64,000 nt of DNA from NCBI RefSeq assembly GCF_014397005.1, contig NZ_JACGWS010000002.1, forward strand, positions 186,001 to 250,000, written 5' to 3'. The position numbers and the translations under genes were made by a program. Position 1 is the first letter of the stretch, and the number at the start of each line of letters is the position of its first letter. Below, piece by piece: positions 1 through 64,000 of this stretch. Source of the stretch: Kordia aestuariivivens. Lineage in GTDB: Bacteria; Bacteroidota; Bacteroidia; Flavobacteriales; Flavobacteriaceae. The notes under the pieces are model-generated. The model saw only the letters and a list, made by a program, of their open reading frames with translations. It made no database searches and had not been told where the DNA came from.

Positions 1-1265
1 ACATACGCAGGTCCACGCCATGAACCGTTATCTTGCATTCCGCCATATACATTGTATGGAAACTCATTATCTACATTGATATGATAAAATTGTGCCACCG
101 GAAGATTCCCGATAAAACGCCAGGTTTGTCCACGATCTTTCGTGATATTCATTCCTCCATCATTTCCGTCAATCATGAATTTTCCATTCGTTGGATGAAT
201 CCACCATGCGTGATGATCAGGATGCACACCATTGTCTACGCCATACGCTGGCATTAACTGTTTGAAGTTTTTTCCGCCATCTTCAGAAACATTCACATAC
301 GTGAAAATTGTATATAATCTGTTTTCGTTTTGCGGATCTACGTAGATTTCAGAATAGTAAAAAGGACGATTTCCAATGCCAGGTTTGTCGCTTACTTTTG
401 TCCATTTGAACCCACCGTCAACACTTTTGTATAAAGCGTTTTTTTTAGCTTCTATTAAAGCATAAATAATATTTGGACTGCTTGGCGCGATGGCAATTCC
501 GATACGTCCGAGTTCACCTTTTGGTAACCCTTCTTTATCCGTTAGTTTTTTCCACGTTTTTCCACCATCGTGTGTAATGTGTAAACCTGAACCTTCACCA
601 CCCGATTTGAAAAACCACGGATCGCGTTTGTGTTCCCACATTGCCGCAATTAATTTGTTTGGATTTGTTGGATCCATCACTAAATCAGCTGCTCCAGTTT
701 TGTTATTTGCGAATAATATTTGTTTCCAAGTTTCGCCACCATCGGTTGTTTTGTAAACGCCACGTTCAGGATGTACGCCCCAAGGTGAACCAATTGCTGC
801 TACGTATACAACATCTGGATTTGTAGGATCAATAATCACGCGATGAATGTGACGTGTTTTTTCTAATCCCATGAGTTTCCAGTTTTTTCCGCCATCTAAA
901 GATTTGTAGATTCCGTAACCGCCATTGAGACTGTTTCTTGGATTTCCTTCTCCAGTTCCAACCCAAATTACACTTGGATTTGATTGTTGAATCGCAACAG
1001 CACCGACAGAAGCCGTAACTTCTTTATCGAAAAGTGGTTTCCATTTGATGCCGCCAGAAGTAGATTTCCAGAGTCCACCAGAAGCCGTTCCAACGTACAT
1101 GACATCAGGATCATTGGTCACAACATCAATAGCTGTCACACGTCCGCTCATGCCACCAGGACCAATATTACGCGGTTTCATGTTTTTTACCGTTTCCATA
1201 GAGAACTCTTGTGCAGAGACACTTAGCGCAGAAAAGGCGAGTAGTAGTAGGATTAGTTTTTTCAT
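1..1265 (-). CDS. sortilin/VPS10-like BNR-repeat exported protein (3' end outside window)
   Basis: The minus-strand frame is open from an ATG at 1265 to the window edge (421 codons), so the C-terminus is missing. It starts with a signal peptide ([19 protein letters not shown]) and then shows repeated Asp-box-like blades of the type DGGxxW/F (for example [27 protein letters not shown]). The sequence near the window edge, [10 protein letters not shown], is typical of the large Bacteroidota 'glycosyl hydrolase, sortilin-like' family, which is normally about 900-1100 residues. It is probably a secreted or periplasmic beta-propeller protein; the family has no firmly established activity. It is transcribed in the same direction as the amidohydrolase gene upstream of it, with a ~320-bp repeat-bearing spacer between them. 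Confidence 0.85.
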
Positions 1266-1583
1266 TCTTAGGTTGGTTTTTGGTTCTTTGTTATTCGTTT
1301 TTTTATTGATTTGTCTTTTTGTTATTTCGTTTACACTGAGCATTATTGAAATCAAAATACATTTTGAATGAAAATACCTAGCGTAGCTATCGAAGTGTTG
1401 ACCTGTTGTATGTTGTCACATCGAGCGGAGTCGAGATGCTTAGATTATTAAAATCATTTAAAGTTTAATATGTAAAACTTCAAAGTACTTCTCGATACAA
1501 AATTCTATCGAATTTCACTCGAAGTGACGCTTAGTCAAACCTTTACATTTAAAATTTATAATTCAACATTTATCATTTCAAAA
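1266..1583. other. intergenic spacer with dispersed repeat
   Basis: No credible gene is seen. The spacer holds an inverted pair of the dispersed GTCACATCGAGCGGAGTCGAGA-type repeat. The rest is AT-rich and would carry the promoter of the downstream minus-strand gene. Confidence 0.6.
1415..1529. repeat. dispersed TCGAG-type inverted repeat, copy 1
   Basis: The left arm at 1415-1439 reads GTCACATCGAGCGGAGTCGA. The right arm at about 1487-1529 is inverted (its reverse complement begins GTCACTTCGAGTG). The same family recurs at 18833-18856 and 41429-41498. It behaves like a short palindromic interspersed element. Confidence 0.7.
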
Positions 1584-4500
1584 CTACTGGTGTCCCAAAT
1601 GACAACCACAGCCTGGTCTTGAAAAACTTTTAGATTCGTCATGCCACGGAAATGCTCCGTTGTATTTGCTGTTTTCCCAATAGAATTGTGAGCGATTTTT
1701 TGCTTCGTTTCCAACTTCGTTCATTGTTTCTGTATCGTACAAACGTCCGTTAATCATGGTGTGCGTAATACTTTCAGTATTTCTAATATTGTCTAAAGGA
1801 TTTTTATCTAGGATGATTAAATCGGCTAGTTTTCCAACTTTCAACGAACCAATATCGTTTCCTGCGCCAATGTATTCCGCTGGATTGATTGTTGCCGTTT
1901 TCAATGCTTCCATTGGCGACATTCCACCTTGTGCCATCATCCAAAGTTCCCAATGCGCGCCGAGTCCTTGCAATTGTCCATGCGCTCCAAGATTCACTTT
2001 TACACCTTTATCGGCTAATGCTTTTACCGTTTCAGATGTTAAAATGTGCCCGTTTTTATATTCTTCTTCTGGAATCATGGTACGATGTCTTGAGCGTGCA
2101 TCAATAATTCCTCTTGGTGTATATTTTAATAGTTTTTCGTTTTCCCAAACATTCGTTTTTTGATACCAATAGTATTCACCGTTGATGCCACCATAATTTA
2201 CAATTAAAGTTGGCGTGTAGCCAGTTTTACTATTTCCCCACAATTCTAATACATCTTTATATACAGGCGAAACAGGAATGTTGTGTTCTACGCCAGTATG
2301 TCCGTCCATAATCATCGTCATGTTGTGATAGAATGTTGATCCGCCTTCTGGAACGACAAAAATTCCTTCTTCACGCGCTGCTTGTAATATTTGTTGACGT
2401 TGCTCACGTCGTGGTTGATTGTAGCTTTTTACAGATAAGGCGCCAAATGCTTTTGTACGTCTGATTGATGAACGTGCATCTTCCAAATTGTTGACAACAG
2501 CTTTGAAATCGCCATCAGCTCCGTATAAGATAAATCCGGTAGAGTAGAGTCGTGGACCCACTAACGTACCGTTCTTTACTAATTCTGATAATGCAAAAAC
2601 AGTTTCCGTATTTGCAGATGGATCGTGTGCTGTGGTTACTCCAAACGCTAAGTTTGCGTAGAATTGCCAATGTTTTTGTGTGGTTAATCCATAGCGGAAT
2701 GCGCCAATGTGTGCGTGCGCATCAACCATTCCGGGCATGATGGTTTTTCCTGTCATGTCGTAGGTTTTCGTTCCGCTTGGAACTCTTACATCAGCCGCTT
2801 TTCCAATGGCTTCAATGCGATTGTCTTTTACGAGAATTGTTCCTTTTTCAATTACTTCTTCATTATCCATCGTGATGATTCTCGCATTTAAGAATGCAAT
2901 TCGTCCACTTGGTTTGTCTGTTTTTAACTTTAGATTGATCTTGATTCCTTCCGTAGTTAATTCAGGAGTTTTTTCGGGTGAACCGTCTAAATAGGTAAAT
3001 CTATTTTTGATTTCATTTGAAAAGTATTCGTTTCCTAGTGTCCACATCACTTTTTTGCTATTTGCCGACCAATGTAAATTTACACCAGCATCTTTCGCAA
3101 TTTGAGCCACAGGAAATGCTTTTGTTTTGTTGTCTAAGTTTACCGTTTGACCTGTTACAATCATTGGCGCAACATACGCTTTGTGCAATTGTGAAAAGGC
3201 AATCCATTTGTTGTCTGGACTTGGCACCAATCTGTTTGCATATTTTGACGTAAAGTGCGTGCGTTTGTCGTTTCCTTGAAGATTCACGCTGTGTAACGAT
3301 TTGGTTAGGTTTCCAAAATACGTTCCACCAGTTTGAATGAAAATTCGTGTTCCATCTGCTGAAAAGATAGGATATTCACCTTGTTGCGTAACTAATTTTG
3401 AATCGCTGCCATTCGCTTTCATCGTGTAGATTCCAGCATTTTTAGCAAATGTAAATCCTTGATCGCTGTTTCCGCGTTCTTTTCGGTATACGATATGAGT
3501 TCCATCTGGAGAAAACGAAGGCGTTCTGTAACTTCCTTTGTCAGAAGTTAGTTGCGAAGAACTTCCACCATTAATAGAAACTTTTCGAACCGAACCTAAG
3601 TTTAGATCATTCCAAGTCACATATACAATTTCTTTTCCATCAGGCGAAAAACTAGGCTCTGATTCAAAGTCAGTTCCGTTGGTTACTCTTTTCGGCGTTC
3701 CGTTTGGTAAGTTTTTCTTCCATAAATAACCAACTGCATTGAATACAACGGTTTTTCCATCGGGAGAAGTCACTGCTTGTCGAATTACTTTCGCATCAAA
3801 TGTATCTGGTGAAACAGGCGTATCAAACGAAATCGCTTCTGCAATTTTAATCGTAGCGTTTACCTTGAAAGGAATGTTGGTTACTTTTAAGGAATTGATA
3901 TCAATTTTGTGAATTTTTCCACCAGCCCAAAACACAATTTCGTTGTTATTCGGCATCCAACTAAAGTTTGGATAGACACCAAATATTGCCCACGCTTCTT
4001 GCTGATCTTTGTCTAAAGCATCAAATAAAGGCCATTCTTCGCCCGTTATTAAATCGTGGAGATATAAAACAGATTTTGTACGAACTCTTTTGATGAACGC
4101 AAGTTTTTTTCCATCTTTTGATATTTGAGGACGCGATGCGCCACCAGGTCCGCCAGTAACTCGTGTTGTTTTTCCTGTTTGAAAATCGTAGCGTTTGATG
4201 ACATAGATTTGCTTGTTTGGATCTTTGTTGTATTGAAACGCTCCACCCGAATACATATCTTCACTGTAATATAAGTAGCGACCGTCTGGTGAAACAGAAG
4301 GTTCGTTGACGTCTTGTTGTGAGTTTTTCTTTTTCGTTAGTTGCAAACCAGATCCGCCAGTGATGTGATATTGCCACATTTCTCCTGCACCAAGTGATCT
4401 TCCAGAGGTAAAGTGCTTTCGGGTAACAAACGAATTTCCATCGGGCATCCACGTAGAGTTGTTTAAGAGGCGAAAACTTTCTTTCGTAATTTGTTTCGCA

Positions 4501-4874
4501 TCAGAACCATCCGCATTCATCACCCAAATGTTATCGCCGCCGCCAGCATCACTTGTAAATAGAATTTTGGAACCATCGGGACTGAAATGTGGTTGTACTT
4601 CAAACGGAATTCCTGTGCGTAAAACGTTGGCATTTCCGCCAGAAATTGGCATGCTATAAATATCACCTAACAGATCAAATACAATGGTTTTTCCGTCTGG
4701 ACTTACGTCCAAATTCATCCATGTACCTTCGGTTGTGGTAAATTTGTGGTCTTTATAATTGAAGTCTCCTTTAGGGTTGGAAACGTCCCATTTTTCAGTT
4801 TCTTTTTTGTCTTGTGCAAGCGCACTGCAAACGAAGAATAATCCCAAAAGGATAGAAAGATTGGCTTTTAACAT
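1584..4874 (-). CDS. exported PD40 beta-propeller / amidohydrolase family protein
   Basis: This 1096-residue protein begins with a signal peptide (MLKANLSILLGLFFVCSALAQ). Residues ~45-620 carry TolB/PD40-type propeller repeats (SPDGKTIVF, SPDGSKILF, SPDGRYLYY, SPDGKEIVY). The C-terminal half is an amidohydrolase: an N-terminal beta-sandwich piece (ARIITMDNEEVIEKG), the metal-binding motif VDAHAHIG at about residue 716-722, and a C-terminal GKLADLIILDKNPL strand. Such fusions in Bacteroidota are annotated as amidohydrolases or imidazolonepropionase-like hydrolases and probably act on an oligopeptide or cyclic amide in the periplasm; the substrate is unknown. The tail ends in an unusual Cys/His-rich PGCGCHLGHQ. 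The start is supported by the signal peptide. Confidence 0.9.
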   Translation of the reverse strand: MLKANLSILLGLFFVCSALAQDKKETEKWDVSNPKGDFNYKDHKFTTTEGTWMNLDVSPDGKTIVFDLLGDIYSMPISGGNANVLRTGIPFEVQPHFSPDGSKILFTSDAGGGDNIWVMNADGSDAKQITKESFRLLNNSTWMPDGNSFVTRKHFTSGRSLGAGEMWQYHITGGSGLQLTKKKNSQQDVNEPSVSPDGRYLYYSEDMYSGGAFQYNKDPNKQIYVIKRYDFQTGKTTRVTGGPGGASRPQISKDGKKLAFIKRVRTKSVLYLHDLITGEEWPLFDALDKDQQEAWAIFGVYPNFSWMPNNNEIVFWAGGKIHKIDINSLKVTNIPFKVNATIKIAEAISFDTPVSPDTFDAKVIRQAVTSPDGKTVVFNAVGYLWKKNLPNGTPKRVTNGTDFESEPSFSPDGKEIVYVTWNDLNLGSVRKVSINGGSSSQLTSDKGSYRTPSFSPDGTHIVYRKERGNSDQGFTFAKNAGIYTMKANGSDSKLVTQQGEYPIFSADGTRIFIQTGGTYFGNLTKSLHSVNLQGNDKRTHFTSKYANRLVPSPDNKWIAFSQLHKAYVAPMIVTGQTVNLDNKTKAFPVAQIAKDAGVNLHWSANSKKVMWTLGNEYFSNEIKNRFTYLDGSPEKTPELTTEGIKINLKLKTDKPSGRIAFLNARIITMDNEEVIEKGTILVKDNRIEAIGKAADVRVPSGTKTYDMTGKTIMPGMVDAHAHIGAFRYGLTTQKHWQFYANLAFGVTTAHDPSANTETVFALSELVKNGTLVGPRLYSTGFILYGADGDFKAVVNNLEDARSSIRRTKAFGALSVKSYNQPRREQRQQILQAAREEGIFVVPEGGSTFYHNMTMIMDGHTGVEHNIPVSPVYKDVLELWGNSKTGYTPTLIVNYGGINGEYYWYQKTNVWENEKLLKYTPRGIIDARSRHRTMIPEEEYKNGHILTSETVKALADKGVKVNLGAHGQLQGLGAHWELWMMAQGGMSPMEALKTATINPAEYIGAGNDIGSLKVGKLADLIILDKNPLDNIRNTESITHTMINGRLYDTETMNEVGNEAKNRSQFYWENSKYNGAFPWHDESKSFSRPGCGCHLGHQ

Positions 4875-5270
4875 TTGGTTGTTGATTTAGCTTTCTAAAT
4901 TAGCCAATATAATGTTAATATTTCTTAAAAGAGTGTTAAGGTGTTTCGGGAAAGTCTTAAAAATAGGGCGTCTCTGACATATTGCAACAGATTCTTTTTG
5001 GATTGTGAAATTTTATGTTCTTTTTTTATGATTTTGGAGCTTAATTTTAATGATTGTAATTGAGTTTTTAATTTTCTTTTGCTTTGCTCGCACAAAGAAA
5101 AGAAACAAAAGAAAGTGCGCTTTTTCCAGAGGTGTTTTTAGCTTTCTCTTCGGAAAGCTAAAACCGCAATCATTTTTCTAAATTTTTTCCAAGGCTTCAA
5201 AAATTCTTAACGAAAAATGTTTGCTACACTGCGGAAAAAGAATCCGTAGCGTATTTTTTATCAGGCTTTT
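4875..5270. other. intergenic spacer with long 3' repeat
   Basis: No gene is seen. The left part is the upstream region of the amidohydrolase gene. The right part (about 5075-5250) is a copy of the ~170-bp repeat described separately. Confidence 0.6.
5075..5250 (-). repeat. ~170-bp 3'-associated repeat, copy 1 (uninterrupted)
   Basis: The sequence runs from TTTGCTCGCACAAAGAAAAG to CTGCGGAAAAAGAATCCG and matches 15806-15978 and 25222-25515 closely. It contains the hairpin AGCTTTCTCTTCGGAAAGCT. It ends about 20 bp from the stop codon of the DUF2306-like gene, that is, in the 3' region of that minus-strand gene. Confidence 0.8.
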
Positions 5271-5912
5271 TTAATTAGTTTTTCCAGTCTTCTTCTTAAG
5301 TTTTCTAAACCAATAAGTCATATAGGCAACTCCAAACACACTTGGTGTGAGCCAACCAGCAATTCCGGGAATGAATTGATTAACGACAATAAACGCTGTT
5401 ACTGCGGAAATGTATCCGCCGAGCATTTTACCGATGTGCATTTTGAGCCAATCTTTTCGGAGTTTTTTAGGGTTTTTGAACAGCATGAAATCTCTCGTAG
5501 CGAATATAATTCCGACCGTTCCAAAAATTGCTAATACAATATTGAGTTTCCCTATTAATAGTAACGGATAGATTATCATGACGATTCCTGTAGCAATCAT
5601 GGATGCAGAAACAATTTTGTCTATCAATAGTTTTGGATTTGGCTTTTTGAATCGTAATGCGCGATATCCTGTGATGATAAAGTACGAACTAAATAATCCG
5701 ATGGTGAATAGAAATGGATTTTCATGTTTTGGTAAAACTGCAATGACTAACGCAGACAATGCAGAAAACAACATTGTATAATAAAATACAATTCCTGATT
5801 TTTTATGATAGTTTCCACCTTTCTTGGTTATTATCGCAATGAATCCTGCGATGAAGGCAATTCCACCAAGTGTGGCATGTATATAGATCAGGTAAGTTGC
5901 AAATGTGTCCAT
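5271..5912 (-). CDS. DUF2306-like integral membrane protein
   Basis: A 213-residue protein with about six to seven hydrophobic helices (for example GGIAFIAGFIAII, GIVFYYTMLFSALSALVIAVL, MIATGIVMIIYPLLLIG). A histidine sits near the start of the first helix (YIHATLGG) and another near the last helices (KMHIGKMLGGYI), as in DUF2306-type membrane proteins, which resemble di-haem or quinone-binding helical bundles. I chose the ATG at 5912 because the longer reading starts on a TTG at 5936. Function is unknown. A ~170-bp repeat follows its stop codon. Confidence 0.75.
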   Translation of the reverse strand: MDTFATYLIYIHATLGGIAFIAGFIAIITKKGGNYHKKSGIVFYYTMLFSALSALVIAVLPKHENPFLFTIGLFSSYFIITGYRALRFKKPNPKLLIDKIVSASMIATGIVMIIYPLLLIGKLNIVLAIFGTVGIIFATRDFMLFKNPKKLRKDWLKMHIGKMLGGYISAVTAFIVVNQFIPGIAGWLTPSVFGVAYMTYWFRKLKKKTGKTN

Positions 5913-6021
5913 TGAGTTATTTTTATCAAATGTCAATGGTTGTGTATCGTTTAGAAATTTTTCATTACTGAACTGAAGGATTTGATTGCTGAATTGTTTT
6001 AGTCAAATACTAAGTTGAAGT

Positions 6022-6279
6022 TTATTTAGGATAATTTATCCCTAACCAAATCATAAAACTTCCCATAATGATGAGTATTATGATAGAACCATAGAATAAT
6101 CCCCAACCTATTTTCTTAAAACTATTTTTAGCAAAGAATTTTAATAAAAAACCACAAATCAGACAGATAGTATAAATTGTAATTATTAGACTAAAATCAT
6201 CTAATAATTTGAAAACCCATAAAATTGAAATGTGAACTATTAGAGTTAATGCAAATGATATTTTAGATATATTAACCAT
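6022..6279 (-). CDS. small hypothetical membrane protein
   Basis: An 85-residue protein with three predicted membrane helices (ISFALTLIVHISILWVF, LIITIYTICLICGFLLKFF, GLFYGSIIILIIMGSFMIWLG). The ATG at 6279 is preferred to the TTG one codon earlier. It starts 17 bp after the stop of the 180-residue gene upstream on the same strand, so the two are probably co-transcribed. I do not recognise the family. Confidence 0.6.
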   Translation of the reverse strand: MVNISKISFALTLIVHISILWVFKLLDDFSLIITIYTICLICGFLLKFFAKNSFKKIGWGLFYGSIIILIIMGSFMIWLGINYPK

Positions 6280-6296
6280 CAATTATTATAAAGTTT

Positions 6297-6839
6297 TTAG
6301 TTTTCTAATTCGTCTCTAATTATTTTATGACTGTTTTTACGCTCTTTTTTAATCCTATCAGATTTATCTTTTGCAGCATGTTCGTTTTTATCAGATTCAA
6401 ACCAGATATGACTTTCGGTTAATCGAGAACCTTGTTTTATCATAATTCCGTTGTATGGACAATCTTCATATCCACAATTATGCTTTGAGTATTCTCCAAA
6501 ATTTCGATGTTTAATTTTCTTTTTGGAGAGTATTTTTTCTTGGTTTATTCGAATATCGTCCCAAACTTTTTGTATATCAGCTTGTGTCATTTCTTTTCCA
6601 AGTGTCGTTAAGTCAAAATAGGTTTTAGGATCTTTTAGCTGATAAAAGTCGAACGTTTTTCCGAAAATAGTATTTGCGTAATCTCTTATTTCAATTCGGT
6701 CATTTAGTGTGAGTTTCTCATTTTCACAAATAGAACGATACATTCCTAAGGTATTAAAGTCAGTATATTTTTTATGGTTGTCTATGAAATGAAAATAGTC
6801 ACTTTTATTAAGTTGATTGAATTTTTTTTCGATTTTCAT
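6297..6839 (-). CDS. hypothetical cytoplasmic protein
   Basis: A 180-residue, highly charged protein with no signal peptide or membrane segment. The C-terminal third has a small Cys/His cluster (HNCGYEDCPYNG, then SHIWF) that could bind a metal, and ends in a Lys/Arg/Glu-rich helix. It is probably co-transcribed with the small membrane protein downstream. Family not recognised. Confidence 0.65.
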   Translation of the reverse strand: MKIEKKFNQLNKSDYFHFIDNHKKYTDFNTLGMYRSICENEKLTLNDRIEIRDYANTIFGKTFDFYQLKDPKTYFDLTTLGKEMTQADIQKVWDDIRINQEKILSKKKIKHRNFGEYSKHNCGYEDCPYNGIMIKQGSRLTESHIWFESDKNEHAAKDKSDRIKKERKNSHKIIRDELEN

Positions 6840-6938
6840 TTTTTAGATAAAGTGATGTTTGTGAATGATTTAGTTGCGAAAGGACTAAGATAATAAAAAG
6901 AAACAGAGATGATCTTTCAACTCTTTCTGCAATTAGTT

Positions 6939-7391
6939 TTAGATACTCCAACTAAAGCGTTCTTTGTTTTTAGAAGTTGCACCCAATCTTTTGTAAAACC
7001 GAATGGCGTTGGTATTAAAATTAGGCGTTTGCCATTGGATGATAGTACATTCCTCATTTTTAGCATACGCTTTGATTTCTTCCATTAACTGTAACCCTAA
7101 ACCTTGATTTCTGGTTTTATCTTTCATAAATAAACAGTCCAAATATACATAGTGATTGGCATCCCAAGTGGAAAACTGTTTTATGAATGTTGCATATCCT
7201 ACAAGTTCTTGGTTTGCTTCCACAACAAGACATTTTACACTATTTTCAGAAATGAACAAGTGTTTTTTTAGCAGTTCTGCTTTTCCATCAGCGTCATAAC
7301 TAGCTTGTTCAAATTCGGCATGAGCCGCACATAATTCTATAATTTGTGGAATGTCTTCTTTTTTTGCAAATCGAATGTTATAGGTCGTCAT
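6939..7391 (-). CDS. GNAT family N-acetyltransferase
   Basis: A 150-residue protein with the GNAT layout: N-terminal strand and helix (IRFAKKEDIPQIIELC), central strand (YVYLDCLFMKDKTRNQGLGLQLMEEIKAYA, holding the acetyl-CoA pyrophosphate loop R/QxxGxG/L) and C-terminal WQTPNFNTNAIRFYKRLGA. It should transfer an acetyl group from acetyl-CoA to an amine; the substrate cannot be told from sequence. Its ATG overlaps the stop of the gene upstream by one base (TAATG), which implies translational coupling. Confidence 0.85.
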   Translation of the reverse strand: MTTYNIRFAKKEDIPQIIELCAAHAEFEQASYDADGKAELLKKHLFISENSVKCLVVEANQELVGYATFIKQFSTWDANHYVYLDCLFMKDKTRNQGLGLQLMEEIKAYAKNEECTIIQWQTPNFNTNAIRFYKRLGATSKNKERFSWSI

Positions 7392-7852
7392 TATAGTTTT
7401 GTGTTTATATGATCTTCCAAATAGGCGGTATAATTCGGGTTTTCATGTTGTTTTAGTATGTGTTTGATCCAAGAAAGACGTTCAAAATTTATGATTTCAA
7501 ATTCCCAAATACAAGGAGCAATTCCGTCACCTGAAATAAGTTGAAATTCGATTTCCCCTTTTTTTGGTGTTAAAAAAATGTGTGTATTCATCATGTTTAT
7601 TCCAACCCACCAATTTATGAGCGAAAAGATGCCTTCGGTACCAGCATGCAGAATTAAGAACCCTATGTTATTATGACTTGCGTCAAAACTATTCTCTTTT
7701 TCTAACCAACTTGGAAGCTGTGAGATAGCGTTTTTGTAAAATTCTGGATGATTGAATTCATCTTCTTTTGAAATCGTGTAAACCTTTATTTTCCATTGTG
7801 CAATAGTAACAACTTCTACAAATGAAATGGTTCTTGGTTGGTGTTTTTGCAT
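7391..7852 (-). CDS. hypothetical protein coupled to the acetyltransferase
   Basis: A 153-residue soluble protein with no clear motif; Trp-rich (QLPSWLEKE, LINWWVGI, SWIKHIL). Its stop codon overlaps the start of the GNAT gene, so the two are almost certainly made from one mRNA and may act together. Family not recognised. Confidence 0.7.
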   Translation of the reverse strand: MQKHQPRTISFVEVVTIAQWKIKVYTISKEDEFNHPEFYKNAISQLPSWLEKENSFDASHNNIGFLILHAGTEGIFSLINWWVGINMMNTHIFLTPKKGEIEFQLISGDGIAPCIWEFEIINFERLSWIKHILKQHENPNYTAYLEDHINTKL

Positions 7853-7873
7853 GATTTTCGGTTATCGTTTGGT

Positions 7874-8749
7874 TTATTGTTTTAATTCAGATTCAATGTC
7901 AACCCATTTCACGGACCATTTCGTTTCAGAATTTCCTGTTGTAAAGAACAAAAATTTATTGTCTGGTGTTACATACGGATTTCCTTGTCCGTTTGTATTG
8001 ATGTCAGCATTCAGTTTTTTAGTGTTATTCCATCCGCCATTTCCGTCACTAAAGCTAATCATCAGTTCAAGTGGATCGCCGATAGCAGCAAAAATTAGGT
8101 AATCTTCTTTAGGAGAAATGTAGGGCGTACATCTTCCTGCTTTTGCATTATCTGAAATTGATGTCTTTTCTGCATTACTATAGTTTCCATTTATGAGTGT
8201 TGCATGATAAATGTCCATTTCGCTATAATCCAAATTACTCACATGAAAATATAACGTTCCAGCATTTGTAATTGTAGGATGAGAAACTAATTTATTTCGC
8301 AAGTTAGGAATGTCTACAAATATTGGTTCTTGCCATTTTCCATTCACTTTGTCCGATTTCCAAATATGCCAAGTTTGTGGTATTCCAGGAATGTTAACTG
8401 GGCGTGTTGAGCTAAAATAAAGCGAGTTTCCATCAGGAGAAAAACTCATTCCATGTTCATTGTATTGACTGTCAAAAAAGGCATTCGTTGGTTCTGACCA
8501 TTTTCCATTGTGCTTTTTAATTACATATACATTGAATTGTTCAAAATTTTGATCAGAAATCGTATAATAGTATGCGTCTAAATCGGGAGAAAATATTCCT
8601 TTATGAATTAATTTATTTTCAGGAACCAGCTGTTGTTTAAAATCAATTGGGATATTGTTTGGAACTTCATTCACTAAAAATTTAGTTTTAGGATTCTCAC
8701 AACTCATAATCACTGCAGTTAAAAGTAATATTGTTAATCGTTTTTTCAT
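7874..8749 (-). CDS. PD40/TolB-like beta-propeller lipoprotein
   Basis: A 291-residue protein with a lipoprotein signal peptide (lipobox around VIMSC, Cys17). The rest is made of PD40 repeats (FSPDLDAYYYT, FSPDGNSLYFSS, YISPKEDYLIFA, YVTPDNKFLFFTTG), the WD40-like propeller seen in TolB and OmpA-associated lipoproteins. It is likely tethered to the membrane, facing the periplasm or outside. Its ligand is unknown. The gene ends 21 bp before the 153-residue protein gene on the same strand. Confidence 0.8.
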   Translation of the reverse strand: MKKRLTILLLTAVIMSCENPKTKFLVNEVPNNIPIDFKQQLVPENKLIHKGIFSPDLDAYYYTISDQNFEQFNVYVIKKHNGKWSEPTNAFFDSQYNEHGMSFSPDGNSLYFSSTRPVNIPGIPQTWHIWKSDKVNGKWQEPIFVDIPNLRNKLVSHPTITNAGTLYFHVSNLDYSEMDIYHATLINGNYSNAEKTSISDNAKAGRCTPYISPKEDYLIFAAIGDPLELMISFSDGNGGWNNTKKLNADINTNGQGNPYVTPDNKFLFFTTGNSETKWSVKWVDIESELKQ

Positions 8750-8901
8750 TCATCTAATTAATATCAACATACAGAATCCCGCATATTTTTAGTTTGGCTA
8801 TCGTTAAAAACCGAAGCTAACAGTTTCTTAACTAAAAACCAAAATCATTCGGAGTGTTTTTGTATAATTCTAATTGACTAAACATTAGGGTGTTTTTACC
8901 C

Positions 8902-8932
8902 TTGAAAATCTATCATAAAGCGGCTACTTTTA
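8902..8932 (+). promoter_or_regulatory. predicted Bacteroidota-type promoter for the oxidase-nuclease-CHAT operon
   Basis: A TTG (8902-8904) is followed after 20 bases by TACTTTTA (8925-8932), close to the Bacteroidota sigma-A consensus (TTG, ~19-20 bases, TAnnTTTG). It lies 20 bp upstream of the first ATG of the operon at 8952. Confidence 0.5.
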
Positions 8933-8951
8933 TACATAAATTGAAATAGGT

Positions 8952-9305
8952 ATGAAGTCAATAAATAAAACGTTCGTGAAATGGAGCATTACTATTATAA
9001 TATGCTGCTTATTTTCATCTTGTTATAGTGTGCGATTAAAGAATGTATATGGAGATCCAATGCCAGATCCTGTAAGTGATAGAACTGATTTTTATCGCAT
9101 GCAAAAAGTACAGGAAATAGATACTGTAATCACGATTAAAGTAACCGATAAAGATTTTACAATGTTGCTCAAAGAATGCGGAACTGCTGGAATTCATACC
9201 GTAGAATATAGAAATACGTTTGGTGGCGTTTTGTTAAGTGCCGTAACGTTTGGACGAAAGCGAAGAGTTCGCGTGAAATATGTATGTATGAAACCTACTA
9301 ATTAA
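8952..9305 (+). CDS. small hypothetical lipoprotein, first gene of the CHAT operon
   Basis: A 117-residue protein with a signal peptide and lipobox (LFSSC, Cys ~24). The mature part has two more cysteines (KECGTAG and YVCMKP) and ends in a basic strand (FGRKRRVRVKYVC). Family not recognised. It is only 6 bp upstream of the FAD-linked oxidase, so it is probably the leading gene of the five-gene operon 8952-13981. Confidence 0.7.
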   Translation: MKSINKTFVKWSITIIICCLFSSCYSVRLKNVYGDPMPDPVSDRTDFYRMQKVQEIDTVITIKVTDKDFTMLLKECGTAGIHTVEYRNTFGGVLLSAVTFGRKRRVRVKYVCMKPTN

Positions 9306-9311
9306 AGAATC

Positions 9312-10913
9312 ATGGCAAAGACAACTCCGTACGCAAAAAGTTCTTGGGACACGTTACATAATAATGGACCTTTTCCATTGAAAACATTGTATGTAACCGA
9401 ATTGGCAGGTTCAGCAAATATGTTTTCTAAATACGATCGATATAATGATGCTGCACTAGAAATTCAACGATTAATTCGAGAAGCAGCTGACAGAAACGAA
9501 GGTTTTAGACCGTATGGTTCTAGTTGGTCGTTATCGCATATTGCGCATCAAAAAGATAATATGCATTACAATGGATTTATGAGTATTCATATTCCAATTC
9601 CACCAGCATTGACACATGAAAACTCAAGCTATGCCAACGAAAACCTGTTCTTTTTTGAATGTGGAAATACCATTAAGCGAATTTCAGAAGTATTAGGTTC
9701 GCACGGAAAATCCTTAAAAACAAGTGGCGCAAGTAACGGACAAACCATCGCTGGTTGTATCTCTACAGGTGTGCATGGTTCGGCGTTAAATGTTGGGTCT
9801 GTGCAAGATTATGTAGTAGGAATCAATTTGATTGTGGGCGACAAACCAACCGATATTGTCTATTTAGAACGACACACAAAACCTGCGCTGAATGATGATT
9901 TTGCGAAAAAGATCCACGCAACTGTGATCAGAAATGATCATTTGTTTAATGCTGCTTTGGTAGGATTGGGCGCGTTTGGATTTATTCACGGTGTTGTGAT
10001 TGAAGCGGAAGATCGTTTTCTATTAAAAAGATATGTCAAAAAAATAAAGAAAGAAACTGCGTTAGCATTAGCAGATACGATGGATTTTGAGAATTCTACC
10101 TTCAAGATTGATGGTGAAGTTGACGAAAACGGCAAGCCATTGCGTCCGTATCACTACAAAGTATTCATCAATCCGTATACAAATGAAGACGAATATGTAA
10201 TTGAAATTATGTATAAAAAACCATACGCAATTCCGTATCCTGATCCGTTTCCAGTGATCAAAACATCACTCTATAAAGATTTAATTTATTTGCTCATTAA
10301 ACTATCAGAGAAGTTTCCGAAAAGCATTCCGTGGTTCATCAAGCAATTGCGAAAAACCATTCTTCCCGAAGTGAATGAAGAAACTTTAGGAACGCTATAT
10401 GAAACCTTTTGGGACGCACCTTATCAAGGTCCAGCGTTTGCTTGTTCAGTAGGAATTCATCACAAAGATTCATCCAAAGCCTATAAAGTGTTGGAAAAAA
10501 TGACACAAGATGAAGGACCAATTCCAGGGATTTTTGCCATGCGATTTGTCAAGCAAACCGAAGCAACTTTAGGATTTACAAAGTTTCCAATTACCTGTAT
10601 GTTAGAGATTGATGGTGTTTTATGGGAAAAGTCTAGGAAAATCATGAGTTTGACCGAATATTCCAGACGCATGATAGAGGTATTACAGGAAAACAACATT
10701 CCGTTTACAATTCATTGGGGGAAAAATTCTGATTGGAAGTTTCCAAACCTTGCCACGCACATGTTTGGAGATAAAGTAACCGAATGGAAAAAGTATCGTA
10801 ACGGACTATTATCGACAGAGATGCAACAAGTATTTTCAAATGGTTTTCTAGAAGATGTAAACCTGAATACACCAAACGATACCAACGATGATGACTTGAT
10901 TGTGTCATTATAA
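9312..10913 (+). CDS. FAD-linked oxidase, VAO/PCMH superfamily (aldonolactone oxidase-like)
   Basis: A 533-residue protein without a signal peptide. The FAD-binding PCMH domain occupies about residues 25-235, with RPYGSSWSLSHI (residues 67-77) and SGASNGQTIAGCISTGVHGS (138-157), the loops that hold the FAD pyrophosphate and isoalloxazine. The C-terminal half resembles the ALO/gulonolactone oxidase substrate domain and ends with IHWGKNSDW. Members oxidise sugar lactones or sterol-like alcohols, usually passing electrons to O2 and making H2O2; the substrate here is unknown. It sits between a lipoprotein gene and a NUC1 nuclease gene, an unexpected place for a metabolic oxidase. Confidence 0.85.
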   Translation: MAKTTPYAKSSWDTLHNNGPFPLKTLYVTELAGSANMFSKYDRYNDAALEIQRLIREAADRNEGFRPYGSSWSLSHIAHQKDNMHYNGFMSIHIPIPPALTHENSSYANENLFFFECGNTIKRISEVLGSHGKSLKTSGASNGQTIAGCISTGVHGSALNVGSVQDYVVGINLIVGDKPTDIVYLERHTKPALNDDFAKKIHATVIRNDHLFNAALVGLGAFGFIHGVVIEAEDRFLLKRYVKKIKKETALALADTMDFENSTFKIDGEVDENGKPLRPYHYKVFINPYTNEDEYVIEIMYKKPYAIPYPDPFPVIKTSLYKDLIYLLIKLSEKFPKSIPWFIKQLRKTILPEVNEETLGTLYETFWDAPYQGPAFACSVGIHHKDSSKAYKVLEKMTQDEGPIPGIFAMRFVKQTEATLGFTKFPITCMLEIDGVLWEKSRKIMSLTEYSRRMIEVLQENNIPFTIHWGKNSDWKFPNLATHMFGDKVTEWKKYRNGLLSTEMQQVFSNGFLEDVNLNTPNDTNDDDLIVSL

Positions 10914-10987
10914 TCGTTAAATGTTTCGCAAGGAAGTTGTAAAACAATATATAATTTGATAATTTTAAGAAGTTAACAAGTACTGAA

Positions 10988-11926
10988 TTGAGTTACGTAC
11001 ATCATTTTTTTGAATCACATCCTGTGCATACACCAAGTATTCACCCGGAAGAAGTAGCCAAATTTAACGCTGCGGGATTGGAGTTGTCAGATTATTATTT
11101 GGCATATCAAAATTACAGTGTATTGCAAAATCCGTTTCGAAAATTCCCTTATTATTCGGCGGTTAATGTAGATGGAACATGTTTCCATAAACTAAAAAGA
11201 GATACAATTTTTGAAGGAAGCGAACGCTGGGAAAAAGACGCACGTATTCCTGAAGAAACACAATGGGGAAAAGCATTGTATGATGCCGAAAAGTATGACT
11301 TTGACAAAGGTCACATGGCAAAACGAGAAGATGTACAATGGGGAACAGATGTTGAAGCAGCAAGACTGGCAGCAAAATCAACATTCTACTACACCAATGC
11401 AATTCCGCAAGTAAGTAAACTAAATAGAGGTGTTTGGAAAAGCATCGAGAATTATATTTTGCATCATGAAGCTGTAAAAGACAGTATGAAAATTTGTTTG
11501 TTCAGCGGTCCGGCTTTTAGAGAAGACGATCCTGAATTTTTAAAAACGGTCAATGATGAAAAAGTACGATTGCCGTATCTTTTTTGGAAAGTTGTGTATT
11601 ATGTACATAACAATGAATTGCACAGAGCAGGTTTTTTAACAAGTCAAAAACGCTTGATGCAAAAAAAACGAATTGTAAAACCCGTAAGCCGATCAGAAGG
11701 TGCACGATCAACACAATTCAATTCGTTTAAAGATGCAGAAACCTATCAGGTAAATGTATCATTCATTGAACAAATCAGTCAGTTGACATTTGAAGCTGCC
11801 GCAGAAACGTTTCAAAGTGATGCTCCTGAAAAAATTATTCTTTCGCGTGTCAACGTTCGCAATAGTAGCGGAAATGAAAGCGTAAACATGGAAGAAATTG
11901 TAAAAAATATGAACTTAAAATTATAA
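10988..11926 (+). CDS. DNA/RNA non-specific endonuclease (NUC1/EndoG-like, beta-beta-alpha metal)
   Basis: A 312-residue protein. Residues 104-115 hold DFDKGHMAKRED, the DRGHxxxR motif of the NUC1 family with catalytic His109 (Arg replaced by Lys107). Residues 135-155 hold YTNAIPQ...LNRGVWKSIE, with the metal-binding Asn146. It should cut single- and double-stranded DNA and RNA using Mg2+. There is no signal peptide, so it would act inside the cell unless exported another way. The start is a TTG at 10988: no ATG occurs in frame before residue 110, and an in-frame stop lies upstream at 10952. No inhibitor of the NuiA type is visible next to it. The CHAT gene follows within a few bases. Confidence 0.85.
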   Translation: MSYVHHFFESHPVHTPSIHPEEVAKFNAAGLELSDYYLAYQNYSVLQNPFRKFPYYSAVNVDGTCFHKLKRDTIFEGSERWEKDARIPEETQWGKALYDAEKYDFDKGHMAKREDVQWGTDVEAARLAAKSTFYYTNAIPQVSKLNRGVWKSIENYILHHEAVKDSMKICLFSGPAFREDDPEFLKTVNDEKVRLPYLFWKVVYYVHNNELHRAGFLTSQKRLMQKKRIVKPVSRSEGARSTQFNSFKDAETYQVNVSFIEQISQLTFEAAAETFQSDAPEKIILSRVNVRNSSGNESVNMEEIVKNMNLKL

Positions 11927-11939
11927 CACCATTTCAGAT

Positions 11940-12905
11940 ATAGTTAAAATATTATTCATAAAAGCAAATCCCGTCGATAGTGATGCACTCCGATTAGACG
12001 TGGAAGAAAACGCTATTCGTGAAGTTTTAGGCGGAAGTGATAAAAAAGAATTGTTTGTTTTTGAATCAAGAGGCGCAGTGACAAAAGATCTTTTGATTGA
12101 TCATTTACTGAAAATTAAACCGAATATTTTGCACATTTCCGGACACGGAAATTCAGATGAACAATTGCTATTAGAAGATGTAGAAGGTTACAAAGAAGAA
12201 GTTTCCATTCAAAAACTATCCGACTTGTTATCTGGCTTTTTAGATCATATCGATTGTGTGTTTCTCAACACATGTCACAGCTTGTCAGGTATTGATAGTT
12301 TTAATAAAAACATTCCGTATATCATCGGAATGAATAAAGAAATTCCAGATGATGTTGCAATCGATTTCTCGAAGAATTTTTACAATGTATTGTTTAATGG
12401 ACGCGACATAAAAGATGCGTTTAAAATAGCATTAGCAACGATTGCATTGACTGAAACAGGCGACGAATACATTCCAAAACTTATTGTCAATAAAGAAGCC
12501 GTTGCAGCAGATAAAGAAAGACAAGCCGGAGAAGCCGAAGACGAAATTGACGAATTGGCAAGTACGATTATTTCAGAAGAGGAAATTATAGTTGCGAAAA
12601 GCGGCTATGAAAAAAGTGTTAGTTTTTATTATAAATTAATATACGCAGCTATCGGAATTAGTGTTGTATTGGTTGTTTTTCTGTTTGTACAAAACGATCA
12701 AGATGTGCTCGCTTCCTTAACAGGTTTTATTCCAAGTGCATTTAGCAGCTATCCTTTTTTAGAAATCCAGAAAAAGAAAAACAGACTTACACTCATTAAG
12801 TTATTTGAATTGAAAAGAAATCGTTTAATGAATGCTTTATCGAGACTTTCAGACAGCGAACGAAGAGAATTGAATGATGAATTTATGAGATTAATTATTA
12901 TTTAA
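11940..12905 (+). CDS. membrane-anchored CHAT-domain caspase-like protease
   Basis: The CHAT domain has both catalytic residues: His in HISGHGN (residue 49 counted from the GTG at 12000) and Cys in LNTCHS (residue 92). A linker is followed by one membrane helix (~211-231) and a basic, helical C-terminal tail (~255-301). The first normal start codon is the GTG at 12000. However, the frame continues upstream from 11919 and encodes VKILFIKANPVDSDALRLD, the conserved first strand of CHAT proteins, with no ATG, GTG or TTG. I therefore place the start at ATA 11940 (ATT 11931 is the other option), which adds 20 residues. CHAT proteases cleave partner proteins in several prokaryotic immune systems. 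This gene lies directly after the NUC1 nuclease. Confidence 0.75.
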   Translation: MVKILFIKANPVDSDALRLDVEENAIREVLGGSDKKELFVFESRGAVTKDLLIDHLLKIKPNILHISGHGNSDEQLLLEDVEGYKEEVSIQKLSDLLSGFLDHIDCVFLNTCHSLSGIDSFNKNIPYIIGMNKEIPDDVAIDFSKNFYNVLFNGRDIKDAFKIALATIALTETGDEYIPKLIVNKEAVAADKERQAGEAEDEIDELASTIISEEEIIVAKSGYEKSVSFYYKLIYAAIGISVVLVVFLFVQNDQDVLASLTGFIPSAFSSYPFLEIQKKKNRLTLIKLFELKRNRLMNALSRLSDSERRELNDEFMRLIII

Positions 12906-12919
12906 AAAACACAACTCGA

Positions 12920-13981
12920 ATGAGTCCAATAAAGCCACAAAAAACCATAGAAGCAACGATCGCTGAAGTTCAAAAGAGAGACAAGCGATACAATTACATC
13001 ACTTTGATTGTTTCTATGGTGGTGATTGCTTTGATTTCTTCGTTAATTATTTATTCGCAGCACGAAAAGAATAAAGCGAATGAAGAAGTGATTCAACAGT
13101 ATAAAATGGAATTGATTGAAAATGTGCGTCTTAGAGAGCAAGATTCGTTACGAACCGATTCCATTACAAGGTTGGTTACAACACTTCGTAAAGAATTAGC
13201 GATTATTGAACGAGACTTGAATGACAATAATACACCAAGAAATGACAGAGCTACTGCGTTGGCAAATGTGAATTTAGCACAAGATAAATTAAACCGAATT
13301 ACCAATAACATCAGCGACAATACAATTGTTCGGTATTACAAGCGCAAAGCTGACGGTTCTATAATTGAACGCTTGATTCAATCCATGAAAGATCCTAGCT
13401 TTCGCTTAAACATAAAACAAGTAGCAAATGATGATGGAAGACAAAAAGTAAATACCATTCACTATGGTAAAAATGTCGATAAAAAAGAAGTTTACTATTT
13501 GGTAAAACGATTGTTGGATATTGGCATAAAAATTAAAAATGTTTCACTATTTAAAGAAGCTGACGGCTACGCAGGGAAAGATGGAAGTATCGAAATTGGC
13601 TATGAAAGTACGGATAAAGTTGCCATTGTTACACAAAATGAAATTGTTAAATACAATGTGAAAAATGAAAGGGTAAATTATTACGTACGTTTCTATTCAT
13701 ACAACCCGAATGAAACGACAAAAAAGATCTTAGCAAGATACATTCAACGCGCAAATTACAAACTAAAGATATATCCAAATTGGAAAGAAAAGCCTAGTTT
13801 CTTTGCCAAGGTTCCAACCATTTTTTATTACAATAGCAGCAGTAAAGCTAAGGCAGTAGCATTAAAAAAGGAATTGGACGGAAAAGTGAGAGGTCTTACT
13901 TTTAAGATAGCACGTGGAAACGGTTATGGAATTAGTAAGGAAGAGCAGAAGAATACGCTTGTGGTTCATTATATGCAATGA
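12920..13981 (+). CDS. membrane-anchored coiled-coil protein of the CHAT operon
   Basis: A 353-residue protein with a short cytoplasmic N-terminus, one membrane helix (~27-46) and a coiled coil (~50-120, Gln/Lys/Glu-rich). Two globular segments of similar pattern follow (around HYGKNVDKKEVYYLVKRLL and IFYYNSSSKAKAVALKKEL), which recall LytR C-terminal or SPOR-like alpha/beta modules; that assignment is tentative. It starts 14 bp after the CHAT gene. Both proteins carry a single membrane helix, so they could form a membrane complex in which this one is a sensor, scaffold or protease substrate. Its function is not known. Confidence 0.7.
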   Translation: MSPIKPQKTIEATIAEVQKRDKRYNYITLIVSMVVIALISSLIIYSQHEKNKANEEVIQQYKMELIENVRLREQDSLRTDSITRLVTTLRKELAIIERDLNDNNTPRNDRATALANVNLAQDKLNRITNNISDNTIVRYYKRKADGSIIERLIQSMKDPSFRLNIKQVANDDGRQKVNTIHYGKNVDKKEVYYLVKRLLDIGIKIKNVSLFKEADGYAGKDGSIEIGYESTDKVAIVTQNEIVKYNVKNERVNYYVRFYSYNPNETTKKILARYIQRANYKLKIYPNWKEKPSFFAKVPTIFYYNSSSKAKAVALKKELDGKVRGLTFKIARGNGYGISKEEQKNTLVVHYMQ

Positions 13982-14000
13982 AATAAGATTTAATACTTTT

Positions 14001-14654
14001 TTAAAGTTTTTTATAGGTATATGTTTTAGATTGAAAATGAGGAGATTTAATTGATTTTAATATTCCGTTTCTGAAAGAAAATGTATAGTTTTCTTTTTTA
14101 GATATCGTTTTAGGTTTGCTATTTATGCTGATTGAAATGCTATTGGAACTTATCTCAACAGCTCTATTTTCAGTATGATTTCCTTCATTTGTTGTATATT
14201 CAATTTGAATCATAGCGGATTCATTTTCATTATGAATACTGAGTTTATTTTCAAATGCTATAATTCCGTTTTTATCTGTTTTTTTAGTTTGTTTATTTCC
14301 AGCAAACGAATACGTAACTTCAAATCCAATAATAGGCTTTCTAAAATTATTTTTTACATCAATTAAAACGATGCTTCGAGATGCATCAGTAACTTTTTCA
14401 GTATAAGTTGTTGCACTTTCAAGCTGTGAATACTGATTATGGAGTATAAGAATATCATTTTTCAATTCCCATTTACCTTTAATATCACGCCATGTCCAAC
14501 AGCTATCTCCACGTGATAAATATTTATAAGTTCCATCAAATTTTAATTCTAAAGTATCAAACGATGTCTTACTATCAATTCTATACGTTCCAATAATATT
14601 AGTTGTAGTTATATTAAAAATAAAAAATAAACAGAGTACAGATAGTATTTTCAT
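14001..14654 (-). CDS. exported hypothetical protein (lipocalin-like N-terminus)
   Basis: A 217-residue protein with a signal peptide (MKILSVLCLFFIFNITT). The segment GTYRIDSKTSFDTLELKFDGTYKY...WTWRDIKGKWELKNDILIL resembles the short beta-barrel start of lipocalin-like or DUF-type Bacteroidota proteins. The C-terminal part is a Ser/Asn/Lys-rich beta domain. It converges with the CHAT operon (19 bp between stops). Function unknown. Confidence 0.65.
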   Translation of the reverse strand: MKILSVLCLFFIFNITTTNIIGTYRIDSKTSFDTLELKFDGTYKYLSRGDSCWTWRDIKGKWELKNDILILHNQYSQLESATTYTEKVTDASRSIVLIDVKNNFRKPIIGFEVTYSFAGNKQTKKTDKNGIIAFENKLSIHNENESAMIQIEYTTNEGNHTENRAVEISSNSISISINSKPKTISKKENYTFSFRNGILKSIKSPHFQSKTYTYKKL

Positions 14655-14730
14655 TTTTTGACTTTGGTATAAAATGTTTTTTTAACGAATAAATAATACA
14701 GCCGTGTTCGTCATTTTAAGTTATTAAACG

Positions 14731-15051
14731 TCATGCGTCATTAACAACATAATCTAATAGAATTTCCGCAAGTTCTTTGTCGGTTAGCTTCTTGTTTTTT
14801 TTAGAATCTTCTATAAAATCAAGAAAATAGTAGAAGTCTATGAGATTGTAGTATTTGATATTTTCGACTTCATATTCTTGCAAACCTTCTGTTTTTTCAA
14901 TTTCAAAAAAAGCTAAGTTATTTTCAATATTGAATGGTTTTTGCATGTATATTTCAATAACCTCAGATTCAGTGTTTAATGAATAGGTTTTGAAAAATTC
15001 CTTTTGATTTCCATCGAATCTAAAATAATTGATCAATTCCGTAAGTGTCAT
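14731..15051 (-). CDS. hypothetical acidic protein
   Basis: A 106-residue soluble acidic protein rich in Glu, Asp and aromatic residues (YYNLIDFYYFLDFIED). No motif is recognised. It lies between the exported protein gene and the YdeI-family gene on the same strand. Such small acidic proteins can be immunity or regulatory proteins, but nothing here shows that. Confidence 0.55.
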   Translation of the reverse strand: MTLTELINYFRFDGNQKEFFKTYSLNTESEVIEIYMQKPFNIENNLAFFEIEKTEGLQEYEVENIKYYNLIDFYYFLDFIEDSKKNKKLTDKELAEILLDYVVNDA

Positions 15052-15084
15052 ATTTATGCTTGTTGACTAATAATTTTTTAGTGA

Positions 15085-15660
15085 CTACCAAGTATCTCTA
15101 CTCTTTATATTTTCAGCACACAACCGAATGATTTCCGTAATTCGCTTCTCGCGCGTTGCTTCTCGTTTTGCTTGATTGAGCCAATACAAATAACTTTTTC
15201 GGTATGACGGACTAAAATTTTGATAGTTTTCATACGCTATTGGATGGTTGTCAAACGCTTCTTGCAAAGCTTTTGGGATAATTAAATTTTCAACATCATC
15301 CAACGCTGTCCACGAACCATTTTTGATGGCTTCAATCATTTTCAAAGAACCACTTTCGTGCATTTTATTCTCAGCAATCAATTCTACAATGTAGGTTTTG
15401 TTGAGTTTGCTCCATACACTTTTTGGGTTGCGTTGACAGAAATATTGACGTCTGCGTTCGTCATCTAGTTTTTTGACGGTGCTATCAATCCAACCGAAAC
15501 ACAAAGCTTCTTTTACGGCTTCTTCCCAGCGCATACTTTCTTTAGCGCTGCTTACTTTATAAAAGATGAGGTAGACACCTTTAGACGTGTGATGATTTTC
15601 TTCCAACCATACACGCCATTCCGTAGCATTTTTAAAGTATAATTCTTCGCGTTCTTGCAT
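15085..15660 (-). CDS. YdeI/OmpD-associated (OmdA) family protein
   Basis: A 191-residue protein matching the YdeI/OmdA family: FKNATEWRVWLEENH, GVYLIFYKVSS, the hallmark WEEAVKEALCFGWIDS, then YFCQRNPKSVWSKLNK, and the C-terminal YWLNQAKREATREKRITEII. Family members are linked to stress or bacteriocin protection in some bacteria, but the biochemical role is unsettled. The protein has no signal peptide and is probably cytoplasmic. Confidence 0.85.
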   Translation of the reverse strand: MQEREELYFKNATEWRVWLEENHHTSKGVYLIFYKVSSAKESMRWEEAVKEALCFGWIDSTVKKLDDERRRQYFCQRNPKSVWSKLNKTYIVELIAENKMHESGSLKMIEAIKNGSWTALDDVENLIIPKALQEAFDNHPIAYENYQNFSPSYRKSYLYWLNQAKREATREKRITEIIRLCAENIKSRDTW

Positions 15661-15756
15661 AAATTAAAGTCAGTTTGACAAAACTTCTTATTGATAAAAT
15701 TTTGAAAATCTTGAAACTATCTTGAGTTATAAACTAACTAAGTAGTTTTTTATTTT

Positions 15757-15806
15757 AGTTCGTATCATTTCTATTTTAAATTAAAGAACTCATGAATCTT
15801 CGATTT
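15757..15806. repeat. ~50-bp palindromic insertion element, copy A
   Basis: It starts AGTTCGTATCATTTC and ends TCATGAATCTTCGATTT, with the self-complementary core TTTTAAATTAAA. It abuts copy 2 of the ~170-bp repeat. The same unit is found three times in 25171-25454. Confidence 0.7.
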
Positions 15807-15978
15807 CTTTTACTTTGCTCGCACAAAGAAAAGAAACAAAAGAAAGTGCGCTTTTTCCAGAGGTGTTTTTAGCTTTCTATTCTGAAAGCTAAAACCGCAA
15901 TTATTTTTCTAAATTTTCTCCAAGGCTTCAAAAATTTTTAACGAAAAATAATTACTACACTTCGGAAAAAGAAAAGCG
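15806..15978 (-). repeat. ~170-bp 3'-associated repeat, copy 2
   Basis: It matches 5075-5250 almost base for base from TTTGCTCGCACAAAG to the CGGAAAAAG end. It ends about 33 bp after the stop codon of the M28 peptidase gene (minus strand), the same position and orientation as the other two copies. Confidence 0.8.
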
Positions 15979-16011
15979 TCTCTCTATTTTGATATTTAAT
16001 ACACATTCGTA

Positions 16012-17349
16012 CTATCTAAAGGTTTTCGCAGGGAAAACAATTAAACTTTCATGACCATTTTCACCAACGGTAGCAATTCCGAAATAATAATTATCAATCA
16101 CAATTCCATTCAACGTAAATTCAGTTACATCGCCAACAAATCGAGAATGCTGCCATTGTGGAGCTGTGGTATCTCGCCAATAAATTTTATACCCAACTAT
16201 ATTTTTATCTTCTGATTTCTTCCAACGAAATTTAGCGCTTGGTTCTACAATTCCACCAATTTCTACATTTTGCGGCGGTAATGGCGACCAAGCCAAACTT
16301 GCCAAGTTGATAGCATTTACTGCGGTTAATTTCTTCGCATACGGGAAATTTACACCTTCAATTACGTCACCATATTTAATGCCGTTTTCTTCACGAATAT
16401 CTTGATGCTGGCGATTGTAATTTTCATGTGCTTCCATAATTCGGATGCCGGCAAAACCTAAATCGTTAAACGGTCTGTGATGTCCGCCACGTCCAAAACG
16501 GTCTAGTCTGTAAATCAGCATCGGGTTCATTTCAGGCATATAGGTTTTTACTTGTTTGTGCACATAACGCGCTAACTGTCGTGAAATTCCATCAACTTCA
16601 CCACCATAAAAACGACGCGATCTGCGTTGACGCTCAGTTTCGTTTGCAGGAACTGGTTCAGAGAAAATTCGGAACGAACGATTATCAATCACACCATCAA
16701 CACCTTCAATATTTCCGATCATGTCATTATTTAAAACACCAATAATGTCCCAACCTTTTTCTTTTGCATATTTCGCCAAACCTTGTCCGCCAAACAAACC
16801 TTGTTCTTCACCTGAAAGCCCAACGTAAATAATACTATTTTCAAATTTATATTTCGATAAAACTCTCGCTGCTTCAATCGTTCCTGCCATTCCAGAAGCA
16901 TTGTCGTTCGCGCCTGGCGCATCTGTGGTAAAATCCATGGTGTCGCTTGCGCGCGAATCAATATCGCCACTCATAATGATGTAGCGGTTTGGATATTTTG
17001 TTCCTTTCTGAATCGCAATCACATTTACAACCCAAGCGTCTTTTGGCACCCGACGATTTCCTTCTTTTGTTACAAAATCTTTCTGATAGAACACATCTAA
17101 ACAGTTATTACAATCCTTAGAAGTTTTGTCAAATTCGGCTTTAATCCAGCGTCTTGCAGCACCAATTCCACGCGTTTCCGAAATGGTATCACTAAATGTA
17201 TTTCGCGTTCCGAAATTTGCCAATGTTTTGATGTCATTTTCAATTCGATCAGCCGAAACAGCTTCTATAATATCGTACAAACGCGAATCGGTTTGTGATA
17301 GCGCAAAAGCAACTGAAAAGAGTAGGATTGTAGTGATAATTTTCTTCAT
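16012..17349 (-). CDS. exported M28-family zinc peptidase with C-terminal FN3-like domain
   Basis: A 445-residue protein starting with a signal peptide (MKKIITTILLFSVAFALSQ); the ATG at 17349 is chosen because the upstream extension only adds a non-signal stretch. M28 motifs follow: SGDIDSR (first metal-ligand position), GANDNASGMAG (bridging Asp), GEEQGLFGG (catalytic and ligand Glu) and NNDMIGN. The first ligand position is Asp where most M28 enzymes have His (GHxDS). The C-terminal ~90 residues (PPQNVEIGG...VGYKIYWRD) look like a fibronectin type III domain. It is likely a secreted aminopeptidase. The gene starts 34 bp after the stop of the PD40-DUF6265 gene. Confidence 0.85.
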   Translation of the reverse strand: MKKIITTILLFSVAFALSQTDSRLYDIIEAVSADRIENDIKTLANFGTRNTFSDTISETRGIGAARRWIKAEFDKTSKDCNNCLDVFYQKDFVTKEGNRRVPKDAWVVNVIAIQKGTKYPNRYIIMSGDIDSRASDTMDFTTDAPGANDNASGMAGTIEAARVLSKYKFENSIIYVGLSGEEQGLFGGQGLAKYAKEKGWDIIGVLNNDMIGNIEGVDGVIDNRSFRIFSEPVPANETERQRRSRRFYGGEVDGISRQLARYVHKQVKTYMPEMNPMLIYRLDRFGRGGHHRPFNDLGFAGIRIMEAHENYNRQHQDIREENGIKYGDVIEGVNFPYAKKLTAVNAINLASLAWSPLPPQNVEIGGIVEPSAKFRWKKSEDKNIVGYKIYWRDTTAPQWQHSRFVGDVTEFTLNGIVIDNYYFGIATVGENGHESLIVFPAKTFR

Positions 17350-17383
17350 GAGGATATGGTATGAGTTGTGGTTTTTGATTTGT

Positions 17384-18646
17384 TTATTTTTTGGTATAAT
17401 TAAACGGAACAATTACTGTATTGCCTTCTTTTTGTTTAATAGCAACATAGACAATCATATTATTTTCATCGATTTGTTCGAACGTCATTCCTTCAAAAAT
17501 AGCTTTTGTTTTGGTAACTCTGATCAAAGGAAAATCGACCGTTTCATCTTTTGTTTCCCAACCTTTAAGATCGTTCCCAAAATGTTTCAATCGTAAAATG
17601 AGCGAATTGTTTTCTTCAACAATCGTTTCTATTTCGTAGAACTGAACTTTTCCGTTTGCCACAAGCTTAAAAGTTGCCATCATAGATCCGCCCGAAGGTT
17701 CGCTCCAGTTTTCTTCTGTAATTCCACCAAATGCTTCACCTTTCCAGTTTCCAGCAATCCAACGAATATTTTCAAGTTTCGGTTCAAGTGCCGTTTCAAG
17801 TTCACCAACAATGACCAATCTGTTATTCGATTTATTGACTGTAATTCGTGTAATATTATCAAAATTTTCTTTGTCGAATAGTTTGATGATTTTCCACTCT
17901 GTATCTTTTTTAGGATCTAATCGGTACAATGCTTTTCCTTTTCCCATCAGAATAGAACCATCATTCAGCCAACACATATCTTCTACATTTGGAACTGTAT
18001 TCGTGATTCTTCTGACTTCTCCTGTTGTTGTGTTTAAGGAACGAATTTCCCAAGCATCATTTTTCTTACTGATGTAACTGACCAAATTTGTGTTTGGAAT
18101 ATTGTGTAACGAACGTCCAATATTGGTGTCAACTGTGATGTGTGTATTTTTCTTGAAATTGGAAACGACCAATTTATGTGGTTCGCCCAACACAAAGGAA
18201 ACTAATACATTTCTGGAATTCCATACATGATAACCAATGACTAAATCTTTCAGCATGGCTTTACTTTTTCCGCTTCGGTAACGATATAAGTATTGTAAAC
18301 CTGTAGTGTCCAATCGGATAGCAGAAATATCTTTGGTTGTTGGAATGCTTGTTGGCGAATATTCACTTCCTTGTTTGGTATCGGTTAACCATTTTTTTCT
18401 ACCAGTTCCTGTAGTGTACGAAAGAATATCTGTTTGTTTATTTCGCGTCGACGCGAATAAAATCGTGTTTTCATATTGAAATGAAGGCTGATTGTCATAG
18501 CCTTCGTTATTGGAAATGTTTTTTCCGTTGGAGATTTCTAATTGATTTCCGTCTACTTTTAAATCAAACAAAAATAGTTCTGTATTTGGTTGACATATCG
18601 CGATAAGCGGAAATATAACTACTAATAATTGCAGGAATCTTTTCAT
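17384..18646 (-). CDS. exported PD40 propeller-DUF6265 fusion protein
   Basis: A 420-residue protein with a signal peptide (MKRFLQLLVVIFPLIAICQ). Residues ~25-265 form PD40-like repeats (YENTILFASTRNKQTDIL, LNDGSILMGKGKALYRLD). Residues ~285-415 match DUF6265: IRWIAGNWKGEAFGG...WSEPSGGSMMATFKL...FEFE-like YEIETIVEENNSLILRLKHF. It is likely periplasmic or secreted. Its position 34 bp upstream of the M28 peptidase suggests a shared transcript. Function unknown. Confidence 0.75.
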   Translation of the reverse strand: MKRFLQLLVVIFPLIAICQPNTELFLFDLKVDGNQLEISNGKNISNNEGYDNQPSFQYENTILFASTRNKQTDILSYTTGTGRKKWLTDTKQGSEYSPTSIPTTKDISAIRLDTTGLQYLYRYRSGKSKAMLKDLVIGYHVWNSRNVLVSFVLGEPHKLVVSNFKKNTHITVDTNIGRSLHNIPNTNLVSYISKKNDAWEIRSLNTTTGEVRRITNTVPNVEDMCWLNDGSILMGKGKALYRLDPKKDTEWKIIKLFDKENFDNITRITVNKSNNRLVIVGELETALEPKLENIRWIAGNWKGEAFGGITEENWSEPSGGSMMATFKLVANGKVQFYEIETIVEENNSLILRLKHFGNDLKGWETKDETVDFPLIRVTKTKAIFEGMTFEQIDENNMIVYVAIKQKEGNTVIVPFNYTKK

Positions 18647-18826
18647 ATAGGTTGATTAGTTTGATGATTGAAAGTTACGCAATTTTGAAAAGATGGTTTG
18701 TATACGTGTGATTTTTTAACAAAACGACGGTTTGTTGTTGATTGTGATGTATCGGTTATTTAAGATTTAAAACTTTTTCATTTTATATTTATCGTTTTAC
18801 ATTTTAAATTAACTTTTCTCCTAAAC

Positions 18827-19438
18827 TTATATGTCACATCGAGCGCAGTCGAGATGAACTCCTAAACTAAAATCATCAACTTCTATAATTTCGCCTGAAG
18901 GTAAATCGTCCAGCAAAATAGTTCCAATCCGAATCCGCATCAAGCGTAAGGTCGGAAATCCAACTTTTGCCGTCATTTTTCGTACTTGGCGAAACTTTCC
19001 TTCGCTCAACGTGATGGAAATCCAACTGGTAGGTCCATGACGTTCATCGCGCAGTTTTTTGGTACGTGCTTTAAAATTTGGCGCAGGATTTAGTATAGAA
19101 GCTTCACACGGCAAGGTTTGGTATTTTTTACCATGAATACCAATTTCGACTCCAGTTTTTAGTTGATTAACAGCTGCTGGTGTAATGTCACCATCAACCT
19201 GAACATAGTATTTTTTTTCAACTTTTTTACTGCGAACTTGCTCGCTCATCATTCCGTCAGTTGTCAGAAAAAGCAAACCTTCTGAGTCTTCATCTAAGCG
19301 TCCAATTGCCATAATTCCTTCTGGGAAATCATGCAATTCTCCCAACAGTTTTTTGTTTTTTCGCTTGCTTTGATTGTTGACAAATTGCGAAAGATATCCA
19401 AAAGGTTTGTGGATGATGAAATGGCGGTGTTTGGTCAT
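18827..19438 (-). CDS. rluE: RsuA/RluE-type 23S rRNA pseudouridine synthase
   Basis: A 203-residue protein with the pseudouridine synthase core: FIIHKPFGYLSQF, the catalytic-Asp motif GRLDEDSEGLLFLTTDG, KKYYVQVDG, and SEGKFRQVRKMTAKVGFPTLRLMRIRIG. No S4 domain is present, as in the RluE subfamily that modifies 23S rRNA; the symbol is by similarity of motifs and length. The last nine residues (HLDCARCDI) and the approach to the stop codon are the translation of a dispersed TCGAGCGCAGTCGA repeat, so the natural C-terminus has been replaced or extended. Confidence 0.8.
   Translation of the reverse strand: MTKHRHFIIHKPFGYLSQFVNNQSKRKNKKLLGELHDFPEGIMAIGRLDEDSEGLLFLTTDGMMSEQVRSKKVEKKYYVQVDGDITPAAVNQLKTGVEIGIHGKKYQTLPCEASILNPAPNFKARTKKLRDERHGPTSWISITLSEGKFRQVRKMTAKVGFPTLRLMRIRIGTILLDDLPSGEIIEVDDFSLGVHLDCARCDI
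18833..18856. repeat. dispersed TCGAG-type repeat, copy 2 (inside a gene end)
   Basis: GTCACATCGAGCGCAGTCGA at 18833-18852 matches the copies at 1415 and 41429. It lies in the reading frame of the pseudouridine synthase gene and encodes its last residues. Confidence 0.75.
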
Positions 19439-19672
19439 TAGGGAATATGATAGCGGTTACTTAATGCAATTTTCATTAGATTTTTCAGCTTTTATTTTCT
19501 AAAAAAAGATCATTAAAAGTAGTCAAAATAGCTTGTTTTATGAACTATTTTGAATATTATGTTCTAATACCAAATCAACTTCAAAATGACTGATTAAATT
19601 CATTTCTATGATAGATCGACTCTGCTTAGCACAGGTATTTTAATATAAAACAGAACCTATTGAGGTGGGTTT

Positions 19673-22156
19673 TTAATTTTCGGGCACTTGTTCTTGTATT
19701 GAATGTGTGCTTAAATTCAAAAAGTTTCCTGAGTGTGATAATACGTTTTGTAAGATAAATGGTGTGTCTGGCGCTGTTCCGCTATATTGTGTTTCTCCAT
19801 TCATATCAACATCATTATTATTATATCCAGAAACCGTAAAAGTTGGAAAATTTAAACCATTTCCAACATCATTTAATACATTAGATAAGATACTTGGTGT
19901 ATCTGGACTGGTACCTAAATATTGAACTTTTTTATCTGCATTAACATCTCCTGACCATAGTGCTACTATATTGGCTGGCATGCCAAAAGTAGTTTGCGCA
20001 TTAGAACCAAAAGTGATTTGATTATTGGCATCTGTAAAATCAACCGAGGTTGTAGTGCTAGACAAACATACTGTTGCTGCACTCATTATACCTAAGTGAT
20101 TACGATGTTTAATTACCACATAATAATCTCCTGCTGGTTGCTGAAATTCTAGATTAGAAAAACCATCTACACCTACTACCATTCCATTTCTTAATAATAA
20201 AGCAGACTGACTATCTACAATAGTTGTATTTGAAACAGCAGCTCTTAATTCTATATAAACCCAATCCACGACAGCATTGGTTCCTGTAGTATTAAATACA
20301 GAAATATCACAAGATAATCCATCTGCATACGGACTTGTAGTTGGCACTAGATTAGCTACACGCAAATCGTCACGCATTAAGGCTTCTTCTCCGACATTTG
20401 GGTTTATGGCAGCACCTTGTATATATACTTTTGGACTTAATTCAACGACGCTGCTAGCAGTTACAGCAATCGTATAGTCTTCCACTTGACCATATCCGGC
20501 TCCTAAACAAGGATCTAAATAATTGGTAGTATTATATATTTTCTTAACTCGCATTAAAGTATTACCAGCAGTAACACCCGCGGGTACAACAATCATCCCC
20601 GTAGCTTGTATGCCATCGATTCCGGTTGAGTTAAAAATTGTTTCTGTAATCTCATAAACTTCACCGCTATCATCCAAAATACCATTCTGGTTCCAGTCGA
20701 TAAAAACAGCAAATCTATTTGTATAACTACCATCTGTATTTCCTTCCAAAGCAATTGGATAGGACATTCCTTCTTCCATTGCTCCAACAATGAGTGTAAA
20801 GTCTTCCTGTGCTGTACCTCCCAAAGTAGCACTTGTTACATTACTAATGCCCGCAACATCAACCAAAGTAATAGGTTCAACATTGGTAGTAAATTCTATA
20901 GAACCGCAATAAAATTGTCCTACTACAATTGATGCAGTAGCTGAATAATCATTACAACTATCATTTGAAGCTTTTACTCTATAATAATAGGTTGTATTTG
21001 AAACTACTGTAGTATCCGTATAAGAAGTAACATTAGCGTCAACACCAGCTCCCACAGGGACAATCCAAGTCGCACCTCCGTCGTCAGATCGTTCAATTAA
21101 ATATCCTAATTCATTTGTTGCGTTATCAGTCCAAGATAAACCTACTCCAAATGAATTATTTGAAGCAGTTAAACCCGAAGGATTGATTACAGATGTAGGT
21201 GTAGCTCCCAATAAACTATAAGCAGTATGACTAAGTCTTGTTGCTAAACCATTTGCTATTCGTGTATACTGTTCTGGCGTAAAAATTCCACCACATGCAT
21301 CTGAATAATATGACATCACATTATCGATATCTGGTGTATAGGTAAGACCATTTTCATCTTGCGTACTAACGCCATTATTTATAAAGTTACAATTAGCATC
21401 ATTGCTACCATTTGGATCTGCTTCTGTATCACATAATAAATCACCAGTCGTACTACAATTGGCATTTGGTCCAGTTCTAGGAACATTTTCAGCGTTGGCA
21501 CCTGTATTCCCATTTCCTGTACCCTGATGTGTATGTGCTAAGTTAAGAAAGTGTCCAAACTCATGCACGAAAGTTCCATTAGGACCATTTAATAGACATC
21601 CATTAGCCATTAGCATATTAAGAGTATTTGGATCATTACTAGGAAAACGGGCATAACCACAAGCTCCTCCAAAATTAGGAACAGTGATGCTAGCCACAAA
21701 ATAGACATTCACGGCATCATAAATAGAGTTAGCAGCAGTCATTGCAGCCTCTTCAGTAGTATCGAATGTATACAAAGTAGAACTATTGATAATATTTACA
21801 GAATGTATATAAAATTCAATACCCGCGGCTAGATAGAAATTATTCAAATTTGCTACGCCTTCATTTACATCTGCCATCGAAACTCCTCCATTTCCGGCAT
21901 CATCCGTAACAATATGAATTCTAATAGGCAAACATGTAGTACCTGCATTTTCTCTCTGTGCTCCTGCCTTATCCACAACATTAAGTGTATATCTTATTTG
22001 CTTTTCAGTCATAGGTGGAGTACCGCACAAAAAGTTATTTTGAGCTGTATTTTCTAACGGTTTTGTTAAATTTTGGCTATTAAGTTGAATGCTAAAAAAG
22101 AGAACGAGCGATATAAAGAATGTTTTTGTACTAATCTGAGAGATTAAGTAGGTCAT
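19673..22156 (-). CDS. secreted M43-like zinc metalloprotease with FN3, GEVED and dockerin-like repeats
   Basis: An 827-residue protein with a signal peptide ending at about IQLNSQ. The protease domain carries HEFGHFLNLAH (HExxHxxNxxH, with Asn where M43 usually has Gly) and the downstream Met-turn DNVMSYYSDACGG, as in pappalysin/cytophagalysin-like enzymes. Next come a fibronectin III domain (GLTASNNSFGVGLSWTDN), a GEVED domain (VFIDWNQNGILDDSGEVYE...GYGQVEDYTI), and two dockerin-like repeats near the end (NADKKVQYLGTSPDTPSIL and DMNGETQYSGTAPDTPFIL). It is probably a secreted or surface-attached protein-degrading enzyme. Confidence 0.85.
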   Translation of the reverse strand: MTYLISQISTKTFFISLVLFFSIQLNSQNLTKPLENTAQNNFLCGTPPMTEKQIRYTLNVVDKAGAQRENAGTTCLPIRIHIVTDDAGNGGVSMADVNEGVANLNNFYLAAGIEFYIHSVNIINSSTLYTFDTTEEAAMTAANSIYDAVNVYFVASITVPNFGGACGYARFPSNDPNTLNMLMANGCLLNGPNGTFVHEFGHFLNLAHTHQGTGNGNTGANAENVPRTGPNANCSTTGDLLCDTEADPNGSNDANCNFINNGVSTQDENGLTYTPDIDNVMSYYSDACGGIFTPEQYTRIANGLATRLSHTAYSLLGATPTSVINPSGLTASNNSFGVGLSWTDNATNELGYLIERSDDGGATWIVPVGAGVDANVTSYTDTTVVSNTTYYYRVKASNDSCNDYSATASIVVGQFYCGSIEFTTNVEPITLVDVAGISNVTSATLGGTAQEDFTLIVGAMEEGMSYPIALEGNTDGSYTNRFAVFIDWNQNGILDDSGEVYEITETIFNSTGIDGIQATGMIVVPAGVTAGNTLMRVKKIYNTTNYLDPCLGAGYGQVEDYTIAVTASSVVELSPKVYIQGAAINPNVGEEALMRDDLRVANLVPTTSPYADGLSCDISVFNTTGTNAVVDWVYIELRAAVSNTTIVDSQSALLLRNGMVVGVDGFSNLEFQQPAGDYYVVIKHRNHLGIMSAATVCLSSTTTSVDFTDANNQITFGSNAQTTFGMPANIVALWSGDVNADKKVQYLGTSPDTPSILSNVLNDVGNGLNFPTFTVSGYNNNDVDMNGETQYSGTAPDTPFILQNVLSHSGNFLNLSTHSIQEQVPEN

Positions 22157-22310
22157 AATATGTAATTAAACGTTAATAATTGTGAAATTCGTTGAATCAA
22201 GTAATCAAAATGTGGTTAATGTTTCTAAATTAATATAAAAAAAGTACACTAAACAACTAAAGTTAAAATATTCTTAGCGACTGAAAAATAGTTTTCATGA
22301 GTCTAAGTAA

Positions 22311-22347
22311 AACAAAAATGCCTGTTTTAATATTTTTGAAACGGGCA
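22311..22347 (-). terminator. intrinsic terminator after a gene remnant
   Basis: On the minus strand TGCCCGTTT pairs with AAACAGGCA (one G-T pair), followed by TTTTTGTTTT. It lies about 30 bp after the stop codon of the fragment at 22376-22492. Confidence 0.5.
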
Positions 22348-22375
22348 CTTATACTCTTGGAGATTATTTTTTTAA

Positions 22376-22492
22376 TTATTGCTTCACAATCCGTTCGGTG
22401 GTCGTTCTATTTTCTACAAAATAAAGTGCGAATCCAAGTTTCGTTAAATCATTTTTTAATTTTCTCAGGAGTTTCTTCAGTTGATCGTATAA
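22376..22492 (-). pseudogene. C-terminal remnant of an unidentified protein
   Basis: The minus strand encodes a protein-like stretch of 38 residues (YDQLKKLLRKLKNDL, then GFALYFVENRTTTERIVKQ) ending in TAA. An in-frame stop precedes it and there is no start codon. A terminator follows at the expected distance. I read it as the tail of a gene whose front has been lost. Family not identified. Confidence 0.35.
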
Positions 22493-22700
22493 TTAATTTC
22501 TAATTTAGTCTGAAGCATATACAAATATATGACTTTAAAAAGCACTAATTAATTTATTTATAGGTTTTAGACACATAGGAATACTTTTTAAAAGAAACCA
22601 ATACAATTAAACTTAAAAAGAGTACGCTATTTTTTTATTTCTTTTTAGAAATATAATAAGAAAAGTTCTTTCTAAAGGTCACAATTATTAACTTTACTAA

Positions 22701-23057
22701 ATGTCAACACTCCAACTTTTTTCACTCTACGCAATGTTGTTTTTGTACTGTTTTGCAGGAATCAGTCATTTCTGGAAACCAAAAATATTTCTCAGCATTA
22801 CGCCAAAATGGGTTCCATTTCCTGGAATTGTAAATATTCTTGTTGGAATCATTGAAATTGCACTAGGAATTCTATTATTAGTAGAAACTACACGTTCGTA
22901 TGCTGCGATTGGAATTATAGCATTGTTGATTGCCGTATTTCCTGCAAATGTATATCACTTTCAAAAAGCAAGACGAAAAGGGAAATTGGTTGTTCCAACA
23001 CTTATTAGACTTCCAATTCAATTACTATTGATCTATTGGGCGTATACGTTTGTGTGA
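22701..23057 (+). CDS. DoxX-like small membrane protein
   Basis: A 118-residue protein with four membrane helices. It follows the DoxX family pattern: AMLFLYCFAGISHFWKPKIFLSITPKWVPFPG in the first helix and loop, VNILVGIIEIALGILLL, then a helix ending FPANVYHF, and a final LIRLPIQLLLIYWAYTF. DoxX-type proteins are linked to thiol or redox processes in some organisms, but the role here is not established. Confidence 0.8.
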   Translation: MSTLQLFSLYAMLFLYCFAGISHFWKPKIFLSITPKWVPFPGIVNILVGIIEIALGILLLVETTRSYAAIGIIALLIAVFPANVYHFQKARRKGKLVVPTLIRLPIQLLLIYWAYTFV

Positions 23058-23149
23058 TTTAATACAACTCAACCACCATTTTAAAAGATTCGCAATATAT
23101 TAGTGTTTTTTGATAGTTTTATTGCAGAATTCGCAATAAAAATGACCCC

Positions 23150-23416
23150 GAAACCTTCTCGCAGCAATGCGACAAGCTTCCGGGAAGTCCCGAAATGTTC
23201 CTGCAGCTCTGCGACAAGCTTCCGGGAAGTCCCGAAACGTTCCTGCAACTCTGCGTCAAGCATCCGGGAAATCCCGAAACGTTCCCGCAGTCCTGCAACA
23301 GGCTTTCGGGAAACTTCAAAAGGTCTCGCAGCTGTGCAGGAAGCTTTTGTTGAACTTCGGAACGTTCTCGCAGACGTGCAGCAGACTTTCGGCAAAGTTA
23401 TGAACCTTCTCGCAGT
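23150..23416. repeat. 42-bp tandem repeat array (6-7 units, degrading)
   Basis: About six and a half units of 42 bp run from CCTTCTCGCAG near 23153 to 23415. Each early unit contains the hairpin-forming TTCCGGGAAGTCCCGAA. The first three units are nearly identical and later ones diverge progressively. The array is far richer in G+C than its surroundings, and 42 being a multiple of three keeps several frames open on both strands. There are no unique spacers, so it is not a CRISPR array. Confidence 0.85.
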
Positions 23417-23442
23417 TATTATCTATCTAAAAAATAAGTATT

Positions 23443-23468
23443 AAAAAAAGCAAACCGAAGTTCGCTTT
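23443..23468 (-). terminator. UUCG-loop terminator of a truncated precursor gene
   Basis: The minus strand reads AAAGCGAACTTCGGTTTGCTTTTTTT. This is nearly the same hairpin and T-run as after the four precursor genes at 55042, 55933, 56265 and 56642. Confidence 0.75.
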
Positions 23469-23473
23469 AAAGA

Positions 23474-23608
23474 TTAGTCACTATCGCCTGCTATGCTTTT
23501 TTGACAATACATTTCTGTACAATGTGGACCATACTCACTACAAATCCTCCAGTAACTCGCACAAGATATACCAGCTCCGTTTATAGTTTGTTGTTGTTTT
23601 TTGCAACA
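23474..23608 (-). pseudogene. lanthipeptide-like precursor missing its leader
   Basis: The minus strand encodes KKQQQTINGAG, then ISCASYWRICSEYGPHC, then TEMYCQKSIAGDSD and a stop. This resembles the end of a leader with a Gly-Ala/Gly cleavage site and a Cys/Ser/Thr-rich core with four Cys. It is followed by the same terminator as the four intact precursors at 54.8-56.7 kb. No MKKKxLKSLSLNKK leader and no start codon are found upstream; the sequence beyond ~23605 belongs to a type IX secretion protein fragment on the other strand. It is therefore a leaderless remnant. Confidence 0.55.
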
Positions 23609-23611
23609 GAC

Positions 23612-24118
23612 ATGTCTGAATTTGTTACGCCTTCTACAACAGTAGCAGCAAATTCTGATTGGACTTTAGTAAACTTCTATGTTACTAATCCGGATTTAAT
23701 TCTTATAAATTCAGGTGATGGAAGTATTGATTATCTCAACGATAGTCCATTGGGACATGTTGCTGCTATTAAAATTATTCATAATGAAACAGCTTCTTTT
23801 GATGGAGTAACAGAAACTGGAACATTAAAAATAGACAATTTTAGTTTTTCGTTACTTCTATCATTAGAGGAAAATAAAAAGTTGAAAGCTAAAATATATC
23901 CAAATCCTTTCAATGATATCCTATTCCTTGAAATGGATTCTATAAGTAATGGAAGATTAACAATTACATCTATTCATGGGCAGGAACTTATTAATACCTC
24001 ATTTTCTTCGACAAACCAACTAAAAATTGATGCATCATCTATAAAAAGCAAAGGAGTTTATTTCTTAAAGATTGAAACAGCTTCGGGAGCGTTGACAAAG
24101 AAGATTGTAAAGCGTTAG
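23612..24118 (+). pseudogene. 3' fragment of a type IX-secreted protein (T9SS CTD)
   Basis: From ATG 23612 the frame encodes ~168 residues. The last ~80 are a clear T9SS type A sorting domain (AKIYPNPFNDILFLEM, GRLTITSIHGQEL, IKSKGVYFLKIETASGALTKKIVKR). The part before it (DWTLVNFYVTNPDLILINSGDGSIDYL) looks like the inside of a larger surface protein, and there is no signal peptide. The open frame extends left to 23501, but that stretch is antisense to the precursor remnant. I interpret it as a gene that lost its 5' end; without a signal peptide it cannot be exported. Confidence 0.6.
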
Positions 24119-24147
24119 CATCCGCTTTTTTTCTTAAATCATCAAAC

Positions 24148-24178
24148 AAAAAAAGCCACCTCAAAGAGATAGTTTTTA
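24148..24178 (-). terminator. weak terminator after the NmrA-like gene
   Basis: The plus strand reads AAAAAAAGCCACCTCAAAGAGATAGTTTTT. It is a degraded version of the hairpin at 30776-30808 and lies about 27 bp after the stop of the NmrA-like gene on the minus strand. Confidence 0.4.
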
Positions 24179-24204
24179 ACGGTTCGTATTGATTGATGGT
24201 TCTA

Positions 24205-25047
24205 TTAAAGTGTTTGTGCAATTGTTTGATTCCAAATGCCCGTTGCAGCAGTTTTTTGGACAAATTCAGAAAAATCGATTGCTTTTCTGCCCAATACCTG
24301 TTCAATATCATGCGAGATGATTTGATTTTCTGCATTACCTAAAACTTCTTTAAATAAATAGCCAAACAACCATACATAATCATCTGGCAATCCAGCAGCT
24401 TTCATGCCTGCTATATAATTTTCTAGTGAAATGGCTTGAAAGTTAATTTCTCTATTACTTCCGTTGGCAATTTCCTGAATGGCTTCTTTAAAAGTTAAGG
24501 TTCTCGGTCCTGTAACTGTGATTGTTTTTCCGTTATACGAATCATCGAGTAAAGCTTTTGCAACGACTTCAGCAATATCATCTGCATCTACAAAAGGAAT
24601 TTTAGCTTCTGGCATCGGTAATGCTACATGACCTGCCAAAATAGGTGCTAAAAATGCCGCTTCACTAAAGTTCTGATTGAACCATGAAGCTCTAACGATG
24701 GTGTAATTTAACCCAGAATTAGCAACAATCTCTTCGCAGGCTTCTGCTTCTTTTTCACCTTTTCCAGAAAGTAACACAACTTTATCCAAGCCTTCTTTCA
24801 ATGCAACCTCGGTGAGTGTTTGGATGGCTTCTTTCGCGCCAGGAACTGCCAAATCGGGATGATACGTAATGTATGCGCTGTCCATTCCTTTCAATACTTC
24901 TCTGTAAGTAGTTGGATCGTTCCAATCGAATGCAGGATTGTTATTCCTTGAACCGATGCTTACGTTTTGTTGTTCGTTTTTTAATAATGTTGCGACTCGG
25001 CGACCTGTTTTACCAGTTCCTCCGATAACTAAAATGTTGTTTTTCAT
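24205..25047 (-). CDS. NmrA-like NAD(P)-binding protein (atypical SDR)
   Basis: A 280-residue protein with an N-terminal Rossmann motif (NILVIGGTGKTGRRV, GxxGxxG) and the atypical short-chain dehydrogenase/NmrA layout: VVLLSGKGEKEAEACEEIVANSGLNYTIVRASWFNQNFSE, then PFVDADDIAEVVAKALLDD and TVTGPRTLTFKEAIQEIA. Such proteins act as NADPH sensors or quinone/flavin reductases (QorB-like). It lies downstream of the AraC regulator, the CxxCH peptide and the DUF1772 gene on the same strand, though separated by a ~480-bp repeat cluster. Confidence 0.85.
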   Translation of the reverse strand: MKNNILVIGGTGKTGRRVATLLKNEQQNVSIGSRNNNPAFDWNDPTTYREVLKGMDSAYITYHPDLAVPGAKEAIQTLTEVALKEGLDKVVLLSGKGEKEAEACEEIVANSGLNYTIVRASWFNQNFSEAAFLAPILAGHVALPMPEAKIPFVDADDIAEVVAKALLDDSYNGKTITVTGPRTLTFKEAIQEIANGSNREINFQAISLENYIAGMKAAGLPDDYVWLFGYLFKEVLGNAENQIISHDIEQVLGRKAIDFSEFVQKTAATGIWNQTIAQTL

Positions 25048-25170
25048 TGTTGTTCAATTTATTTGATGATGTATTTATTTACTTTGAATTTGATATAGCT
25101 TCTACAAAATAAAAACTTAAGTATTTATTGAAAATTTAGAAATAAGTATCTGATTTTCATTTTTTTATTT

Positions 25171-25222
25171 TAGTTCATATCATTTCTATTTTAGATTAAA
25201 GAATTCATGAATCTTCGATTTC
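25171..25222. repeat. ~50-bp palindromic element, copy B
   Basis: AGTTCATATCATTTC...TTCATGAATCTTCGATTT lies at the left edge of repeat copy 3, in the same relative position as copy A at 15757. Confidence 0.7.
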
Positions 25223-25293
25223 GTTTTCTTTGCTCGCACAAAGAATACTGAATCAAGTTCAGCACAAGCTTCAACAAAAGAAAGTGCGCTTTT

Positions 25294-25343
25294 TAGTTCA
25301 TGCATTTATACTTTAAATTAAAGTATTCATGAATCTTCGATTT
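25294..25343. repeat. ~50-bp palindromic element, copy C (inserted in the long repeat)
   Basis: AGTTCATGCATTTATACTTT...AAAGTATTCATGAATCTTCGATTT sits exactly between GCGCTTTTT and CCAGAGGTG, which are contiguous in repeat copies 1 and 2. Its arms pair around ACTTTAAATTAAAGT. Confidence 0.8.
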
Positions 25344-25403
25344 CCAGAGGTGTTTTTATCTTTCTCTTCGGAAAGCTAAAACCGCACTCATTTCACTAAA
25401 TTT

Positions 25404-25454
25404 TAGTTCACAATTTTCTATTTTATTAAATAGGAGTTCATGAATCTATGATTT
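25404..25454. repeat. ~50-bp palindromic element, copy D (inserted in the long repeat)
   Basis: AGTTCACAATTTTC...GGAGTTCATGAATCTATGATTT interrupts the repeat between CTAAATTTT and CTCCAAGGC. It is the most diverged copy of the four. Confidence 0.75.
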
Positions 25455-25527
25455 CTCCAAGGCTTCAAAAATTCTTAACGTAAAATGATTGCTACACTGC
25501 GGAAAAAGAATCCGTCGCTAATAGCTT

Positions 25528-26037
25528 TTATGTCGAACTCAGGTTATTTACTTTAAGTAGACTTATTAATAAGAGTAAAAAAGAAAGAATACTTGTGATG
25601 GTTCGGATTAAATGCAATCGATTCCACTCGACTTCAAAGTGAGTTCGTAAGTTTTGTAATTGCGCTGTATTTGCTGCTGCTAAGTCGGTTTTGTCTAGTA
25701 ATTCATTTAACGGAACATTCCCAAAAATGGTAACTAATACCACACCCAAAAAGTACAATACAGTAGCAGTTATACTATGTATTAGGAATGAACTCGGCAC
25801 ATTTTTAAATATAAAAATATTGACAACTTGAAGCATAAATGATCCAAAGAAAACGATCATAAATGTCGGATTGATGATTGCCCGATTCATTTGTTGAAAA
25901 GCTTGTAAATAGCCTACGTTGTCTAGTTTGCCAATTCCTGTGGTGACAGTATTTGTCCATGTGAAACATAGTCCTGCTGAAAGTCCCGTTAAAAGCGTTG
26001 CAATAACTAATATTGAAAGTTTGATTGATAGTGTCAT
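25528..26037 (-). CDS. DUF1772 integral membrane protein
   Basis: A 169-residue protein with four membrane helices. It matches the DUF1772 (anthrone oxygenase-like) family: LLTGLSAGLCFTWTNTVTTGIGKLDNVGYLQAFQQMNRAI, then NPTFMIVFFGS, and FGNVPLNELLD...WNRLHLIRTITSILSFLLLLISLL. The family's activity in bacteria is unknown. It begins 5 bp after the stop of the small CxxCH-protein gene, so the two are co-transcribed. Confidence 0.85.
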   Translation of the reverse strand: MTLSIKLSILVIATLLTGLSAGLCFTWTNTVTTGIGKLDNVGYLQAFQQMNRAIINPTFMIVFFGSFMLQVVNIFIFKNVPSSFLIHSITATVLYFLGVVLVTIFGNVPLNELLDKTDLAAANTAQLQNLRTHFEVEWNRLHLIRTITSILSFLLLLISLLKVNNLSST

Positions 26038-26042
26038 GTTTC

Positions 26043-26273
26043 TTATTTTTTGTGGAAATAATCCATGTTAATACTTGTTGCTGTTCGTTTTTTTTGATGA
26101 CAGACATTACATTTATTGGTAAGCACGAAAAATGCTTTTTCTGTGGAAGTTGTTGTTGCTGTTTGATGAATAGATGCATTCGTTTGAAATGTATTCGCTG
26201 TGCTATGAAGTGTCATAAGTACAGGAATAATTCCAAGGTTGATCATAATTATTTTACCATAAAAGTGTCTCAT
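26043..26273 (-). CDS. small exported protein with a CxxCH haem-binding motif
   Basis: A 76-residue protein with an N-terminal hydrophobic segment (IIMINLGIIPVLMTLHSTA) that can act as a signal peptide, then FFVLTNKCNVCHQKKR, a c-type haem attachment motif. There is little sequence after the CxxCH, so it is much shorter than an ordinary cytochrome c domain and may be truncated. It lies 5 bp upstream of the DUF1772 gene and just after the AraC regulator gene. A plus-strand reading overlaps it, but the motif, hydrophobic start and spacing favour this strand. Confidence 0.55.
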   Translation of the reverse strand: MRHFYGKIIMINLGIIPVLMTLHSTANTFQTNASIHQTATTTSTEKAFFVLTNKCNVCHQKKRTATSINMDYFHKK

Positions 26274-26379
26274 AATGAATCATTTAATGATTACAGAGAC
26301 AAAATTCTTGAAAATGATTATTTTCTAATTGACCGTTTGCGCCAATGTTTTGACACTTTACGCCAAAGCAGTAAAATTG

Positions 26380-27366
26380 TTAGAATTTACGGTATTCTAT
26401 TGGTGTTTTCCCTGTCCATCTTTTAAAAGCACGATTAAAAGCACTTTGTTCAGAAAAACCAGTTTTGAAAGCAATTTCGGCAATGCTTACATGTGATTTT
26501 GAAAGAAGATATTTGGAGAGTTCTTCTTGTTTTTTTTGAATTAAATCGCGGAAAGTGACATTGTTTTTAGAAAGTCTTCGAGTTAATGTTCTGGCGCTCA
26601 TTCCCATAATTTCGGCAAGTTGCGCAACACTTGGAATTCCACTCGGAAGTGCATCTTTAATTAAGTTTTCAATGTCAGTTACAATTTTATTCGAATTCAG
26701 TTCAATGCCTTCCGTTGCTTCTTTCACGCGTTCTACTAAAAAAGCATTGATACTCGCATCGGCTTTGGTTGTTCGCATTTCTAGCTGTTCCGTTTTATAG
26801 GAAATAACATTGTGCGATTGGTTAAATAAAATAGGGCATTGAAAGGCTTTTTGATAATCGTCAAGCTTTTTAGGCGCGCTGTGTTTGAAGGAAACTGATA
26901 CAGGATAAGTTTTTTGATCGCCAATTGCCTGAATCACCACAACAGTTGCCGAAAATGTAGCTTCGTTTGATAATTCCAAACCGCGTCGATGCGCATCGCG
27001 AAAGAGGTAAATTTTAAAAATGTCTGTGTTTCTTTCCACTTTAAAAACATACGTGTCCGAAAGTAATTTAAAATAGCGTTCGCTTCTGTCAAATATTTCG
27101 CCAACCCACGAACAGGTTTTCCATGCCAAGCCAAGTACGCCATAATCATCAATTTTCATTTCTTGTCCAACTCTAACTGAAAAACCAGCGCCAAGTTTTG
27201 CATCAAGGAGTTCGTGCAATTCAAAAAAATGTTCGGCTGGTACTGCATTTAAGTTAGGAATTGCTTCTACTGGCGTGGATAAATTGTTGAGTTCATCAAT
27301 GTGCAATCCTTCGCTTAGCGCGTGATTGATCATTTTACGATATAAACTCATGGAAATATATTTCAC
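26380..27366 (-). CDS. AraC family transcriptional regulator (Arabinose_bd-type N-terminus)
   Basis: A 328-residue protein. The N-terminal ~200 residues match the OruR/ArgR-like ligand domain (LGAGFSVRVGQEMKIDDYGVLGLAWKTC). The C-terminal ~95 residues are an AraC-type double helix-turn-helix (PSVAQLAEIMGMSARTLTRRL and ISIAEIAFKTGFSEQSAFNRAFKRWTGKTPIEYR). It probably controls the adjacent CxxCH-DUF1772 genes and perhaps the NmrA-like gene in response to a small molecule. An alternative start is MSLYRK, five codons in. Confidence 0.9.
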   Translation of the reverse strand: MKYISMSLYRKMINHALSEGLHIDELNNLSTPVEAIPNLNAVPAEHFFELHELLDAKLGAGFSVRVGQEMKIDDYGVLGLAWKTCSWVGEIFDRSERYFKLLSDTYVFKVERNTDIFKIYLFRDAHRRGLELSNEATFSATVVVIQAIGDQKTYPVSVSFKHSAPKKLDDYQKAFQCPILFNQSHNVISYKTEQLEMRTTKADASINAFLVERVKEATEGIELNSNKIVTDIENLIKDALPSGIPSVAQLAEIMGMSARTLTRRLSKNNVTFRDLIQKKQEELSKYLLSKSHVSIAEIAFKTGFSEQSAFNRAFKRWTGKTPIEYRKF

Positions 27367-27436
27367 AGAAAAATACTTAAAAAACTAAAGTACTAAAAAT
27401 AGCAAAATTTTCATGTTTTAAGAAGCAACACTTACA

Positions 27437-27907
27437 TTACTTCCAAAAAAGCAGCCAAACCGCGACGAATTCTTCTAGTGTGAGTTCACCATCAATCGTG
27501 AATAAAATATCGCTTCTAAATGTTGTACGACCTTGGTAGACTTTTCCATCTTCTGTAGTTGCAATAATGTCAAATGAAGAAATGGAATCACCTTTGTAAA
27601 TGATACCATCTTGTATGTTGAATAAAATATCGCCTTGAAAAAAAGAATTTCCTTTGTAAACTCTTCCATTTTTAATTGTTGCAATAAGATCTTTTATAAA
27701 TGTGAAATTACCTTTGTATATTTTTGAATCTTTAATGGTGAAAATAACATCCAATCTAAAATTTGAATCACCTTTATATACTTTCCCTTCTTCAACAGTA
27801 CACACTAAATCTGTTAAAAATGTAGAATTGCCTTTGTAAATTTTTACTTGCGCCAATAGTGTGATTGTTGAACAAAATAGGAGCGTAGTGATGAATAATT
27901 TTTTCAT
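27437..27907 (-). CDS. exported protein made of ~20-residue YKGxSxF repeats
   Basis: A 156-residue protein with a signal peptide (MKKLFITTLLFCSTITLLAQ). About six to seven tandem repeats of ~20 residues follow, with the pattern (K/R)(I/V)YKGxSxFxxDIxxTIxDG. The regular alternation of strand-forming residues suggests a small beta-solenoid or a stack of beta-hairpins. The C-terminus (LTLEEFVAVWLLFWK) is helical. Its function is unknown; similar MORN-like or YKGN-repeat proteins occur in other Bacteroidota. Confidence 0.75.
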   Translation of the reverse strand: MKKLFITTLLFCSTITLLAQVKIYKGNSTFLTDLVCTVEEGKVYKGDSNFRLDVIFTIKDSKIYKGNFTFIKDLIATIKNGRVYKGNSFFQGDILFNIQDGIIYKGDSISSFDIIATTEDGKVYQGRTTFRSDILFTIDGELTLEEFVAVWLLFWK

Positions 27908-27928
27908 GTATGAAAGATAGGAAATTCT

Positions 27929-27976
27929 GTCATTCCTGCTGTAGTTTATCTTGAGCGATAGTCGAAAGACAGGAAT
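27929..27976. repeat. dispersed ATTCCT...AGGAAT repeat
   Basis: GTCATTCCTGCTG...CTTGAGCGATAGTCGAAAGACAGGAAT is an inverted repeat mixing the ATTCCT/AGGAAT ends with a TCGAG-like core. It lies between the YKG-repeat gene and the stop of the methyltransferase gene. Confidence 0.5.
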
Positions 27977-27982
27977 TAAAAA

Positions 27983-29296
27983 CTAATGAATCCTCACATA
28001 CACACACTTCAAATACGCACCTTCTTTAAACCCAATCGGATGATCGATGTCGTGTTGCGTAGTTTCAGTAATGGTATAATTTGCGTTGTATTTTTGCAGT
28101 GTTTCTTCTACCAAATCAAAGAACATTTCGGAAGTGACTCTAGAGCTACACGAAGCAAGTACAAGTATTCCTTTCTTTTGTACCAACTTTAATCCAAGAT
28201 GCGTCAATTTTTTATAACTCGCTAATGCTTTGTCAACTTCTGTGGCGCTTTTCGCGAAAGATGGCGGATCAATGACAACAATGTCAAATTTCTTTTTTGC
28301 TATTGCAAGCTTTGCTAACTCGTCAAAAGCATCGCCTGTAATGGTGTGATGTGTTCCTTTAAATTTATTTAGTTTGGCATTACTTTTGGCAATTTCGAGC
28401 GCAGGTGCACTGATATCCAAACTCGTGACTGCTTTCGCGCCGCCAACTAATGCGTGAATGGAAAATCCGCCAGCATACGAAAACACATCTAAAACCGTTT
28501 TTCCCTTGGCTAGTTCACCTACTTTTTTACGATTCGCTCTGTGATCTAAGAAATACCCCGTTTTGTGACCGTGAATTACATTTGCAGAGAAGTTTACGCC
28601 ATGTTCTTTAAAAACAATCACTTCATTTTTGAGTTCACCATCGAGAATCTGTCCGTCAGTAAAGTTGAATTGATTTTTTTCTTTTTGCACATTTCGGCTC
28701 AATCGTAACACTGTTGTTGTTGCTTTACTAACTTTAATCAATTCTGGCAAAATATCTTTTAAATGATAAAACCAAAACGAAGCGTATAGCTTTACTACAA
28801 GCACGTTATCATACACATCGGCAACCAATGAAGGTAAGCTGTCATTTTCGCCGTAAATGAGCCTGTAACTGTTGGTATCGGTTTGTAATAATGGAATCCT
28901 CTTTTGATACGCTTCCTTCACTTTTTTTGCAAACCATTCCGAATTGATTGTCACAGGCGAATTGGTGTGTAATATTTTAATTCGGATGGGCGAATTCGGA
29001 TCGTAAAATCCGCAAGCAAGGAATTTATTTTTTCGACTATCAAATATAACTGCCAAATCTCCAGACTTTCCTTCTTTGTTCTGTTTGATGATGCTGTTTT
29101 CAAAAACCCAGGGATGCCCTTTTTTAACCAACGTTTCCGTAGCGGGTTTTAGTTTTATGGCAATTTTACTGGTTGCTATATTTGGTAATGCGATCAAATT
29201 TTCTGCTTTGTTTTTATTTTGAGCAAAAGTAAGGTTTTTTGATAGTATTGAGTGGTTAGTAGTGAGAAATGAGTTTTTAGTTTTCTGCTTTGTCAT
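27983..29296 (-). CDS. RlmI-like class I SAM-dependent rRNA cytosine methyltransferase
   Basis: A 437-residue reading. It shows an N-terminal PUA domain (residues ~45-125: KLKPATETLVKKGHPWVFENSI), an EEHGV-type strand (VFKEHGVNFSAN), the YFLDHRANR motif, a Rossmann motif (LDVFSYAGGFSIHALVGGAKAVTSLDIS) and the catalytic motif IVVIDPPSFAKS with a later SCSS Cys. The family methylates C5 of a cytosine in 23S rRNA (RlmI/RlmO group). The ATG at 29294-29296 lies inside an ATTCCT/AGGAAT repeat. The first ~40 residues look non-homologous, so the true start may be an internal alternative codon. Confidence 0.85.
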   Translation of the reverse strand: MTKQKTKNSFLTTNHSILSKNLTFAQNKNKAENLIALPNIATSKIAIKLKPATETLVKKGHPWVFENSIIKQNKEGKSGDLAVIFDSRKNKFLACGFYDPNSPIRIKILHTNSPVTINSEWFAKKVKEAYQKRIPLLQTDTNSYRLIYGENDSLPSLVADVYDNVLVVKLYASFWFYHLKDILPELIKVSKATTTVLRLSRNVQKEKNQFNFTDGQILDGELKNEVIVFKEHGVNFSANVIHGHKTGYFLDHRANRKKVGELAKGKTVLDVFSYAGGFSIHALVGGAKAVTSLDISAPALEIAKSNAKLNKFKGTHHTITGDAFDELAKLAIAKKKFDIVVIDPPSFAKSATEVDKALASYKKLTHLGLKLVQKKGILVLASCSSRVTSEMFFDLVEETLQKYNANYTITETTQHDIDHPIGFKEGAYLKCVYVRIH

Positions 29297-29315
29297 TCCT
29301 GTGAAGGCAGGAATC
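29292..29315. repeat. dispersed ATTCCT...AGGAAT repeat at a gene start
   Basis: GTCATTCCTGTGAAGGCAGGAATC is an inverted repeat of the same family as 30754-30775. Its CAT supplies the ATG at which the methyltransferase reading begins. Confidence 0.6.
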
Positions 29316-29371
29316 TATTTTAGTTTGTTTGTTGGTAAGAGTTTAGAAACTCGCGCTAGCTTAAGGGCTTT

Positions 29372-30508
29372 TTAAAATGGCAAGTCATCCTCAGAAATCT
29401 CTCTTTCAATTGTGTCTAATCTTTGCCAAATATTATTGATTATTACTTTTCGTTTGTCTTTAGATACTGACTTAATAAAATTTAGAAAATCTTTTACAAT
29501 ATCAACATCAATTTCTCTTTTCCTATAGTACCTGTAATCTCCTTTTACAAAACACTTTGCAATTGAGTTATGATTTTGGATATAAGTTTCTAACATCGAA
29601 TTCCTATAGACACCTTCAAGCTCCGTTATTATCTTATCTATGTCAGTAGTGTATTCAGAGTCAACATTGATTTTTGAATAAATATCAGATAAACAACTTG
29701 CAAAACGTAAATAGATGTTTTTATCTTCTCCATTAAATTCGATTCCAATTGACTCATTAGAGGTTATTTTTCTTTGTACCTCGAAAAATGAACCCATTCT
29801 TTTTTCGTAATCGTGAAGAGTCATTTTCTTAAGTAGAGTGGTATATGAAAAATTTTGGAGTTCGTTTTCGGTAATTATTTCTTCAAACAACTTACCAATA
29901 AAATATACTTCCGTTTTAAAATCATAAATTTTATTATCGAAATCAGCTGGTGGATTGTATCTCCAGTTAAGGGAAATACTCTTGTTGTAGTTATCGTCAA
30001 AACCAATCTTTTTCCCAAAACCAAAATCAATAATTTTGACGGTTCCATCATTGGCAACTAAAATATTATCAGGTCTAATATCTCGGTGAAGAATTTTGTT
30101 AGCTTCCAAGTTTTTGAATCCTTCTATTGTTTGAGTAAAAATGTCATTTAATCTGTCAGGATTTTCTTTTAAAAACTTATAAATATCACTCCCTTTAATA
30201 TGTTCCATCAGAATGTACCCTGTATGCTGTTCAGGATATAAGTAATAATTAAATACTCGAACAATATTTTTGTGGTAGATTAAATGAAGAAGTTTTATTT
30301 CTTGCTTGAAATTGTTGAAGAATAATTGTTGATGTTCTTCATAGAAAGGAGAGTATTTTTTACATACAAACCTCTCATTAATTATTTCATCCTCAAGAAG
30401 AACTGTTCTTCCAGTTCCTCCTTGTCCAATTTCATCAATGAATTTATAATCTTTAGCTCTTAAAAACTCAATTACTTTACCTCTCATTTTGTTTTTTTGC
30501 AATTGCAT
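29372..30508 (-). CDS. orphan Hanks-type serine/threonine protein kinase
   Basis: A 378-residue protein with a kinase domain: Gly-rich loop EIGQGGTGRTVLL, a Lys of subdomain II (VCKKYS), ILMEHIKGSD hinge, catalytic loop ILHRDIRPDNILVAND and DFGFG metal-binding motif. The APE region is degenerate (NWRYNPPADF). The C-terminal ~140 residues have no recognised domain and no membrane helix, so it is a soluble kinase. There is no partner phosphatase or two-component gene nearby. The ATG at 30508 or 30487 could be the start. Confidence 0.85.
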   Translation of the reverse strand: MQLQKNKMRGKVIEFLRAKDYKFIDEIGQGGTGRTVLLEDEIINERFVCKKYSPFYEEHQQLFFNNFKQEIKLLHLIYHKNIVRVFNYYLYPEQHTGYILMEHIKGSDIYKFLKENPDRLNDIFTQTIEGFKNLEANKILHRDIRPDNILVANDGTVKIIDFGFGKKIGFDDNYNKSISLNWRYNPPADFDNKIYDFKTEVYFIGKLFEEIITENELQNFSYTTLLKKMTLHDYEKRMGSFFEVQRKITSNESIGIEFNGEDKNIYLRFASCLSDIYSKINVDSEYTTDIDKIITELEGVYRNSMLETYIQNHNSIAKCFVKGDYRYYRKREIDVDIVKDFLNFIKSVSKDKRKVIINNIWQRLDTIEREISEDDLPF

Positions 30509-30753
30509 CTAACGTATATATATAACAGGAGTTTTAAGTTAAAATCCTTGTTATTTTCATTAAAGGTAAGTCATTCATTACAACTATACAATGTGGTTTT
30601 CCGTAACATAATAAAAACCATTCGTGAATTCGTGGCAAAAAAGAACAGCCAGGAACATCAATAAACAGATTACTTCAGTCATACTTACTTCGTAATGACG
30701 TTATTTTGATTATGTTTTTGGAATCAGTAAAAACTATTCTAATTGTATGTTGA

Positions 30754-30775
30754 GATTCCTGCCTGCGCAGGAATG
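30754..30775. repeat. dispersed ATTCCTGCCTGCGCAGGAAT repeat
   Basis: GATTCCTGCCTGCGCAGGAAT is a near-perfect palindrome, matching the family at 29292 and 27929. It directly precedes the terminator hairpin. Confidence 0.65.
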
Positions 30776-30808
30776 CAAAAAAGCCACCTCATTGAGATGG
30801 CTTTTTAA
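30776..30808 (-). terminator. terminator of the beta-oxidation genes
   Basis: AAAAAAGCCACCTCATTGAGATGGCTTTTT forms a stable stem (AGCCAxCTC/GAGxTGGCT) with T-runs on both sides. It lies ~60 bp after the acyl-CoA dehydrogenase stop on the minus strand. Confidence 0.75.
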
Positions 30809-30866
30809 ACAAACAACTAAATTCTAAAACCTATATAGTTTAGAATTAACGTTCAATATTTTATGC

Positions 30867-32678
30867 TTAGAAACAATATTCGTTTTCTGCGGTCATTTTT
30901 TCTGCAATTTGGTTACGCAATGCCACTACATTTGGCATGTTTGCATATTTTGTGAAACGTTTCAGTCCCATTAACATCATGCGTTGTTCATCACCTTCTG
31001 CAAAGGAAACAATTCCTTCTTTTGCTTTTGTTGAGATTTTTTCTACTGCGTTGAATAAGTTCAATCGCGTCATAGCAATTTGAAGTTCCTGAGAATCTTC
31101 ACCGAAACGTTTAGCATTCTTCTCCGTACGTAAAAGAGACGATTCTACCATGTAGATTTCGATTAAGATATCGGAAGCAGCCATTAATAATTGTTGATGC
31201 TCTTCTAGTTTTGGTCCAAATTTTTGAACCGCAGAACCTGCAACCATTAAGAATACTTTCTTCAATTTTCCTAATAATTCTTTTTCTTCTGAGAATAATT
31301 CAGAGTAATCTGGAATGTCAAAAGATGGAATTCCCATCAATTCATCCGCAACTTTCATCGCTGGACCTAATAAGTCAACATGACCTTTCATTCCTTTTTT
31401 AACCAACATTCCCACAGCTAACATTCTGTTGATTTCGTTCGTTCCTTCATAGATACGAGAAATACGCGCGTCTCTCCAAGCAGATTCCATTGGCGTATCT
31501 GCCGAGAATCCCATTCCGCCAAAGATTTGAATTCCTTCGTCGGTAATAAACTGTGTATCTTCAGAAACTTTTACTTTTAGGATAGAACACTCAATAGCAT
31601 ATTCTTCAACACCTTTTAATTCTGCTTCATGGTGTGAATTTCCTTCTGATTCACGAATCGCAATTCGATCTTCAATATTTTTTGCTGCTCTGTACGATCC
31701 AGATTCTCCAACGTAACAAGCAGTCGCCATTTCAGCTAATTTTGCTTTGATCGCTCCAAACTTTGCAATTGGAGTTTTGAACTGAATACGATCATTCGCA
31801 TATTTTGTTGCTTCTGTAATCACACGACGTTGTGCATCTAAACAAGCTGCTGCTAGTTTGATACGTCCAACATTTAAAGCATTCATCGCAATTTTGAAAC
31901 CGTTTCCTCTTTCAGAAAGCATGTTTTCTACAGGAACTTTTGTTTCATTGTAAAACACTTGACGTGTAGATGAAGAGTGAATTCCTAGTTTGTTTTCTTC
32001 TTCTCCTAAGGTAATTCCGTTTGGATTTTCAGCATCATATTCAACAATAAATCCTGTGATGTTTTTGTCATCTTCAATACGTGCAAAAACAATCATTACG
32101 CTACAAAAACCTGCATTTGAAATCCACATTTTCTGCCCAGAAATCAAATAGTGTTTTCCATCGTCTGATAAAACCGCTTTTGTTTTTCCTGAATTCGCAT
32201 CCGATCCTGCACCTGGTTCTGTTAAACAGTACGAACCAAACCATTCTCCACTTGCTAGTTTAGGAACGTATTTTTGTTTTTGTTCTTCTGTTCCGTATAA
32301 AGTAATTGGCATGGTTCCAATTCCTGTATGCGCTCCAAAAGCAGTTGCTATCGAACCTGTTGCACCAGAAATATAATCACAAACCAACATCGTAGAAACA
32401 AATCCCATTCCCATTCCGTCATACGCTTCAGGAACTGAAATTCCTAAGAATCCAAGTTCACCAGCTTTACGCATGATTTCTTCTGTTAATGCATAATCTT
32501 TCTTTTCGAAACGTTCTTTATGTGGCCATACTTCACGATCGATAAATTCTTTTACCGATTCTTTCATCATTTGTTGCTCCTCCGTAAAATCTTCAGGAGT
32601 AAATACATCTTCGCATTTTGTTTCTTTTACTAGGAATTGTCCTCCGCGTAAAAGATCTGTTTTTAGTTCTGTGCTCAT
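30867..32678 (-). CDS. acyl-CoA dehydrogenase
   Basis: A 603-residue protein with the acyl-CoA dehydrogenase fold. It has an N-terminal helical domain (FTEEQQMMKESVKEFIDREV), a flavin-binding middle domain (YCLTEPGAGSDANSGKTKAVL and KMWISNAGF), a C-terminal helical domain with the catalytic-Glu region (GGMGFSADTPMESAWRDARISRIYEGTNEINR), and a ~180-residue tail found in long FadE-like members (VLCAD-like size). It carries out the first, FAD-dependent step of fatty-acid beta-oxidation. It is the last gene of the locus, after thiolase and hydratase/dehydrogenase. Confidence 0.92.
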   Translation of the reverse strand: MSTELKTDLLRGGQFLVKETKCEDVFTPEDFTEEQQMMKESVKEFIDREVWPHKERFEKKDYALTEEIMRKAGELGFLGISVPEAYDGMGMGFVSTMLVCDYISGATGSIATAFGAHTGIGTMPITLYGTEEQKQKYVPKLASGEWFGSYCLTEPGAGSDANSGKTKAVLSDDGKHYLISGQKMWISNAGFCSVMIVFARIEDDKNITGFIVEYDAENPNGITLGEEENKLGIHSSSTRQVFYNETKVPVENMLSERGNGFKIAMNALNVGRIKLAAACLDAQRRVITEATKYANDRIQFKTPIAKFGAIKAKLAEMATACYVGESGSYRAAKNIEDRIAIRESEGNSHHEAELKGVEEYAIECSILKVKVSEDTQFITDEGIQIFGGMGFSADTPMESAWRDARISRIYEGTNEINRMLAVGMLVKKGMKGHVDLLGPAMKVADELMGIPSFDIPDYSELFSEEKELLGKLKKVFLMVAGSAVQKFGPKLEEHQQLLMAASDILIEIYMVESSLLRTEKNAKRFGEDSQELQIAMTRLNLFNAVEKISTKAKEGIVSFAEGDEQRMMLMGLKRFTKYANMPNVVALRNQIAEKMTAENEYCF

Positions 32679-32720
32679 TGTTTTGTTAGATATTAGAAAA
32701 GAGAAAATAGAGCATAGACC

Positions 32721-33083
32721 TTAATTAAGCCCATTTTGAAATCCCATTGTCATTCGTTGGAATTCTTCTATCTTTTCTTCTAGATTTTTTAAAGTGTCAT
32801 TGTTTATATATTTTCTATGTCTTGCTACTAATAGCTGTGTTCCTAATTCAAAAGACGAACCTGAAGCGATATCCAGAAAGTGACTAAAAGATTTATTTGT
32901 TCTAGCTGAACCTTCTGCAATATTACTAGGCATGGAAATAGAGCATCGGCTAATTTGAGAACTTAAATCGAATCGTTCGTGTTTTGGAAAATCAATTAAC
33001 ATATCAGAGATATCATTCGTGATTTCTAAACTTAATTTCCAAATTTTTAAATTCTTATAATTATGTCTCTTTTTAATAGCCAT
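32721..33083 (-). CDS. four-helix-bundle protein (23S rRNA intervening-sequence type)
   Basis: A 120-residue protein: NYKNLKIWKLSLEITNDISDML, HERFDLSSQISRCSISMPSNIAEGSAR, FLDIASGSSFELGTQLLVARH. This is the 'four helix bundle protein/S23 ribosomal' family first found inside 23S rRNA intervening sequences and related to diversity-generating retroelement Avd proteins. Here it stands alone between the acyl-CoA dehydrogenase and thiolase genes, apparently a cargo gene inserted in the fad operon. Function unknown. Confidence 0.85.
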   Translation of the reverse strand: MAIKKRHNYKNLKIWKLSLEITNDISDMLIDFPKHERFDLSSQISRCSISMPSNIAEGSARTNKSFSHFLDIASGSSFELGTQLLVARHRKYINNDTLKNLEEKIEEFQRMTMGFQNGLN

Positions 33084-33119
33084 TTCGTCTTTGTTCTCTG
33101 TTTTTTTCTCCTTTTTCTT

Positions 33120-34310
33120 TTAAGAAAGAAATTCAAAAACTCCCGCAGCGCCTTGTCCGGTTCCTACGCACATGGTGACCATTCCGTATTTCCCTTGCAT
33201 GTTACGCTTACGCATTTCGTCAAATAGTTGCACTGATAATTTTGCTCCTGTACAACCTAATGGATGTCCTAAAGCAATGGCACCACCATTTACGTTTACG
33301 ATGTCTTGGTTTAAATCTAATTCGCGCATTACAGCTAAGGATTGAGAAGCAAAGGCTTCGTTCAATTCAATTAACTCAATGTCGCTTTGTTGTAATCCTG
33401 CTTGTTTTAATACTTTCGGAATTGCTTTTACAGGTCCAATTCCCATGATGCGGGGTTCAACACCTGCTGCGGCATAGTTAACTAAACGTGCAATTGGCTC
33501 CAGATTTAATTCCTTCACCATTTCTTCACTCATGATTAATACAAACGCTGCTCCATCACTCATTTGAGATGAATTTCCAGCAGTAACACTTCCGCCAGCA
33601 GCAAATACAGGACGTAGTTTATTTAAAACGGCTGTACTTGTTCCTTTTCGAGGACCTTCATCTTTCGTTACGGTGTAACTTTTCGTTGCTTTTTTACCGT
33701 TCGCATCAATGTATGTTTCATCCACAGTAATTGGAACGATTTGATCTTGAAAACGATCTTCAGCCTGAGCCTTTAATGCTTTTACATGTGAATTGTATGC
33801 AAATTCATCTTGATCTTCACGAGATACTTTAAATTGGTTGGCAACAGCTTCCGCCGTATTTCCCATTCCCCAATAATAATCTTCATGACCTGCGTTTACG
33901 ATGTCGTAGTTCAATTCTGTTTTGTATCCTGTCATTGGAACTGAACTCATGCTTTCCGCGCCACCTGCAATAATACAGTCAGCCATTCCTGCTTGAATTT
34001 TCGCAGCGGCAATTCCGATCGTTTCTATTCCTGATGAACAAAAACGGTTTACCGTAACTCCTGGAACATCTACAATGTCTAATCCCATTAACGAGATTAA
34101 ACGTGCCATATTTAATCCTTGCGAACCTTCTGGCATTGCATTTCCAACAATCACGTCATCAATACGTTTTTTGTCAAAATTTGGCAATTCATCCATCATG
34201 TATTGAATGGTTTCTGCTGCCAATTCATCTGTTCTTTTAAATCTGAACACACCTTTTGGAGCTTTTCCAACGGCGGTTCTGTATGCTTTTACTATATATG
34301 CTGTTTTCAT
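33120..34310 (-). CDS. fadA: acetyl-CoA C-acyltransferase (3-ketoacyl-CoA thiolase)
   Basis: A 396-residue thiolase with the nucleophilic Cys in VNRFCSSGIETIG, the His in NVNGGAIALGHPLGCTGA and the second Cys in MCVGTGQGAAG. It cleaves 3-ketoacyl-CoA with CoA to give acetyl-CoA, the last step of beta-oxidation. It lies ~100 bp downstream of the hydratase/dehydrogenase gene, as in other fad operons. The symbol is given by role. Confidence 0.92.
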   Translation of the reverse strand: MKTAYIVKAYRTAVGKAPKGVFRFKRTDELAAETIQYMMDELPNFDKKRIDDVIVGNAMPEGSQGLNMARLISLMGLDIVDVPGVTVNRFCSSGIETIGIAAAKIQAGMADCIIAGGAESMSSVPMTGYKTELNYDIVNAGHEDYYWGMGNTAEAVANQFKVSREDQDEFAYNSHVKALKAQAEDRFQDQIVPITVDETYIDANGKKATKSYTVTKDEGPRKGTSTAVLNKLRPVFAAGGSVTAGNSSQMSDGAAFVLIMSEEMVKELNLEPIARLVNYAAAGVEPRIMGIGPVKAIPKVLKQAGLQQSDIELIELNEAFASQSLAVMRELDLNQDIVNVNGGAIALGHPLGCTGAKLSVQLFDEMRKRNMQGKYGMVTMCVGTGQGAAGVFEFLS

Positions 34311-34321
34311 TTTTTTTCTGC

Positions 34322-34402
34322 TTTTGGCTATTAGCTTTTGGCTTCTAGCTTCTAGTTATTTGTTAAAAAGTACCAATAGCTATGAGCTAAAGGCTAAAGG
34401 CA
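34322..34402. repeat. short inverted AGCTAAAGGC-type repeat in the fad operon
   Basis: TTTTGGCTATTAGCTTTTGGCTTCTAGC on the left is matched by an inverted AGCTATGAGCTAAAGGCTAAAGGC on the right. It fills the spacer between thiolase and hydratase/dehydrogenase and could fold in the mRNA. Confidence 0.5.
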
Positions 34403-34412
34403 ACGTAACTTT

Positions 34413-36818
34413 TTAGTTACGTAAAGGTTTCCCAGTCTTCAACATATGCTGAATTCTTTCCAACGTTTTACGTTCTGTACATAGACTTAAGAAAGCTTCA
34501 CGTTCAAGATCTAATAAATACTCTTCAGTTACCAATGTTGGTTCTGATAAATCTCCACCTGCCATTACATAGGCAAGTTTGTTTGCAATTTTCTGATCGT
34601 GCTCACTGATGTATTTACTTGCTTCCATCGCGTCAGTTCCAACTAAGAACATTCCTAAGGCTTGTTTCCCAAGTACTTTTACATCTTTTCTGCGTGCAGG
34701 TTGTGTATATCCAGATTCAGCCATGAGTTTCGCATGCGCTTTCGCTGTTGCGATTTGACGATCTTTGTTGACCACAACAACATCTTTTCCTTTTTGTAAA
34801 ATACCCATATCAAAGGCTTCATAAGCAGAAGTTGCAACTTTAGCCATTCCGATGGTTAGGAAATATTCTTGCAATACGTTCAATTCTACATCACCTTTTC
34901 TAAAAGTATCAGAAGCTCTTAACGCCATTTCTTTTGATCCACCACCGCCGGGAATCACTCCAACGCCAAATTCAACCAATCCAATGTATGTTTCCGCCGC
35001 AGCGACTACTTTATCAGCATGCATAGAAAGCTCGCATCCACCACCAAGTGTCATTCCGTGTGGAGCAACCACAACAGGAATAGAAGAGTAGCGTGCGCGC
35101 ATCATCGTGTTTTGGAACATTTTGATTGCCATGTTTAGCTCGTCATATTCTTGCTCAACAGCCATCATGAAAATCATTCCAATATTTGCACCCACAGAGA
35201 AGTTTGCCGCTTGATTCCCAATAACTAATCCTTGGAAATCAGTTTCTGCTAAATCAATTGCTTTATTGATTCCTGCTAAAACGCCACCACCTATGGTGTT
35301 CATTTTTGATTGGAATTCTAAGTTTAAGATTCCATCGCCTAAGTCTTCGATTACAGCTTCACTGTTTTTCCAAACTTCATTCGATTTGCGAATGTTATCT
35401 AGAATAATGAATGCATCTTGCCCTGGTTTTTTCGTTTGTGCTTTCGCTGGAATATCGTAGTAATACGTAGCTCCATTTTTTACTGTGTAGAATTTAGTTT
35501 CTCCAGCAGCAACCATTTCAGTTACCCAAGCAGCAGGTTCTTTTCCTTCTGCTTTCATGAGTTCAATTCCTTTTTCGATTCCGATAGCGTCCCAAATTTC
35601 AAACGGTCCGTTTTCCCATCCGAAACCTGCTTTCATTGCATCATCAATTCGGTATAATTCGTCAGAGATTTCAGGAATTCTATTTTGAACATACGCAAAC
35701 ATTGCTGCGAAGTTTTTACGGTAGAATTCACCCGCTTTATCTTTTCCACCAACTAATACTTTAAATCGATCAATTGGTTTGTCAATCGTTTTTGTTAATT
35801 CTAACGTCGCAAATTTTGCTTTTTGACTGCTTCTGTATTCAAGTGTATTTAAGTCTAACGTAAGAATTTCTTTTTTCCCAGCTGCATCTACATTTTTCTT
35901 GTAGAAACCTTGTCCCGTTTTACTTCCTAACCATTTGTTTTCCATCATTGTTTCGATGAAAGCAGGAAGCTTGAATAAGTCGTGTGCTTCGTCTTCTGGG
36001 CAGTTATTGTAGATTCCAGTGGCAACATGTACCAACGTATCTAATCCAACAACATCAACCGTTCTAAAGGTTGCTGATTTTGGACGACCAATTACTGGAC
36101 CAGTTAATTTATCAACTTCTTCAACTGTTAAGCCTAATTCTTTTACTTGGTGAAATAAGCTCTGAATTCCGAAGATTCCAATTCTGTTTCCAATAAACGC
36201 TGGCGTATCTTTAGCTAATACAGATGTTTTTCCAAGGAATTTTTCACCATACATCATTAAGAAGTCTGTAACTTCTTGTTTGCAATCTGGTCCTGGAACA
36301 ACTTCAAATAGTTTTAAGTATCGTGGCGGATTGAAAAAGTGCGTTACCGCGAAATGCTTCTGGAAGTCTTCGCTACGACCTTCATTCATAAAGTGAATTG
36401 GAATACCAGACGTGTTAGAAGTAATTAACGTTCCTGGTTTTCTGTATTTTTCAACTTTTTCAAATACTATTTTTTTGATGTCTAAACGTTCAACTACGAC
36501 TTCAATAATCCAGTCGACATCTTTTATTTTTTGAATATCATCATCTAAGTTTCCTGTTGAAATTCTGTTAGCGAATTTCTGCGAATAAATCGGAGATGGT
36601 TTTGATTTAAGTGACGCTTTTAGGTTATCATTAACCATTCTATTACGTACTACTTTATCTTCAAGCGTTAATCCTTTTGCTTGTTCTTTATCGGTAAGTT
36701 CGCGAGGTACAATATCTAACAGTAATACCTCAACTCCAATATTTGCAAAATGACAGGCAATTCCAGAACCCATGATTCCAGAACCGATGACTGCTATTTT
36801 GTTAATTGATCGTTTCAT
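34413..36818 (-). CDS. fadB: 3-hydroxyacyl-CoA dehydrogenase/enoyl-CoA hydratase (FadB/FadN-like)
   Basis: An 801-residue protein from the ATG at 36818; the frame runs ten codons further upstream to 36848, but MKRSINKIAVIGSGIMGSGIA fits the family start. The NAD-binding Rossmann motif is followed by the dehydrogenase domain (THFFNPPRYLKLFEVV, the His-containing catalytic region). The C-terminal crotonase domain holds GVNI-type NFSVGANIGMIF and HGMTLGGGCELSMHADKVVAA, EFGVGVIPGGGGSKEMALR. The dehydrogenase-first order is that of the FadN group. It performs hydration and NAD-dependent oxidation in beta-oxidation. Confidence 0.9.
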   Translation of the reverse strand: MKRSINKIAVIGSGIMGSGIACHFANIGVEVLLLDIVPRELTDKEQAKGLTLEDKVVRNRMVNDNLKASLKSKPSPIYSQKFANRISTGNLDDDIQKIKDVDWIIEVVVERLDIKKIVFEKVEKYRKPGTLITSNTSGIPIHFMNEGRSEDFQKHFAVTHFFNPPRYLKLFEVVPGPDCKQEVTDFLMMYGEKFLGKTSVLAKDTPAFIGNRIGIFGIQSLFHQVKELGLTVEEVDKLTGPVIGRPKSATFRTVDVVGLDTLVHVATGIYNNCPEDEAHDLFKLPAFIETMMENKWLGSKTGQGFYKKNVDAAGKKEILTLDLNTLEYRSSQKAKFATLELTKTIDKPIDRFKVLVGGKDKAGEFYRKNFAAMFAYVQNRIPEISDELYRIDDAMKAGFGWENGPFEIWDAIGIEKGIELMKAEGKEPAAWVTEMVAAGETKFYTVKNGATYYYDIPAKAQTKKPGQDAFIILDNIRKSNEVWKNSEAVIEDLGDGILNLEFQSKMNTIGGGVLAGINKAIDLAETDFQGLVIGNQAANFSVGANIGMIFMMAVEQEYDELNMAIKMFQNTMMRARYSSIPVVVAPHGMTLGGGCELSMHADKVVAAAETYIGLVEFGVGVIPGGGGSKEMALRASDTFRKGDVELNVLQEYFLTIGMAKVATSAYEAFDMGILQKGKDVVVVNKDRQIATAKAHAKLMAESGYTQPARRKDVKVLGKQALGMFLVGTDAMEASKYISEHDQKIANKLAYVMAGGDLSEPTLVTEEYLLDLEREAFLSLCTERKTLERIQHMLKTGKPLRN

Positions 36819-36956
36819 CTTTTTTTCAATTTTTAGTTTGTTAGTCAAAATTTACTCGATAATCGATATTTTCATTTCTTCACAAATGTTTCGTGGGTTT
36901 ACCTAGCGTTCGTTTGTTTTGTAATGAATCAAGTAGATTTCTGAATGATTTTATGG

Positions 36957-37424
36957 TTATTTATTATGTTCTAAAGTAACTTCCATATCGGAGTTATAGA
37001 TTTTCTTATTGTTAATCAGCTCCAGAATAATTTCTGATACTTCATAGAAACTTTTTAATTTTTCTTCATTAATGTTTGCACGAATCGCATCATTGAAGCG
37101 AAATACAGTTGTTTTAGAAACAGCGCGCATTTCTTTTCCGAAATCTGTTAAACAGATCAATACACTACGTCCGTCTTTGGGATTCTTTTTTCGATAGATA
37201 AGCCCTTTTTCTTCCATACCTTTTAAGGTACGTGATAGACTTGTGGCTTCCATGCCCATTTTTGGTCCTAGTGTGGTAGATGGTGTTCCGTCTTCTTGAT
37301 CAATACTAAGTAATGTGAAACCTGTTGCCATGGTACTTCCATACTTTCCAGCCTCTTCATTATACATTTTAGAGATGGCTTGCCAAGTGGCTCGCATTAC
37401 GTGATCTATGGTTTTTTCTTTCAT
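36957..37424 (-). CDS. MarR family transcriptional regulator
   Basis: A 155-residue protein with a winged helix: STTLGPKMGMEATSLSRTLKGMEEKGLIYRKKNPKDGRSVLICLTDFGKEM, including the wing DxRS motif. It lies between the acyl-CoA ligase and hydratase/dehydrogenase genes, so it probably controls the fatty-acid degradation genes in response to acyl-CoA or a fatty acid; this role is inferred from position. Confidence 0.88.
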   Translation of the reverse strand: MKEKTIDHVMRATWQAISKMYNEEAGKYGSTMATGFTLLSIDQEDGTPSTTLGPKMGMEATSLSRTLKGMEEKGLIYRKKNPKDGRSVLICLTDFGKEMRAVSKTTVFRFNDAIRANINEEKLKSFYEVSEIILELINNKKIYNSDMEVTLEHNK

Positions 37425-37592
37425 ATAGTTGTTTGGTGCTCAAATATATGAAAAATATGCTATGCATGCATAATAAAAAAGGAAATAATTTTATGAATTT
37501 GCTAAAAAATTAGCAGTCAAGATAGGAGTATGGTAGAAAATATGCGTGTTATCGCGAATTTTGCAGAATTTTGTTGCATAGGAGTAAGATAT

Positions 37593-37626
37593 AAAAAAAC
37601 CGCCCAAACATCTTGGGCGGTTTTGA
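37593..37626 (-). terminator. terminator of the acyl-CoA ligase gene
   Basis: AAAAAAACCGCCCAAACATCTTGGGCGGTTTT forms a strong GC stem (ACCGCCCAA/TTGGGCGGT) flanked by A- and T-runs. It lies a few bases after the stop of the ligase gene on the minus strand. Confidence 0.85.
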
Positions 37627-37628
37627 TT

Positions 37629-39404
37629 TTATGCACGATCGTATATTTTTTCGCAGTAGTCTTTGTAAATTTCTTTGATGACTTTTCGTTTCATTTTCAT
37701 CGTTGGGGTTAATTCGCCACCATCAATTGACCAAACTTTTGGGATGAGTTCAAAGCGTTTGATTTGTTCCCACTTTCCAAAGTTTTCATTGGCTTCATCA
37801 ACTTCTTTTTGAATCCGTGCAATGATTTCCTCAGAAGCACATATTTCTTTTTCAGAAGTTCCGATATTTTTGTTTTTCTTTTCAATCCAACCTTTTATGA
37901 ATTCAAAATTTGGTTGAATTAACGCGGCTGGCATTTTTTCGCCTTCACCAATCACCATAATTTGTTCGATGAATCGAGATTCTTTGAATTTGTTTTCAAT
38001 CAATGCTGGAATTACATATTTTCCACCAGAGGTTTTAAACATATCTTTTTTACGATCTGTAATTTTTAAGAAACCATCAGAGCAAACTTCTCCAATATCT
38101 CCTGTATGGAAATATCCATCAGACATAACACTTGCCGTTTTTTCTGGATCTTTGTAATATCCTTGCATTACGTTGAGTCCTTTTACTAAGATTTCTCCGT
38201 CGCTAGCAATTTTTACTTCAACATTATCAATCACACGTCCTACGGTTCCAATTCGGAATCCACCATTTCGTTGATCATTTACAGTGACAACTGGCGATGT
38301 TTCAGTAAGTCCGTAACCTTCCATTATTGGAATTCCAGCTGCTGCAAATACGCGCGTTAAACGTGATTGTAATGGCGCACTTCCAGAAACCATCAGTTCA
38401 AGATTTCCACCTAAACCTTCTTTCCATTTGCTAAAAATTAACTTTCGAGCTATTTTCAATTTGGTTTCATACCACCAGCCATTTTGACCGTATGGTTCAT
38501 ATTTTAATCCGAGTTCTATTGCCCAGAAGAATAAACTCTTTTTGATTCCTGTTAAATCAGCTCCTTTCGCATATATTTTGTCATATACTTTTTCGTATAA
38601 ACGTGGAACTGCTGTCATTACATTTGGCTTTACTTCCTTTAAGTTATCGCTAATCTTTTCAATCGATTCCGCAAAGAAAATTTCAATTCCACAATATTGA
38701 TATAGATATAAAATCATGCGTTCAAATACGTGACAAACTGGTAAGAAGCTCAATGCTCTTGCTTTTCCAATGTGTAAAGGGACTCTTTTTTGACTGTCTA
38801 AAACATTTGAAACTAGGTTGTTGTGCGATAGCATTACACCTTTTGGTCTTCCTGTAGTTCCAGAAGTATATATTAAAGTAGCTAAATCGGCAGGTGTTAC
38901 TGCATCTTTTCTAGCTTGTAATTCGTCATTATTGCTTGTATCTTCTCCAAGCTCTTTAACTTTAGACCAATTTGTTTCGCCAGTAATTTGATCAAAAGTG
39001 TATATTTCTTTTAACTTCGTATTTCCTTTAATAGCATTTAATTTCTCAACGATTTCAGCATCAGATGCAAAACAATAAATTGCTTCTGAGTGATTTAAAA
39101 TATATTCGTAATCTTCCTTTGAAATTGTTGGATAAATAGGAACATTTTGCGCACCAGTTTGTAAAATACCAATGTCCATTATATTCCATTCCGTTCTATT
39201 ATTAGATGATATTACTGCAATTTTATCATTGGGTTGAATACCTAAACGTAGTAATCCCCGACTAATAGCATTTGCTTGATCTATATATTCTTGTGTTGAT
39301 GTAGAAATCCACTCTCCATTCACGAAAGAAGTTAATGATTTGGCTAAAGGATAGTTTTCTAATTGGTAATAGGGAAAATCAAATAGGCGAGTTACATTCA
39401 TCAT
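37629..39404 (-). CDS. fadD: long-chain acyl-CoA synthetase (AMP-binding)
   Basis: A 591-residue AMP-forming ligase with the P-loop-like motif LIYTSGTTGRPKGVMLSH, the A5 region GYGLTETSPVV, the A7 motif YFHTGDIGEV, and DRKKDMFKTSGGKYVIPALIENK. It activates free fatty acids to acyl-CoA and so feeds the beta-oxidation genes downstream. It is followed by its own terminator and preceded by a good promoter. Confidence 0.92.
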   Translation of the reverse strand: MMNVTRLFDFPYYQLENYPLAKSLTSFVNGEWISTSTQEYIDQANAISRGLLRLGIQPNDKIAVISSNNRTEWNIMDIGILQTGAQNVPIYPTISKEDYEYILNHSEAIYCFASDAEIVEKLNAIKGNTKLKEIYTFDQITGETNWSKVKELGEDTSNNDELQARKDAVTPADLATLIYTSGTTGRPKGVMLSHNNLVSNVLDSQKRVPLHIGKARALSFLPVCHVFERMILYLYQYCGIEIFFAESIEKISDNLKEVKPNVMTAVPRLYEKVYDKIYAKGADLTGIKKSLFFWAIELGLKYEPYGQNGWWYETKLKIARKLIFSKWKEGLGGNLELMVSGSAPLQSRLTRVFAAAGIPIMEGYGLTETSPVVTVNDQRNGGFRIGTVGRVIDNVEVKIASDGEILVKGLNVMQGYYKDPEKTASVMSDGYFHTGDIGEVCSDGFLKITDRKKDMFKTSGGKYVIPALIENKFKESRFIEQIMVIGEGEKMPAALIQPNFEFIKGWIEKKNKNIGTSEKEICASEEIIARIQKEVDEANENFGKWEQIKRFELIPKVWSIDGGELTPTMKMKRKVIKEIYKDYCEKIYDRA

Positions 39405-39710
39405 TCTTCAATTTGGTTTGTATGAAATTGCAAAATATGAAAATAGTTGACCATTTTCAAAAGGAATGTTTAAAAATGTATGTTATTTTTTAATAATAAA
39501 ATAATTAAGAACCTATTGTTGTTGTGAATGTCATATTTTTTTTTAACTAATTTTTTATTTCTAACTCGCTCAGGTATAAGTACTTGTTTCTGTAAACAGG
39601 ATATTATACGTAAAAAAAATCCAATTCTTTTTGTGTTATTTGATTGTAAGGGCTTTTAATGATTTTATCAATAAACCCTAAAATATTATTAACCTTTAAA
39701 CCACAAAATT
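39405..39710. other. divergent intergenic region
   Basis: This region separates the minus-strand acyl-CoA ligase gene from the plus-strand DUF1843 gene. It holds the ligase promoter (39431-39460). A convincing promoter for the DUF1843 side was not found, though TTTG-rich sequence occurs around 39630. There is no gene. Confidence 0.5.
39431..39460 (-). promoter_or_regulatory. predicted promoter of the acyl-CoA ligase gene
   Basis: On the minus strand TTG is followed after 20 bases by TATTTTG, a close match to the Bacteroidota consensus. It lies ~27 bp upstream of the ligase ATG. Confidence 0.5.
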
Positions 39711-39884
39711 ATGGGAATTCAAATGCTTTACGGAGTTGGGATTAGAGAAGCTATTGCTTCTAATAGTCTTGAAAAAATGAAAGCTGTTGCTGCACAAGCA
39801 GAAGTAACATTGAAAGCACAAGGAGATATAGGCGCTGCTTATGTTGAATTGAGAGATGCTATTCAAGCGCTTGAAGGCAAATAG
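39711..39884 (+). CDS. DUF1843 peptide, probable radical SAM maturase substrate
   Basis: A 57-residue protein that is easily missed because of its size. It matches DUF1843: LYGVGIREAIASNSLEKMK, AQAEVTLKAQGDIGAAYVEL and a helical C-terminus ending ALEGK. The family's conserved GDL/GDI motif is at QGDIGAAY. It contains no Cys. A perfect terminator hairpin follows and then a radical SAM/SPASM gene, the typical layout of an abundant modified peptide and its maturase. The peptide family is recognised from sequence; that it is the substrate is an inference from position. Confidence 0.8.
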   Translation: MGIQMLYGVGIREAIASNSLEKMKAVAAQAEVTLKAQGDIGAAYVELRDAIQALEGK

Positions 39885-39902
39885 TAAACCAAATTTTTGA
39901 AA

Positions 39903-39934
39903 GTTTGAGAAGAAGCCTCTTCTCAAACTTTTTT
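39903..39934 (+). terminator. read-through terminator between peptide and maturase
   Basis: GTTTGAGAAG at 39903-39912 pairs perfectly with CTTCTCAAAC at 39919-39928 around AAGCCT, followed by six T. It should end most transcripts after the DUF1843 gene and let a fraction read into the maturase. Confidence 0.85.
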
Positions 39935-39954
39935 AATCCCAAAAAAAGAAAATT

Positions 39955-41388
39955 ATGGAATTATTGAGTTCAAAAAGATATCGTGTTCGTGATGATTTTA
40001 AAACGGCGCGCCCAGTATATGTAGTTTGGGAAATTACTTTAGCCTGTAATTTGAAATGCACACATTGCGGTTCAAGAGCGGGTAAAGTGCGTCCTGGCGA
40101 ATTGACAACGGAGCAATGTTTTGAAGTGATTGATAGTTTAAAACGATTAGGAACACGAGAAATTTCCATTATTGGAGGAGAAGCATTTTTGAGAAAAGAT
40201 TGGCTAGACATTATTCGTAGAATTGATGAAAGTGGTATGGAATGTTCTATGCAAACAGGCGCGTACAATCTTACTGAAAAACGAATCATGGATGCGAAAG
40301 CAGCTGGAATTAAAAACATAGGTGTTTCAATAGATGGTTTAGAAAAAACACACAATGATATTCGTGGACGAAAGGATTCCTTCTCACAAGCAATCAACTG
40401 TTTGAGCTTGTTAAAAAAACATGGAATTGTATCGAGTGTGAATACAACAATGACAAAGAAGAATAAAGATGAGTTAGATGAATTGTTAGATATTCTAATT
40501 GCTAATGGAGTAAAAAATTGGCAAGTTCAATTGGTGGTTGCTATGGGAAATGCTGTTGATAATTCAGATGAACTTGTAATTCAACCTTATGAACTCATAG
40601 ATTTTTATGAAAACTTAATTGTAATTTATAGAAAGGCCTTAGCGAATAATGTATTAGTGCAAGCAGGAAACAATATCGGATATTTTGGACCTTATGAGCA
40701 TATTTGGAGACAAGGAAGTGTTGGGTATTATTCAGGGTGTTCAGCCGGACATACAGCTTTGGGAATTGAAGCTGACGGAATTATCAAAGGTTGTCCTTCA
40801 TTACCAACAAGCGATTATACAGGAGGAAATGTAAAAGATATGAGTATTGAGGATATCTGGAAATATAGCGAACAAATGTTTTTCTCAAGATATCGAAATA
40901 CAGAAGAAATGTGGGGCGGATGCAAAGGTTGTTATTATGAAACTTCTTGTTTGGCAGGTTGTAGTTGGACAAGTCATGTGTTATTTGGAAAACGAGGAAA
41001 CAATCCATTTTGTCATCATAGAGCAATAGAACTGAATAAAAAAGGACATAAAGAACGAATTCGAAAAATAAAAGAAGCAGAAGGAACTTCGTTTGATTAT
41101 GGATTGTATGAAGTTGTAGTAGAAGATTTTAATGGAAATATCATAGAAATACAAACGCCAACTTCTACGGAAACCATTGTGAATGAATATGAAAATAGAG
41201 TGCCAAGAGATCCAAAACCATTAAAATTATGTAAAGCGTGTAATCATCATATCTATGAAGCTTCAGAAGTCTGTGATTTTTGCCATAAAGATGTTGCAGA
41301 AACGAATGCGACGTATGAGAAAAACATGAAGAAAGCACAAGAGGTTTTAGAACGTTTAGAGCTTCTAATGAGTGCTCCCGCAGAATAA
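39955..41388 (+). CDS. radical SAM/SPASM peptide maturase with C-terminal zinc ribbon
   Basis: A 477-residue protein. The radical SAM cluster motif is CNLKCTHC (Cys31, 35, 38). The TIM barrel follows (REISIIGGEAFLRKDW, GVSIDGLEKTHNDIRG). A SPASM-type Cys cluster occupies ~260-345 (CSAGHTALGIEADGIIKGCPSLP, GGCKGCYYETSCLAGCSW, PFCHH) and would bind extra Fe-S clusters. At ~425-447 there is a separate four-Cys zinc ribbon (CKACNHH...CDFCHKD). Such enzymes modify ribosomally made peptides; NCBI-type annotation names a 'GDL motif peptide-associated' maturase beside DUF1843-like peptides (from memory). An upstream hairpin should lower its expression relative to the peptide. Confidence 0.88.
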   Translation: MELLSSKRYRVRDDFKTARPVYVVWEITLACNLKCTHCGSRAGKVRPGELTTEQCFEVIDSLKRLGTREISIIGGEAFLRKDWLDIIRRIDESGMECSMQTGAYNLTEKRIMDAKAAGIKNIGVSIDGLEKTHNDIRGRKDSFSQAINCLSLLKKHGIVSSVNTTMTKKNKDELDELLDILIANGVKNWQVQLVVAMGNAVDNSDELVIQPYELIDFYENLIVIYRKALANNVLVQAGNNIGYFGPYEHIWRQGSVGYYSGCSAGHTALGIEADGIIKGCPSLPTSDYTGGNVKDMSIEDIWKYSEQMFFSRYRNTEEMWGGCKGCYYETSCLAGCSWTSHVLFGKRGNNPFCHHRAIELNKKGHKERIRKIKEAEGTSFDYGLYEVVVEDFNGNIIEIQTPTSTETIVNEYENRVPRDPKPLKLCKACNHHIYEASEVCDFCHKDVAETNATYEKNMKKAQEVLERLELLMSAPAE

Positions 41389-41428
41389 TTTTAAAAAGAA
41401 AAAAGCAGTCTAAAAAGTCTTAATTATT

Positions 41429-41498
41429 GTCATTTCGAGCGCAGTCGAGAAATAATAAATTTTGAATATCAAAGCATTTCGACTGCGCTCAATGTGAC
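41429..41498. repeat. dispersed TCGAG-type inverted repeat, copy 3 (long hairpin)
   Basis: GTCATTTCGAGCGCAGTCGA at 41429 pairs with the inverted TTTCGACTGCGCTC...TGTGAC ending at 41498. It lies between the convergent maturase and purL genes and may serve as a bidirectional terminator. Confidence 0.75.
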
Positions 41499-41530
41499 AA
41501 CTGCAAATATTTTAACTTTTTAGACAACCT

Positions 41531-44500
41531 CTATTTTTTCGCTTCAATCCATAAACGAGCATTCACAAATGCTTCTAACCAAGGAGAAACTTCGTCTTTT
41601 CGTCCTGCAGGATAATTTGCCCAATTCCATTGGAATGTAGAACGTTCAATATGTGGCATTGTTACCAAATGTCTTCCTGTTGCATCACACAACATTGCGG
41701 TATTAAAATCTGAACCATTAGGATTTGATGGATACGCTTCATAACCGTATTTCGCAACAATTGAATAGTCTTTTTCAGCAAGCGGTAAATCAAATTTTCC
41801 TTCTCCGTGAGAAATCCAAACGCCTAAAGTTGTGCCTGCTAAGCTAGAAAGCATTACCGAATTATTCTCTTGAATTTTTACCGAAGTAAACGCACTTTCG
41901 TGTTTTTGAGAATCGTTGTAGGTCATTTTTCCGTGTGTTTCATGCTCCGGATTAATCACTTCCAATTCCATAAACAATTGACAACCATTACAAATCCCGA
42001 CTGATAAAGTATCTTCTCGCTTGAAGAAATTTTTCAATGCCGTATTTGCTTTTTCATTATATAAAAATGCGCCAGCCCAACCTTTTGCCGAACCTAATAC
42101 ATCCGAATTTGAAAATCCGCCGACAGCGCCAATAAACTGAATATCTTCTAAGGTTTCACGTCCCGAAATCAAATCGGTTGTATGTACATCTTTTACATCA
42201 AAACCAGCTAAATACATTGCGTTTGCCATTTCGCGTTCAGAATTTGAACCTTTTTCACGAATAATTGCTGCTTTTGGTCGTTTTCCGTCATTACGAGGAG
42301 TTTGCGACGAAGTAATCTCATTATTTGCAGCAGATTGCTTCACTGCGTTCGCAATGACGTCCTTTAATTTGCCCGTAAAGTGTGATGGAAATGTATACTG
42401 TAACGGTTGATTTTTAAAGTTTTCGTATCTCGCTTGCGCTAGATTGTTCGCGGTTTGTTTTTGATCGAGTAGGAACGAAGTTTTATACCAAGTATCTCTC
42501 GTTTCATTTACATTAAAAGTAAAATCTTGATCGTGATTTTTTATGTTGACAGTTGCTGTATTGGTTACATTTCCAATATTAAAAAAGGCAATATTGTTCG
42601 CTTTTAAGGTTTCTTCTACACTTTCGTCTGCTTGAAAAACGATCCCTGCATTTTCAGAAAATAGAAGTTTGATTGAATCTTCTTCTGTTAAATTTGACAA
42701 ATCAAGGTCTGCGCCTAAATCTACTTCGGCAAAACACAATTCTAACAACGTCGTGATCAATCCGCCAGAAGCGACATCGTGTCCAGCTGCAATTTTATCT
42801 TCTTTAATTAAATTTTGAATCGTGTTAAATACTGTTTTTACATACGCCGCATCTTGAACGTTTGGCGCTTCGTTTCCAATCGTATTTAATACCTGATTGA
42901 AAGAACTTCCACCTAATTTAAAAGTATCTTGCGAAATGTTGATGTAATAAATATTTCCACCATTTTGTTGTAACACAGGTTCTACTACTTTCGTAATTTC
43001 ACTACAATTTCCTGCCGCAGAAATAATCACCGTTCCTGGAGAAATCACTTCGTCGTCTGCGTATTTCTGCTTCATTGATAACGAATCTTTCCCTGTTGGA
43101 ACGTTGATTCCTAAATCAATTGAAAACTCAGAAATTGCTTTTACAGCTTCATACAAACGTGCATCTTCACCTTCATTTTTACACGGCCACATCCAGTTTG
43201 CAGAGAGTGAAACACTTTGTAAGTTATCTTTTAGTGGTGCCCAAATAATATTGGTTAAGGCTTCTGTAATCGAATTGCGACTTCCAGCTACAGGATCTAT
43301 CAATCCAGAAATTGGCGAATGTCCAATAGACGTTGCAATTCCTTCTTTTCCGTTATAATCCAATGCCATCACACCAACATTATTCAACGGAATTTGTAAG
43401 GCACCGACACATTGTTGTTTGGCAACTTTTCCACCCACACAGCGGTCTACTTTATTTGTTAACCAATCTTTACAAGCAACTGCTTCCAACTGCAATACTT
43501 GGTTGAGGTAGATGTGTAAATTTTTAGTTTTATATCGTGAATTCTTATAGTTTCTTTCAACAGTAACATCATTCATGATGGTTTTTGGAGAACTTCCAAA
43601 CATATCACTCAAGGCTAAATCCATTGGTTTATCGCCTTTGGTTTTCGATTCAAATGTAAAACGATCGTCAGCAGTTACATCTCCAACGGTATACATTGGC
43701 GAACGTTCGCGCTCAGCAATTTTCTGAAGTGTTTCAATATGTTTTTCGGCAATCACCAATCCCATACGTTCTTGTGATTCGTTTCCGATAATTTCTTTCG
43801 CGGAAAGTGTCGGATCGCCCACAGGCAATTTATCCAAGTCAATTTTTCCACCAGTTTCTTCAACCAATTCCGAAAGACAGTTTAAGTGTCCACCAGCACC
43901 ATGATCGTGAATGGAAACGATGTAATTTTCATCACTTTCCACCATGCCACGAATAGCGTTTGCTGCACGTTTTTGCATTTCAGGATTGGAACGTTGCACT
44001 GCATTTAGTTCAATTCCTGTGGAGAATGCGCCTGTATCTGCAGAAGAAACGGCTGCGCCGCCCATTCCAATTCGGTAATTTTCACCACCAAGAATGACAA
44101 TTTTGTCGCCTTCTTTTGGAGTTTCTTTGATGGCCTGTGAAGCTTTCCCGTAACCAATTCCACCAGCTTGCATGATGACTTTGTCATACCCAAGTTTTCT
44201 AGATTTTGCAGTACTTGAAGCAGCATTTTCTTCATGTTCAAATGTTAATACGGAACCACAAATTAACGGTTGTCCAAATTTGTTTCCAAAATCAGAAGCA
44301 CCATTGGAAGCTTTGATTAAAATGTCTACAGGTGTTTGGTATAACCAATCTCTGGCTTCAAATTTTTCTTCCCAATATCTCTTGTCTTCTAATCGCGAAT
44401 AAGAAGTCATATAGACAGCTGTTCCAGCCAATGGTAAAGAACCTTGTCCGCCAGCAAGCCTATCTCTAATTTCTCCTCCAGCACCAGTTGCTGCGCCATT

Positions 44501-45274
44501 AAAAGGTTCAACCGTTGTTGGGAAGTTGTGTGTTTCTGCTTTTATTGAGATGACAGATTCAAATTCTTGAACGTCGTAAAAGTCTGGTTTGTCAGCCGTT
44601 TTTGGTCCAAACTGTGTCACTTTTGGACCTTTTATGAAAGCTACATTGTCTTTATAAGCTGAAACAATATCGTTTGGATGTTGCTTTGATGTTTCTTTAA
44701 TCAGTTTGAATAATGATGTTGGTTTTTCTTCGCCATCAATGATAAATGTTCCGTTGAATATTTTGTGTCTACAGTGTTCTGAATTGACTTGTGAGAATCC
44801 AAATACTTCGGAATCCGTTAGTTTTCGACCTAGTTTTTCAGCAAGTTGTTCTAAGTATTCAATTTCTTCAATATTTAAAGCCAAACCTTCTTGTTCATTA
44901 TAGGCGGCAATATTGTCAATGTCTAGGATTGCTTCTGGTTCAACATCAATCGTAAAAGTATCTTGATGTAATCCATTGAATTTTTGAGAAATCATCGGGT
45001 CAAAATCTGTGAATTCTTCAGCGACCGCTTTAAATTCTTCAATTCGGATAATACCTTCAATGCCCATATTTTGGGTGATTTCCACGGCATTTGTACTCCA
45101 AGGAGTTATCATTGCTGCTCTAGGACCAACAAAAAAAGCATCCAAAGATGCTTGTTCAATTTTAGGTGCGTTGCCAAAAAGCCAGTTGAGTTTTGCAACG
45201 TTTTCTGTTGATAATTCTTTTACTGTTTGTACAGCAAATATTTTACTGTGTACGTTTCCAAAGAAATGAATCAT
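41531..45274 (-). CDS. purL: phosphoribosylformylglycinamidine synthase (FGAM synthase)
   Basis: A 1247-residue large-type PurL. It has the N-terminal PurS-like domain, the linker, two AIRS-like domains (ETHNFPTTVEPFNGAATGAGGEIRD, HDHGAGGHLNCLSELVEETGG) and a C-terminal glutaminase domain with the nucleophile Cys in GICNGCQLFMELE and His in MPHIERSTFQW. It makes FGAM from FGAR, glutamine and ATP in purine synthesis. Residues ~972-996, just before the glutaminase domain, are encoded by a 76-bp palindromic repeat (KDVIANAVKQSAANNE...TPRNDG) that other PurL proteins would lack. The frame is kept, so the enzyme is probably functional. Confidence 0.95.
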   Translation of the reverse strand: MIHFFGNVHSKIFAVQTVKELSTENVAKLNWLFGNAPKIEQASLDAFFVGPRAAMITPWSTNAVEITQNMGIEGIIRIEEFKAVAEEFTDFDPMISQKFNGLHQDTFTIDVEPEAILDIDNIAAYNEQEGLALNIEEIEYLEQLAEKLGRKLTDSEVFGFSQVNSEHCRHKIFNGTFIIDGEEKPTSLFKLIKETSKQHPNDIVSAYKDNVAFIKGPKVTQFGPKTADKPDFYDVQEFESVISIKAETHNFPTTVEPFNGAATGAGGEIRDRLAGGQGSLPLAGTAVYMTSYSRLEDKRYWEEKFEARDWLYQTPVDILIKASNGASDFGNKFGQPLICGSVLTFEHEENAASSTAKSRKLGYDKVIMQAGGIGYGKASQAIKETPKEGDKIVILGGENYRIGMGGAAVSSADTGAFSTGIELNAVQRSNPEMQKRAANAIRGMVESDENYIVSIHDHGAGGHLNCLSELVEETGGKIDLDKLPVGDPTLSAKEIIGNESQERMGLVIAEKHIETLQKIAERERSPMYTVGDVTADDRFTFESKTKGDKPMDLALSDMFGSSPKTIMNDVTVERNYKNSRYKTKNLHIYLNQVLQLEAVACKDWLTNKVDRCVGGKVAKQQCVGALQIPLNNVGVMALDYNGKEGIATSIGHSPISGLIDPVAGSRNSITEALTNIIWAPLKDNLQSVSLSANWMWPCKNEGEDARLYEAVKAISEFSIDLGINVPTGKDSLSMKQKYADDEVISPGTVIISAAGNCSEITKVVEPVLQQNGGNIYYINISQDTFKLGGSSFNQVLNTIGNEAPNVQDAAYVKTVFNTIQNLIKEDKIAAGHDVASGGLITTLLELCFAEVDLGADLDLSNLTEEDSIKLLFSENAGIVFQADESVEETLKANNIAFFNIGNVTNTATVNIKNHDQDFTFNVNETRDTWYKTSFLLDQKQTANNLAQARYENFKNQPLQYTFPSHFTGKLKDVIANAVKQSAANNEITSSQTPRNDGKRPKAAIIREKGSNSEREMANAMYLAGFDVKDVHTTDLISGRETLEDIQFIGAVGGFSNSDVLGSAKGWAGAFLYNEKANTALKNFFKREDTLSVGICNGCQLFMELEVINPEHETHGKMTYNDSQKHESAFTSVKIQENNSVMLSSLAGTTLGVWISHGEGKFDLPLAEKDYSIVAKYGYEAYPSNPNGSDFNTAMLCDATGRHLVTMPHIERSTFQWNWANYPAGRKDEVSPWLEAFVNARLWIEAKK
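42286..42361. repeat. palindromic repeat inserted in frame in purL
   Basis: CGTCATTACGAGGAGTTTGCG at the left and an inverted CGTCATTGCGAACGCAGTGA (read on the minus strand from 42361) at the right form long imperfect arms with the shared GAAG(T/C)AATCT. This is the 'GTCATTGCGA...GAAGCAATCT' type of dispersed repeat. It adds ~25 codons without a stop. Confidence 0.8.
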
Positions 45275-45384
45275 TATGTAGTTGTTTGCGTTGTTGTTTT
45301 TAAAAGTGCAAATTTAATCTATTTAGCGATAATTCGACTCAAAATTGATCGTATAATTTAGGAGTTATTCACGAGGTTTTAAAC

Positions 45385-45413
45385 AAAAAAAAGTAGCACA
45401 AGGCTACTTTTTA
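45385..45413 (-). terminator. terminator of the DUF1842 gene
   Basis: On the minus strand AAAAAGTAGCC TTGT GCTACTTTTTTTT forms a hairpin with a T-run. It lies ~22 bp after the DUF1842 stop codon and separates it from purL. Confidence 0.8.
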
Positions 45414-45434
45414 AATTGTATTTGGAATGGATAC

Positions 45435-45839
45435 TTATATTTTAGAGACTTTAGCATCTTCAATATCAACCCATCTTCCATTTGGATTTAAGTATGAAAA
45501 GTTAGCTGTTCCACCTGACCAGTCTTCTTCTAGTACCATTCGTAATTTTGTGTTTGGTAATAAAACGGGTCCAATTCCAGCATTTGGCGGCCATTTTATA
45601 GTAGGATATCCTTCGGTAACTACCAATATTTTTGTATTCTTTGGCATTACTGTCATGTACGTATAATCACCGTGTAAAGTTGTCATCAAATCTAATGGAG
45701 GGTTTGATGTGTCTGTAATGTTCCCTTGTCCATTTACTCTTTGATTTGGAGTAGAAACAGTTAAGTGTACTTCAAATCTTGGCGCGCCCATTAGTCCTGT
45801 TGTAATCTCGTAAGAAACAATAAATAGTCCTGTTTTCAT
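45435..45839 (-). CDS. DUF1842 family protein
   Basis: A 134-residue protein from the ATG at 45839, which begins MKTGLFIVSYEITTG; a longer reading from 45869 lacks family similarity. It matches DUF1842: GLMGAPRFEVHLTVSTP, VNGQGNITDTSNPPLD, DYTYMTVMP, NTKLRMVLEEDWSGGTANFSYLN. It is an all-beta soluble protein of unknown function. DUF1842 and DUF1843 proteins often share neighbourhoods (from memory). Here they are 5.5 kb apart with the maturase and purL between them. Confidence 0.8.
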   Translation of the reverse strand: MKTGLFIVSYEITTGLMGAPRFEVHLTVSTPNQRVNGQGNITDTSNPPLDLMTTLHGDYTYMTVMPKNTKILVVTEGYPTIKWPPNAGIGPVLLPNTKLRMVLEEDWSGGTANFSYLNPNGRWVDIEDAKVSKI

Positions 45840-45946
45840 GATATAGTTTTTTATGATTAATAATACCATTAAGTTAGTAAAAAAAACTATATTTAGTAAG
45901 ATAAAAACTACCTATTTTTAAAAAATAGGTATAAATGCTTACTTTC

Positions 45947-46489
45947 TCAAATTCCTCTATTATAGGCTTCCTTAATCCAGTTTTTCACATCTTCTGTAAT
46001 GTCATCAATAGTTGCTAGGCGAATTCTGTGTGTGCACATCGCACTGAAACTTCCAGAGTTTTCTAAGATACCTTCTGCTTCTTTGCCTTTTAGGTTTAAA
46101 CCAAGATCAACACGCGTTTTTGTTGATGGTTGAATGATGACGAATTGTTTTTTTCTTCGCACACTTACGTACGCTTTTTTTGGTGCGAACTCAATATCAT
46201 TCCCTAATGTTTCGATGTATGATTTTAGCGTATCATAAATAGGTTTTAATGCTTCTTTTTTCTCGTATTGCGAAGCTACTAAATCAACAGTTTGTGTCTT
46301 ATCTTCTTTGGATAGATGCACAATGGTATTGGCAAAACCATGCGTAACGCCGTGTTCCTTTTTAAGAAAGTTGACAGCTTCAGAATGTTTTGTAAATGGT
46401 TGCTTTTTTAGAATTTCGAGCCAAGCATCAAGCGATTTTCCTGTTTTTTCAGGCATGTTTGCGATCATTGTTTCGAGAGCTTTGTCCAT
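45947..46489 (-). CDS. DUF4287/DUF5655 domain protein
   Basis: A 180-residue protein from the ATG at 46489 (MDKALETMIANMPEKTGKSLDAWLEILKK). The N-terminal ~65 residues match DUF4287 (FLKKEHGVTHGFANTIVHLS). The C-terminal ~110 residues match DUF5655 (YETLKSYIETLGNDIEFAPKKAYVSVRRKKQFVIIQPSTKTRVDLGLNLKG as pattern). The fusion is frequent in Bacteroidota and may bind DNA or nucleotides; its role is unknown. It diverges from the bestrophin gene. Confidence 0.82.
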   Translation of the reverse strand: MDKALETMIANMPEKTGKSLDAWLEILKKQPFTKHSEAVNFLKKEHGVTHGFANTIVHLSKEDKTQTVDLVASQYEKKEALKPIYDTLKSYIETLGNDIEFAPKKAYVSVRRKKQFVIIQPSTKTRVDLGLNLKGKEAEGILENSGSFSAMCTHRIRLATIDDITEDVKNWIKEAYNRGI

Positions 46490-46597
46490 AATGAGAAGTT
46501 TCAAGTGGTTTGAAATGTTAAGATATACATTCTGATGAAAATCAAAAAAAATATTAGATAGGTTTTTGTATATTACTAACATAATTTTAATGAACCT

Positions 46598-47707
46598 ATG
46601 TATACAAGAAGAATATTTCCTGTGGCAGGCGTTTTAAAATGGACGCGTCGCCATATTTTTTTATTTCTAATTTTAGCCACAATTCCTGTGATTTTATTTG
46701 ATGTGGTTGGATTAAAATGGTTGTATGTACCTTGGTTGCCTTTAGGTGTTTTAGGTACAGCCGTTGCTTTTATTGTCAGTTTTAAGAATAATGCTTCGTA
46801 TGATCGTTTATGGGAAGCCCGAAAAATTTGGGGCGGAATCGTAAATACATCACGTTCATGGACCATTATGGTGAAAGATTATATCACGAATGATTTTGCC
46901 GAGATTTCTATTGGAGAAAAAGAATTGTACGCTATTAAACGCGAATTGGTCCACAGGCATGTGGCTTGGTTGACGGCGTTGCGTTATCAATTGCGAAAAG
47001 ACAGACCATGGGAAATGCATTTGAAGAACAAGCGATCGAATAAAGAGTTTCGTTCTAGAACATTTAAAGTGTGTGAAGATGAGGAACCGATTTCAGAAAT
47101 CATCAAACCATATATTTCTCAAAAAGAACATGATGAAATTTTCGCCAAAGGCAATCAAGCCTCGCAATTACTTGGAATTCAATCCAAACGCTTGAAAGAG
47201 TTGAAACAAAAAGGACTCATTGATGATTTTCGCCACATGGAAATGACCAATGTTTTGGTAGAATTTTACACATTGCAAGGAAAAAGTGAGCGAATTAAAA
47301 ACTTTCCGTATCCAAGGCAGTTTGCTACTTTGAACTATATTTTTGTTTGGATATTTGTAATTCTATTACCTTTTGGAATTATGGGTGGATTTGAAGAAAT
47401 TGGTTCAAAAATTTTAAATGAATTAAACGCAGAATCTCATCAACATGCAGAATCTGTAATACATAATATTCAACATTTTATAACGAAACACTTTGTTTGG
47501 TTCTCTATTCCTTTTAGCGCTTTGTTATCATGGGTTTTTCATACAATGGAAGCTATTGGAGAAAATACCGAAAACCCTTTTGAAGGCGGACCAAACGATA
47601 TACCGATTACGGATATGAGTAGAGGAATCGAAATCGATATTAGACAATTGATTGATGATACAGATATTCCTGCACCGTACGAATGGAAAAATCATATTGT
47701 CATGTAA
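46598..47707 (+). CDS. bestrophin family ion channel (YneE/UPF0187-like)
   Basis: A 369-residue protein with four main membrane segments: WTRRHIFLFLILATIPVILF, WLPLGVLGTAVAFIVSFKNNASYDRLWEARKIWGGIV (the bestrophin hallmark), PRQFATLNYIFVWIFVILLPFGI and FVWFSIPFSALLSWVFHTMEAIGENTENPF. Bacterial homologues form pentameric channels for cations or anions in the inner membrane. The carbonic anhydrase gene follows within 23 bp, which fits a link to bicarbonate or anion transport; this link is an inference. Confidence 0.88.
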   Translation: MYTRRIFPVAGVLKWTRRHIFLFLILATIPVILFDVVGLKWLYVPWLPLGVLGTAVAFIVSFKNNASYDRLWEARKIWGGIVNTSRSWTIMVKDYITNDFAEISIGEKELYAIKRELVHRHVAWLTALRYQLRKDRPWEMHLKNKRSNKEFRSRTFKVCEDEEPISEIIKPYISQKEHDEIFAKGNQASQLLGIQSKRLKELKQKGLIDDFRHMEMTNVLVEFYTLQGKSERIKNFPYPRQFATLNYIFVWIFVILLPFGIMGGFEEIGSKILNELNAESHQHAESVIHNIQHFITKHFVWFSIPFSALLSWVFHTMEAIGENTENPFEGGPNDIPITDMSRGIEIDIRQLIDDTDIPAPYEWKNHIVM

Positions 47708-47730
47708 TTATTAACCAAAAACACCATATT

Positions 47731-48393
47731 ATGAGTGGAAAAGTAAAAGAAGTCAAAGAAACTAAAGAAGCAATGAAAGCTAAAGCAAGAGCTAAATGGC
47801 AAAAGAAAGTTTTGAAACGTTTAAAAAAAGGAAACTATCGTTTTGTACATGATAAATTAAAAAATGAAAATCAAGATAGCGCACAACGTAAGAAATGGAA
47901 CGAAACACAAAAACCGTTTGCAATTGTGTTAAGTTGTGCAGATAGTAGAGTAGTGCCAGAACTTACTTTTGATACAGGTTTAGGAGAATTATTCGTAGTA
48001 CGTGTTGCAGGAAATGTAGCAAATACGGATTCTATCGCAAGTATCGAATATGCAGTAGCTGTCTTAAAATGTGAAGTGATTGTAGTATTAGGTCACGAAG
48101 GTTGTGGAGCCGTTGGCGCAGCAATGGACGGAAACGATATGGGTTATAATTTGAATCATTTATTGGTGAATATTTTACCAGCTGTGAAAGCTTGCGGATG
48201 TGGTGCTCCTAAAGACAATGTAATTGTTGAAAATGCATTGCATGCAGCTAATGAATTGACGGATCGTTCTGAAATTATCAGCGATGCTGTGAAAGGTTCA
48301 AGATTAAAAATCCATACAGGGTATTATCACTTAGAAAGTGGGAAAGTAGAATTTAATAAAAAGTCTCCTTGTAGAGAGAAGAAAGATAAATAG
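47731..48393 (+). CDS. beta-class carbonic anhydrase
   Basis: A 220-residue protein from the ATG at 47731; an upstream in-frame start overlaps the bestrophin gene and is unlikely. Zinc ligands are visible: Cys69 in SCADSRV with the Asp71/Arg73 dyad, and His and Cys in VLGHEGCGAVGAA (~122 and 125). It interconverts CO2 and bicarbonate. The N-terminus is very Lys-rich with no signal peptide, so it is probably cytoplasmic. It lies 23 bp after the bestrophin gene in the same operon. Confidence 0.92.
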   Translation: MSGKVKEVKETKEAMKAKARAKWQKKVLKRLKKGNYRFVHDKLKNENQDSAQRKKWNETQKPFAIVLSCADSRVVPELTFDTGLGELFVVRVAGNVANTDSIASIEYAVAVLKCEVIVVLGHEGCGAVGAAMDGNDMGYNLNHLLVNILPAVKACGCGAPKDNVIVENALHAANELTDRSEIISDAVKGSRLKIHTGYYHLESGKVEFNKKSPCREKKDK

Positions 48394-48460
48394 ACATGTT
48401 TAGACTTGTTAGATTTCTAGATTTTAGACTTTTGTAAATCTTTCAATCATTGAATATATA

Positions 48461-48491
48461 AAAAAACGCACTGAAATTTCAGTGCGTTTTT
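48461..48491. terminator. bidirectional terminator between carbonic anhydrase and fumC
   Basis: AAAAAAACGCACTGAAATTTCAGTGCGTTTTT is a perfect palindrome (ACGCACTGAAA/TTTCAGTGCGT) with A- and T-runs on both sides. It lies between two convergent genes. Confidence 0.9.
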
Positions 48492-48516
48492 GGTTTTATT
48501 TAGTTGTAAGAACCGA

Positions 48517-49914
48517 TTATTTCATCGCGCCTACCATATCTTCTGGTTTTACCCATGCGTCATATTCTTCTGGAGTAACGTAGCCTAAATTGACAGCTTC
48601 TTCACGCAACGTAGTTCCGTTTTGATGTGCTGTGTTTGCTATTTCGGCAGCTTTGTAATACCCAATTTTTGTATTTAATGCAGTAACTAACATTAATGAA
48701 TTGTTTACCAATTCGTTGATTCTTGCATGATTTGGCTCAATTCCAGCAGCACAATTCACATCAAAACTTACACATGCATCACCAATTAGTTGTGCAGATT
48801 GTAATAAGTTGGCAATCATCATTGGTTTGAAAACATTGAGTTCGTAATGACCTTGTGTTCCACCAACGGTTACGGCAACATCGTTTCCAATAACTTGCGC
48901 GCATACCATTGTAATTGCTTCACATTGTGTTGGATTTACTTTTCCTGGCATGATAGAACTTCCTGGTTCGTTAGCCGGAATGATCAATTCGCCAATTCCT
49001 GAACGTGGTCCGGAAGCCATCATACGAATATCATTCGCAATTTTATTTAAAGAAACTGCTAATAGTTTTAATGCATTATGTGTTTCCACAATTGCATCAT
49101 GTGCAGCTAAGGCTTCAAATTTGTTTTCAGCAGTTACAAAAGGTAAGTCTGTAAAACGTGCGATGAATTCAGAAACTCGTTTTGCGTATCCTTTTGGTGT
49201 GTTTAATCCTGTTCCAACAGCTGTTCCGCCTAAAGCCAATTCGCTTAAGTGTGCTAGCGTGTGTTCTAAAGATTTTAAACCGTGATTTAATTGTGAAACA
49301 TATCCAGAGAATTCTTGTCCTAATGTTAACGGCGTAGCGTCCATTAAGTGCGTTCTTCCGATTTTTACAACATTTTTGAATTCTTCTGATTTCTTTTTTA
49401 AGGTATCTCTAAGTTGCGAAACACCTGGAATGGTATTTTCAACAATCTTTTTATATGCAGCAATGTGCATTCCTGTTGGAAATGTATCGTTTGAAGATTG
49501 TGATTTGTTGACATCATCATTTGGCTGAATTGTTTTTTCACCTTCTCCAATCACTTTTCCAGCTAATTGATGTGCTCTGTTTGCAATCACTTCGTTCACA
49601 TTCATGTTTGATTGCGTTCCAGAACCTGTTTGCCATATTACTAAAGGAAACTGATCATCGTGTTTTCCTGCTAAGATTTCATCGCATACTTCAGCGATCA
49701 TATCTCTTTTTTCAATTGGTAACACACCTAATTCACAGTTTGTAAAAGCTGCAGCTTTCTTTAAATAAGCAAATCCGTATACAACTTCTAGCGGCATGCT
49801 TGCGGGCGCGCCAATTTTAAAATTATTTCTTGAACGTTCAGTTTGTGCTCCCCAAAGTTTATCTGCGGGAACTTTCACTTCGCCCATGGTATCTTTCTCT
49901 ATTCTATATTCCAT
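48517..49914 (-). CDS. fumC: fumarate hydratase class II
   Basis: A 465-residue protein with the fumarase/aspartase signature [15 protein letters not shown], the substrate-site [18 protein letters not shown], and [20 protein letters not shown]. It converts fumarate to malate in the TCA cycle. The length is normal for FumC. It is transcribed alone and ends at a shared terminator. Confidence 0.95.
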
Positions 49915-50073
49915 CTGGATTAGTTTTTAGCCTTGCAAAATTACGATTTTTTGTGTGAATGAAGATTAAAAAAGGTAAAAACACGCATTAATTTGGGGTT
50001 TTTCACGGGGGAATTTTCGCTAACTATTTATCATTTTCACTCGCGTAAATAATTAACCATAAAAATAAATCGT

Positions 50074-51108
50074 ATGCAATCTAAAACAAAATCGTCTATT
50101 AAGCTTCCCCAATCCTTATCACTAAAGATAGAAACGAATACAGAACCTAGTGATAAATTATCTAGAAGTTTAATTTTTGAAAATTACGAAGGAAGACGAA
50201 TTGAGTTAGGTTTTAAACTTAGAAAAACAGCTTCTAACACACTTGAAATTTCAGAATTTACTGATACAACACATAGTTTACAAGTATTGGGAAGTCTGAA
50301 TCATCGTTCGTATTGGGATAAGATTTATTTGCGAAATAATAGTGGAACTAGTGAAATTGATATTAAAAAAATGTGCTTCACCATACATTATCATCGTGTA
50401 GTTTCGGGAGCAGTTAAAGATATAGCGATGTTATCTAAAACACGCATTAATAAAAAGCTACCAGCTAATAGTGGAGAGCTACTTTTAACGCCATATATTG
50501 AAAAGCATTTACTCAAGCATGCTGGGCTTCACAGAGGATTTCATCATCAAGTAGCAAAGTTAGCGGTTAAAGATATAGGCAAAAGCGGGACTAGTGATAA
50601 AGGTTATGATGAGTATGGTGACAATCCAAAGTATAGAGGTTGGATTAGTTATGAGTGCAGCGAATTTGTATCTTGGTATTTGCATGAAACCGATTGCTGG
50701 AAAGATTTAAATCATCAACCAAATACTGTTTTTAGAGATATTACTTTTACTGGGGAGTTACACACTATATTTAAAGCTGCTTCTAAAACCTATTATTACC
50801 ATAGTGGAAAAAAGAAATTTATCAATGAAGTTACTGGAGTGGAATATGTACCAAAGGCGGGCGATCCATTGTTAAGAAGAGGAAATGGTAAATTTGAACA
50901 TGCTATGATTTTACTCAAATGGAATCCAAAAAGCTTAACAACTACTGTTATTGATGGACCTTATCCTGTATGCATCCGAACCGTAGATATCGATGCTTTG
51001 GAAACGAGAACAAATGATCCAAAAGATTTTATCGTTTGCGAATTAGAACCAAAACGATATACCGCAGTCATAAGAAAGGGAAGCATACGCAGCGCAGTTA
51101 AGAAATAA
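50074..51108 (+). CDS. hypothetical protein with possible NlpC/P60- or CHAP-like fold
   Basis: A 344-residue protein without a signal peptide. The N-terminal ~120 residues are a beta-rich domain. Further on, WISYECSEFVSWYLHE (Cys ~199) and PKAGDPLLRRGNGKFEHAMILLKW (His ~283) have the spacing and context of Cys and His in papain-like NlpC/P60 or CHAP amidases, where a GD(L/I) strand precedes the His. This is a pattern-based suggestion only. It may cleave a peptide or cell-wall amide bond. Confidence 0.6.
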   Translation: MQSKTKSSIKLPQSLSLKIETNTEPSDKLSRSLIFENYEGRRIELGFKLRKTASNTLEISEFTDTTHSLQVLGSLNHRSYWDKIYLRNNSGTSEIDIKKMCFTIHYHRVVSGAVKDIAMLSKTRINKKLPANSGELLLTPYIEKHLLKHAGLHRGFHHQVAKLAVKDIGKSGTSDKGYDEYGDNPKYRGWISYECSEFVSWYLHETDCWKDLNHQPNTVFRDITFTGELHTIFKAASKTYYYHSGKKKFINEVTGVEYVPKAGDPLLRRGNGKFEHAMILLKWNPKSLTTTVIDGPYPVCIRTVDIDALETRTNDPKDFIVCELEPKRYTAVIRKGSIRSAVKK

Positions 51109-51177
51109 CATAAATTTTAATACTAGAAATTGTTAATAATTATGGACGATTGGGTATGAAAATTTAATTTAATACAA

Positions 51178-51185
51178 TATCTTTG
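51178..51185 (+). promoter_or_regulatory. possible -7 element of the small membrane protein gene
   Basis: TATCTTTG matches the Bacteroidota -7 consensus TAnnTTTG and lies 28 bp before the ATG at 51214. The nearest TTG upstream is 25 bases away, longer than usual, so the call is weak. Confidence 0.35.
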
Positions 51186-51213
51186 TAGCTGAATTCGATA
51201 AATTCCGGAAAAT

Positions 51214-51378
51214 ATGTTTGAATTTGATCAATATTTAGGCTTCTTAGCTTTCCTTACAATCCTAACTATAGGATTTTGGTTAATGATTCTTTTATTAACG
51301 TTTATTGTCCCTTATTGGGTTACAGGAGCGTTAAAAGAGCGTTTTGACGAGTGGAGAGCTGCTAAAAAAGATTCCTAA
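51214..51378 (+). CDS. 54-residue single-pass membrane protein
   Basis: A short gene encoding an N-terminal MFEFDQYLGF, one long membrane helix (LAFLTILTIGFWLMILLLTFIVPYW) and a basic/acidic tail (KERFDEWRAAKKDS). A promoter-like TATCTTTG lies upstream and a perfect terminator follows 21 bp after the stop, which supports a real monocistronic gene. Family not recognised. Confidence 0.6.
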   Translation: MFEFDQYLGFLAFLTILTIGFWLMILLLTFIVPYWVTGALKERFDEWRAAKKDS

Positions 51379-51399
51379 ATAATTTAAAGGACAAAAATA

Positions 51400-51434
51400 A
51401 AAAGGGAACTCATTAATTTGAGTTCCCTTTTTTT
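51400..51434. terminator. terminator shared by the small membrane protein and DJ-1/PfpI genes
   Basis: AAAAAGGGAACTCATTAATTTGAGTTCCCTTTTTTT has a 10-bp perfect stem (GGGAACTCA/TGAGTTCCC) with flanking A- and T-runs. It lies between convergent genes. Confidence 0.88.
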
Positions 51435-51458
51435 ATATGGTAAATTGAAATGATTCGT

Positions 51459-52250
51459 TTATTTCAATGCTGCAAATAATAATTCAGCGACTTTCTCAGA
51501 AGATGCAGGATTTTGACCTGTAATCAACAAACCATCTTTTACGGCATGCGGATTCCAATCGGCAACTTTAGAATAAATTCCACCATTTTCTTTCAACATA
51601 TCTTCTACTAAAAACGGCACAACATCTGTCAATTGAACAGCTGCTTCCTCACTATTGGTAAATCCAGTTACATTTTTATTTTTCACCAAAGGTGTTCCAT
51701 CTGTATTTTTTACACTTTTAAATACGGCAGGCGCATGACAAACGGCTGCTACAGGTTTGTTATTATTGTAGAATGATTCAATCAATTTAATAGAATTTGG
51801 ATCTTCCGCTAAATCCCATAGAGGACCATGTCCACCTGGATAAAAAACAGCATCATAATCAGCTTCGTTTACCGTTTCTAATTTTATGGTGTTTGCTAAA
51901 AGCGTTTGTGTTTCTGTATCTTCGTTAAAACGTTTTGTTGCGGCTGTTTGAAAATCTTCACCTTCACTTTTTGGATCAATTGGTGGCTGTCCGCCTTTTG
52001 GAGACGCAAGCGTAATAATAACATTTTTATCTTTTAATGCGTAATATGGAGCCGCAAACTCTTCAATCCAGAAGCCAGTTTTTTCTCCTGTATTTCCTAA
52101 TTGGTCATGACTCGTTAATACGAATAATACTTTTTTCATATGCTTTTCTACATTTTTAGTTTTATGATTATCTATGGGGACTTTTTCTGATTTCATCGTA
52201 CAGGCAGTAATTAAGATAATTACAGCGAGTACACTCATTATATATTTCAT
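51459..52250 (-). CDS. DJ-1/PfpI family lipoprotein (Hsp31-like)
   Basis: A 263-residue protein with a lipoprotein-type signal (MKYIMSVLAVIILITAC, Cys17). The DJ-1/PfpI domain includes GFWIEEFAAPYYALKDKNVIITLASPKGG, the conserved Glu, and the elbow Cys in AVCHAPAVF, with YDAVFYPGGHGPLWDL. Relatives are glyoxalase III-type chaperones or deglycases (Hsp31, class I glutamine amidotransferase-like). A membrane-anchored version is less common. The Crp-type regulator gene lies 60 bp upstream on the same strand. Confidence 0.88.
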   Translation of the reverse strand: MKYIMSVLAVIILITACTMKSEKVPIDNHKTKNVEKHMKKVLFVLTSHDQLGNTGEKTGFWIEEFAAPYYALKDKNVIITLASPKGGQPPIDPKSEGEDFQTAATKRFNEDTETQTLLANTIKLETVNEADYDAVFYPGGHGPLWDLAEDPNSIKLIESFYNNNKPVAAVCHAPAVFKSVKNTDGTPLVKNKNVTGFTNSEEAAVQLTDVVPFLVEDMLKENGGIYSKVADWNPHAVKDGLLITGQNPASSEKVAELLFAALK

Positions 52251-52310
52251 AGGGGAGGTGTTTTATAATACAAATATAGGTAATGATGGGCAAAAAAAAA
52301 TTGATGTATG

Positions 52311-52904
52311 TTAAGAATTACTTTTCGAAATTTCTTTGCGAATCCGACTTAGACTTTCGGTCGTAATGCCTAAATAAGAAGCAATATGATAGTTTTTTAC
52401 GTGTTGCTCAATATTGGGATAATCGTGTGTGAAGTTGAGGTAGCGTTCTTTGGCAGATTGTGATAAATTGGCTAGAATTCTCTTTTGGAAACTCATAAAC
52501 GAGCGTTCAAGCTTTTTGCGAATGAAGTGTTCTATTTTTGGAATTTTAGTATAAATTTCTTCCACATCATCTCTAGAAATTTTATATAAAGTCGCATCTT
52601 CAATACATTCAATAAATAACACAGATTTTGTTTCAGAAAAATAACCAATATAATCGCTAATCCACCAACCTTTAATTGCAAATTGAATCGTATGTTCTTT
52701 TCCAGATTTTGAAACCAGATACGTTCGCAAACAACCATCAAACACAAAAAATTGATGATCTACTTTTTCATCAGCACGTAAAACTATTTCTCCTTTGTCA
52801 AAAGTAACTTTCTTGTATTTACTTCCAATCAAAGCAATTTCATCCTCAGTGAAGGAAAGATCATCGTGGTAAATCTCTTTAACAATAGAGTATGGGTGTT
52901 GCAT
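52311..52904 (-). CDS. Crp/Fnr family transcriptional regulator
   Basis: A 197-residue protein. The cyclic-nucleotide-binding-like beta barrel (EIVLRADEKVDHQFFVFDGCLRTYLVSKSGKEHTIQFAIKGWWISDYIGYF) is followed by a dimer helix and a short helix-turn-helix (YHIASYLGITTESLSRIRKEI). This is the Bacteroidota Crp-like subgroup that usually does not bind cAMP. It is directly upstream of the DJ-1/PfpI gene and may control it. Confidence 0.87.
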   Translation of the reverse strand: MQHPYSIVKEIYHDDLSFTEDEIALIGSKYKKVTFDKGEIVLRADEKVDHQFFVFDGCLRTYLVSKSGKEHTIQFAIKGWWISDYIGYFSETKSVLFIECIEDATLYKISRDDVEEIYTKIPKIEHFIRKKLERSFMSFQKRILANLSQSAKERYLNFTHDYPNIEQHVKNYHIASYLGITTESLSRIRKEISKSNS

Positions 52905-53098
52905 ATAATAGGTAATGAACTATAAATTTACATAATTTAATGTCTTTGTAGTATTTTTATGTAATTATTTTCATTCAAGAGATACGTGTTCTAATTAGAT
53001 TGAATTAAACAACACCTTTTATAAAATCTTTAAAAAAATAAAAGTTATGTGTATTGCTCTTTGCTTTTTCTTAATTTCGCAATCTGAAAACAGCATAC

Positions 53099-54736
53099 AT
53101 GATTACAGTAGATAATATTGCCGTAGAATTTAGTGGAACAACCTTGTTTAGCGATGTAAATTTTGTCATCAATGAAAATGATAAAATTGCCTTGATGGGG
53201 AAAAATGGAGCAGGAAAATCTACCATGATGAAAATTGTGGCTGGCGTGCAAAATGCAACACGAGGAAAAATAAGTACTCCAAAAGATACTGTAATTGCGT
53301 ATTTGCCGCAACACTTACTCACAGAAGATAATTGTACGGTATTTGAAGAAGCTTCGAAAGCATTTGCACATATTTTTAAAATGCGCGATCAAATGGACGT
53401 GTTCAATAAAGAATTGGAAGCACGCACCGATTATGAAAGTGATGCGTACATGAAAATCATTGAGCAAGTTTCGGAATTGGGCGAACAATTTTATGCACTA
53501 GAAGAAATAAATTACGATGCAGAAGTTGAAAAAGCACTAAAAGGATTGGGTTTTAAGCAAGATGATTTTCAACGAATGACCAGCGAATTTAGTGGTGGAT
53601 GGCGTATGCGAATTGAATTAGCTAAGATTTTACTTCAAAAACCTGATTTAATTTTGCTTGATGAGCCAACGAATCACATTGACATTGAATCTGTAATTTG
53701 GTTGGAAGATTTCTTAGTAAACAAAGCAAATGCTGTGATGGTAATTTCGCATGATAGAGCGTTTATTGACAACATCACAAATCGTACAATTGAAGTCACG
53801 ATGGGACGTATTTACGATTACAAAGCCAACTATTCTCACTATTTAGAATTGCGCGCCGATCGCAGAACACATCAAATAAAAGCATACCAAGAACAACAAC
53901 GAATTATAGCGGATAATCAGGCATTTATTGATCGTTTTAAAGGAACATTCTCCAAAACGAATCAAGTGGCTTCGCGTGTTCGGATGTTGGAAAAATTACA
54001 AATCATTGAAATAGATGAGGTTGATAATTCGGCATTAAAACTAAAATTTCCACCTGCACCACGTTCGGGAGATTATCCAATCATTGTAGAAGATTTGACA
54101 AAGAAATACGACGAACATGTTGTATTTAAAAATGCCAGTTTTTCTATTGCTCGTGGCGAAAAAGTATCGTTTGTTGGACGAAATGGAGAAGGAAAATCAA
54201 CAATGATAAAATCTATTTTGGGCGAAATTGAACACGAAGGAACGTGTACGCTCGGTCACAATGTAAAAGTTGGATACTTTGCGCAAAATCAAGCTTCTTT
54301 ATTAGATCAGAGTTTGACAATTTTTCAAACGGTTGATGATGTTGCCAAAGGTGATGTTCGAACACAAATAAAAAATATTCTCGGTCAATTCATGTTCAAA
54401 GGTGATGATATTGACAAAAAAGTAAGTGTACTTTCTGGTGGAGAAAAAACGCGTTTGGCAATGGTGAAACTGCTGTTAGAACCTGTAAATTTGTTGATTC
54501 TGGATGAACCAACAAACCATTTAGACTTACGTTCAAAAGATGTATTAAAAGATGCTTTAAAAGCATTTGACGGAACATTAATTCTCGTGTCGCATGATCG
54601 TGATTTCTTGCAAGGTTTATCTCAAAAAGTATTCGAATTCAAAGAACAACGTGTCATTGAACATTTTGAAACTATTGATGCTTTCTTAGAGCGAAATCGC
54701 ATTAAAAGCATCAAAGAAATTGATTTGAAGATGTAG
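53099..54736 (+). CDS. ABC-F family ATPase (YdiF/EttA-like)
   Basis: A 545-residue protein with two ABC ATPase domains: Walker A GKNGAGKS and GRNGEGKS, signatures FSGGWRMRIELAK and LSGGEKTRLAMVK, Walker B LILLDEPTNHID and LLILDEPTNHLD, joined by the charged ABC-F linker. There are no membrane helices. ABC-F proteins act on the ribosome in translation or antibiotic resistance. It precedes the precursor-peptide cluster, so a role in self-protection is possible, but its motifs are those of the general housekeeping group. Confidence 0.93.
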   Translation: MITVDNIAVEFSGTTLFSDVNFVINENDKIALMGKNGAGKSTMMKIVAGVQNATRGKISTPKDTVIAYLPQHLLTEDNCTVFEEASKAFAHIFKMRDQMDVFNKELEARTDYESDAYMKIIEQVSELGEQFYALEEINYDAEVEKALKGLGFKQDDFQRMTSEFSGGWRMRIELAKILLQKPDLILLDEPTNHIDIESVIWLEDFLVNKANAVMVISHDRAFIDNITNRTIEVTMGRIYDYKANYSHYLELRADRRTHQIKAYQEQQRIIADNQAFIDRFKGTFSKTNQVASRVRMLEKLQIIEIDEVDNSALKLKFPPAPRSGDYPIIVEDLTKKYDEHVVFKNASFSIARGEKVSFVGRNGEGKSTMIKSILGEIEHEGTCTLGHNVKVGYFAQNQASLLDQSLTIFQTVDDVAKGDVRTQIKNILGQFMFKGDDIDKKVSVLSGGEKTRLAMVKLLLEPVNLLILDEPTNHLDLRSKDVLKDALKAFDGTLILVSHDRDFLQGLSQKVFEFKEQRVIEHFETIDAFLERNRIKSIKEIDLKM

Positions 54737-54781
54737 TTTATTCTTAAAAAATATGTAGGTAAATATGTTAATTTATTCTTA

Positions 54782-54800
54782 AATACGGTAATACCGTATT
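54782..54800. promoter_or_regulatory. palindromic operator-like site
   Basis: AATACGGTA-A-TACCGTATT is a perfect 9-bp inverted repeat around one base, 57 bp upstream of the first precursor ATG. It has no T-run and so is not a terminator; it looks like the binding site of a dimeric regulator. Confidence 0.5.
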
Positions 54801-54856
54801 ACTAAAATTTATGACTTTTGTATATTAATGTATGTTTAATTAAAAAATTAAAAGTC

Positions 54857-55024
54857 ATGAAAAAAAGAACTTTAAAATCATTATCACTTAACAAAAAAAC
54901 AATATCAAAGATGGAAATGATTGCTTCGAGTGGTGGCGATTGTACATCGACATACGATGTGTGTGAAAGACAATGTATTTATACAATTTGTCCCATTGCT
55001 GGAGCAACTTGTGCGACCTGCTAG
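54857..55024 (+). CDS. lanthipeptide-like precursor peptide 1
   Basis: 55 residues from ATG 54857 (a longer reading from 54818 adds an unrelated stretch). The leader MKKRTLKSLSLNKKTISKM ends at a double Gly (SSGG). The core DCTSTYDVCERQC...ICPIAGATCATC has six Cys and many Thr/Ser. This leader type is found on Bacteroidota class I lanthipeptide-like precursors. Ser/Thr dehydration and Cys addition would give thioether rings, but no LanB or LanC gene is in this window. A UUCG-loop terminator follows. Confidence 0.8.
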   Translation: MKKRTLKSLSLNKKTISKMEMIASSGGDCTSTYDVCERQCIYTICPIAGATCATC

Positions 55025-55041
55025 TGTGGTCTTTAATCTTT

Positions 55042-55066
55042 AAGCGAACTTCGGTTCGCTTTTTTT
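55042..55066 (+). terminator. UUCG-loop terminator of precursor 1
   Basis: AAGCGAACTTCGGTTCGCTTTTTTT has a GCGAAC/GTTCGC stem closed by a C(UUCG)G tetraloop, with a T-run. Confidence 0.85.
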
Positions 55067-55079
55067 ATGAGGTTTTAAA

Positions 55080-55529
55080 TTACTCCATAAAAATACTACT
55101 ATCACTATCAATATTTGTTTTCTGGCTAAATTGAAACTCATAGAAATCGGCTTCGCCTTTTGTTGCTTCAATCACTTTGGAACTTCTGCCCATTTCTAGG
55201 TCGTTATTATCAAATACTTTCAATGAAAGTGTATCATTAAAATCGCGATCAAAAATCATGTAGACATTCAATACATTATCCGAACCACCAGATGCACTAC
55301 TGAGCGTAATTTTCCCAAAAGAAATACCTTGTTTTGTAATGTTTTCGCTTGTATTAATATTGATTTTGAATGTATTCTCAACGCCTTCAGACAATCCTTT
55401 GCTAAACTCACCTACAGATTCACCCACTACTTTCCCACCTTCTTTAAGTACGCTTTTCGTCTTTTCTTTCATTTTTGAACATGAAAAACATAACAAGCAT
55501 AGCAGCAGCATATAATAGATTGATTTCAT
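55080..55529 (-). CDS. hypothetical lipoprotein
   Basis: A 149-residue protein with a lipoprotein signal (MKSIYYMLLLCLLCFSC, Cys17). A charged helix follows (KMKEKTKSVLKEGGKVVGESVGEFSKGLSEGVE), then a beta domain (ITLSSASGGSDNVLNVYMIF). It lies on the opposite strand between precursors 1 and 2. It could be an immunity-type lipoprotein by position, but nothing in the sequence shows that. Confidence 0.7.
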   Translation of the reverse strand: MKSIYYMLLLCLLCFSCSKMKEKTKSVLKEGGKVVGESVGEFSKGLSEGVENTFKININTSENITKQGISFGKITLSSASGGSDNVLNVYMIFDRDFNDTLSLKVFDNNDLEMGRSSKVIEATKGEADFYEFQFSQKTNIDSDSSIFME

Positions 55530-55686
55530 CTTAGAATAATTTTAATTCGTGCTGAAAGATACTAATTATGCGCATACATATTCGCTTTTTAGTACTTACA
55601 ATTCATGAATCACGAGTAGGTCTATTTAGTATTTAGAAAGATAGGTTATACATTGAATGGATTAATTAACTACAAAATATATCATT

Positions 55687-55908
55687 ATGAAAAAAAAGAG
55701 TTTAAAATCGTTATCGCTAAACAAGAAATCAATTTCCAATCTTCATGAACAAACTTTAGTAGGTGGCTCATCTGGATGTCCTGCATTAACAAGATGGATC
55801 ATAGGAACTATTGTATCTGCAATAGGTGATTGCGATGATTCAGCGGACGGTTGTACTGGTACTCCAGACGAAACAATGACCTGTGCTAATTGGTCTTGTA
55901 CTTGTTAA
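55687..55908 (+). CDS. lanthipeptide-like precursor peptide 2
   Basis: 73 residues. The leader MKKKSLKSLSLNKKSISNL ends HEQTLVGG. The core begins SSGCPALTRWIIGTIVSA and ends with a Cys-rich part (CTGTPDETMTCANWSCTC); six Cys in all. Its leader is nearly identical to the other three precursors, whereas the core shares little with them, the usual pattern of precursor diversification. Confidence 0.85.
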   Translation: MKKKSLKSLSLNKKSISNLHEQTLVGGSSGCPALTRWIIGTIVSAIGDCDDSADGCTGTPDETMTCANWSCTC

Positions 55909-55932
55909 TAATAGTAAAATAAATTTATTACA

Positions 55933-55957
55933 AAGCGAGCTTCGGCTCGCTTTTTTT
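55933..55957 (+). terminator. UUCG-loop terminator of precursor 2
   Basis: AAGCGAGCTTCGGCTCGCTTTTTTT; a GCGAGC/GCTCGC stem with the UUCG loop, differing from the others by compensating base-pair changes. Confidence 0.85.
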
Positions 55958-56053
55958 ATGTGTAAGATTTATAAATCATGAGCTAATGTAGTTTTTTTCT
56001 TCGGGTATTCTTTTTAAATTCAATCATAATTAACATTTTAAAACCACATTATT

Positions 56054-56224
56054 ATGAAAAAAAAGAATTTAAAATCGTTGAGTTTGAACAAAAAATCAGT
56101 TTCTAATCTAAACGAGGAAGCTATAAAAGGAGGTGATTCTTTAGGTAATTCTATACTGTGTACTGGATTATTTGGTTCTTGTTGGTGCAATATTACTGTA
56201 ACTGACTGTAGTCATAAACAGTAA
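56054..56224 (+). CDS. lanthipeptide-like precursor peptide 3
   Basis: 56 residues, under the usual length cut-off. The leader MKKKNLKSLSLNKKSVSNL ends NEEAIKGG. The core DSLGNSILCTGLFGSCWCNI...TDCSHKQ has four Cys. It follows the same leader, double-Gly and terminator plan as its neighbours, so it is a genuine gene. Confidence 0.82.
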   Translation: MKKKNLKSLSLNKKSVSNLNEEAIKGGDSLGNSILCTGLFGSCWCNITVTDCSHKQ

Positions 56225-56264
56225 GATAACGATTGGTGTATAGCAAGATAACAACTATAAACTT

Positions 56265-56290
56265 TAAGCGAACTTCGGTTCGCTTTTTTT
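56265..56290 (+). terminator. UUCG-loop terminator of precursor 3
   Basis: AAGCGAACTTCGGTTCGCTTTTTTT, the same hairpin as after precursor 1. Confidence 0.85.
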
Positions 56291-56444
56291 CTTTATAGTC
56301 AAATAGATATAAAATGAAACGAGCGGTTTTATCCTGCTTTGGGAATGTTAGTTTTACACTATGTTTTTGATGCTGTCTTTCATAATTGGGGTAACATTTT
56401 TTATTTACAAGTACTAAGTAATATAAATTTAAAAACTTAATATT

Positions 56445-56636
56445 ATGAAAAAAAAGAATCTTAAGTCGTTGAACCTCAACAAAAAATCTATTTCTAAGCT
56501 AAATGATAAATCTATCAAAGGTGGATATTCATTTACTGCTTTAACTCCAATTTTAGTTTTCACGGAAGGCAATTGCGTTGAAACAATTGGTGATGACAGT
56601 TGTACAGGATCATTATTGTGCAATGTTGGCTGGTAA
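56445..56636 (+). CDS. lanthipeptide-like precursor peptide 4
   Basis: 63 residues. The leader MKKKNLKSLNLNKKSISKL ends NDKSIKGG. The core YSFTALTPILVFTEGNCVE...DSCTGSLLCNVGW has three Cys and is more hydrophobic than the others. The gene upstream spacing and terminator match the rest of the cluster. The upstream sequence around 56410-56440 (TACTAAGTAATATAAA) may contain its promoter. Confidence 0.83.
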   Translation: MKKKNLKSLNLNKKSISKLNDKSIKGGYSFTALTPILVFTEGNCVETIGDDSCTGSLLCNVGW

Positions 56637-56641
56637 AAAAT

Positions 56642-56664
56642 AAGCGAGCTTCGGCTCGCTTTTC
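56642..56664 (+). terminator. UUCG-loop terminator of precursor 4
   Basis: AAGCGAGCTTCGGCTCGCTTTTC, the same hairpin as after precursor 2, only 5 bp after the stop codon. Confidence 0.8.
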
Positions 56665-56799
56665 TTCTTCTTCAATCTATATCTTCTCATTTCTTAAAGA
56701 AAAAGGAGCATAATCCCTTGTCTTTAAGGTGTTTTTCTTCTTTCAAGAATTTGATATTAGTTACAACTTTGTGTTTATAACCAAAAAACCAAAAAAATT

Positions 56800-57027
56800 A
56801 TGGCACGAAAAAAAGTAACTCATTATGCAGTATTTTACAATGTAGGTGAAACGGCATCCGTAAATGTCTACTATCAAGGTGGTGGCGCAAATACAATAAC
56901 AAATCTTTCCATAGATGAAGCTTCATTTGTAATAGACTTATTGCGAAATGAAAAACCAATGTCTTATGATCACACACGCAAAAGACTCTCTACTTGGAGT
57001 GTTGAACCAGTTGGAGAAAATGAATAG
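56800..57027 (+). CDS. 75-residue stand-alone copy of an unknown domain
   Basis: It starts MARKKVTHYAVFYNVGETASVNVYYQ and ends RKRLSTWSVEPVGENE. It is a paralogue of the first 75 residues of the next gene, only 2 bp downstream. The 63 bases at 56956-57018 are identical to 57186-57248, while the DNA before them has diverged. The domain is not recognised; the regular strand pattern and lack of signal peptide suggest a small soluble beta-rich module, perhaps a regulator or inhibitor of its neighbour. Confidence 0.75.
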   Translation: MARKKVTHYAVFYNVGETASVNVYYQGGGANTITNLSIDEASFVIDLLRNEKPMSYDHTRKRLSTWSVEPVGENE

Positions 57028-57029
57028 TT

Positions 57030-58412
57030 ATGGCACGAAAAAAAATAAATAGATATGCAGTATTCAGAAATACTGACGAAACTACTTCGATAAATGTCTA
57101 CTACGAATCTGGTGGCGCCAATACAATTTCAAATTTATCCTTAAAAGAAAGTAATTTTATTACGGGTTTATTACGGAATGAAAAGCCAATGTCTTATGAT
57201 CACACACGCAAAAGACTCTCTACTTGGAGTGTTGAACCAGTTGGAGAAGCTGAAGGCGGTTATTTAGAACCTCTTTTTAATCTGAATGATTGGTTGAATC
57301 GTCATACTTACATACGTGACTTTATAAACTTTCAATTGCCAAATGGTGGAATTCACAACTACCGAAATTGGACAGCTACGGAGAAAAATGAGCTAAAAAC
57401 GTACTACTATAAAATACTCAGAAATAGAAATACAGGCGTATCAGCTACACCACAACTATCCTCGGTATCTGCAGGAGACGAACGTGCTTCAACTAACATG
57501 AGTAGAAGTACAGCTTGGAACTATTATTTAGCTTTCATTGCACAATCACTAGTTGTAGAAGCAGATAAAAGAGTGAATTGGTCTGTTAGAAACTTAAGTA
57601 ATTCTGAAAAAGAATTAATTTTTGACAGTAGAAATTTATTCAAATGGGACAACAGTAAAAACGCGTATGCAATTCCATTTGATTTGGGAGTTGTTTCGCC
57701 AGGAGATCCATTTAAAATTTACCAATTCTTAACATCTAATAATCTAATTGGAAGCAGCCATTTACAAACGGTAACTCGTTTGGTCGATTGGTCTCGAAGA
57801 TTATCTCATTTCTCAGGTGGTTGGGATTCCGACAATGTATTTGATCAATGGCAATATAGAGGATTTCCTCCCATAGAAAGAGTCATCAACGGAACGTTAA
57901 AAACGAGTAGTCCAGGTGATGGTATCAAAAAACGAACTGGTGGTTGTTGGGGAACCACAGGATTTTTTAGAATGTGTTTAAGAACGATCAATATTCCTGT
58001 AAAATTAGAAGTAAAAGCAGGGCATGCACTTCCTAACTTTATGTCGATACAACGTTATTTGACTCATGGAGATGATCCGTATAACAGAATGTTTAAAAAT
58101 GAAAGTACGATTCCTGCATCGGCACTATTAATTAATCAAACTGCATGGAATAATTGGTTTGGCGGAGTAGCAGATCATGCTGATAATGTTGGGAGACAAG
58201 TAAGAGAATTAGCTTTACAATATCTTCCTAATTATGTATTAAATAAGCATTGTGCAGACAAAGCCGCGAATAGAAGTCATGCAAACAGTGAAGTATTTGA
58301 AATTTTTCAACGAAACTACACCGTTGCGCAACTAGAAGCTTTGAATTTATGGCAACGAATGGAAACTAAAATTACTTCGTTAGGCGGATGCAATATGATT
58401 CCTGCAGATTAA
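57030..58412 (+). CDS. transglutaminase-like cysteine enzyme with duplicated N-terminal domain
   Basis: A 460-residue protein. Residues 1-75 are the same domain as the preceding gene. The middle is helical. A papain/transglutaminase-like core follows with Cys306 in GGCWGTTGFFRMCLRTINIP, His332 in GHALPNF and Asp348/349 in THGDDPYN, in the usual Cys-His-Asp order. It could form or break isopeptide bonds. There is no signal peptide. It directly follows the four precursor genes and may act on them or on a host protein; this is a guess from position. Confidence 0.7.
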   Translation: MARKKINRYAVFRNTDETTSINVYYESGGANTISNLSLKESNFITGLLRNEKPMSYDHTRKRLSTWSVEPVGEAEGGYLEPLFNLNDWLNRHTYIRDFINFQLPNGGIHNYRNWTATEKNELKTYYYKILRNRNTGVSATPQLSSVSAGDERASTNMSRSTAWNYYLAFIAQSLVVEADKRVNWSVRNLSNSEKELIFDSRNLFKWDNSKNAYAIPFDLGVVSPGDPFKIYQFLTSNNLIGSSHLQTVTRLVDWSRRLSHFSGGWDSDNVFDQWQYRGFPPIERVINGTLKTSSPGDGIKKRTGGCWGTTGFFRMCLRTINIPVKLEVKAGHALPNFMSIQRYLTHGDDPYNRMFKNESTIPASALLINQTAWNNWFGGVADHADNVGRQVRELALQYLPNYVLNKHCADKAANRSHANSEVFEIFQRNYTVAQLEALNLWQRMETKITSLGGCNMIPAD

Positions 58413-58459
58413 CTTTTGATGAAATTTTACAATTATATAAACAACCTAATCAATTAAAC

Positions 58460-58494
58460 AAAAGGCTTTCAGAAATTCTGAAAGCCTTTTTTAA
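58460..58494 (+). terminator. terminator of the transglutaminase-like gene
   Basis: AAAAGGCTTTCAGAAATTCTGAAAGCCTTTTTT has a perfect stem (GGCTTTCAGAA/TTCTGAAAGCC) and a T-run. It lies ~48 bp after the stop. Confidence 0.9.
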
Positions 58495-58678
58495 GTTGAA
58501 ACTTTCATGAGTAACTTAACTATACTATTCTGTATATGATTGTTTAGATATGCCTCTCAAAAGAGCTTGATTGAAAAACCCTTCTTTATAAAAAGATATT
58601 CGCTTCTTTTTGCTACCTTAGCTTACACGTTATAGCCGAACTTGTAAAAAAGCTAAAAAAGAAACTATCAATTCCCCA

Positions 58679-61600
58679 ATGTCACTACAACGACATGATA
58701 GTACAACAGTTGAAAAACTGTTGAAGGATAATAACCCTATGAATACTAAAATCCTCTACATAGACCTTGAGACTACGCTCCAAGGAAAAATTAAAGATGT
58801 TGGTGCGCTATTCAACAGGCAAGAATTACACGGTAATGATTTTGCAAAACTCACGACTTGGATTCAAGAAGCCGATTATATTTGTGGACACAATATTGTA
58901 GCACACGATATTCCTATTTTGAAAAAGAAGCTAGGAGTCGAAATTTTTCATCACAAAAAATTGGTAGATACGCTATTATGGTCACCGATCATATTCAATG
59001 AGAATCCATATCATAAATTGGTCAAAGGCTATAAAATTGTTAACGACAGTGATTATAACAATCCACTTTCAGATTGTAAATTGACTAAAATATTACTAAG
59101 CGAAGAATTGAATGCTTTTAATACATTAAAAGATGTTGAAAAAATGCTATACAGTGTTTTACTGTCCAAATCGAAAAATTATGCTGGTTTTTTAGAGTTG
59201 ACTTCTTTTCGTTCAAATAATATATTTGATCAAATTCCTTTAAAAGAACTTTTTAAAGATACCATTTGCAATACGACCAACATTACTGAAATTGCACAAA
59301 AAAAACCAATAGAATTAGCGTATGCTTTTTCTTTAATTCGGGCGAAAGAAAGTTCCATATTACCCAATTGGGTTCAAAAAACGTTTCCTGAAACACAACG
59401 GGTTTTGGATGTAATGCGATTCAATTTTTGTGGAAAGACAAACTGCAACTATTGTAATACTAATTTAAACCCAAGAAAAGCATTAGAAACATATTTCGGA
59501 TACGATAACTTTAGAAGTTTTGATCCTAATGAAGCCATTAGTTTACAGGAAAAAACAGTCAGTGCCGGACTTGGACCTGCCTCATTCGTGGCGGTTTTTC
59601 CAACTGGCGGCGGAAAATCGTTAACATTTCAGTTGCCCGCATTAATGAAAGGAGATTCTGTACGACAACTTACCGTTGTCATTTCTCCATTGGTATCTTT
59701 GATGAAAGATCAGGTTGATAATTTGGAAAGAAAATTTGGCATTACAAAAGCAATTGCAATCAATGGATTATTATCGCCTTTGGAGCGACAAGATGCTATT
59801 GAACGTGTTGAAAATGGCGATATACAATTATTATATATTTCTCCAGAATCTTTGCGTTCGCCAACCATTTTACGAATTTTAAGAGAACGCTCCATTGCTC
59901 GATTTGTGATTGATGAAGCACATTGTTTTTCTTCGTGGGGTCAAGATTTTAGAGTCGATTATTTATATATAGGCAATTTCATCAAAAGTCTAGAAGCAGA
60001 AAGATTGTATACCAGAATTCCAGTTTCTTGTTTTACGGCAACGGCAAAACCACAAGTAATTGAAGACATCAAAGCGTACTTTCAATCAAAATTAAACATT
60101 CAACTCAAAGAATATGTAACTAGAGCGAGTCGTGTTAATCTAAAATACGAAGTCATTGACATCAAAGATCCGAATCAGAAAATGGCATCACTATTTTCAG
60201 TATTAGATCGTTGTGAAAAACCAGCCATTATTTATGCATCACGAACCAAAAGAGTAGAAGAAATTCATCGTTTAATCACGGAAGCAAATTTTGAAGCGAC
60301 TTATTTTCACGGAAAACTGAATAAAGACGTGAAAACGCTTCACATGGATGCTTTTATGAATGGTTCAAAAGATATCATCGTTGCTACTTCCGCATTTGGA
60401 ATGGGCGTTGACAAAGACGATATAAAATCTGTAATTCATTACAATATTTCAGATTCTTTAGAAAATTATGTCCAAGAAGCAGGTCGTGCTGGAAGAGATG
60501 AAAAAATAGAAGCAAAGTGTTATATTTTATTCAATGAAGATGATTTAAACAAACATTTTAGTCTGCTGCAACAAACGAAAATCAATCAAAAAGAAATTCA
60601 ACAAGTTTGGCAAGCACTAAAATATTTGTCAAAATATAGAATTAGTAAAAAGATCAGTAATTCTGCCTTAGAAATTGCACAAAAAGCAGGTTGGGACACG
60701 GAAATTAAAGATTTAGAAACCAAAGTAAAAACGTCTATTGCAGCATTGGAAGATCGAGGTTTTTTGAAACGAAAACAGAATTCGTCACGTGTTTTTGCAA
60801 ATAGTTTATTGGTTCCTAATTTGAAGAAGGCACTAAATAAACTTCATGAAAATACTACAGTAACAGAAACGCAAATTGATCAATGTTCAAGAGTTTTACA
60901 ACGAATTATTAAAGATGATGAATGTAGAGTTGACTATTTGTCTGACAGAACAGGATTAACATTAAAAGAAATTCGGAATGTCATTGATATTTTGAGAGAA
61001 TTACAAATTTTAGGAGATGCGAGAGACTTAACGGCTTTTATAAGTTTGGTTCAGTCGGCTAACGGTTCTAAAAATATTTTACAACGTTATCTAAAACTAG
61101 AAGTCGCGCTACAACAATTCTTAACAAAAGATCTTAAAATATCAATGCGTGCGTTGAATCAAAATCTATTAGACAAAGGTGTTGAGAAAACTTCAATAAC
61201 AAGTATTAAAAACATTCTTAACTATTGGGAAATCCGACGTTTTATCGATAAAAGACGTATTGATAGAGATACCGAAACGTATCAAATTAAAGTGAAAAAT
61301 AATGAAGCAATTGCAAAAGATATTCAATTGCGACATGAACTGGCAGTAGATTCACTTGAGATTTTAATTAAATTATACACAGCACAACAAAATCAAATTA
61401 CTAATCAAGACAAGCGCGATTTGCCTGTTGGTTTTTCCATGTTAGGATTGAAAAAACAAAATGAATCTTCTGGTTTTTTTGGCGAAACTAAAAACGCAAC
61501 CATCAAACAATACGAACGAGCATTGTTATTTTTGAATCAAATAAAATCTATACAATTAGAAGGCGGTTTTATGGTGTTTTACAATCGGTTTAATATTGAA

Positions 61601-63574
61601 GATATTGATGATTCTATTCCACGATTTACAAAAGATAATTTTGAAAAGATGGACACACATTATCGCCAGCGAACGGAGCAAATTCATATTGTGGGCGAAT
61701 ATGCAAAAAGAAGATTGCAAAATTATGAATCTGCCATCACTTTTGTGAATAATTATTTCAGTCAATCGTATGATGAATTCATAAGAACTTATTTTCCGAG
61801 AAGAAAAACAGAAATTAGCAGACCTGTCAGCCCCAAACGATTCGAAGAAATTTTGGGTAAATTAGATGTCGATCAAATAAAAATTGTCAATGATGGGAAT
61901 TCAGATAACATCTTAGTTTTAGCGGGCCCTGGAAGTGGAAAAACAAAAGTATTGGTACACAAAATTGCTAGTTTATTATTGTTAGAAGACATTAAACCTG
62001 AACAATTTTTAATGCTTACCTTTTCAAAAGCAGCGTCGCTAGAATTTAGATCAAGAGCTTATGAATTAGTGCCTGAATATGCAGGATTCATTAAAATAAC
62101 GACGTTTCACGGGTTTTGCTTTCAGTTACTAGGACAATTGGGCGATTTAGAAAAATCTCAGAATATCATTAAAGATTGTATACAAGCGATCAAAGATGAC
62201 GAAATAGATATTACTTCCATAGAAAATAAAAGTGTGTTACTATTGGATGAGTTTCAAGATATAAACGCTGAGGAATGGGAATTGATACAATTAATTATAG
62301 AAAAATCTGAAAAAATTAAAGTAATTGCTGTTGGTGATGACGACCAAAATATTTATGAATTTAGAGGTTCATCGAATAAACATATGTTAAGTTTTCAAAG
62401 AAAACCAAAGACTGTTACTTATAAATTAATTAAAAATTATAGAAGTAGTGCTGAAATTGTAGAGTTTAATAACGAATTATTGCAAAGCATTCCAATGCGA
62501 TTGAAAGATCAAACATTAGTATCTGTTAAAGATCCATCGTCTTCAAAAATTAAATTAATTCGATATACGTCTAAGTATTTAGAGAAATCGTTAGTAGATC
62601 AGCTCATTGCAGATGATTATCCAGGAACACGCGCGGTACTGGTTCGCACTAACAAACAAGCATTGATGGTGCAAACATTCTTAAAAAGTGCAGGTCAAAA
62701 AACAAAATTAATTACGGGATTACAAGGTTTTAGGCTAGCAGACTTATATGAATTGAGATCATTTACGGCACAACTTCAGAAAAATAAAAATGATGGCGGA
62801 TTTATATTAGAAAGCTTATGGAATAAAGCAAAACGTATTTTTTCCATTCAACATGAAACGAGCATTCATTTAGAAACTTGTTTGGCTGTAATTTCCAAGT
62901 TTGAAGTAAACTATCCGAAGTACCGTTTATTAGTTGATTGGTACGATTATATTCGTGAAATCAACATGGAAGACGCGATCAATGCGGACGTGAATGCTAT
63001 TATTATCGCAACCATGCACAAATCAAAAGGAAAAGAATTTGATCATGTATATTTGTTATTAGAAGATTTTAATTTTGCTGAAATCGCATCAAAACGTGCA
63101 TTATATGTTGGTTGTTCTCGTGCAAAGGAAAGTTTACAACTGCATTGCAATGCTGCATTTTTTGATGAATTTAAAAGTAAAGCACTTAAATTTATTGACT
63201 TTACAGGTGTTACGCAACAACCTTCCAATTTTGAAATTGTACTTGGACACAAAGATATCTACTTAAAATCTCAAAAAGGTTATGGTGTACCAAATAGAAT
63301 TTCTACATTGGTATCTGGAGAAAAATTAAAAAAAGATATTGTCAAGTTTTCAACAAACGAAGCTTTAGGATTGGCCAAAATGAATAATGGAAATATTTCT
63401 ATTTTTTCTAAAGGATTTATGGAGAAGACACATGCTATTTTTGAAAAAGATGGTTATCAAATGATAAGTGGTTCAGTCGAATATCTGGTTTTTTGGTATG
63501 ACAAAGACGAAGAAAAAGAATATAAAATTGTGTTACCAAGATTGTCATTCACTAAAACTAGTACTGAAAATTAA
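58679..63574 (+). CDS. exonuclease-RecQ helicase-UvrD helicase fusion protein
   Basis: 1631 residues. N-terminus: DnaQ-like 3'-5' exonuclease with YIDLETT (Asp29, Glu31), GHNIVAHD (~70-77) and a later Asp in LSDCKL. Middle: SF2 RecQ helicase with FPTGGGKS (~306-313), VIDEAHCFSSWGQDFR (~410) and YVQEAGRAGRDEK, then a winged-helix-like region. C-terminal third: SF1 UvrD/Rep helicase with LAGPGSGKTKVL (~1080), LLLDEFQDIN (~1187), VGDDDQNIYEFRG and HKSKGKEFDHVYLLLE. The order puts a nuclease and two helicase motors in one chain, probably for DNA repair or defence. An alternative start is the Met at residue 21 (58739), just before the exonuclease motif. Such fusions are known in Bacteroidota, but their function is not settled. 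Confidence 0.9.
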   Translation: MSLQRHDSTTVEKLLKDNNPMNTKILYIDLETTLQGKIKDVGALFNRQELHGNDFAKLTTWIQEADYICGHNIVAHDIPILKKKLGVEIFHHKKLVDTLLWSPIIFNENPYHKLVKGYKIVNDSDYNNPLSDCKLTKILLSEELNAFNTLKDVEKMLYSVLLSKSKNYAGFLELTSFRSNNIFDQIPLKELFKDTICNTTNITEIAQKKPIELAYAFSLIRAKESSILPNWVQKTFPETQRVLDVMRFNFCGKTNCNYCNTNLNPRKALETYFGYDNFRSFDPNEAISLQEKTVSAGLGPASFVAVFPTGGGKSLTFQLPALMKGDSVRQLTVVISPLVSLMKDQVDNLERKFGITKAIAINGLLSPLERQDAIERVENGDIQLLYISPESLRSPTILRILRERSIARFVIDEAHCFSSWGQDFRVDYLYIGNFIKSLEAERLYTRIPVSCFTATAKPQVIEDIKAYFQSKLNIQLKEYVTRASRVNLKYEVIDIKDPNQKMASLFSVLDRCEKPAIIYASRTKRVEEIHRLITEANFEATYFHGKLNKDVKTLHMDAFMNGSKDIIVATSAFGMGVDKDDIKSVIHYNISDSLENYVQEAGRAGRDEKIEAKCYILFNEDDLNKHFSLLQQTKINQKEIQQVWQALKYLSKYRISKKISNSALEIAQKAGWDTEIKDLETKVKTSIAALEDRGFLKRKQNSSRVFANSLLVPNLKKALNKLHENTTVTETQIDQCSRVLQRIIKDDECRVDYLSDRTGLTLKEIRNVIDILRELQILGDARDLTAFISLVQSANGSKNILQRYLKLEVALQQFLTKDLKISMRALNQNLLDKGVEKTSITSIKNILNYWEIRRFIDKRRIDRDTETYQIKVKNNEAIAKDIQLRHELAVDSLEILIKLYTAQQNQITNQDKRDLPVGFSMLGLKKQNESSGFFGETKNATIKQYERALLFLNQIKSIQLEGGFMVFYNRFNIEDIDDSIPRFTKDNFEKMDTHYRQRTEQIHIVGEYAKRRLQNYESAITFVNNYFSQSYDEFIRTYFPRRKTEISRPVSPKRFEEILGKLDVDQIKIVNDGNSDNILVLAGPGSGKTKVLVHKIASLLLLEDIKPEQFLMLTFSKAASLEFRSRAYELVPEYAGFIKITTFHGFCFQLLGQLGDLEKSQNIIKDCIQAIKDDEIDITSIENKSVLLLDEFQDINAEEWELIQLIIEKSEKIKVIAVGDDDQNIYEFRGSSNKHMLSFQRKPKTVTYKLIKNYRSSAEIVEFNNELLQSIPMRLKDQTLVSVKDPSSSKIKLIRYTSKYLEKSLVDQLIADDYPGTRAVLVRTNKQALMVQTFLKSAGQKTKLITGLQGFRLADLYELRSFTAQLQKNKNDGGFILESLWNKAKRIFSIQHETSIHLETCLAVISKFEVNYPKYRLLVDWYDYIREINMEDAINADVNAIIIATMHKSKGKEFDHVYLLLEDFNFAEIASKRALYVGCSRAKESLQLHCNAAFFDEFKSKALKFIDFTGVTQQPSNFEIVLGHKDIYLKSQKGYGVPNRISTLVSGEKLKKDIVKFSTNEALGLAKMNNGNISIFSKGFMEKTHAIFEKDGYQMISGSVEYLVFWYDKDEEKEYKIVLPRLSFTKTSTEN

Positions 63575-63972
63575 CCATCATCAATATTCTTTAAATATTT
63601 TAAAAAACACTTTCTTTTAACTTCTATTTTTTTATAAAACAGACTCGTTTTAAAATAGTACTTACTTTACAGATCCTTAAACTCATAGAAAAACACCTGA
63701 TGTTTTCAAATGTTTAAAATTTTTGTTTGAAAAAATTGTATTTTTAGGCATGTCATTTTTGTGTTGTTAACCAGAATAGATATGTTTTCAACAGAAAAAA
63801 TTACACATACAAACAAATACTAATTAAAACAAAACTGATAAAGTACAAACAAGTACTTTTTTTAGAGTAACAACATTGCTGTATTCATACATAAAAAATT
63901 AAACAAATTCCTGATTCCCCGATTCATTTGCTTTTTAAAATCAAACTAATCAATTATAAAAAGAAGGAATAC
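63575..63972. other. intergenic region
   Basis: There is no gene of useful length in this AT-rich 400 bp. It contains a small hairpin with a T-run (63840-63863) and the upstream region of the partial gene at 63973. Confidence 0.55.
63840..63863 (+). terminator. possible terminator
   Basis: AAAGTAC AAACAA GTACTTTTTTT is a 7-bp stem with a T-run. It is 266 bp after the helicase stop and may terminate it or a short RNA. Confidence 0.5.
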
Positions 63973-64000
63973 ATGGACAAATTAACTCAGTTTTTTAGCG
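63973..64000 (+). CDS. start of an unidentified gene (cut by the window edge)
   Basis: ATG at 63973 is preceded by AAGAAGGA, one of the best Shine-Dalgarno-like sequences in the window, and opens MDKLTQFFS. Only nine codons are visible, so nothing can be said about the product. Confidence 0.4.

What the first reader, a model, noticed from the sequence alone, without database searches (positions are those of the whole stretch)
39711..41388. DUF1843 peptide with a read-through terminator and a radical SAM/SPASM-zinc ribbon maturase: a probable peptide-modification system
Seen: a 57-residue DUF1843-type gene carrying QGDIGAAY, a perfect 10-bp-stem terminator (39903-39934), then a radical SAM enzyme with CxxxCxxC, a SPASM-type Cys cluster and an added four-Cys zinc ribbon. 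Known: radical SAM/SPASM enzymes mature ribosomal peptides, and an abundant precursor followed by a leaky terminator and a scarcer maturase is a common RiPP layout. The peptide has no Cys, so thioether (sactipeptide) chemistry is excluded; a C-C crosslink, epimerisation or cleavage is more likely. The product and role of the DUF1843 group are not established as far as I know.
Basis: partly seen in the sequence, partly recalled or inferred. Interest (0 to 1): 0.75.

Follow-up and report, generated by a model that had tools for sequence, protein, structure and literature searches.

The report
Small peptide with likely backbone-splicing enzyme
A bacterium carries a 57-residue peptide gene next to an enzyme that probably cuts a piece out of the peptide's own backbone, leaving a reactive group; the gene pairing was already catalogued, but the likely chemistry and the exact site can now be tested directly.

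Summary
A 57-aa DUF1843 peptide (39711-39884; Pfam E 1.5e-12) is followed by a hairpin and a radical SAM/SPASM enzyme with a C-terminal four-Cys ribbon (39955-41388). [quoted passage not shown] this copy scores below its cut-off (522 vs 592 bits). The next family is TIGR04103 (425 bits; third-best 170), to which, as I recall, the tyramine-excising splicease PlpX belongs. Spliceases act on X-Tyr-Gly; the window peptide has Leu-Tyr-Gly at residues 6-8. In 27 DUF1843-rSAM loci the Tyr is kept in 58 of 59 peptides and each locus holds at least one X-Tyr-Gly peptide. [quoted passage not shown] No mass measurement exists; one query found no PlpY-like partner. Peptide and enzyme sit in the same 3 of 11 congeneric genomes and, by my reading of the hits, the same 3 of 395 Bacteroidota genomes. 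The 2022 splicease survey could not be read, so the assignment may already be in print.

The parts
39711..39884 (+). DUF1843 peptide gene (57 aa), proposed substrate
   Evidence: PF08898 E 1.5e-12; only DUF1843 match in its genome at E <= 0.001
39726..39734 (+). Codons for Leu6-Tyr7-Gly8, the proposed X-Tyr-Gly splice site
   Evidence: Tyr in 58 of 59 peptides of 27 loci, Gly in 39 of 59; X-Y-G is the site of the PlpXY splicease (PMC10533398, passages)
39822..39830 (+). Codons for Gly-Asp-Ile, presumably the 'GDL motif' of the family name
   Evidence: GDL/GDI/GDV/GDM in 39 of 52 distinct peptides, KDL in 11, ADL in 1, none found in 1
39900..39931 (+). 14-bp hairpin with T run 39929-39934: presumed leaky terminator or RNA stabiliser between peptide and enzyme
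   Evidence: z -5.3; 13- and 15-bp versions with changed loops in two other Kordia loci
39955..41388 (+). Radical SAM/SPASM enzyme (477 aa), proposed tyramine splicease
   Evidence: TIGR03913 522 bits, TIGR04103 425 bits; 45% identity over 383 columns to a TIGR04103 protein of Nostoc
40045..40068 (+). CxxxCxxC motif (C31, C35, C38), SAM-binding [4Fe-4S] cluster
   Evidence: invariant in the aligned rows
40738..41013 (+). SPASM-region Cys cluster (C262 to C353), presumed auxiliary Fe-S ligands
   Evidence: PF13186 E 4.6e-7; Cys invariant
41230..41283 (+). C-terminal four-Cys zinc ribbon (C426, C429, C440, C443)
   Evidence: invariant in 21 Bacteroidota rows; present in Azospirillum, absent from the Nostoc TIGR04103 protein
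45435..45869 (-). DUF1842 gene (144 aa), possible associated protein, beyond purL
   Evidence: PF08896 E 5.5e-26; the only DUF1842 match in the genome; within 8.4 kb of the enzyme in 12 of 22 relatives

Best explanation
The peptide and enzyme are a precursor/maturase pair in which the enzyme works like the PlpX splicease. It would make a 5'-deoxyadenosyl radical at its CxxxCxxC cluster, attack Tyr7 of the DUF1843 peptide and excise a tyramine unit (C8H9NO, about 135 Da), rejoining Leu6 to the carbonyl left from Tyr7. The result is a small helical protein with an electrophilic alpha-keto-beta-amino residue next to Gly8 near its N terminus. The hairpin between the genes would keep the enzyme scarcer than the peptide. 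The likely use of the ketoamide is covalent binding to a serine or cysteine enzyme, in line with the protease inhibition reported for spliceotide products. Shown: gene order, family matches, co-occurrence, motif conservation, hairpin. Inferred: chemistry, site, stoichiometry, purpose.
For: Enzyme: the best two NCBIfam matches are TIGR03913 (522 bits) and TIGR04103 (425 bits); the third is 170 bits. It is 45% identical over 383 columns to Nostoc L052, over the TIGR04103 cut-off (853 vs 725), and 46% over 476 to Azospirillum L054, over the TIGR03913 cut-off (763 vs 592). Blocks shared with Nostoc include AGNNIGYxGPYE, KGCPSLPT and RGNNPxCHHRA. PlpX is placed in IPR026482 and excises tyramine at Xaa-Tyr-Gly (PMC11002830, passages); that IPR026482 is TIGR04103 is my recall. 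[quoted passage not shown] PlpA2-derived tags read PIRPLYGLPI or PIRPGYGLPI (PMC10533398, passages). The Nostoc gene follows a Nif11 precursor ending ...GSIALYGLPPELF. Peptide: GIQMLYGVGI in the window, PIRMLYGGAM in Azospirillum. In 27 loci Tyr is kept in 58 of 59 peptides (51 of 52 distinct), +1 is Gly in 39 of 59, X = Leu 28, Pro 22, Met 8, Ala 1; 27 of 27 loci have at least one X-Y-G. The DUF1842-DUF1843 fusion in PDB 8t0b has AAMYGVAI at that place. Co-occurrence: the same 3 of 11 in the genus; the same 3 of 395 in the phylum by my reading.
Against: No modification was measured here or found in print. The enzyme is below the cut-offs of both families (522/592 and 425/725). No homologue of the small protein beside the Nostoc enzyme, which I take for PlpY, was found in the window's genome or in four related genomes or records; the only hit was the Nostoc positive control. 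There is no Nif11 domain in the genome. The +1 residue is not Gly in 20 of 59 peptides (Ala 17, Met 3), and one peptide has His for Tyr, so the motif is looser than X-Y-G. The L-Y-G tags were not accepted by PlpXY at the FtsZ places tried in PMC10533398 (Table 1), so flanks matter. The Tyr could be kept for folding: the model puts it in the first helix at low confidence (mean pLDDT 60 for residues 1-10). The tree leaves the order of the Nostoc, Azospirillum and Bacteroidota branches open, with long branches. The 27 loci are related by descent. None of the six further neighbours scanned is a peptide exporter or protease.
Confidence: 0.62

Rival explanations
1. The enzyme modifies the conserved Tyr, or residues beside it, by another SPASM-type reaction: a C-C or C-O crosslink, epimerisation, or oxidative cleavage.
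For: Many SPASM maturases do this (general knowledge); +1 is Ala or Met in 20 of 59 peptides, which a strict X-Y-G enzyme would not tolerate; no PlpY-like homologue found with one query.
Against: The gap between the TIGR04103 match (425 bits) and the next family after it (170 bits) is large. A crosslink would need a second conserved partner residue near the Tyr; the other invariant columns apart from Met1 lie in the predicted helices or their ends.
Confidence: 0.2
2. The DUF1843 peptide is not a substrate but a folded partner or regulator of the enzyme, or an abundant structural protein (self-assembly was proposed by Beeby et al., as told in PMC10994174); the true substrate is elsewhere, for instance DUF1842.
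For: DUF1843 also occurs fused to DUF1842 (PMC10994174, passages; 8t0b), and most conserved columns are in predicted helices. DUF1842 is linked within 8.4 kb in 12 of 22 relatives.
Against: DUF1842 is absent from 7 of 22 enzyme-bearing genomes and found in 7 of 395 Bacteroidota genomes without the enzyme, whereas DUF1843, by my reading, does not part from it in these samples. PMC10994174 saw no oligomers of its fusion protein.
Confidence: 0.15
3. A degraded or non-functional remnant of a peptide-modification locus.
For: No exporter or protease among the six further neighbours scanned; only 3 of 11 genomes of the genus have it.
Against: All catalytic Cys are intact, identity to two other Kordia copies is 84-85% over the whole enzyme, and the peptide is 96% identical to theirs.
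Confidence: 0.03

Closest known systems
[quoted passage not shown]
   Same: Full-length match (residues 7-471 to positions 5-476), C-terminal zinc ribbon, single or tandem DUF1843 genes upstream
   Different: 522 bits against a cut-off of 592; the Bacteroidota members scored here have 520-535 bits and the nine in the tree form their own branch
PlpX tyramine splicease (IPR026482; by my recall TIGR04103, nif11-class peptide radical SAM maturase 3)
   Same: 45% identity through radical SAM and SPASM parts to a Nostoc TIGR04103 protein; X-Tyr-Gly in the partner peptide
   Different: No Nif11-type leader, no PlpY-like partner found, a C-terminal zinc ribbon that Nostoc lacks, site near the N terminus of a small helical protein instead of a C-terminal core
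Chromobacterium subtsugae quorum-sensing operon U6115_13245-13260 (PMC12114271, passages read)
   Same: DUF1843, DUF1842 and a GDL-type maturase together, strongly induced
   Different: Two DUF1842 genes inside the operon; in the window the DUF1842 is 4 kb away on the other strand. That paper assigns a 'XYE' system, not a splicease
DUF1842-DUF1843 fusion Q63NT7 (PDB 8t0b; PMC10994174, passages and the discussion read)
   Same: Carries M-Y-G at the start of the DUF1843 domain
   Different: Fused protein; DUF1843 part not resolved; its authors take fragments of 4-5 and 17-19 kDa to mean a cut just N-terminal to that domain

Membership tests
TIGR03913 (GDL peptide-associated maturase) | Score above the curated cut-off (591.75 bits) | tested here: not met
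   521.9 bits
TIGR03913 (GDL peptide-associated maturase) | Full-length profile match including C-terminal zinc ribbon | tested here: met
   7-471 to 5-476 of 477; ribbon Cys shared with Azospirillum
TIGR03913 (GDL peptide-associated maturase) | DUF1843/GDL peptide gene beside it | tested here: met
   PF08898 E 1.5e-12; 27 of 27 loci
TIGR04103 / PlpX splicease | Score above the curated cut-off (725 bits) | tested here: not met
   425.3 bits
TIGR04103 / PlpX splicease | X-Tyr-Gly in the partner peptide | tested here: met
   L6-Y7-G8 in the window; 39 of 59 peptides and 27 of 27 loci
TIGR04103 / PlpX splicease | Small PlpY-type partner protein | tested here: not met
   No match in 5 genomes or records, positive control found; one single-sequence query, taken for PlpY by its place in Nostoc, so a distant partner could be missed
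TIGR04103 / PlpX splicease | Nif11- or nitrile-hydratase-like leader on the precursor | tested here: not met
   The precursor matches DUF1843 only, apart from a sub-threshold E 0.15 hit; no Nif11 in the genome; the nitrile-hydratase-like leader was not searched genome-wide
TIGR04103 / PlpX splicease | Loss of C8H9NO at Tyr, giving a ketoamide | not testable with these tools
   Needs mass spectrometry
Sactipeptide maturase | Cys residues in the precursor core for thioether links | tested here: not met
   No Cys in the window peptide; Cys in 1 of 52 distinct peptides

The most novel reading that the evidence does not exclude
DUF1843 is a family of small folded proteins, not classical peptide natural products, that are natural splicease substrates: a PlpY-independent, zinc-ribbon-bearing splicease turns an N-terminal X-Tyr-Gly into a ketoamide warhead, often in sets with X-Tyr-Ala paralogues, and the products serve as endogenous covalent inhibitors or reactive tags in Bacteroidota and Proteobacteria, including strongly stationary-phase- or quorum-induced operons.
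Probability: 0.4. Interest if true: 0.72.

Novelty: new member of a known kind. Interest (0 to 1): 0.52.

Why it matters
DUF1843 and its maturase occur in Bacteroidota and Proteobacteria, and DUF1842/DUF1843 genes are strongly induced in published Chromobacterium and Burkholderia thailandensis data (passages), yet the papers I could search name no product. If the enzyme is a splicease, the product, the site (Tyr7) and the mass change (about -135 Da) are predicted exactly, which makes the function of a domain family of unknown function testable. It would also suggest a splicease that needs no separate partner protein and a short natural site, useful for protein labelling.

Tried and rejected
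Sactipeptide/thioether chemistry: rejected, no Cys in the peptide. Defence (viperin): PADLOC pVip matches (best E 1.1e-21) I take for generic radical SAM similarity. Rfam: no match in the window at gathering scores; no tRNA. PHROGs: nothing for the peptide, the DUF1842 protein or the 227-aa Flavobacterium neighbour.

DUF1843 hits in five other genomes at 23.3-23.7 bits inside 743-759-aa frames, plus one extra hit in G353 (23.8 bits, 782 aa), were dropped as chance. I read four of the six (L019, L021, L023, L027) and they do not look like DUF1843; two (L020, L022) were printed on the wrong strand and were not read. By the cut-off alone 8 of 395 genomes have DUF1843; by my reading 3 of 395. For the enzyme in the genus, 8 of 11 genomes have some match at E <= 0.001; 3 of 11 have one at about 520 bits and the rest are at most 41 bits.

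Loci not counted among the 27: G353 and G255 (L017, L018, L028, L029), which also carry X-Y-G peptides (G255 seems to be the genome of L048), and Nostoc, Tropicibacter and Agathobacter, where no DUF1843 was found. The peptide scan looked 1.3 kb upstream on one strand and required the helix after the motif but not Tyr or Gly, so divergent peptides could be missed. The 22 named relatives come from one pattern scan that reached Bacteroidota only; Proteobacteria are represented by three Azospirillum plasmids, so the census there is missing.

AlphaFold of the enzyme was poor (mean pLDDT 60), so no fold search was made; the peptide model was moderate (75). Self-assembly of DUF1843: considered; PMC10994174 found none with its fusion protein. 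Print: searches for DUF1843, TIGR03913, GDL motif, splicease and related terms (listings capped) showed no paper that I saw to link DUF1843 to splicing; Scott et al. 2022 (Chem) and the 2018 Science paper (PubMed 29449488) are not held and were not read.

Full report
What is there. The window lies in a 5.46-Mb genome. Two genomes of its genus have contigs of exactly the same length as named Kordia contigs, so I take the organism to be a Kordia species (Flavobacteriaceae). At 39711-39884 a 57-aa protein matches DUF1843 (PF08898, E 1.5e-12) and at 39955-41388 a 477-aa radical SAM/SPASM protein follows on the same strand. Between them a 14-bp perfect hairpin (39900-39931) runs into six T (39929-39934); it folds far better than 200 shuffles (z -5.3), though a consensus terminator scan does not list it. 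Downstream, convergent, is purL; 4 kb away, on the other strand, is the genome's only DUF1842 gene (45435-45869).

Is it more than chance? DUF1843 and the enzyme go together. In 11 genomes of the genus both are in the same 3 (enzyme counted at about 520 bits, radical SAM hits of about 41 bits or less ignored). In 395 genomes of the phylum the enzyme (E <= 1e-80) is in 3. DUF1843 passes the cut-off in 8, but five of these have only 23.3-23.7-bit hits inside 743-759-aa frames, which I dropped after reading some of them; the remaining 3 are the enzyme's 3. In 72,556 plasmid records DUF1843 was found in 4, and all 4 have the enzyme just downstream. A scan of genome contigs with a profile of five enzymes gave 22 named loci, all Bacteroidota; with the window and the four plasmids this makes 27 loci, each with one to four DUF1843 genes within 1.3 kb upstream. 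Shared descent means that these are not 27 independent cases.

What the enzyme is nearest to. [quoted passage not shown] the third family has 170 bits. Bacteroidota relatives score 520-535 on TIGR03913, two Azospirillum proteins 761 and 764, and a Nostoc protein 853 on TIGR04103. The tree of 15 keeps Bacteroidota and Azospirillum as separate supported groups, with Nostoc and a Tropicibacter protein beside them; the order of these branches is not resolved and long branches make it unsure. So the window enzyme is a sub-cut-off branch of the TIGR03913 kind, and its next kin is TIGR04103. A 2024 review places PlpX in IPR026482 and describes tyramine excision at Xaa-Tyr-Gly (PMC11002830, passages read). 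That IPR026482 equals TIGR04103 is my recall; the Nostoc locus fits it, with a Nif11 precursor ending LYGLPPELF, the enzyme, then a 71-aa protein.

The site. The window peptide begins MGIQMLYGVGIREAIAS. [quoted passage not shown] the LYG tags were not accepted at the FtsZ places tried there). In 59 peptides of the 27 loci the Tyr is kept in 58 (one His); the next residue is Gly 39, Ala 17, Met 3; the residue before is Leu 28, Pro 22, Met 8, Ala 1. All 27 loci have at least one X-Y-G peptide, and the four loci with a single peptide are all L-Y-G. X-Y-A and X-Y-M peptides occur only in sets that also hold an X-Y-G one. A DUF1842-DUF1843 fusion in the PDB has AAMYGVAI at the same place, there internal. 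This places the conserved feature near the start of the peptide, not at QGDIGAAY, whose Gly-Asp-Ile I take for the 'GDL motif' and whose Tyr is found in 5 of 34 aligned peptides.

How it most likely works. I propose tyramine excision at Tyr7, leaving a leucine-derived alpha-keto-beta-amino residue followed by Gly8. Products of this kind are described as protease inhibitors (PMC11117315, passages; PMC10373908, one section), so a covalent inhibitor or reactive tag is the first guess for function. The hairpin suggests more peptide than enzyme: in 22 of 27 loci the gap before the enzyme folds with z <= -3.0 against 100 shuffles (exceptions L037 -1.9, L041 -2.1, L046 0.0, L055 -0.2, L058 -1.3; four gaps over 150 nt were cut to 150, and gap ends follow the tblastn start of the enzyme in most loci). 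Perfect stems of six or more pairs with at least three G-C were found in 7 of 27. Termination and read-through were not measured.

What speaks against it. The enzyme misses both cut-offs. A PlpY-type partner was sought with one query in six genomes or records and only the positive control was found; the zinc ribbon, absent from Nostoc, may take its place, which is a guess. Gly at +1 is not universal. The Tyr may matter for folding; the low-confidence model puts it inside helix 1. I found no mass data.

Surroundings. DUF1842 is in 15 of 22 enzyme-bearing genomes, within 3.5-8.4 kb of the enzyme in 12 of the 22, but also in 7 of 395 genomes of the phylum without the enzyme, so it is an associate, not an essential part. 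In a Flavobacterium locus the set is larger: a 227-aa protein without a family, two DUF1843 genes, enzyme, a methyltransferase, a glycosyltransferase, a protein with a sub-threshold AMP-binding match, others without a family, and DUF1842. In Chromobacterium subtsugae DUF1843, DUF1842 and a GDL maturase are described as one quorum-induced operon (PMC12114271, passages), and in Burkholderia thailandensis DUF1842/DUF1843 genes are listed among the strongest inductions on entry to stationary phase (PMC12322963, passage).

Known or new. The pairing is known and curated. No paper that I saw in the searches links DUF1843 to splicing, but the 2022 survey of splicease systems by Scott and others is not held and may include this family. 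I file the window pair as a new member of a known kind that probably works like a splicease, without calling it a member of the PlpX family.

Noticed in passing
42330-42359, inside purL (41531-45274, -): A repeat-like palindromic stretch lies inside purL and is read through in frame: against K. jejudonensis the window protein has 13 extra residues in ...DVIANAVKQSAANNEITSSQTPRNDGK.... It may be a mobile repeat that inserts peptides into proteins; other copies were not sought outside the window.
   Followed up: partly
41430-41499: By eye, a long inverted repeat (TCATTTCGAGCGCAGTCGAGAAAT and a matching arm) directly after the radical SAM gene, between the convergent rSAM and purL genes; possibly a bidirectional terminator or REP-like element (sequence; first arm found once in the window).
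   Followed up: no
L056 (Tropicibacter oceani plasmid) 3701-6509: A related radical SAM protein with a zinc-ribbon-like Cys motif at the N terminus instead of the C terminus, next to a trypsin-like peptidase gene; no DUF1843 was found on the record.
   Followed up: no
L031-L051 (Flavobacterium and others), L046, L049, L053: DUF1843 sets often pair an X-Tyr-Gly peptide with an X-Tyr-Ala one; the latter often is nearest to the enzyme, and in the 27 loci Y-A or Y-M peptides do not occur without a Y-G one.
   Followed up: partly
L080 5600-15885 (Flavobacterium, G423): A larger gene set: 227-aa protein, DUF1843 x2, enzyme, methyltransferase, glycosyltransferase, a possible AMP-binding protein, a 614-aa protein, DUF1842.
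   Followed up: partly
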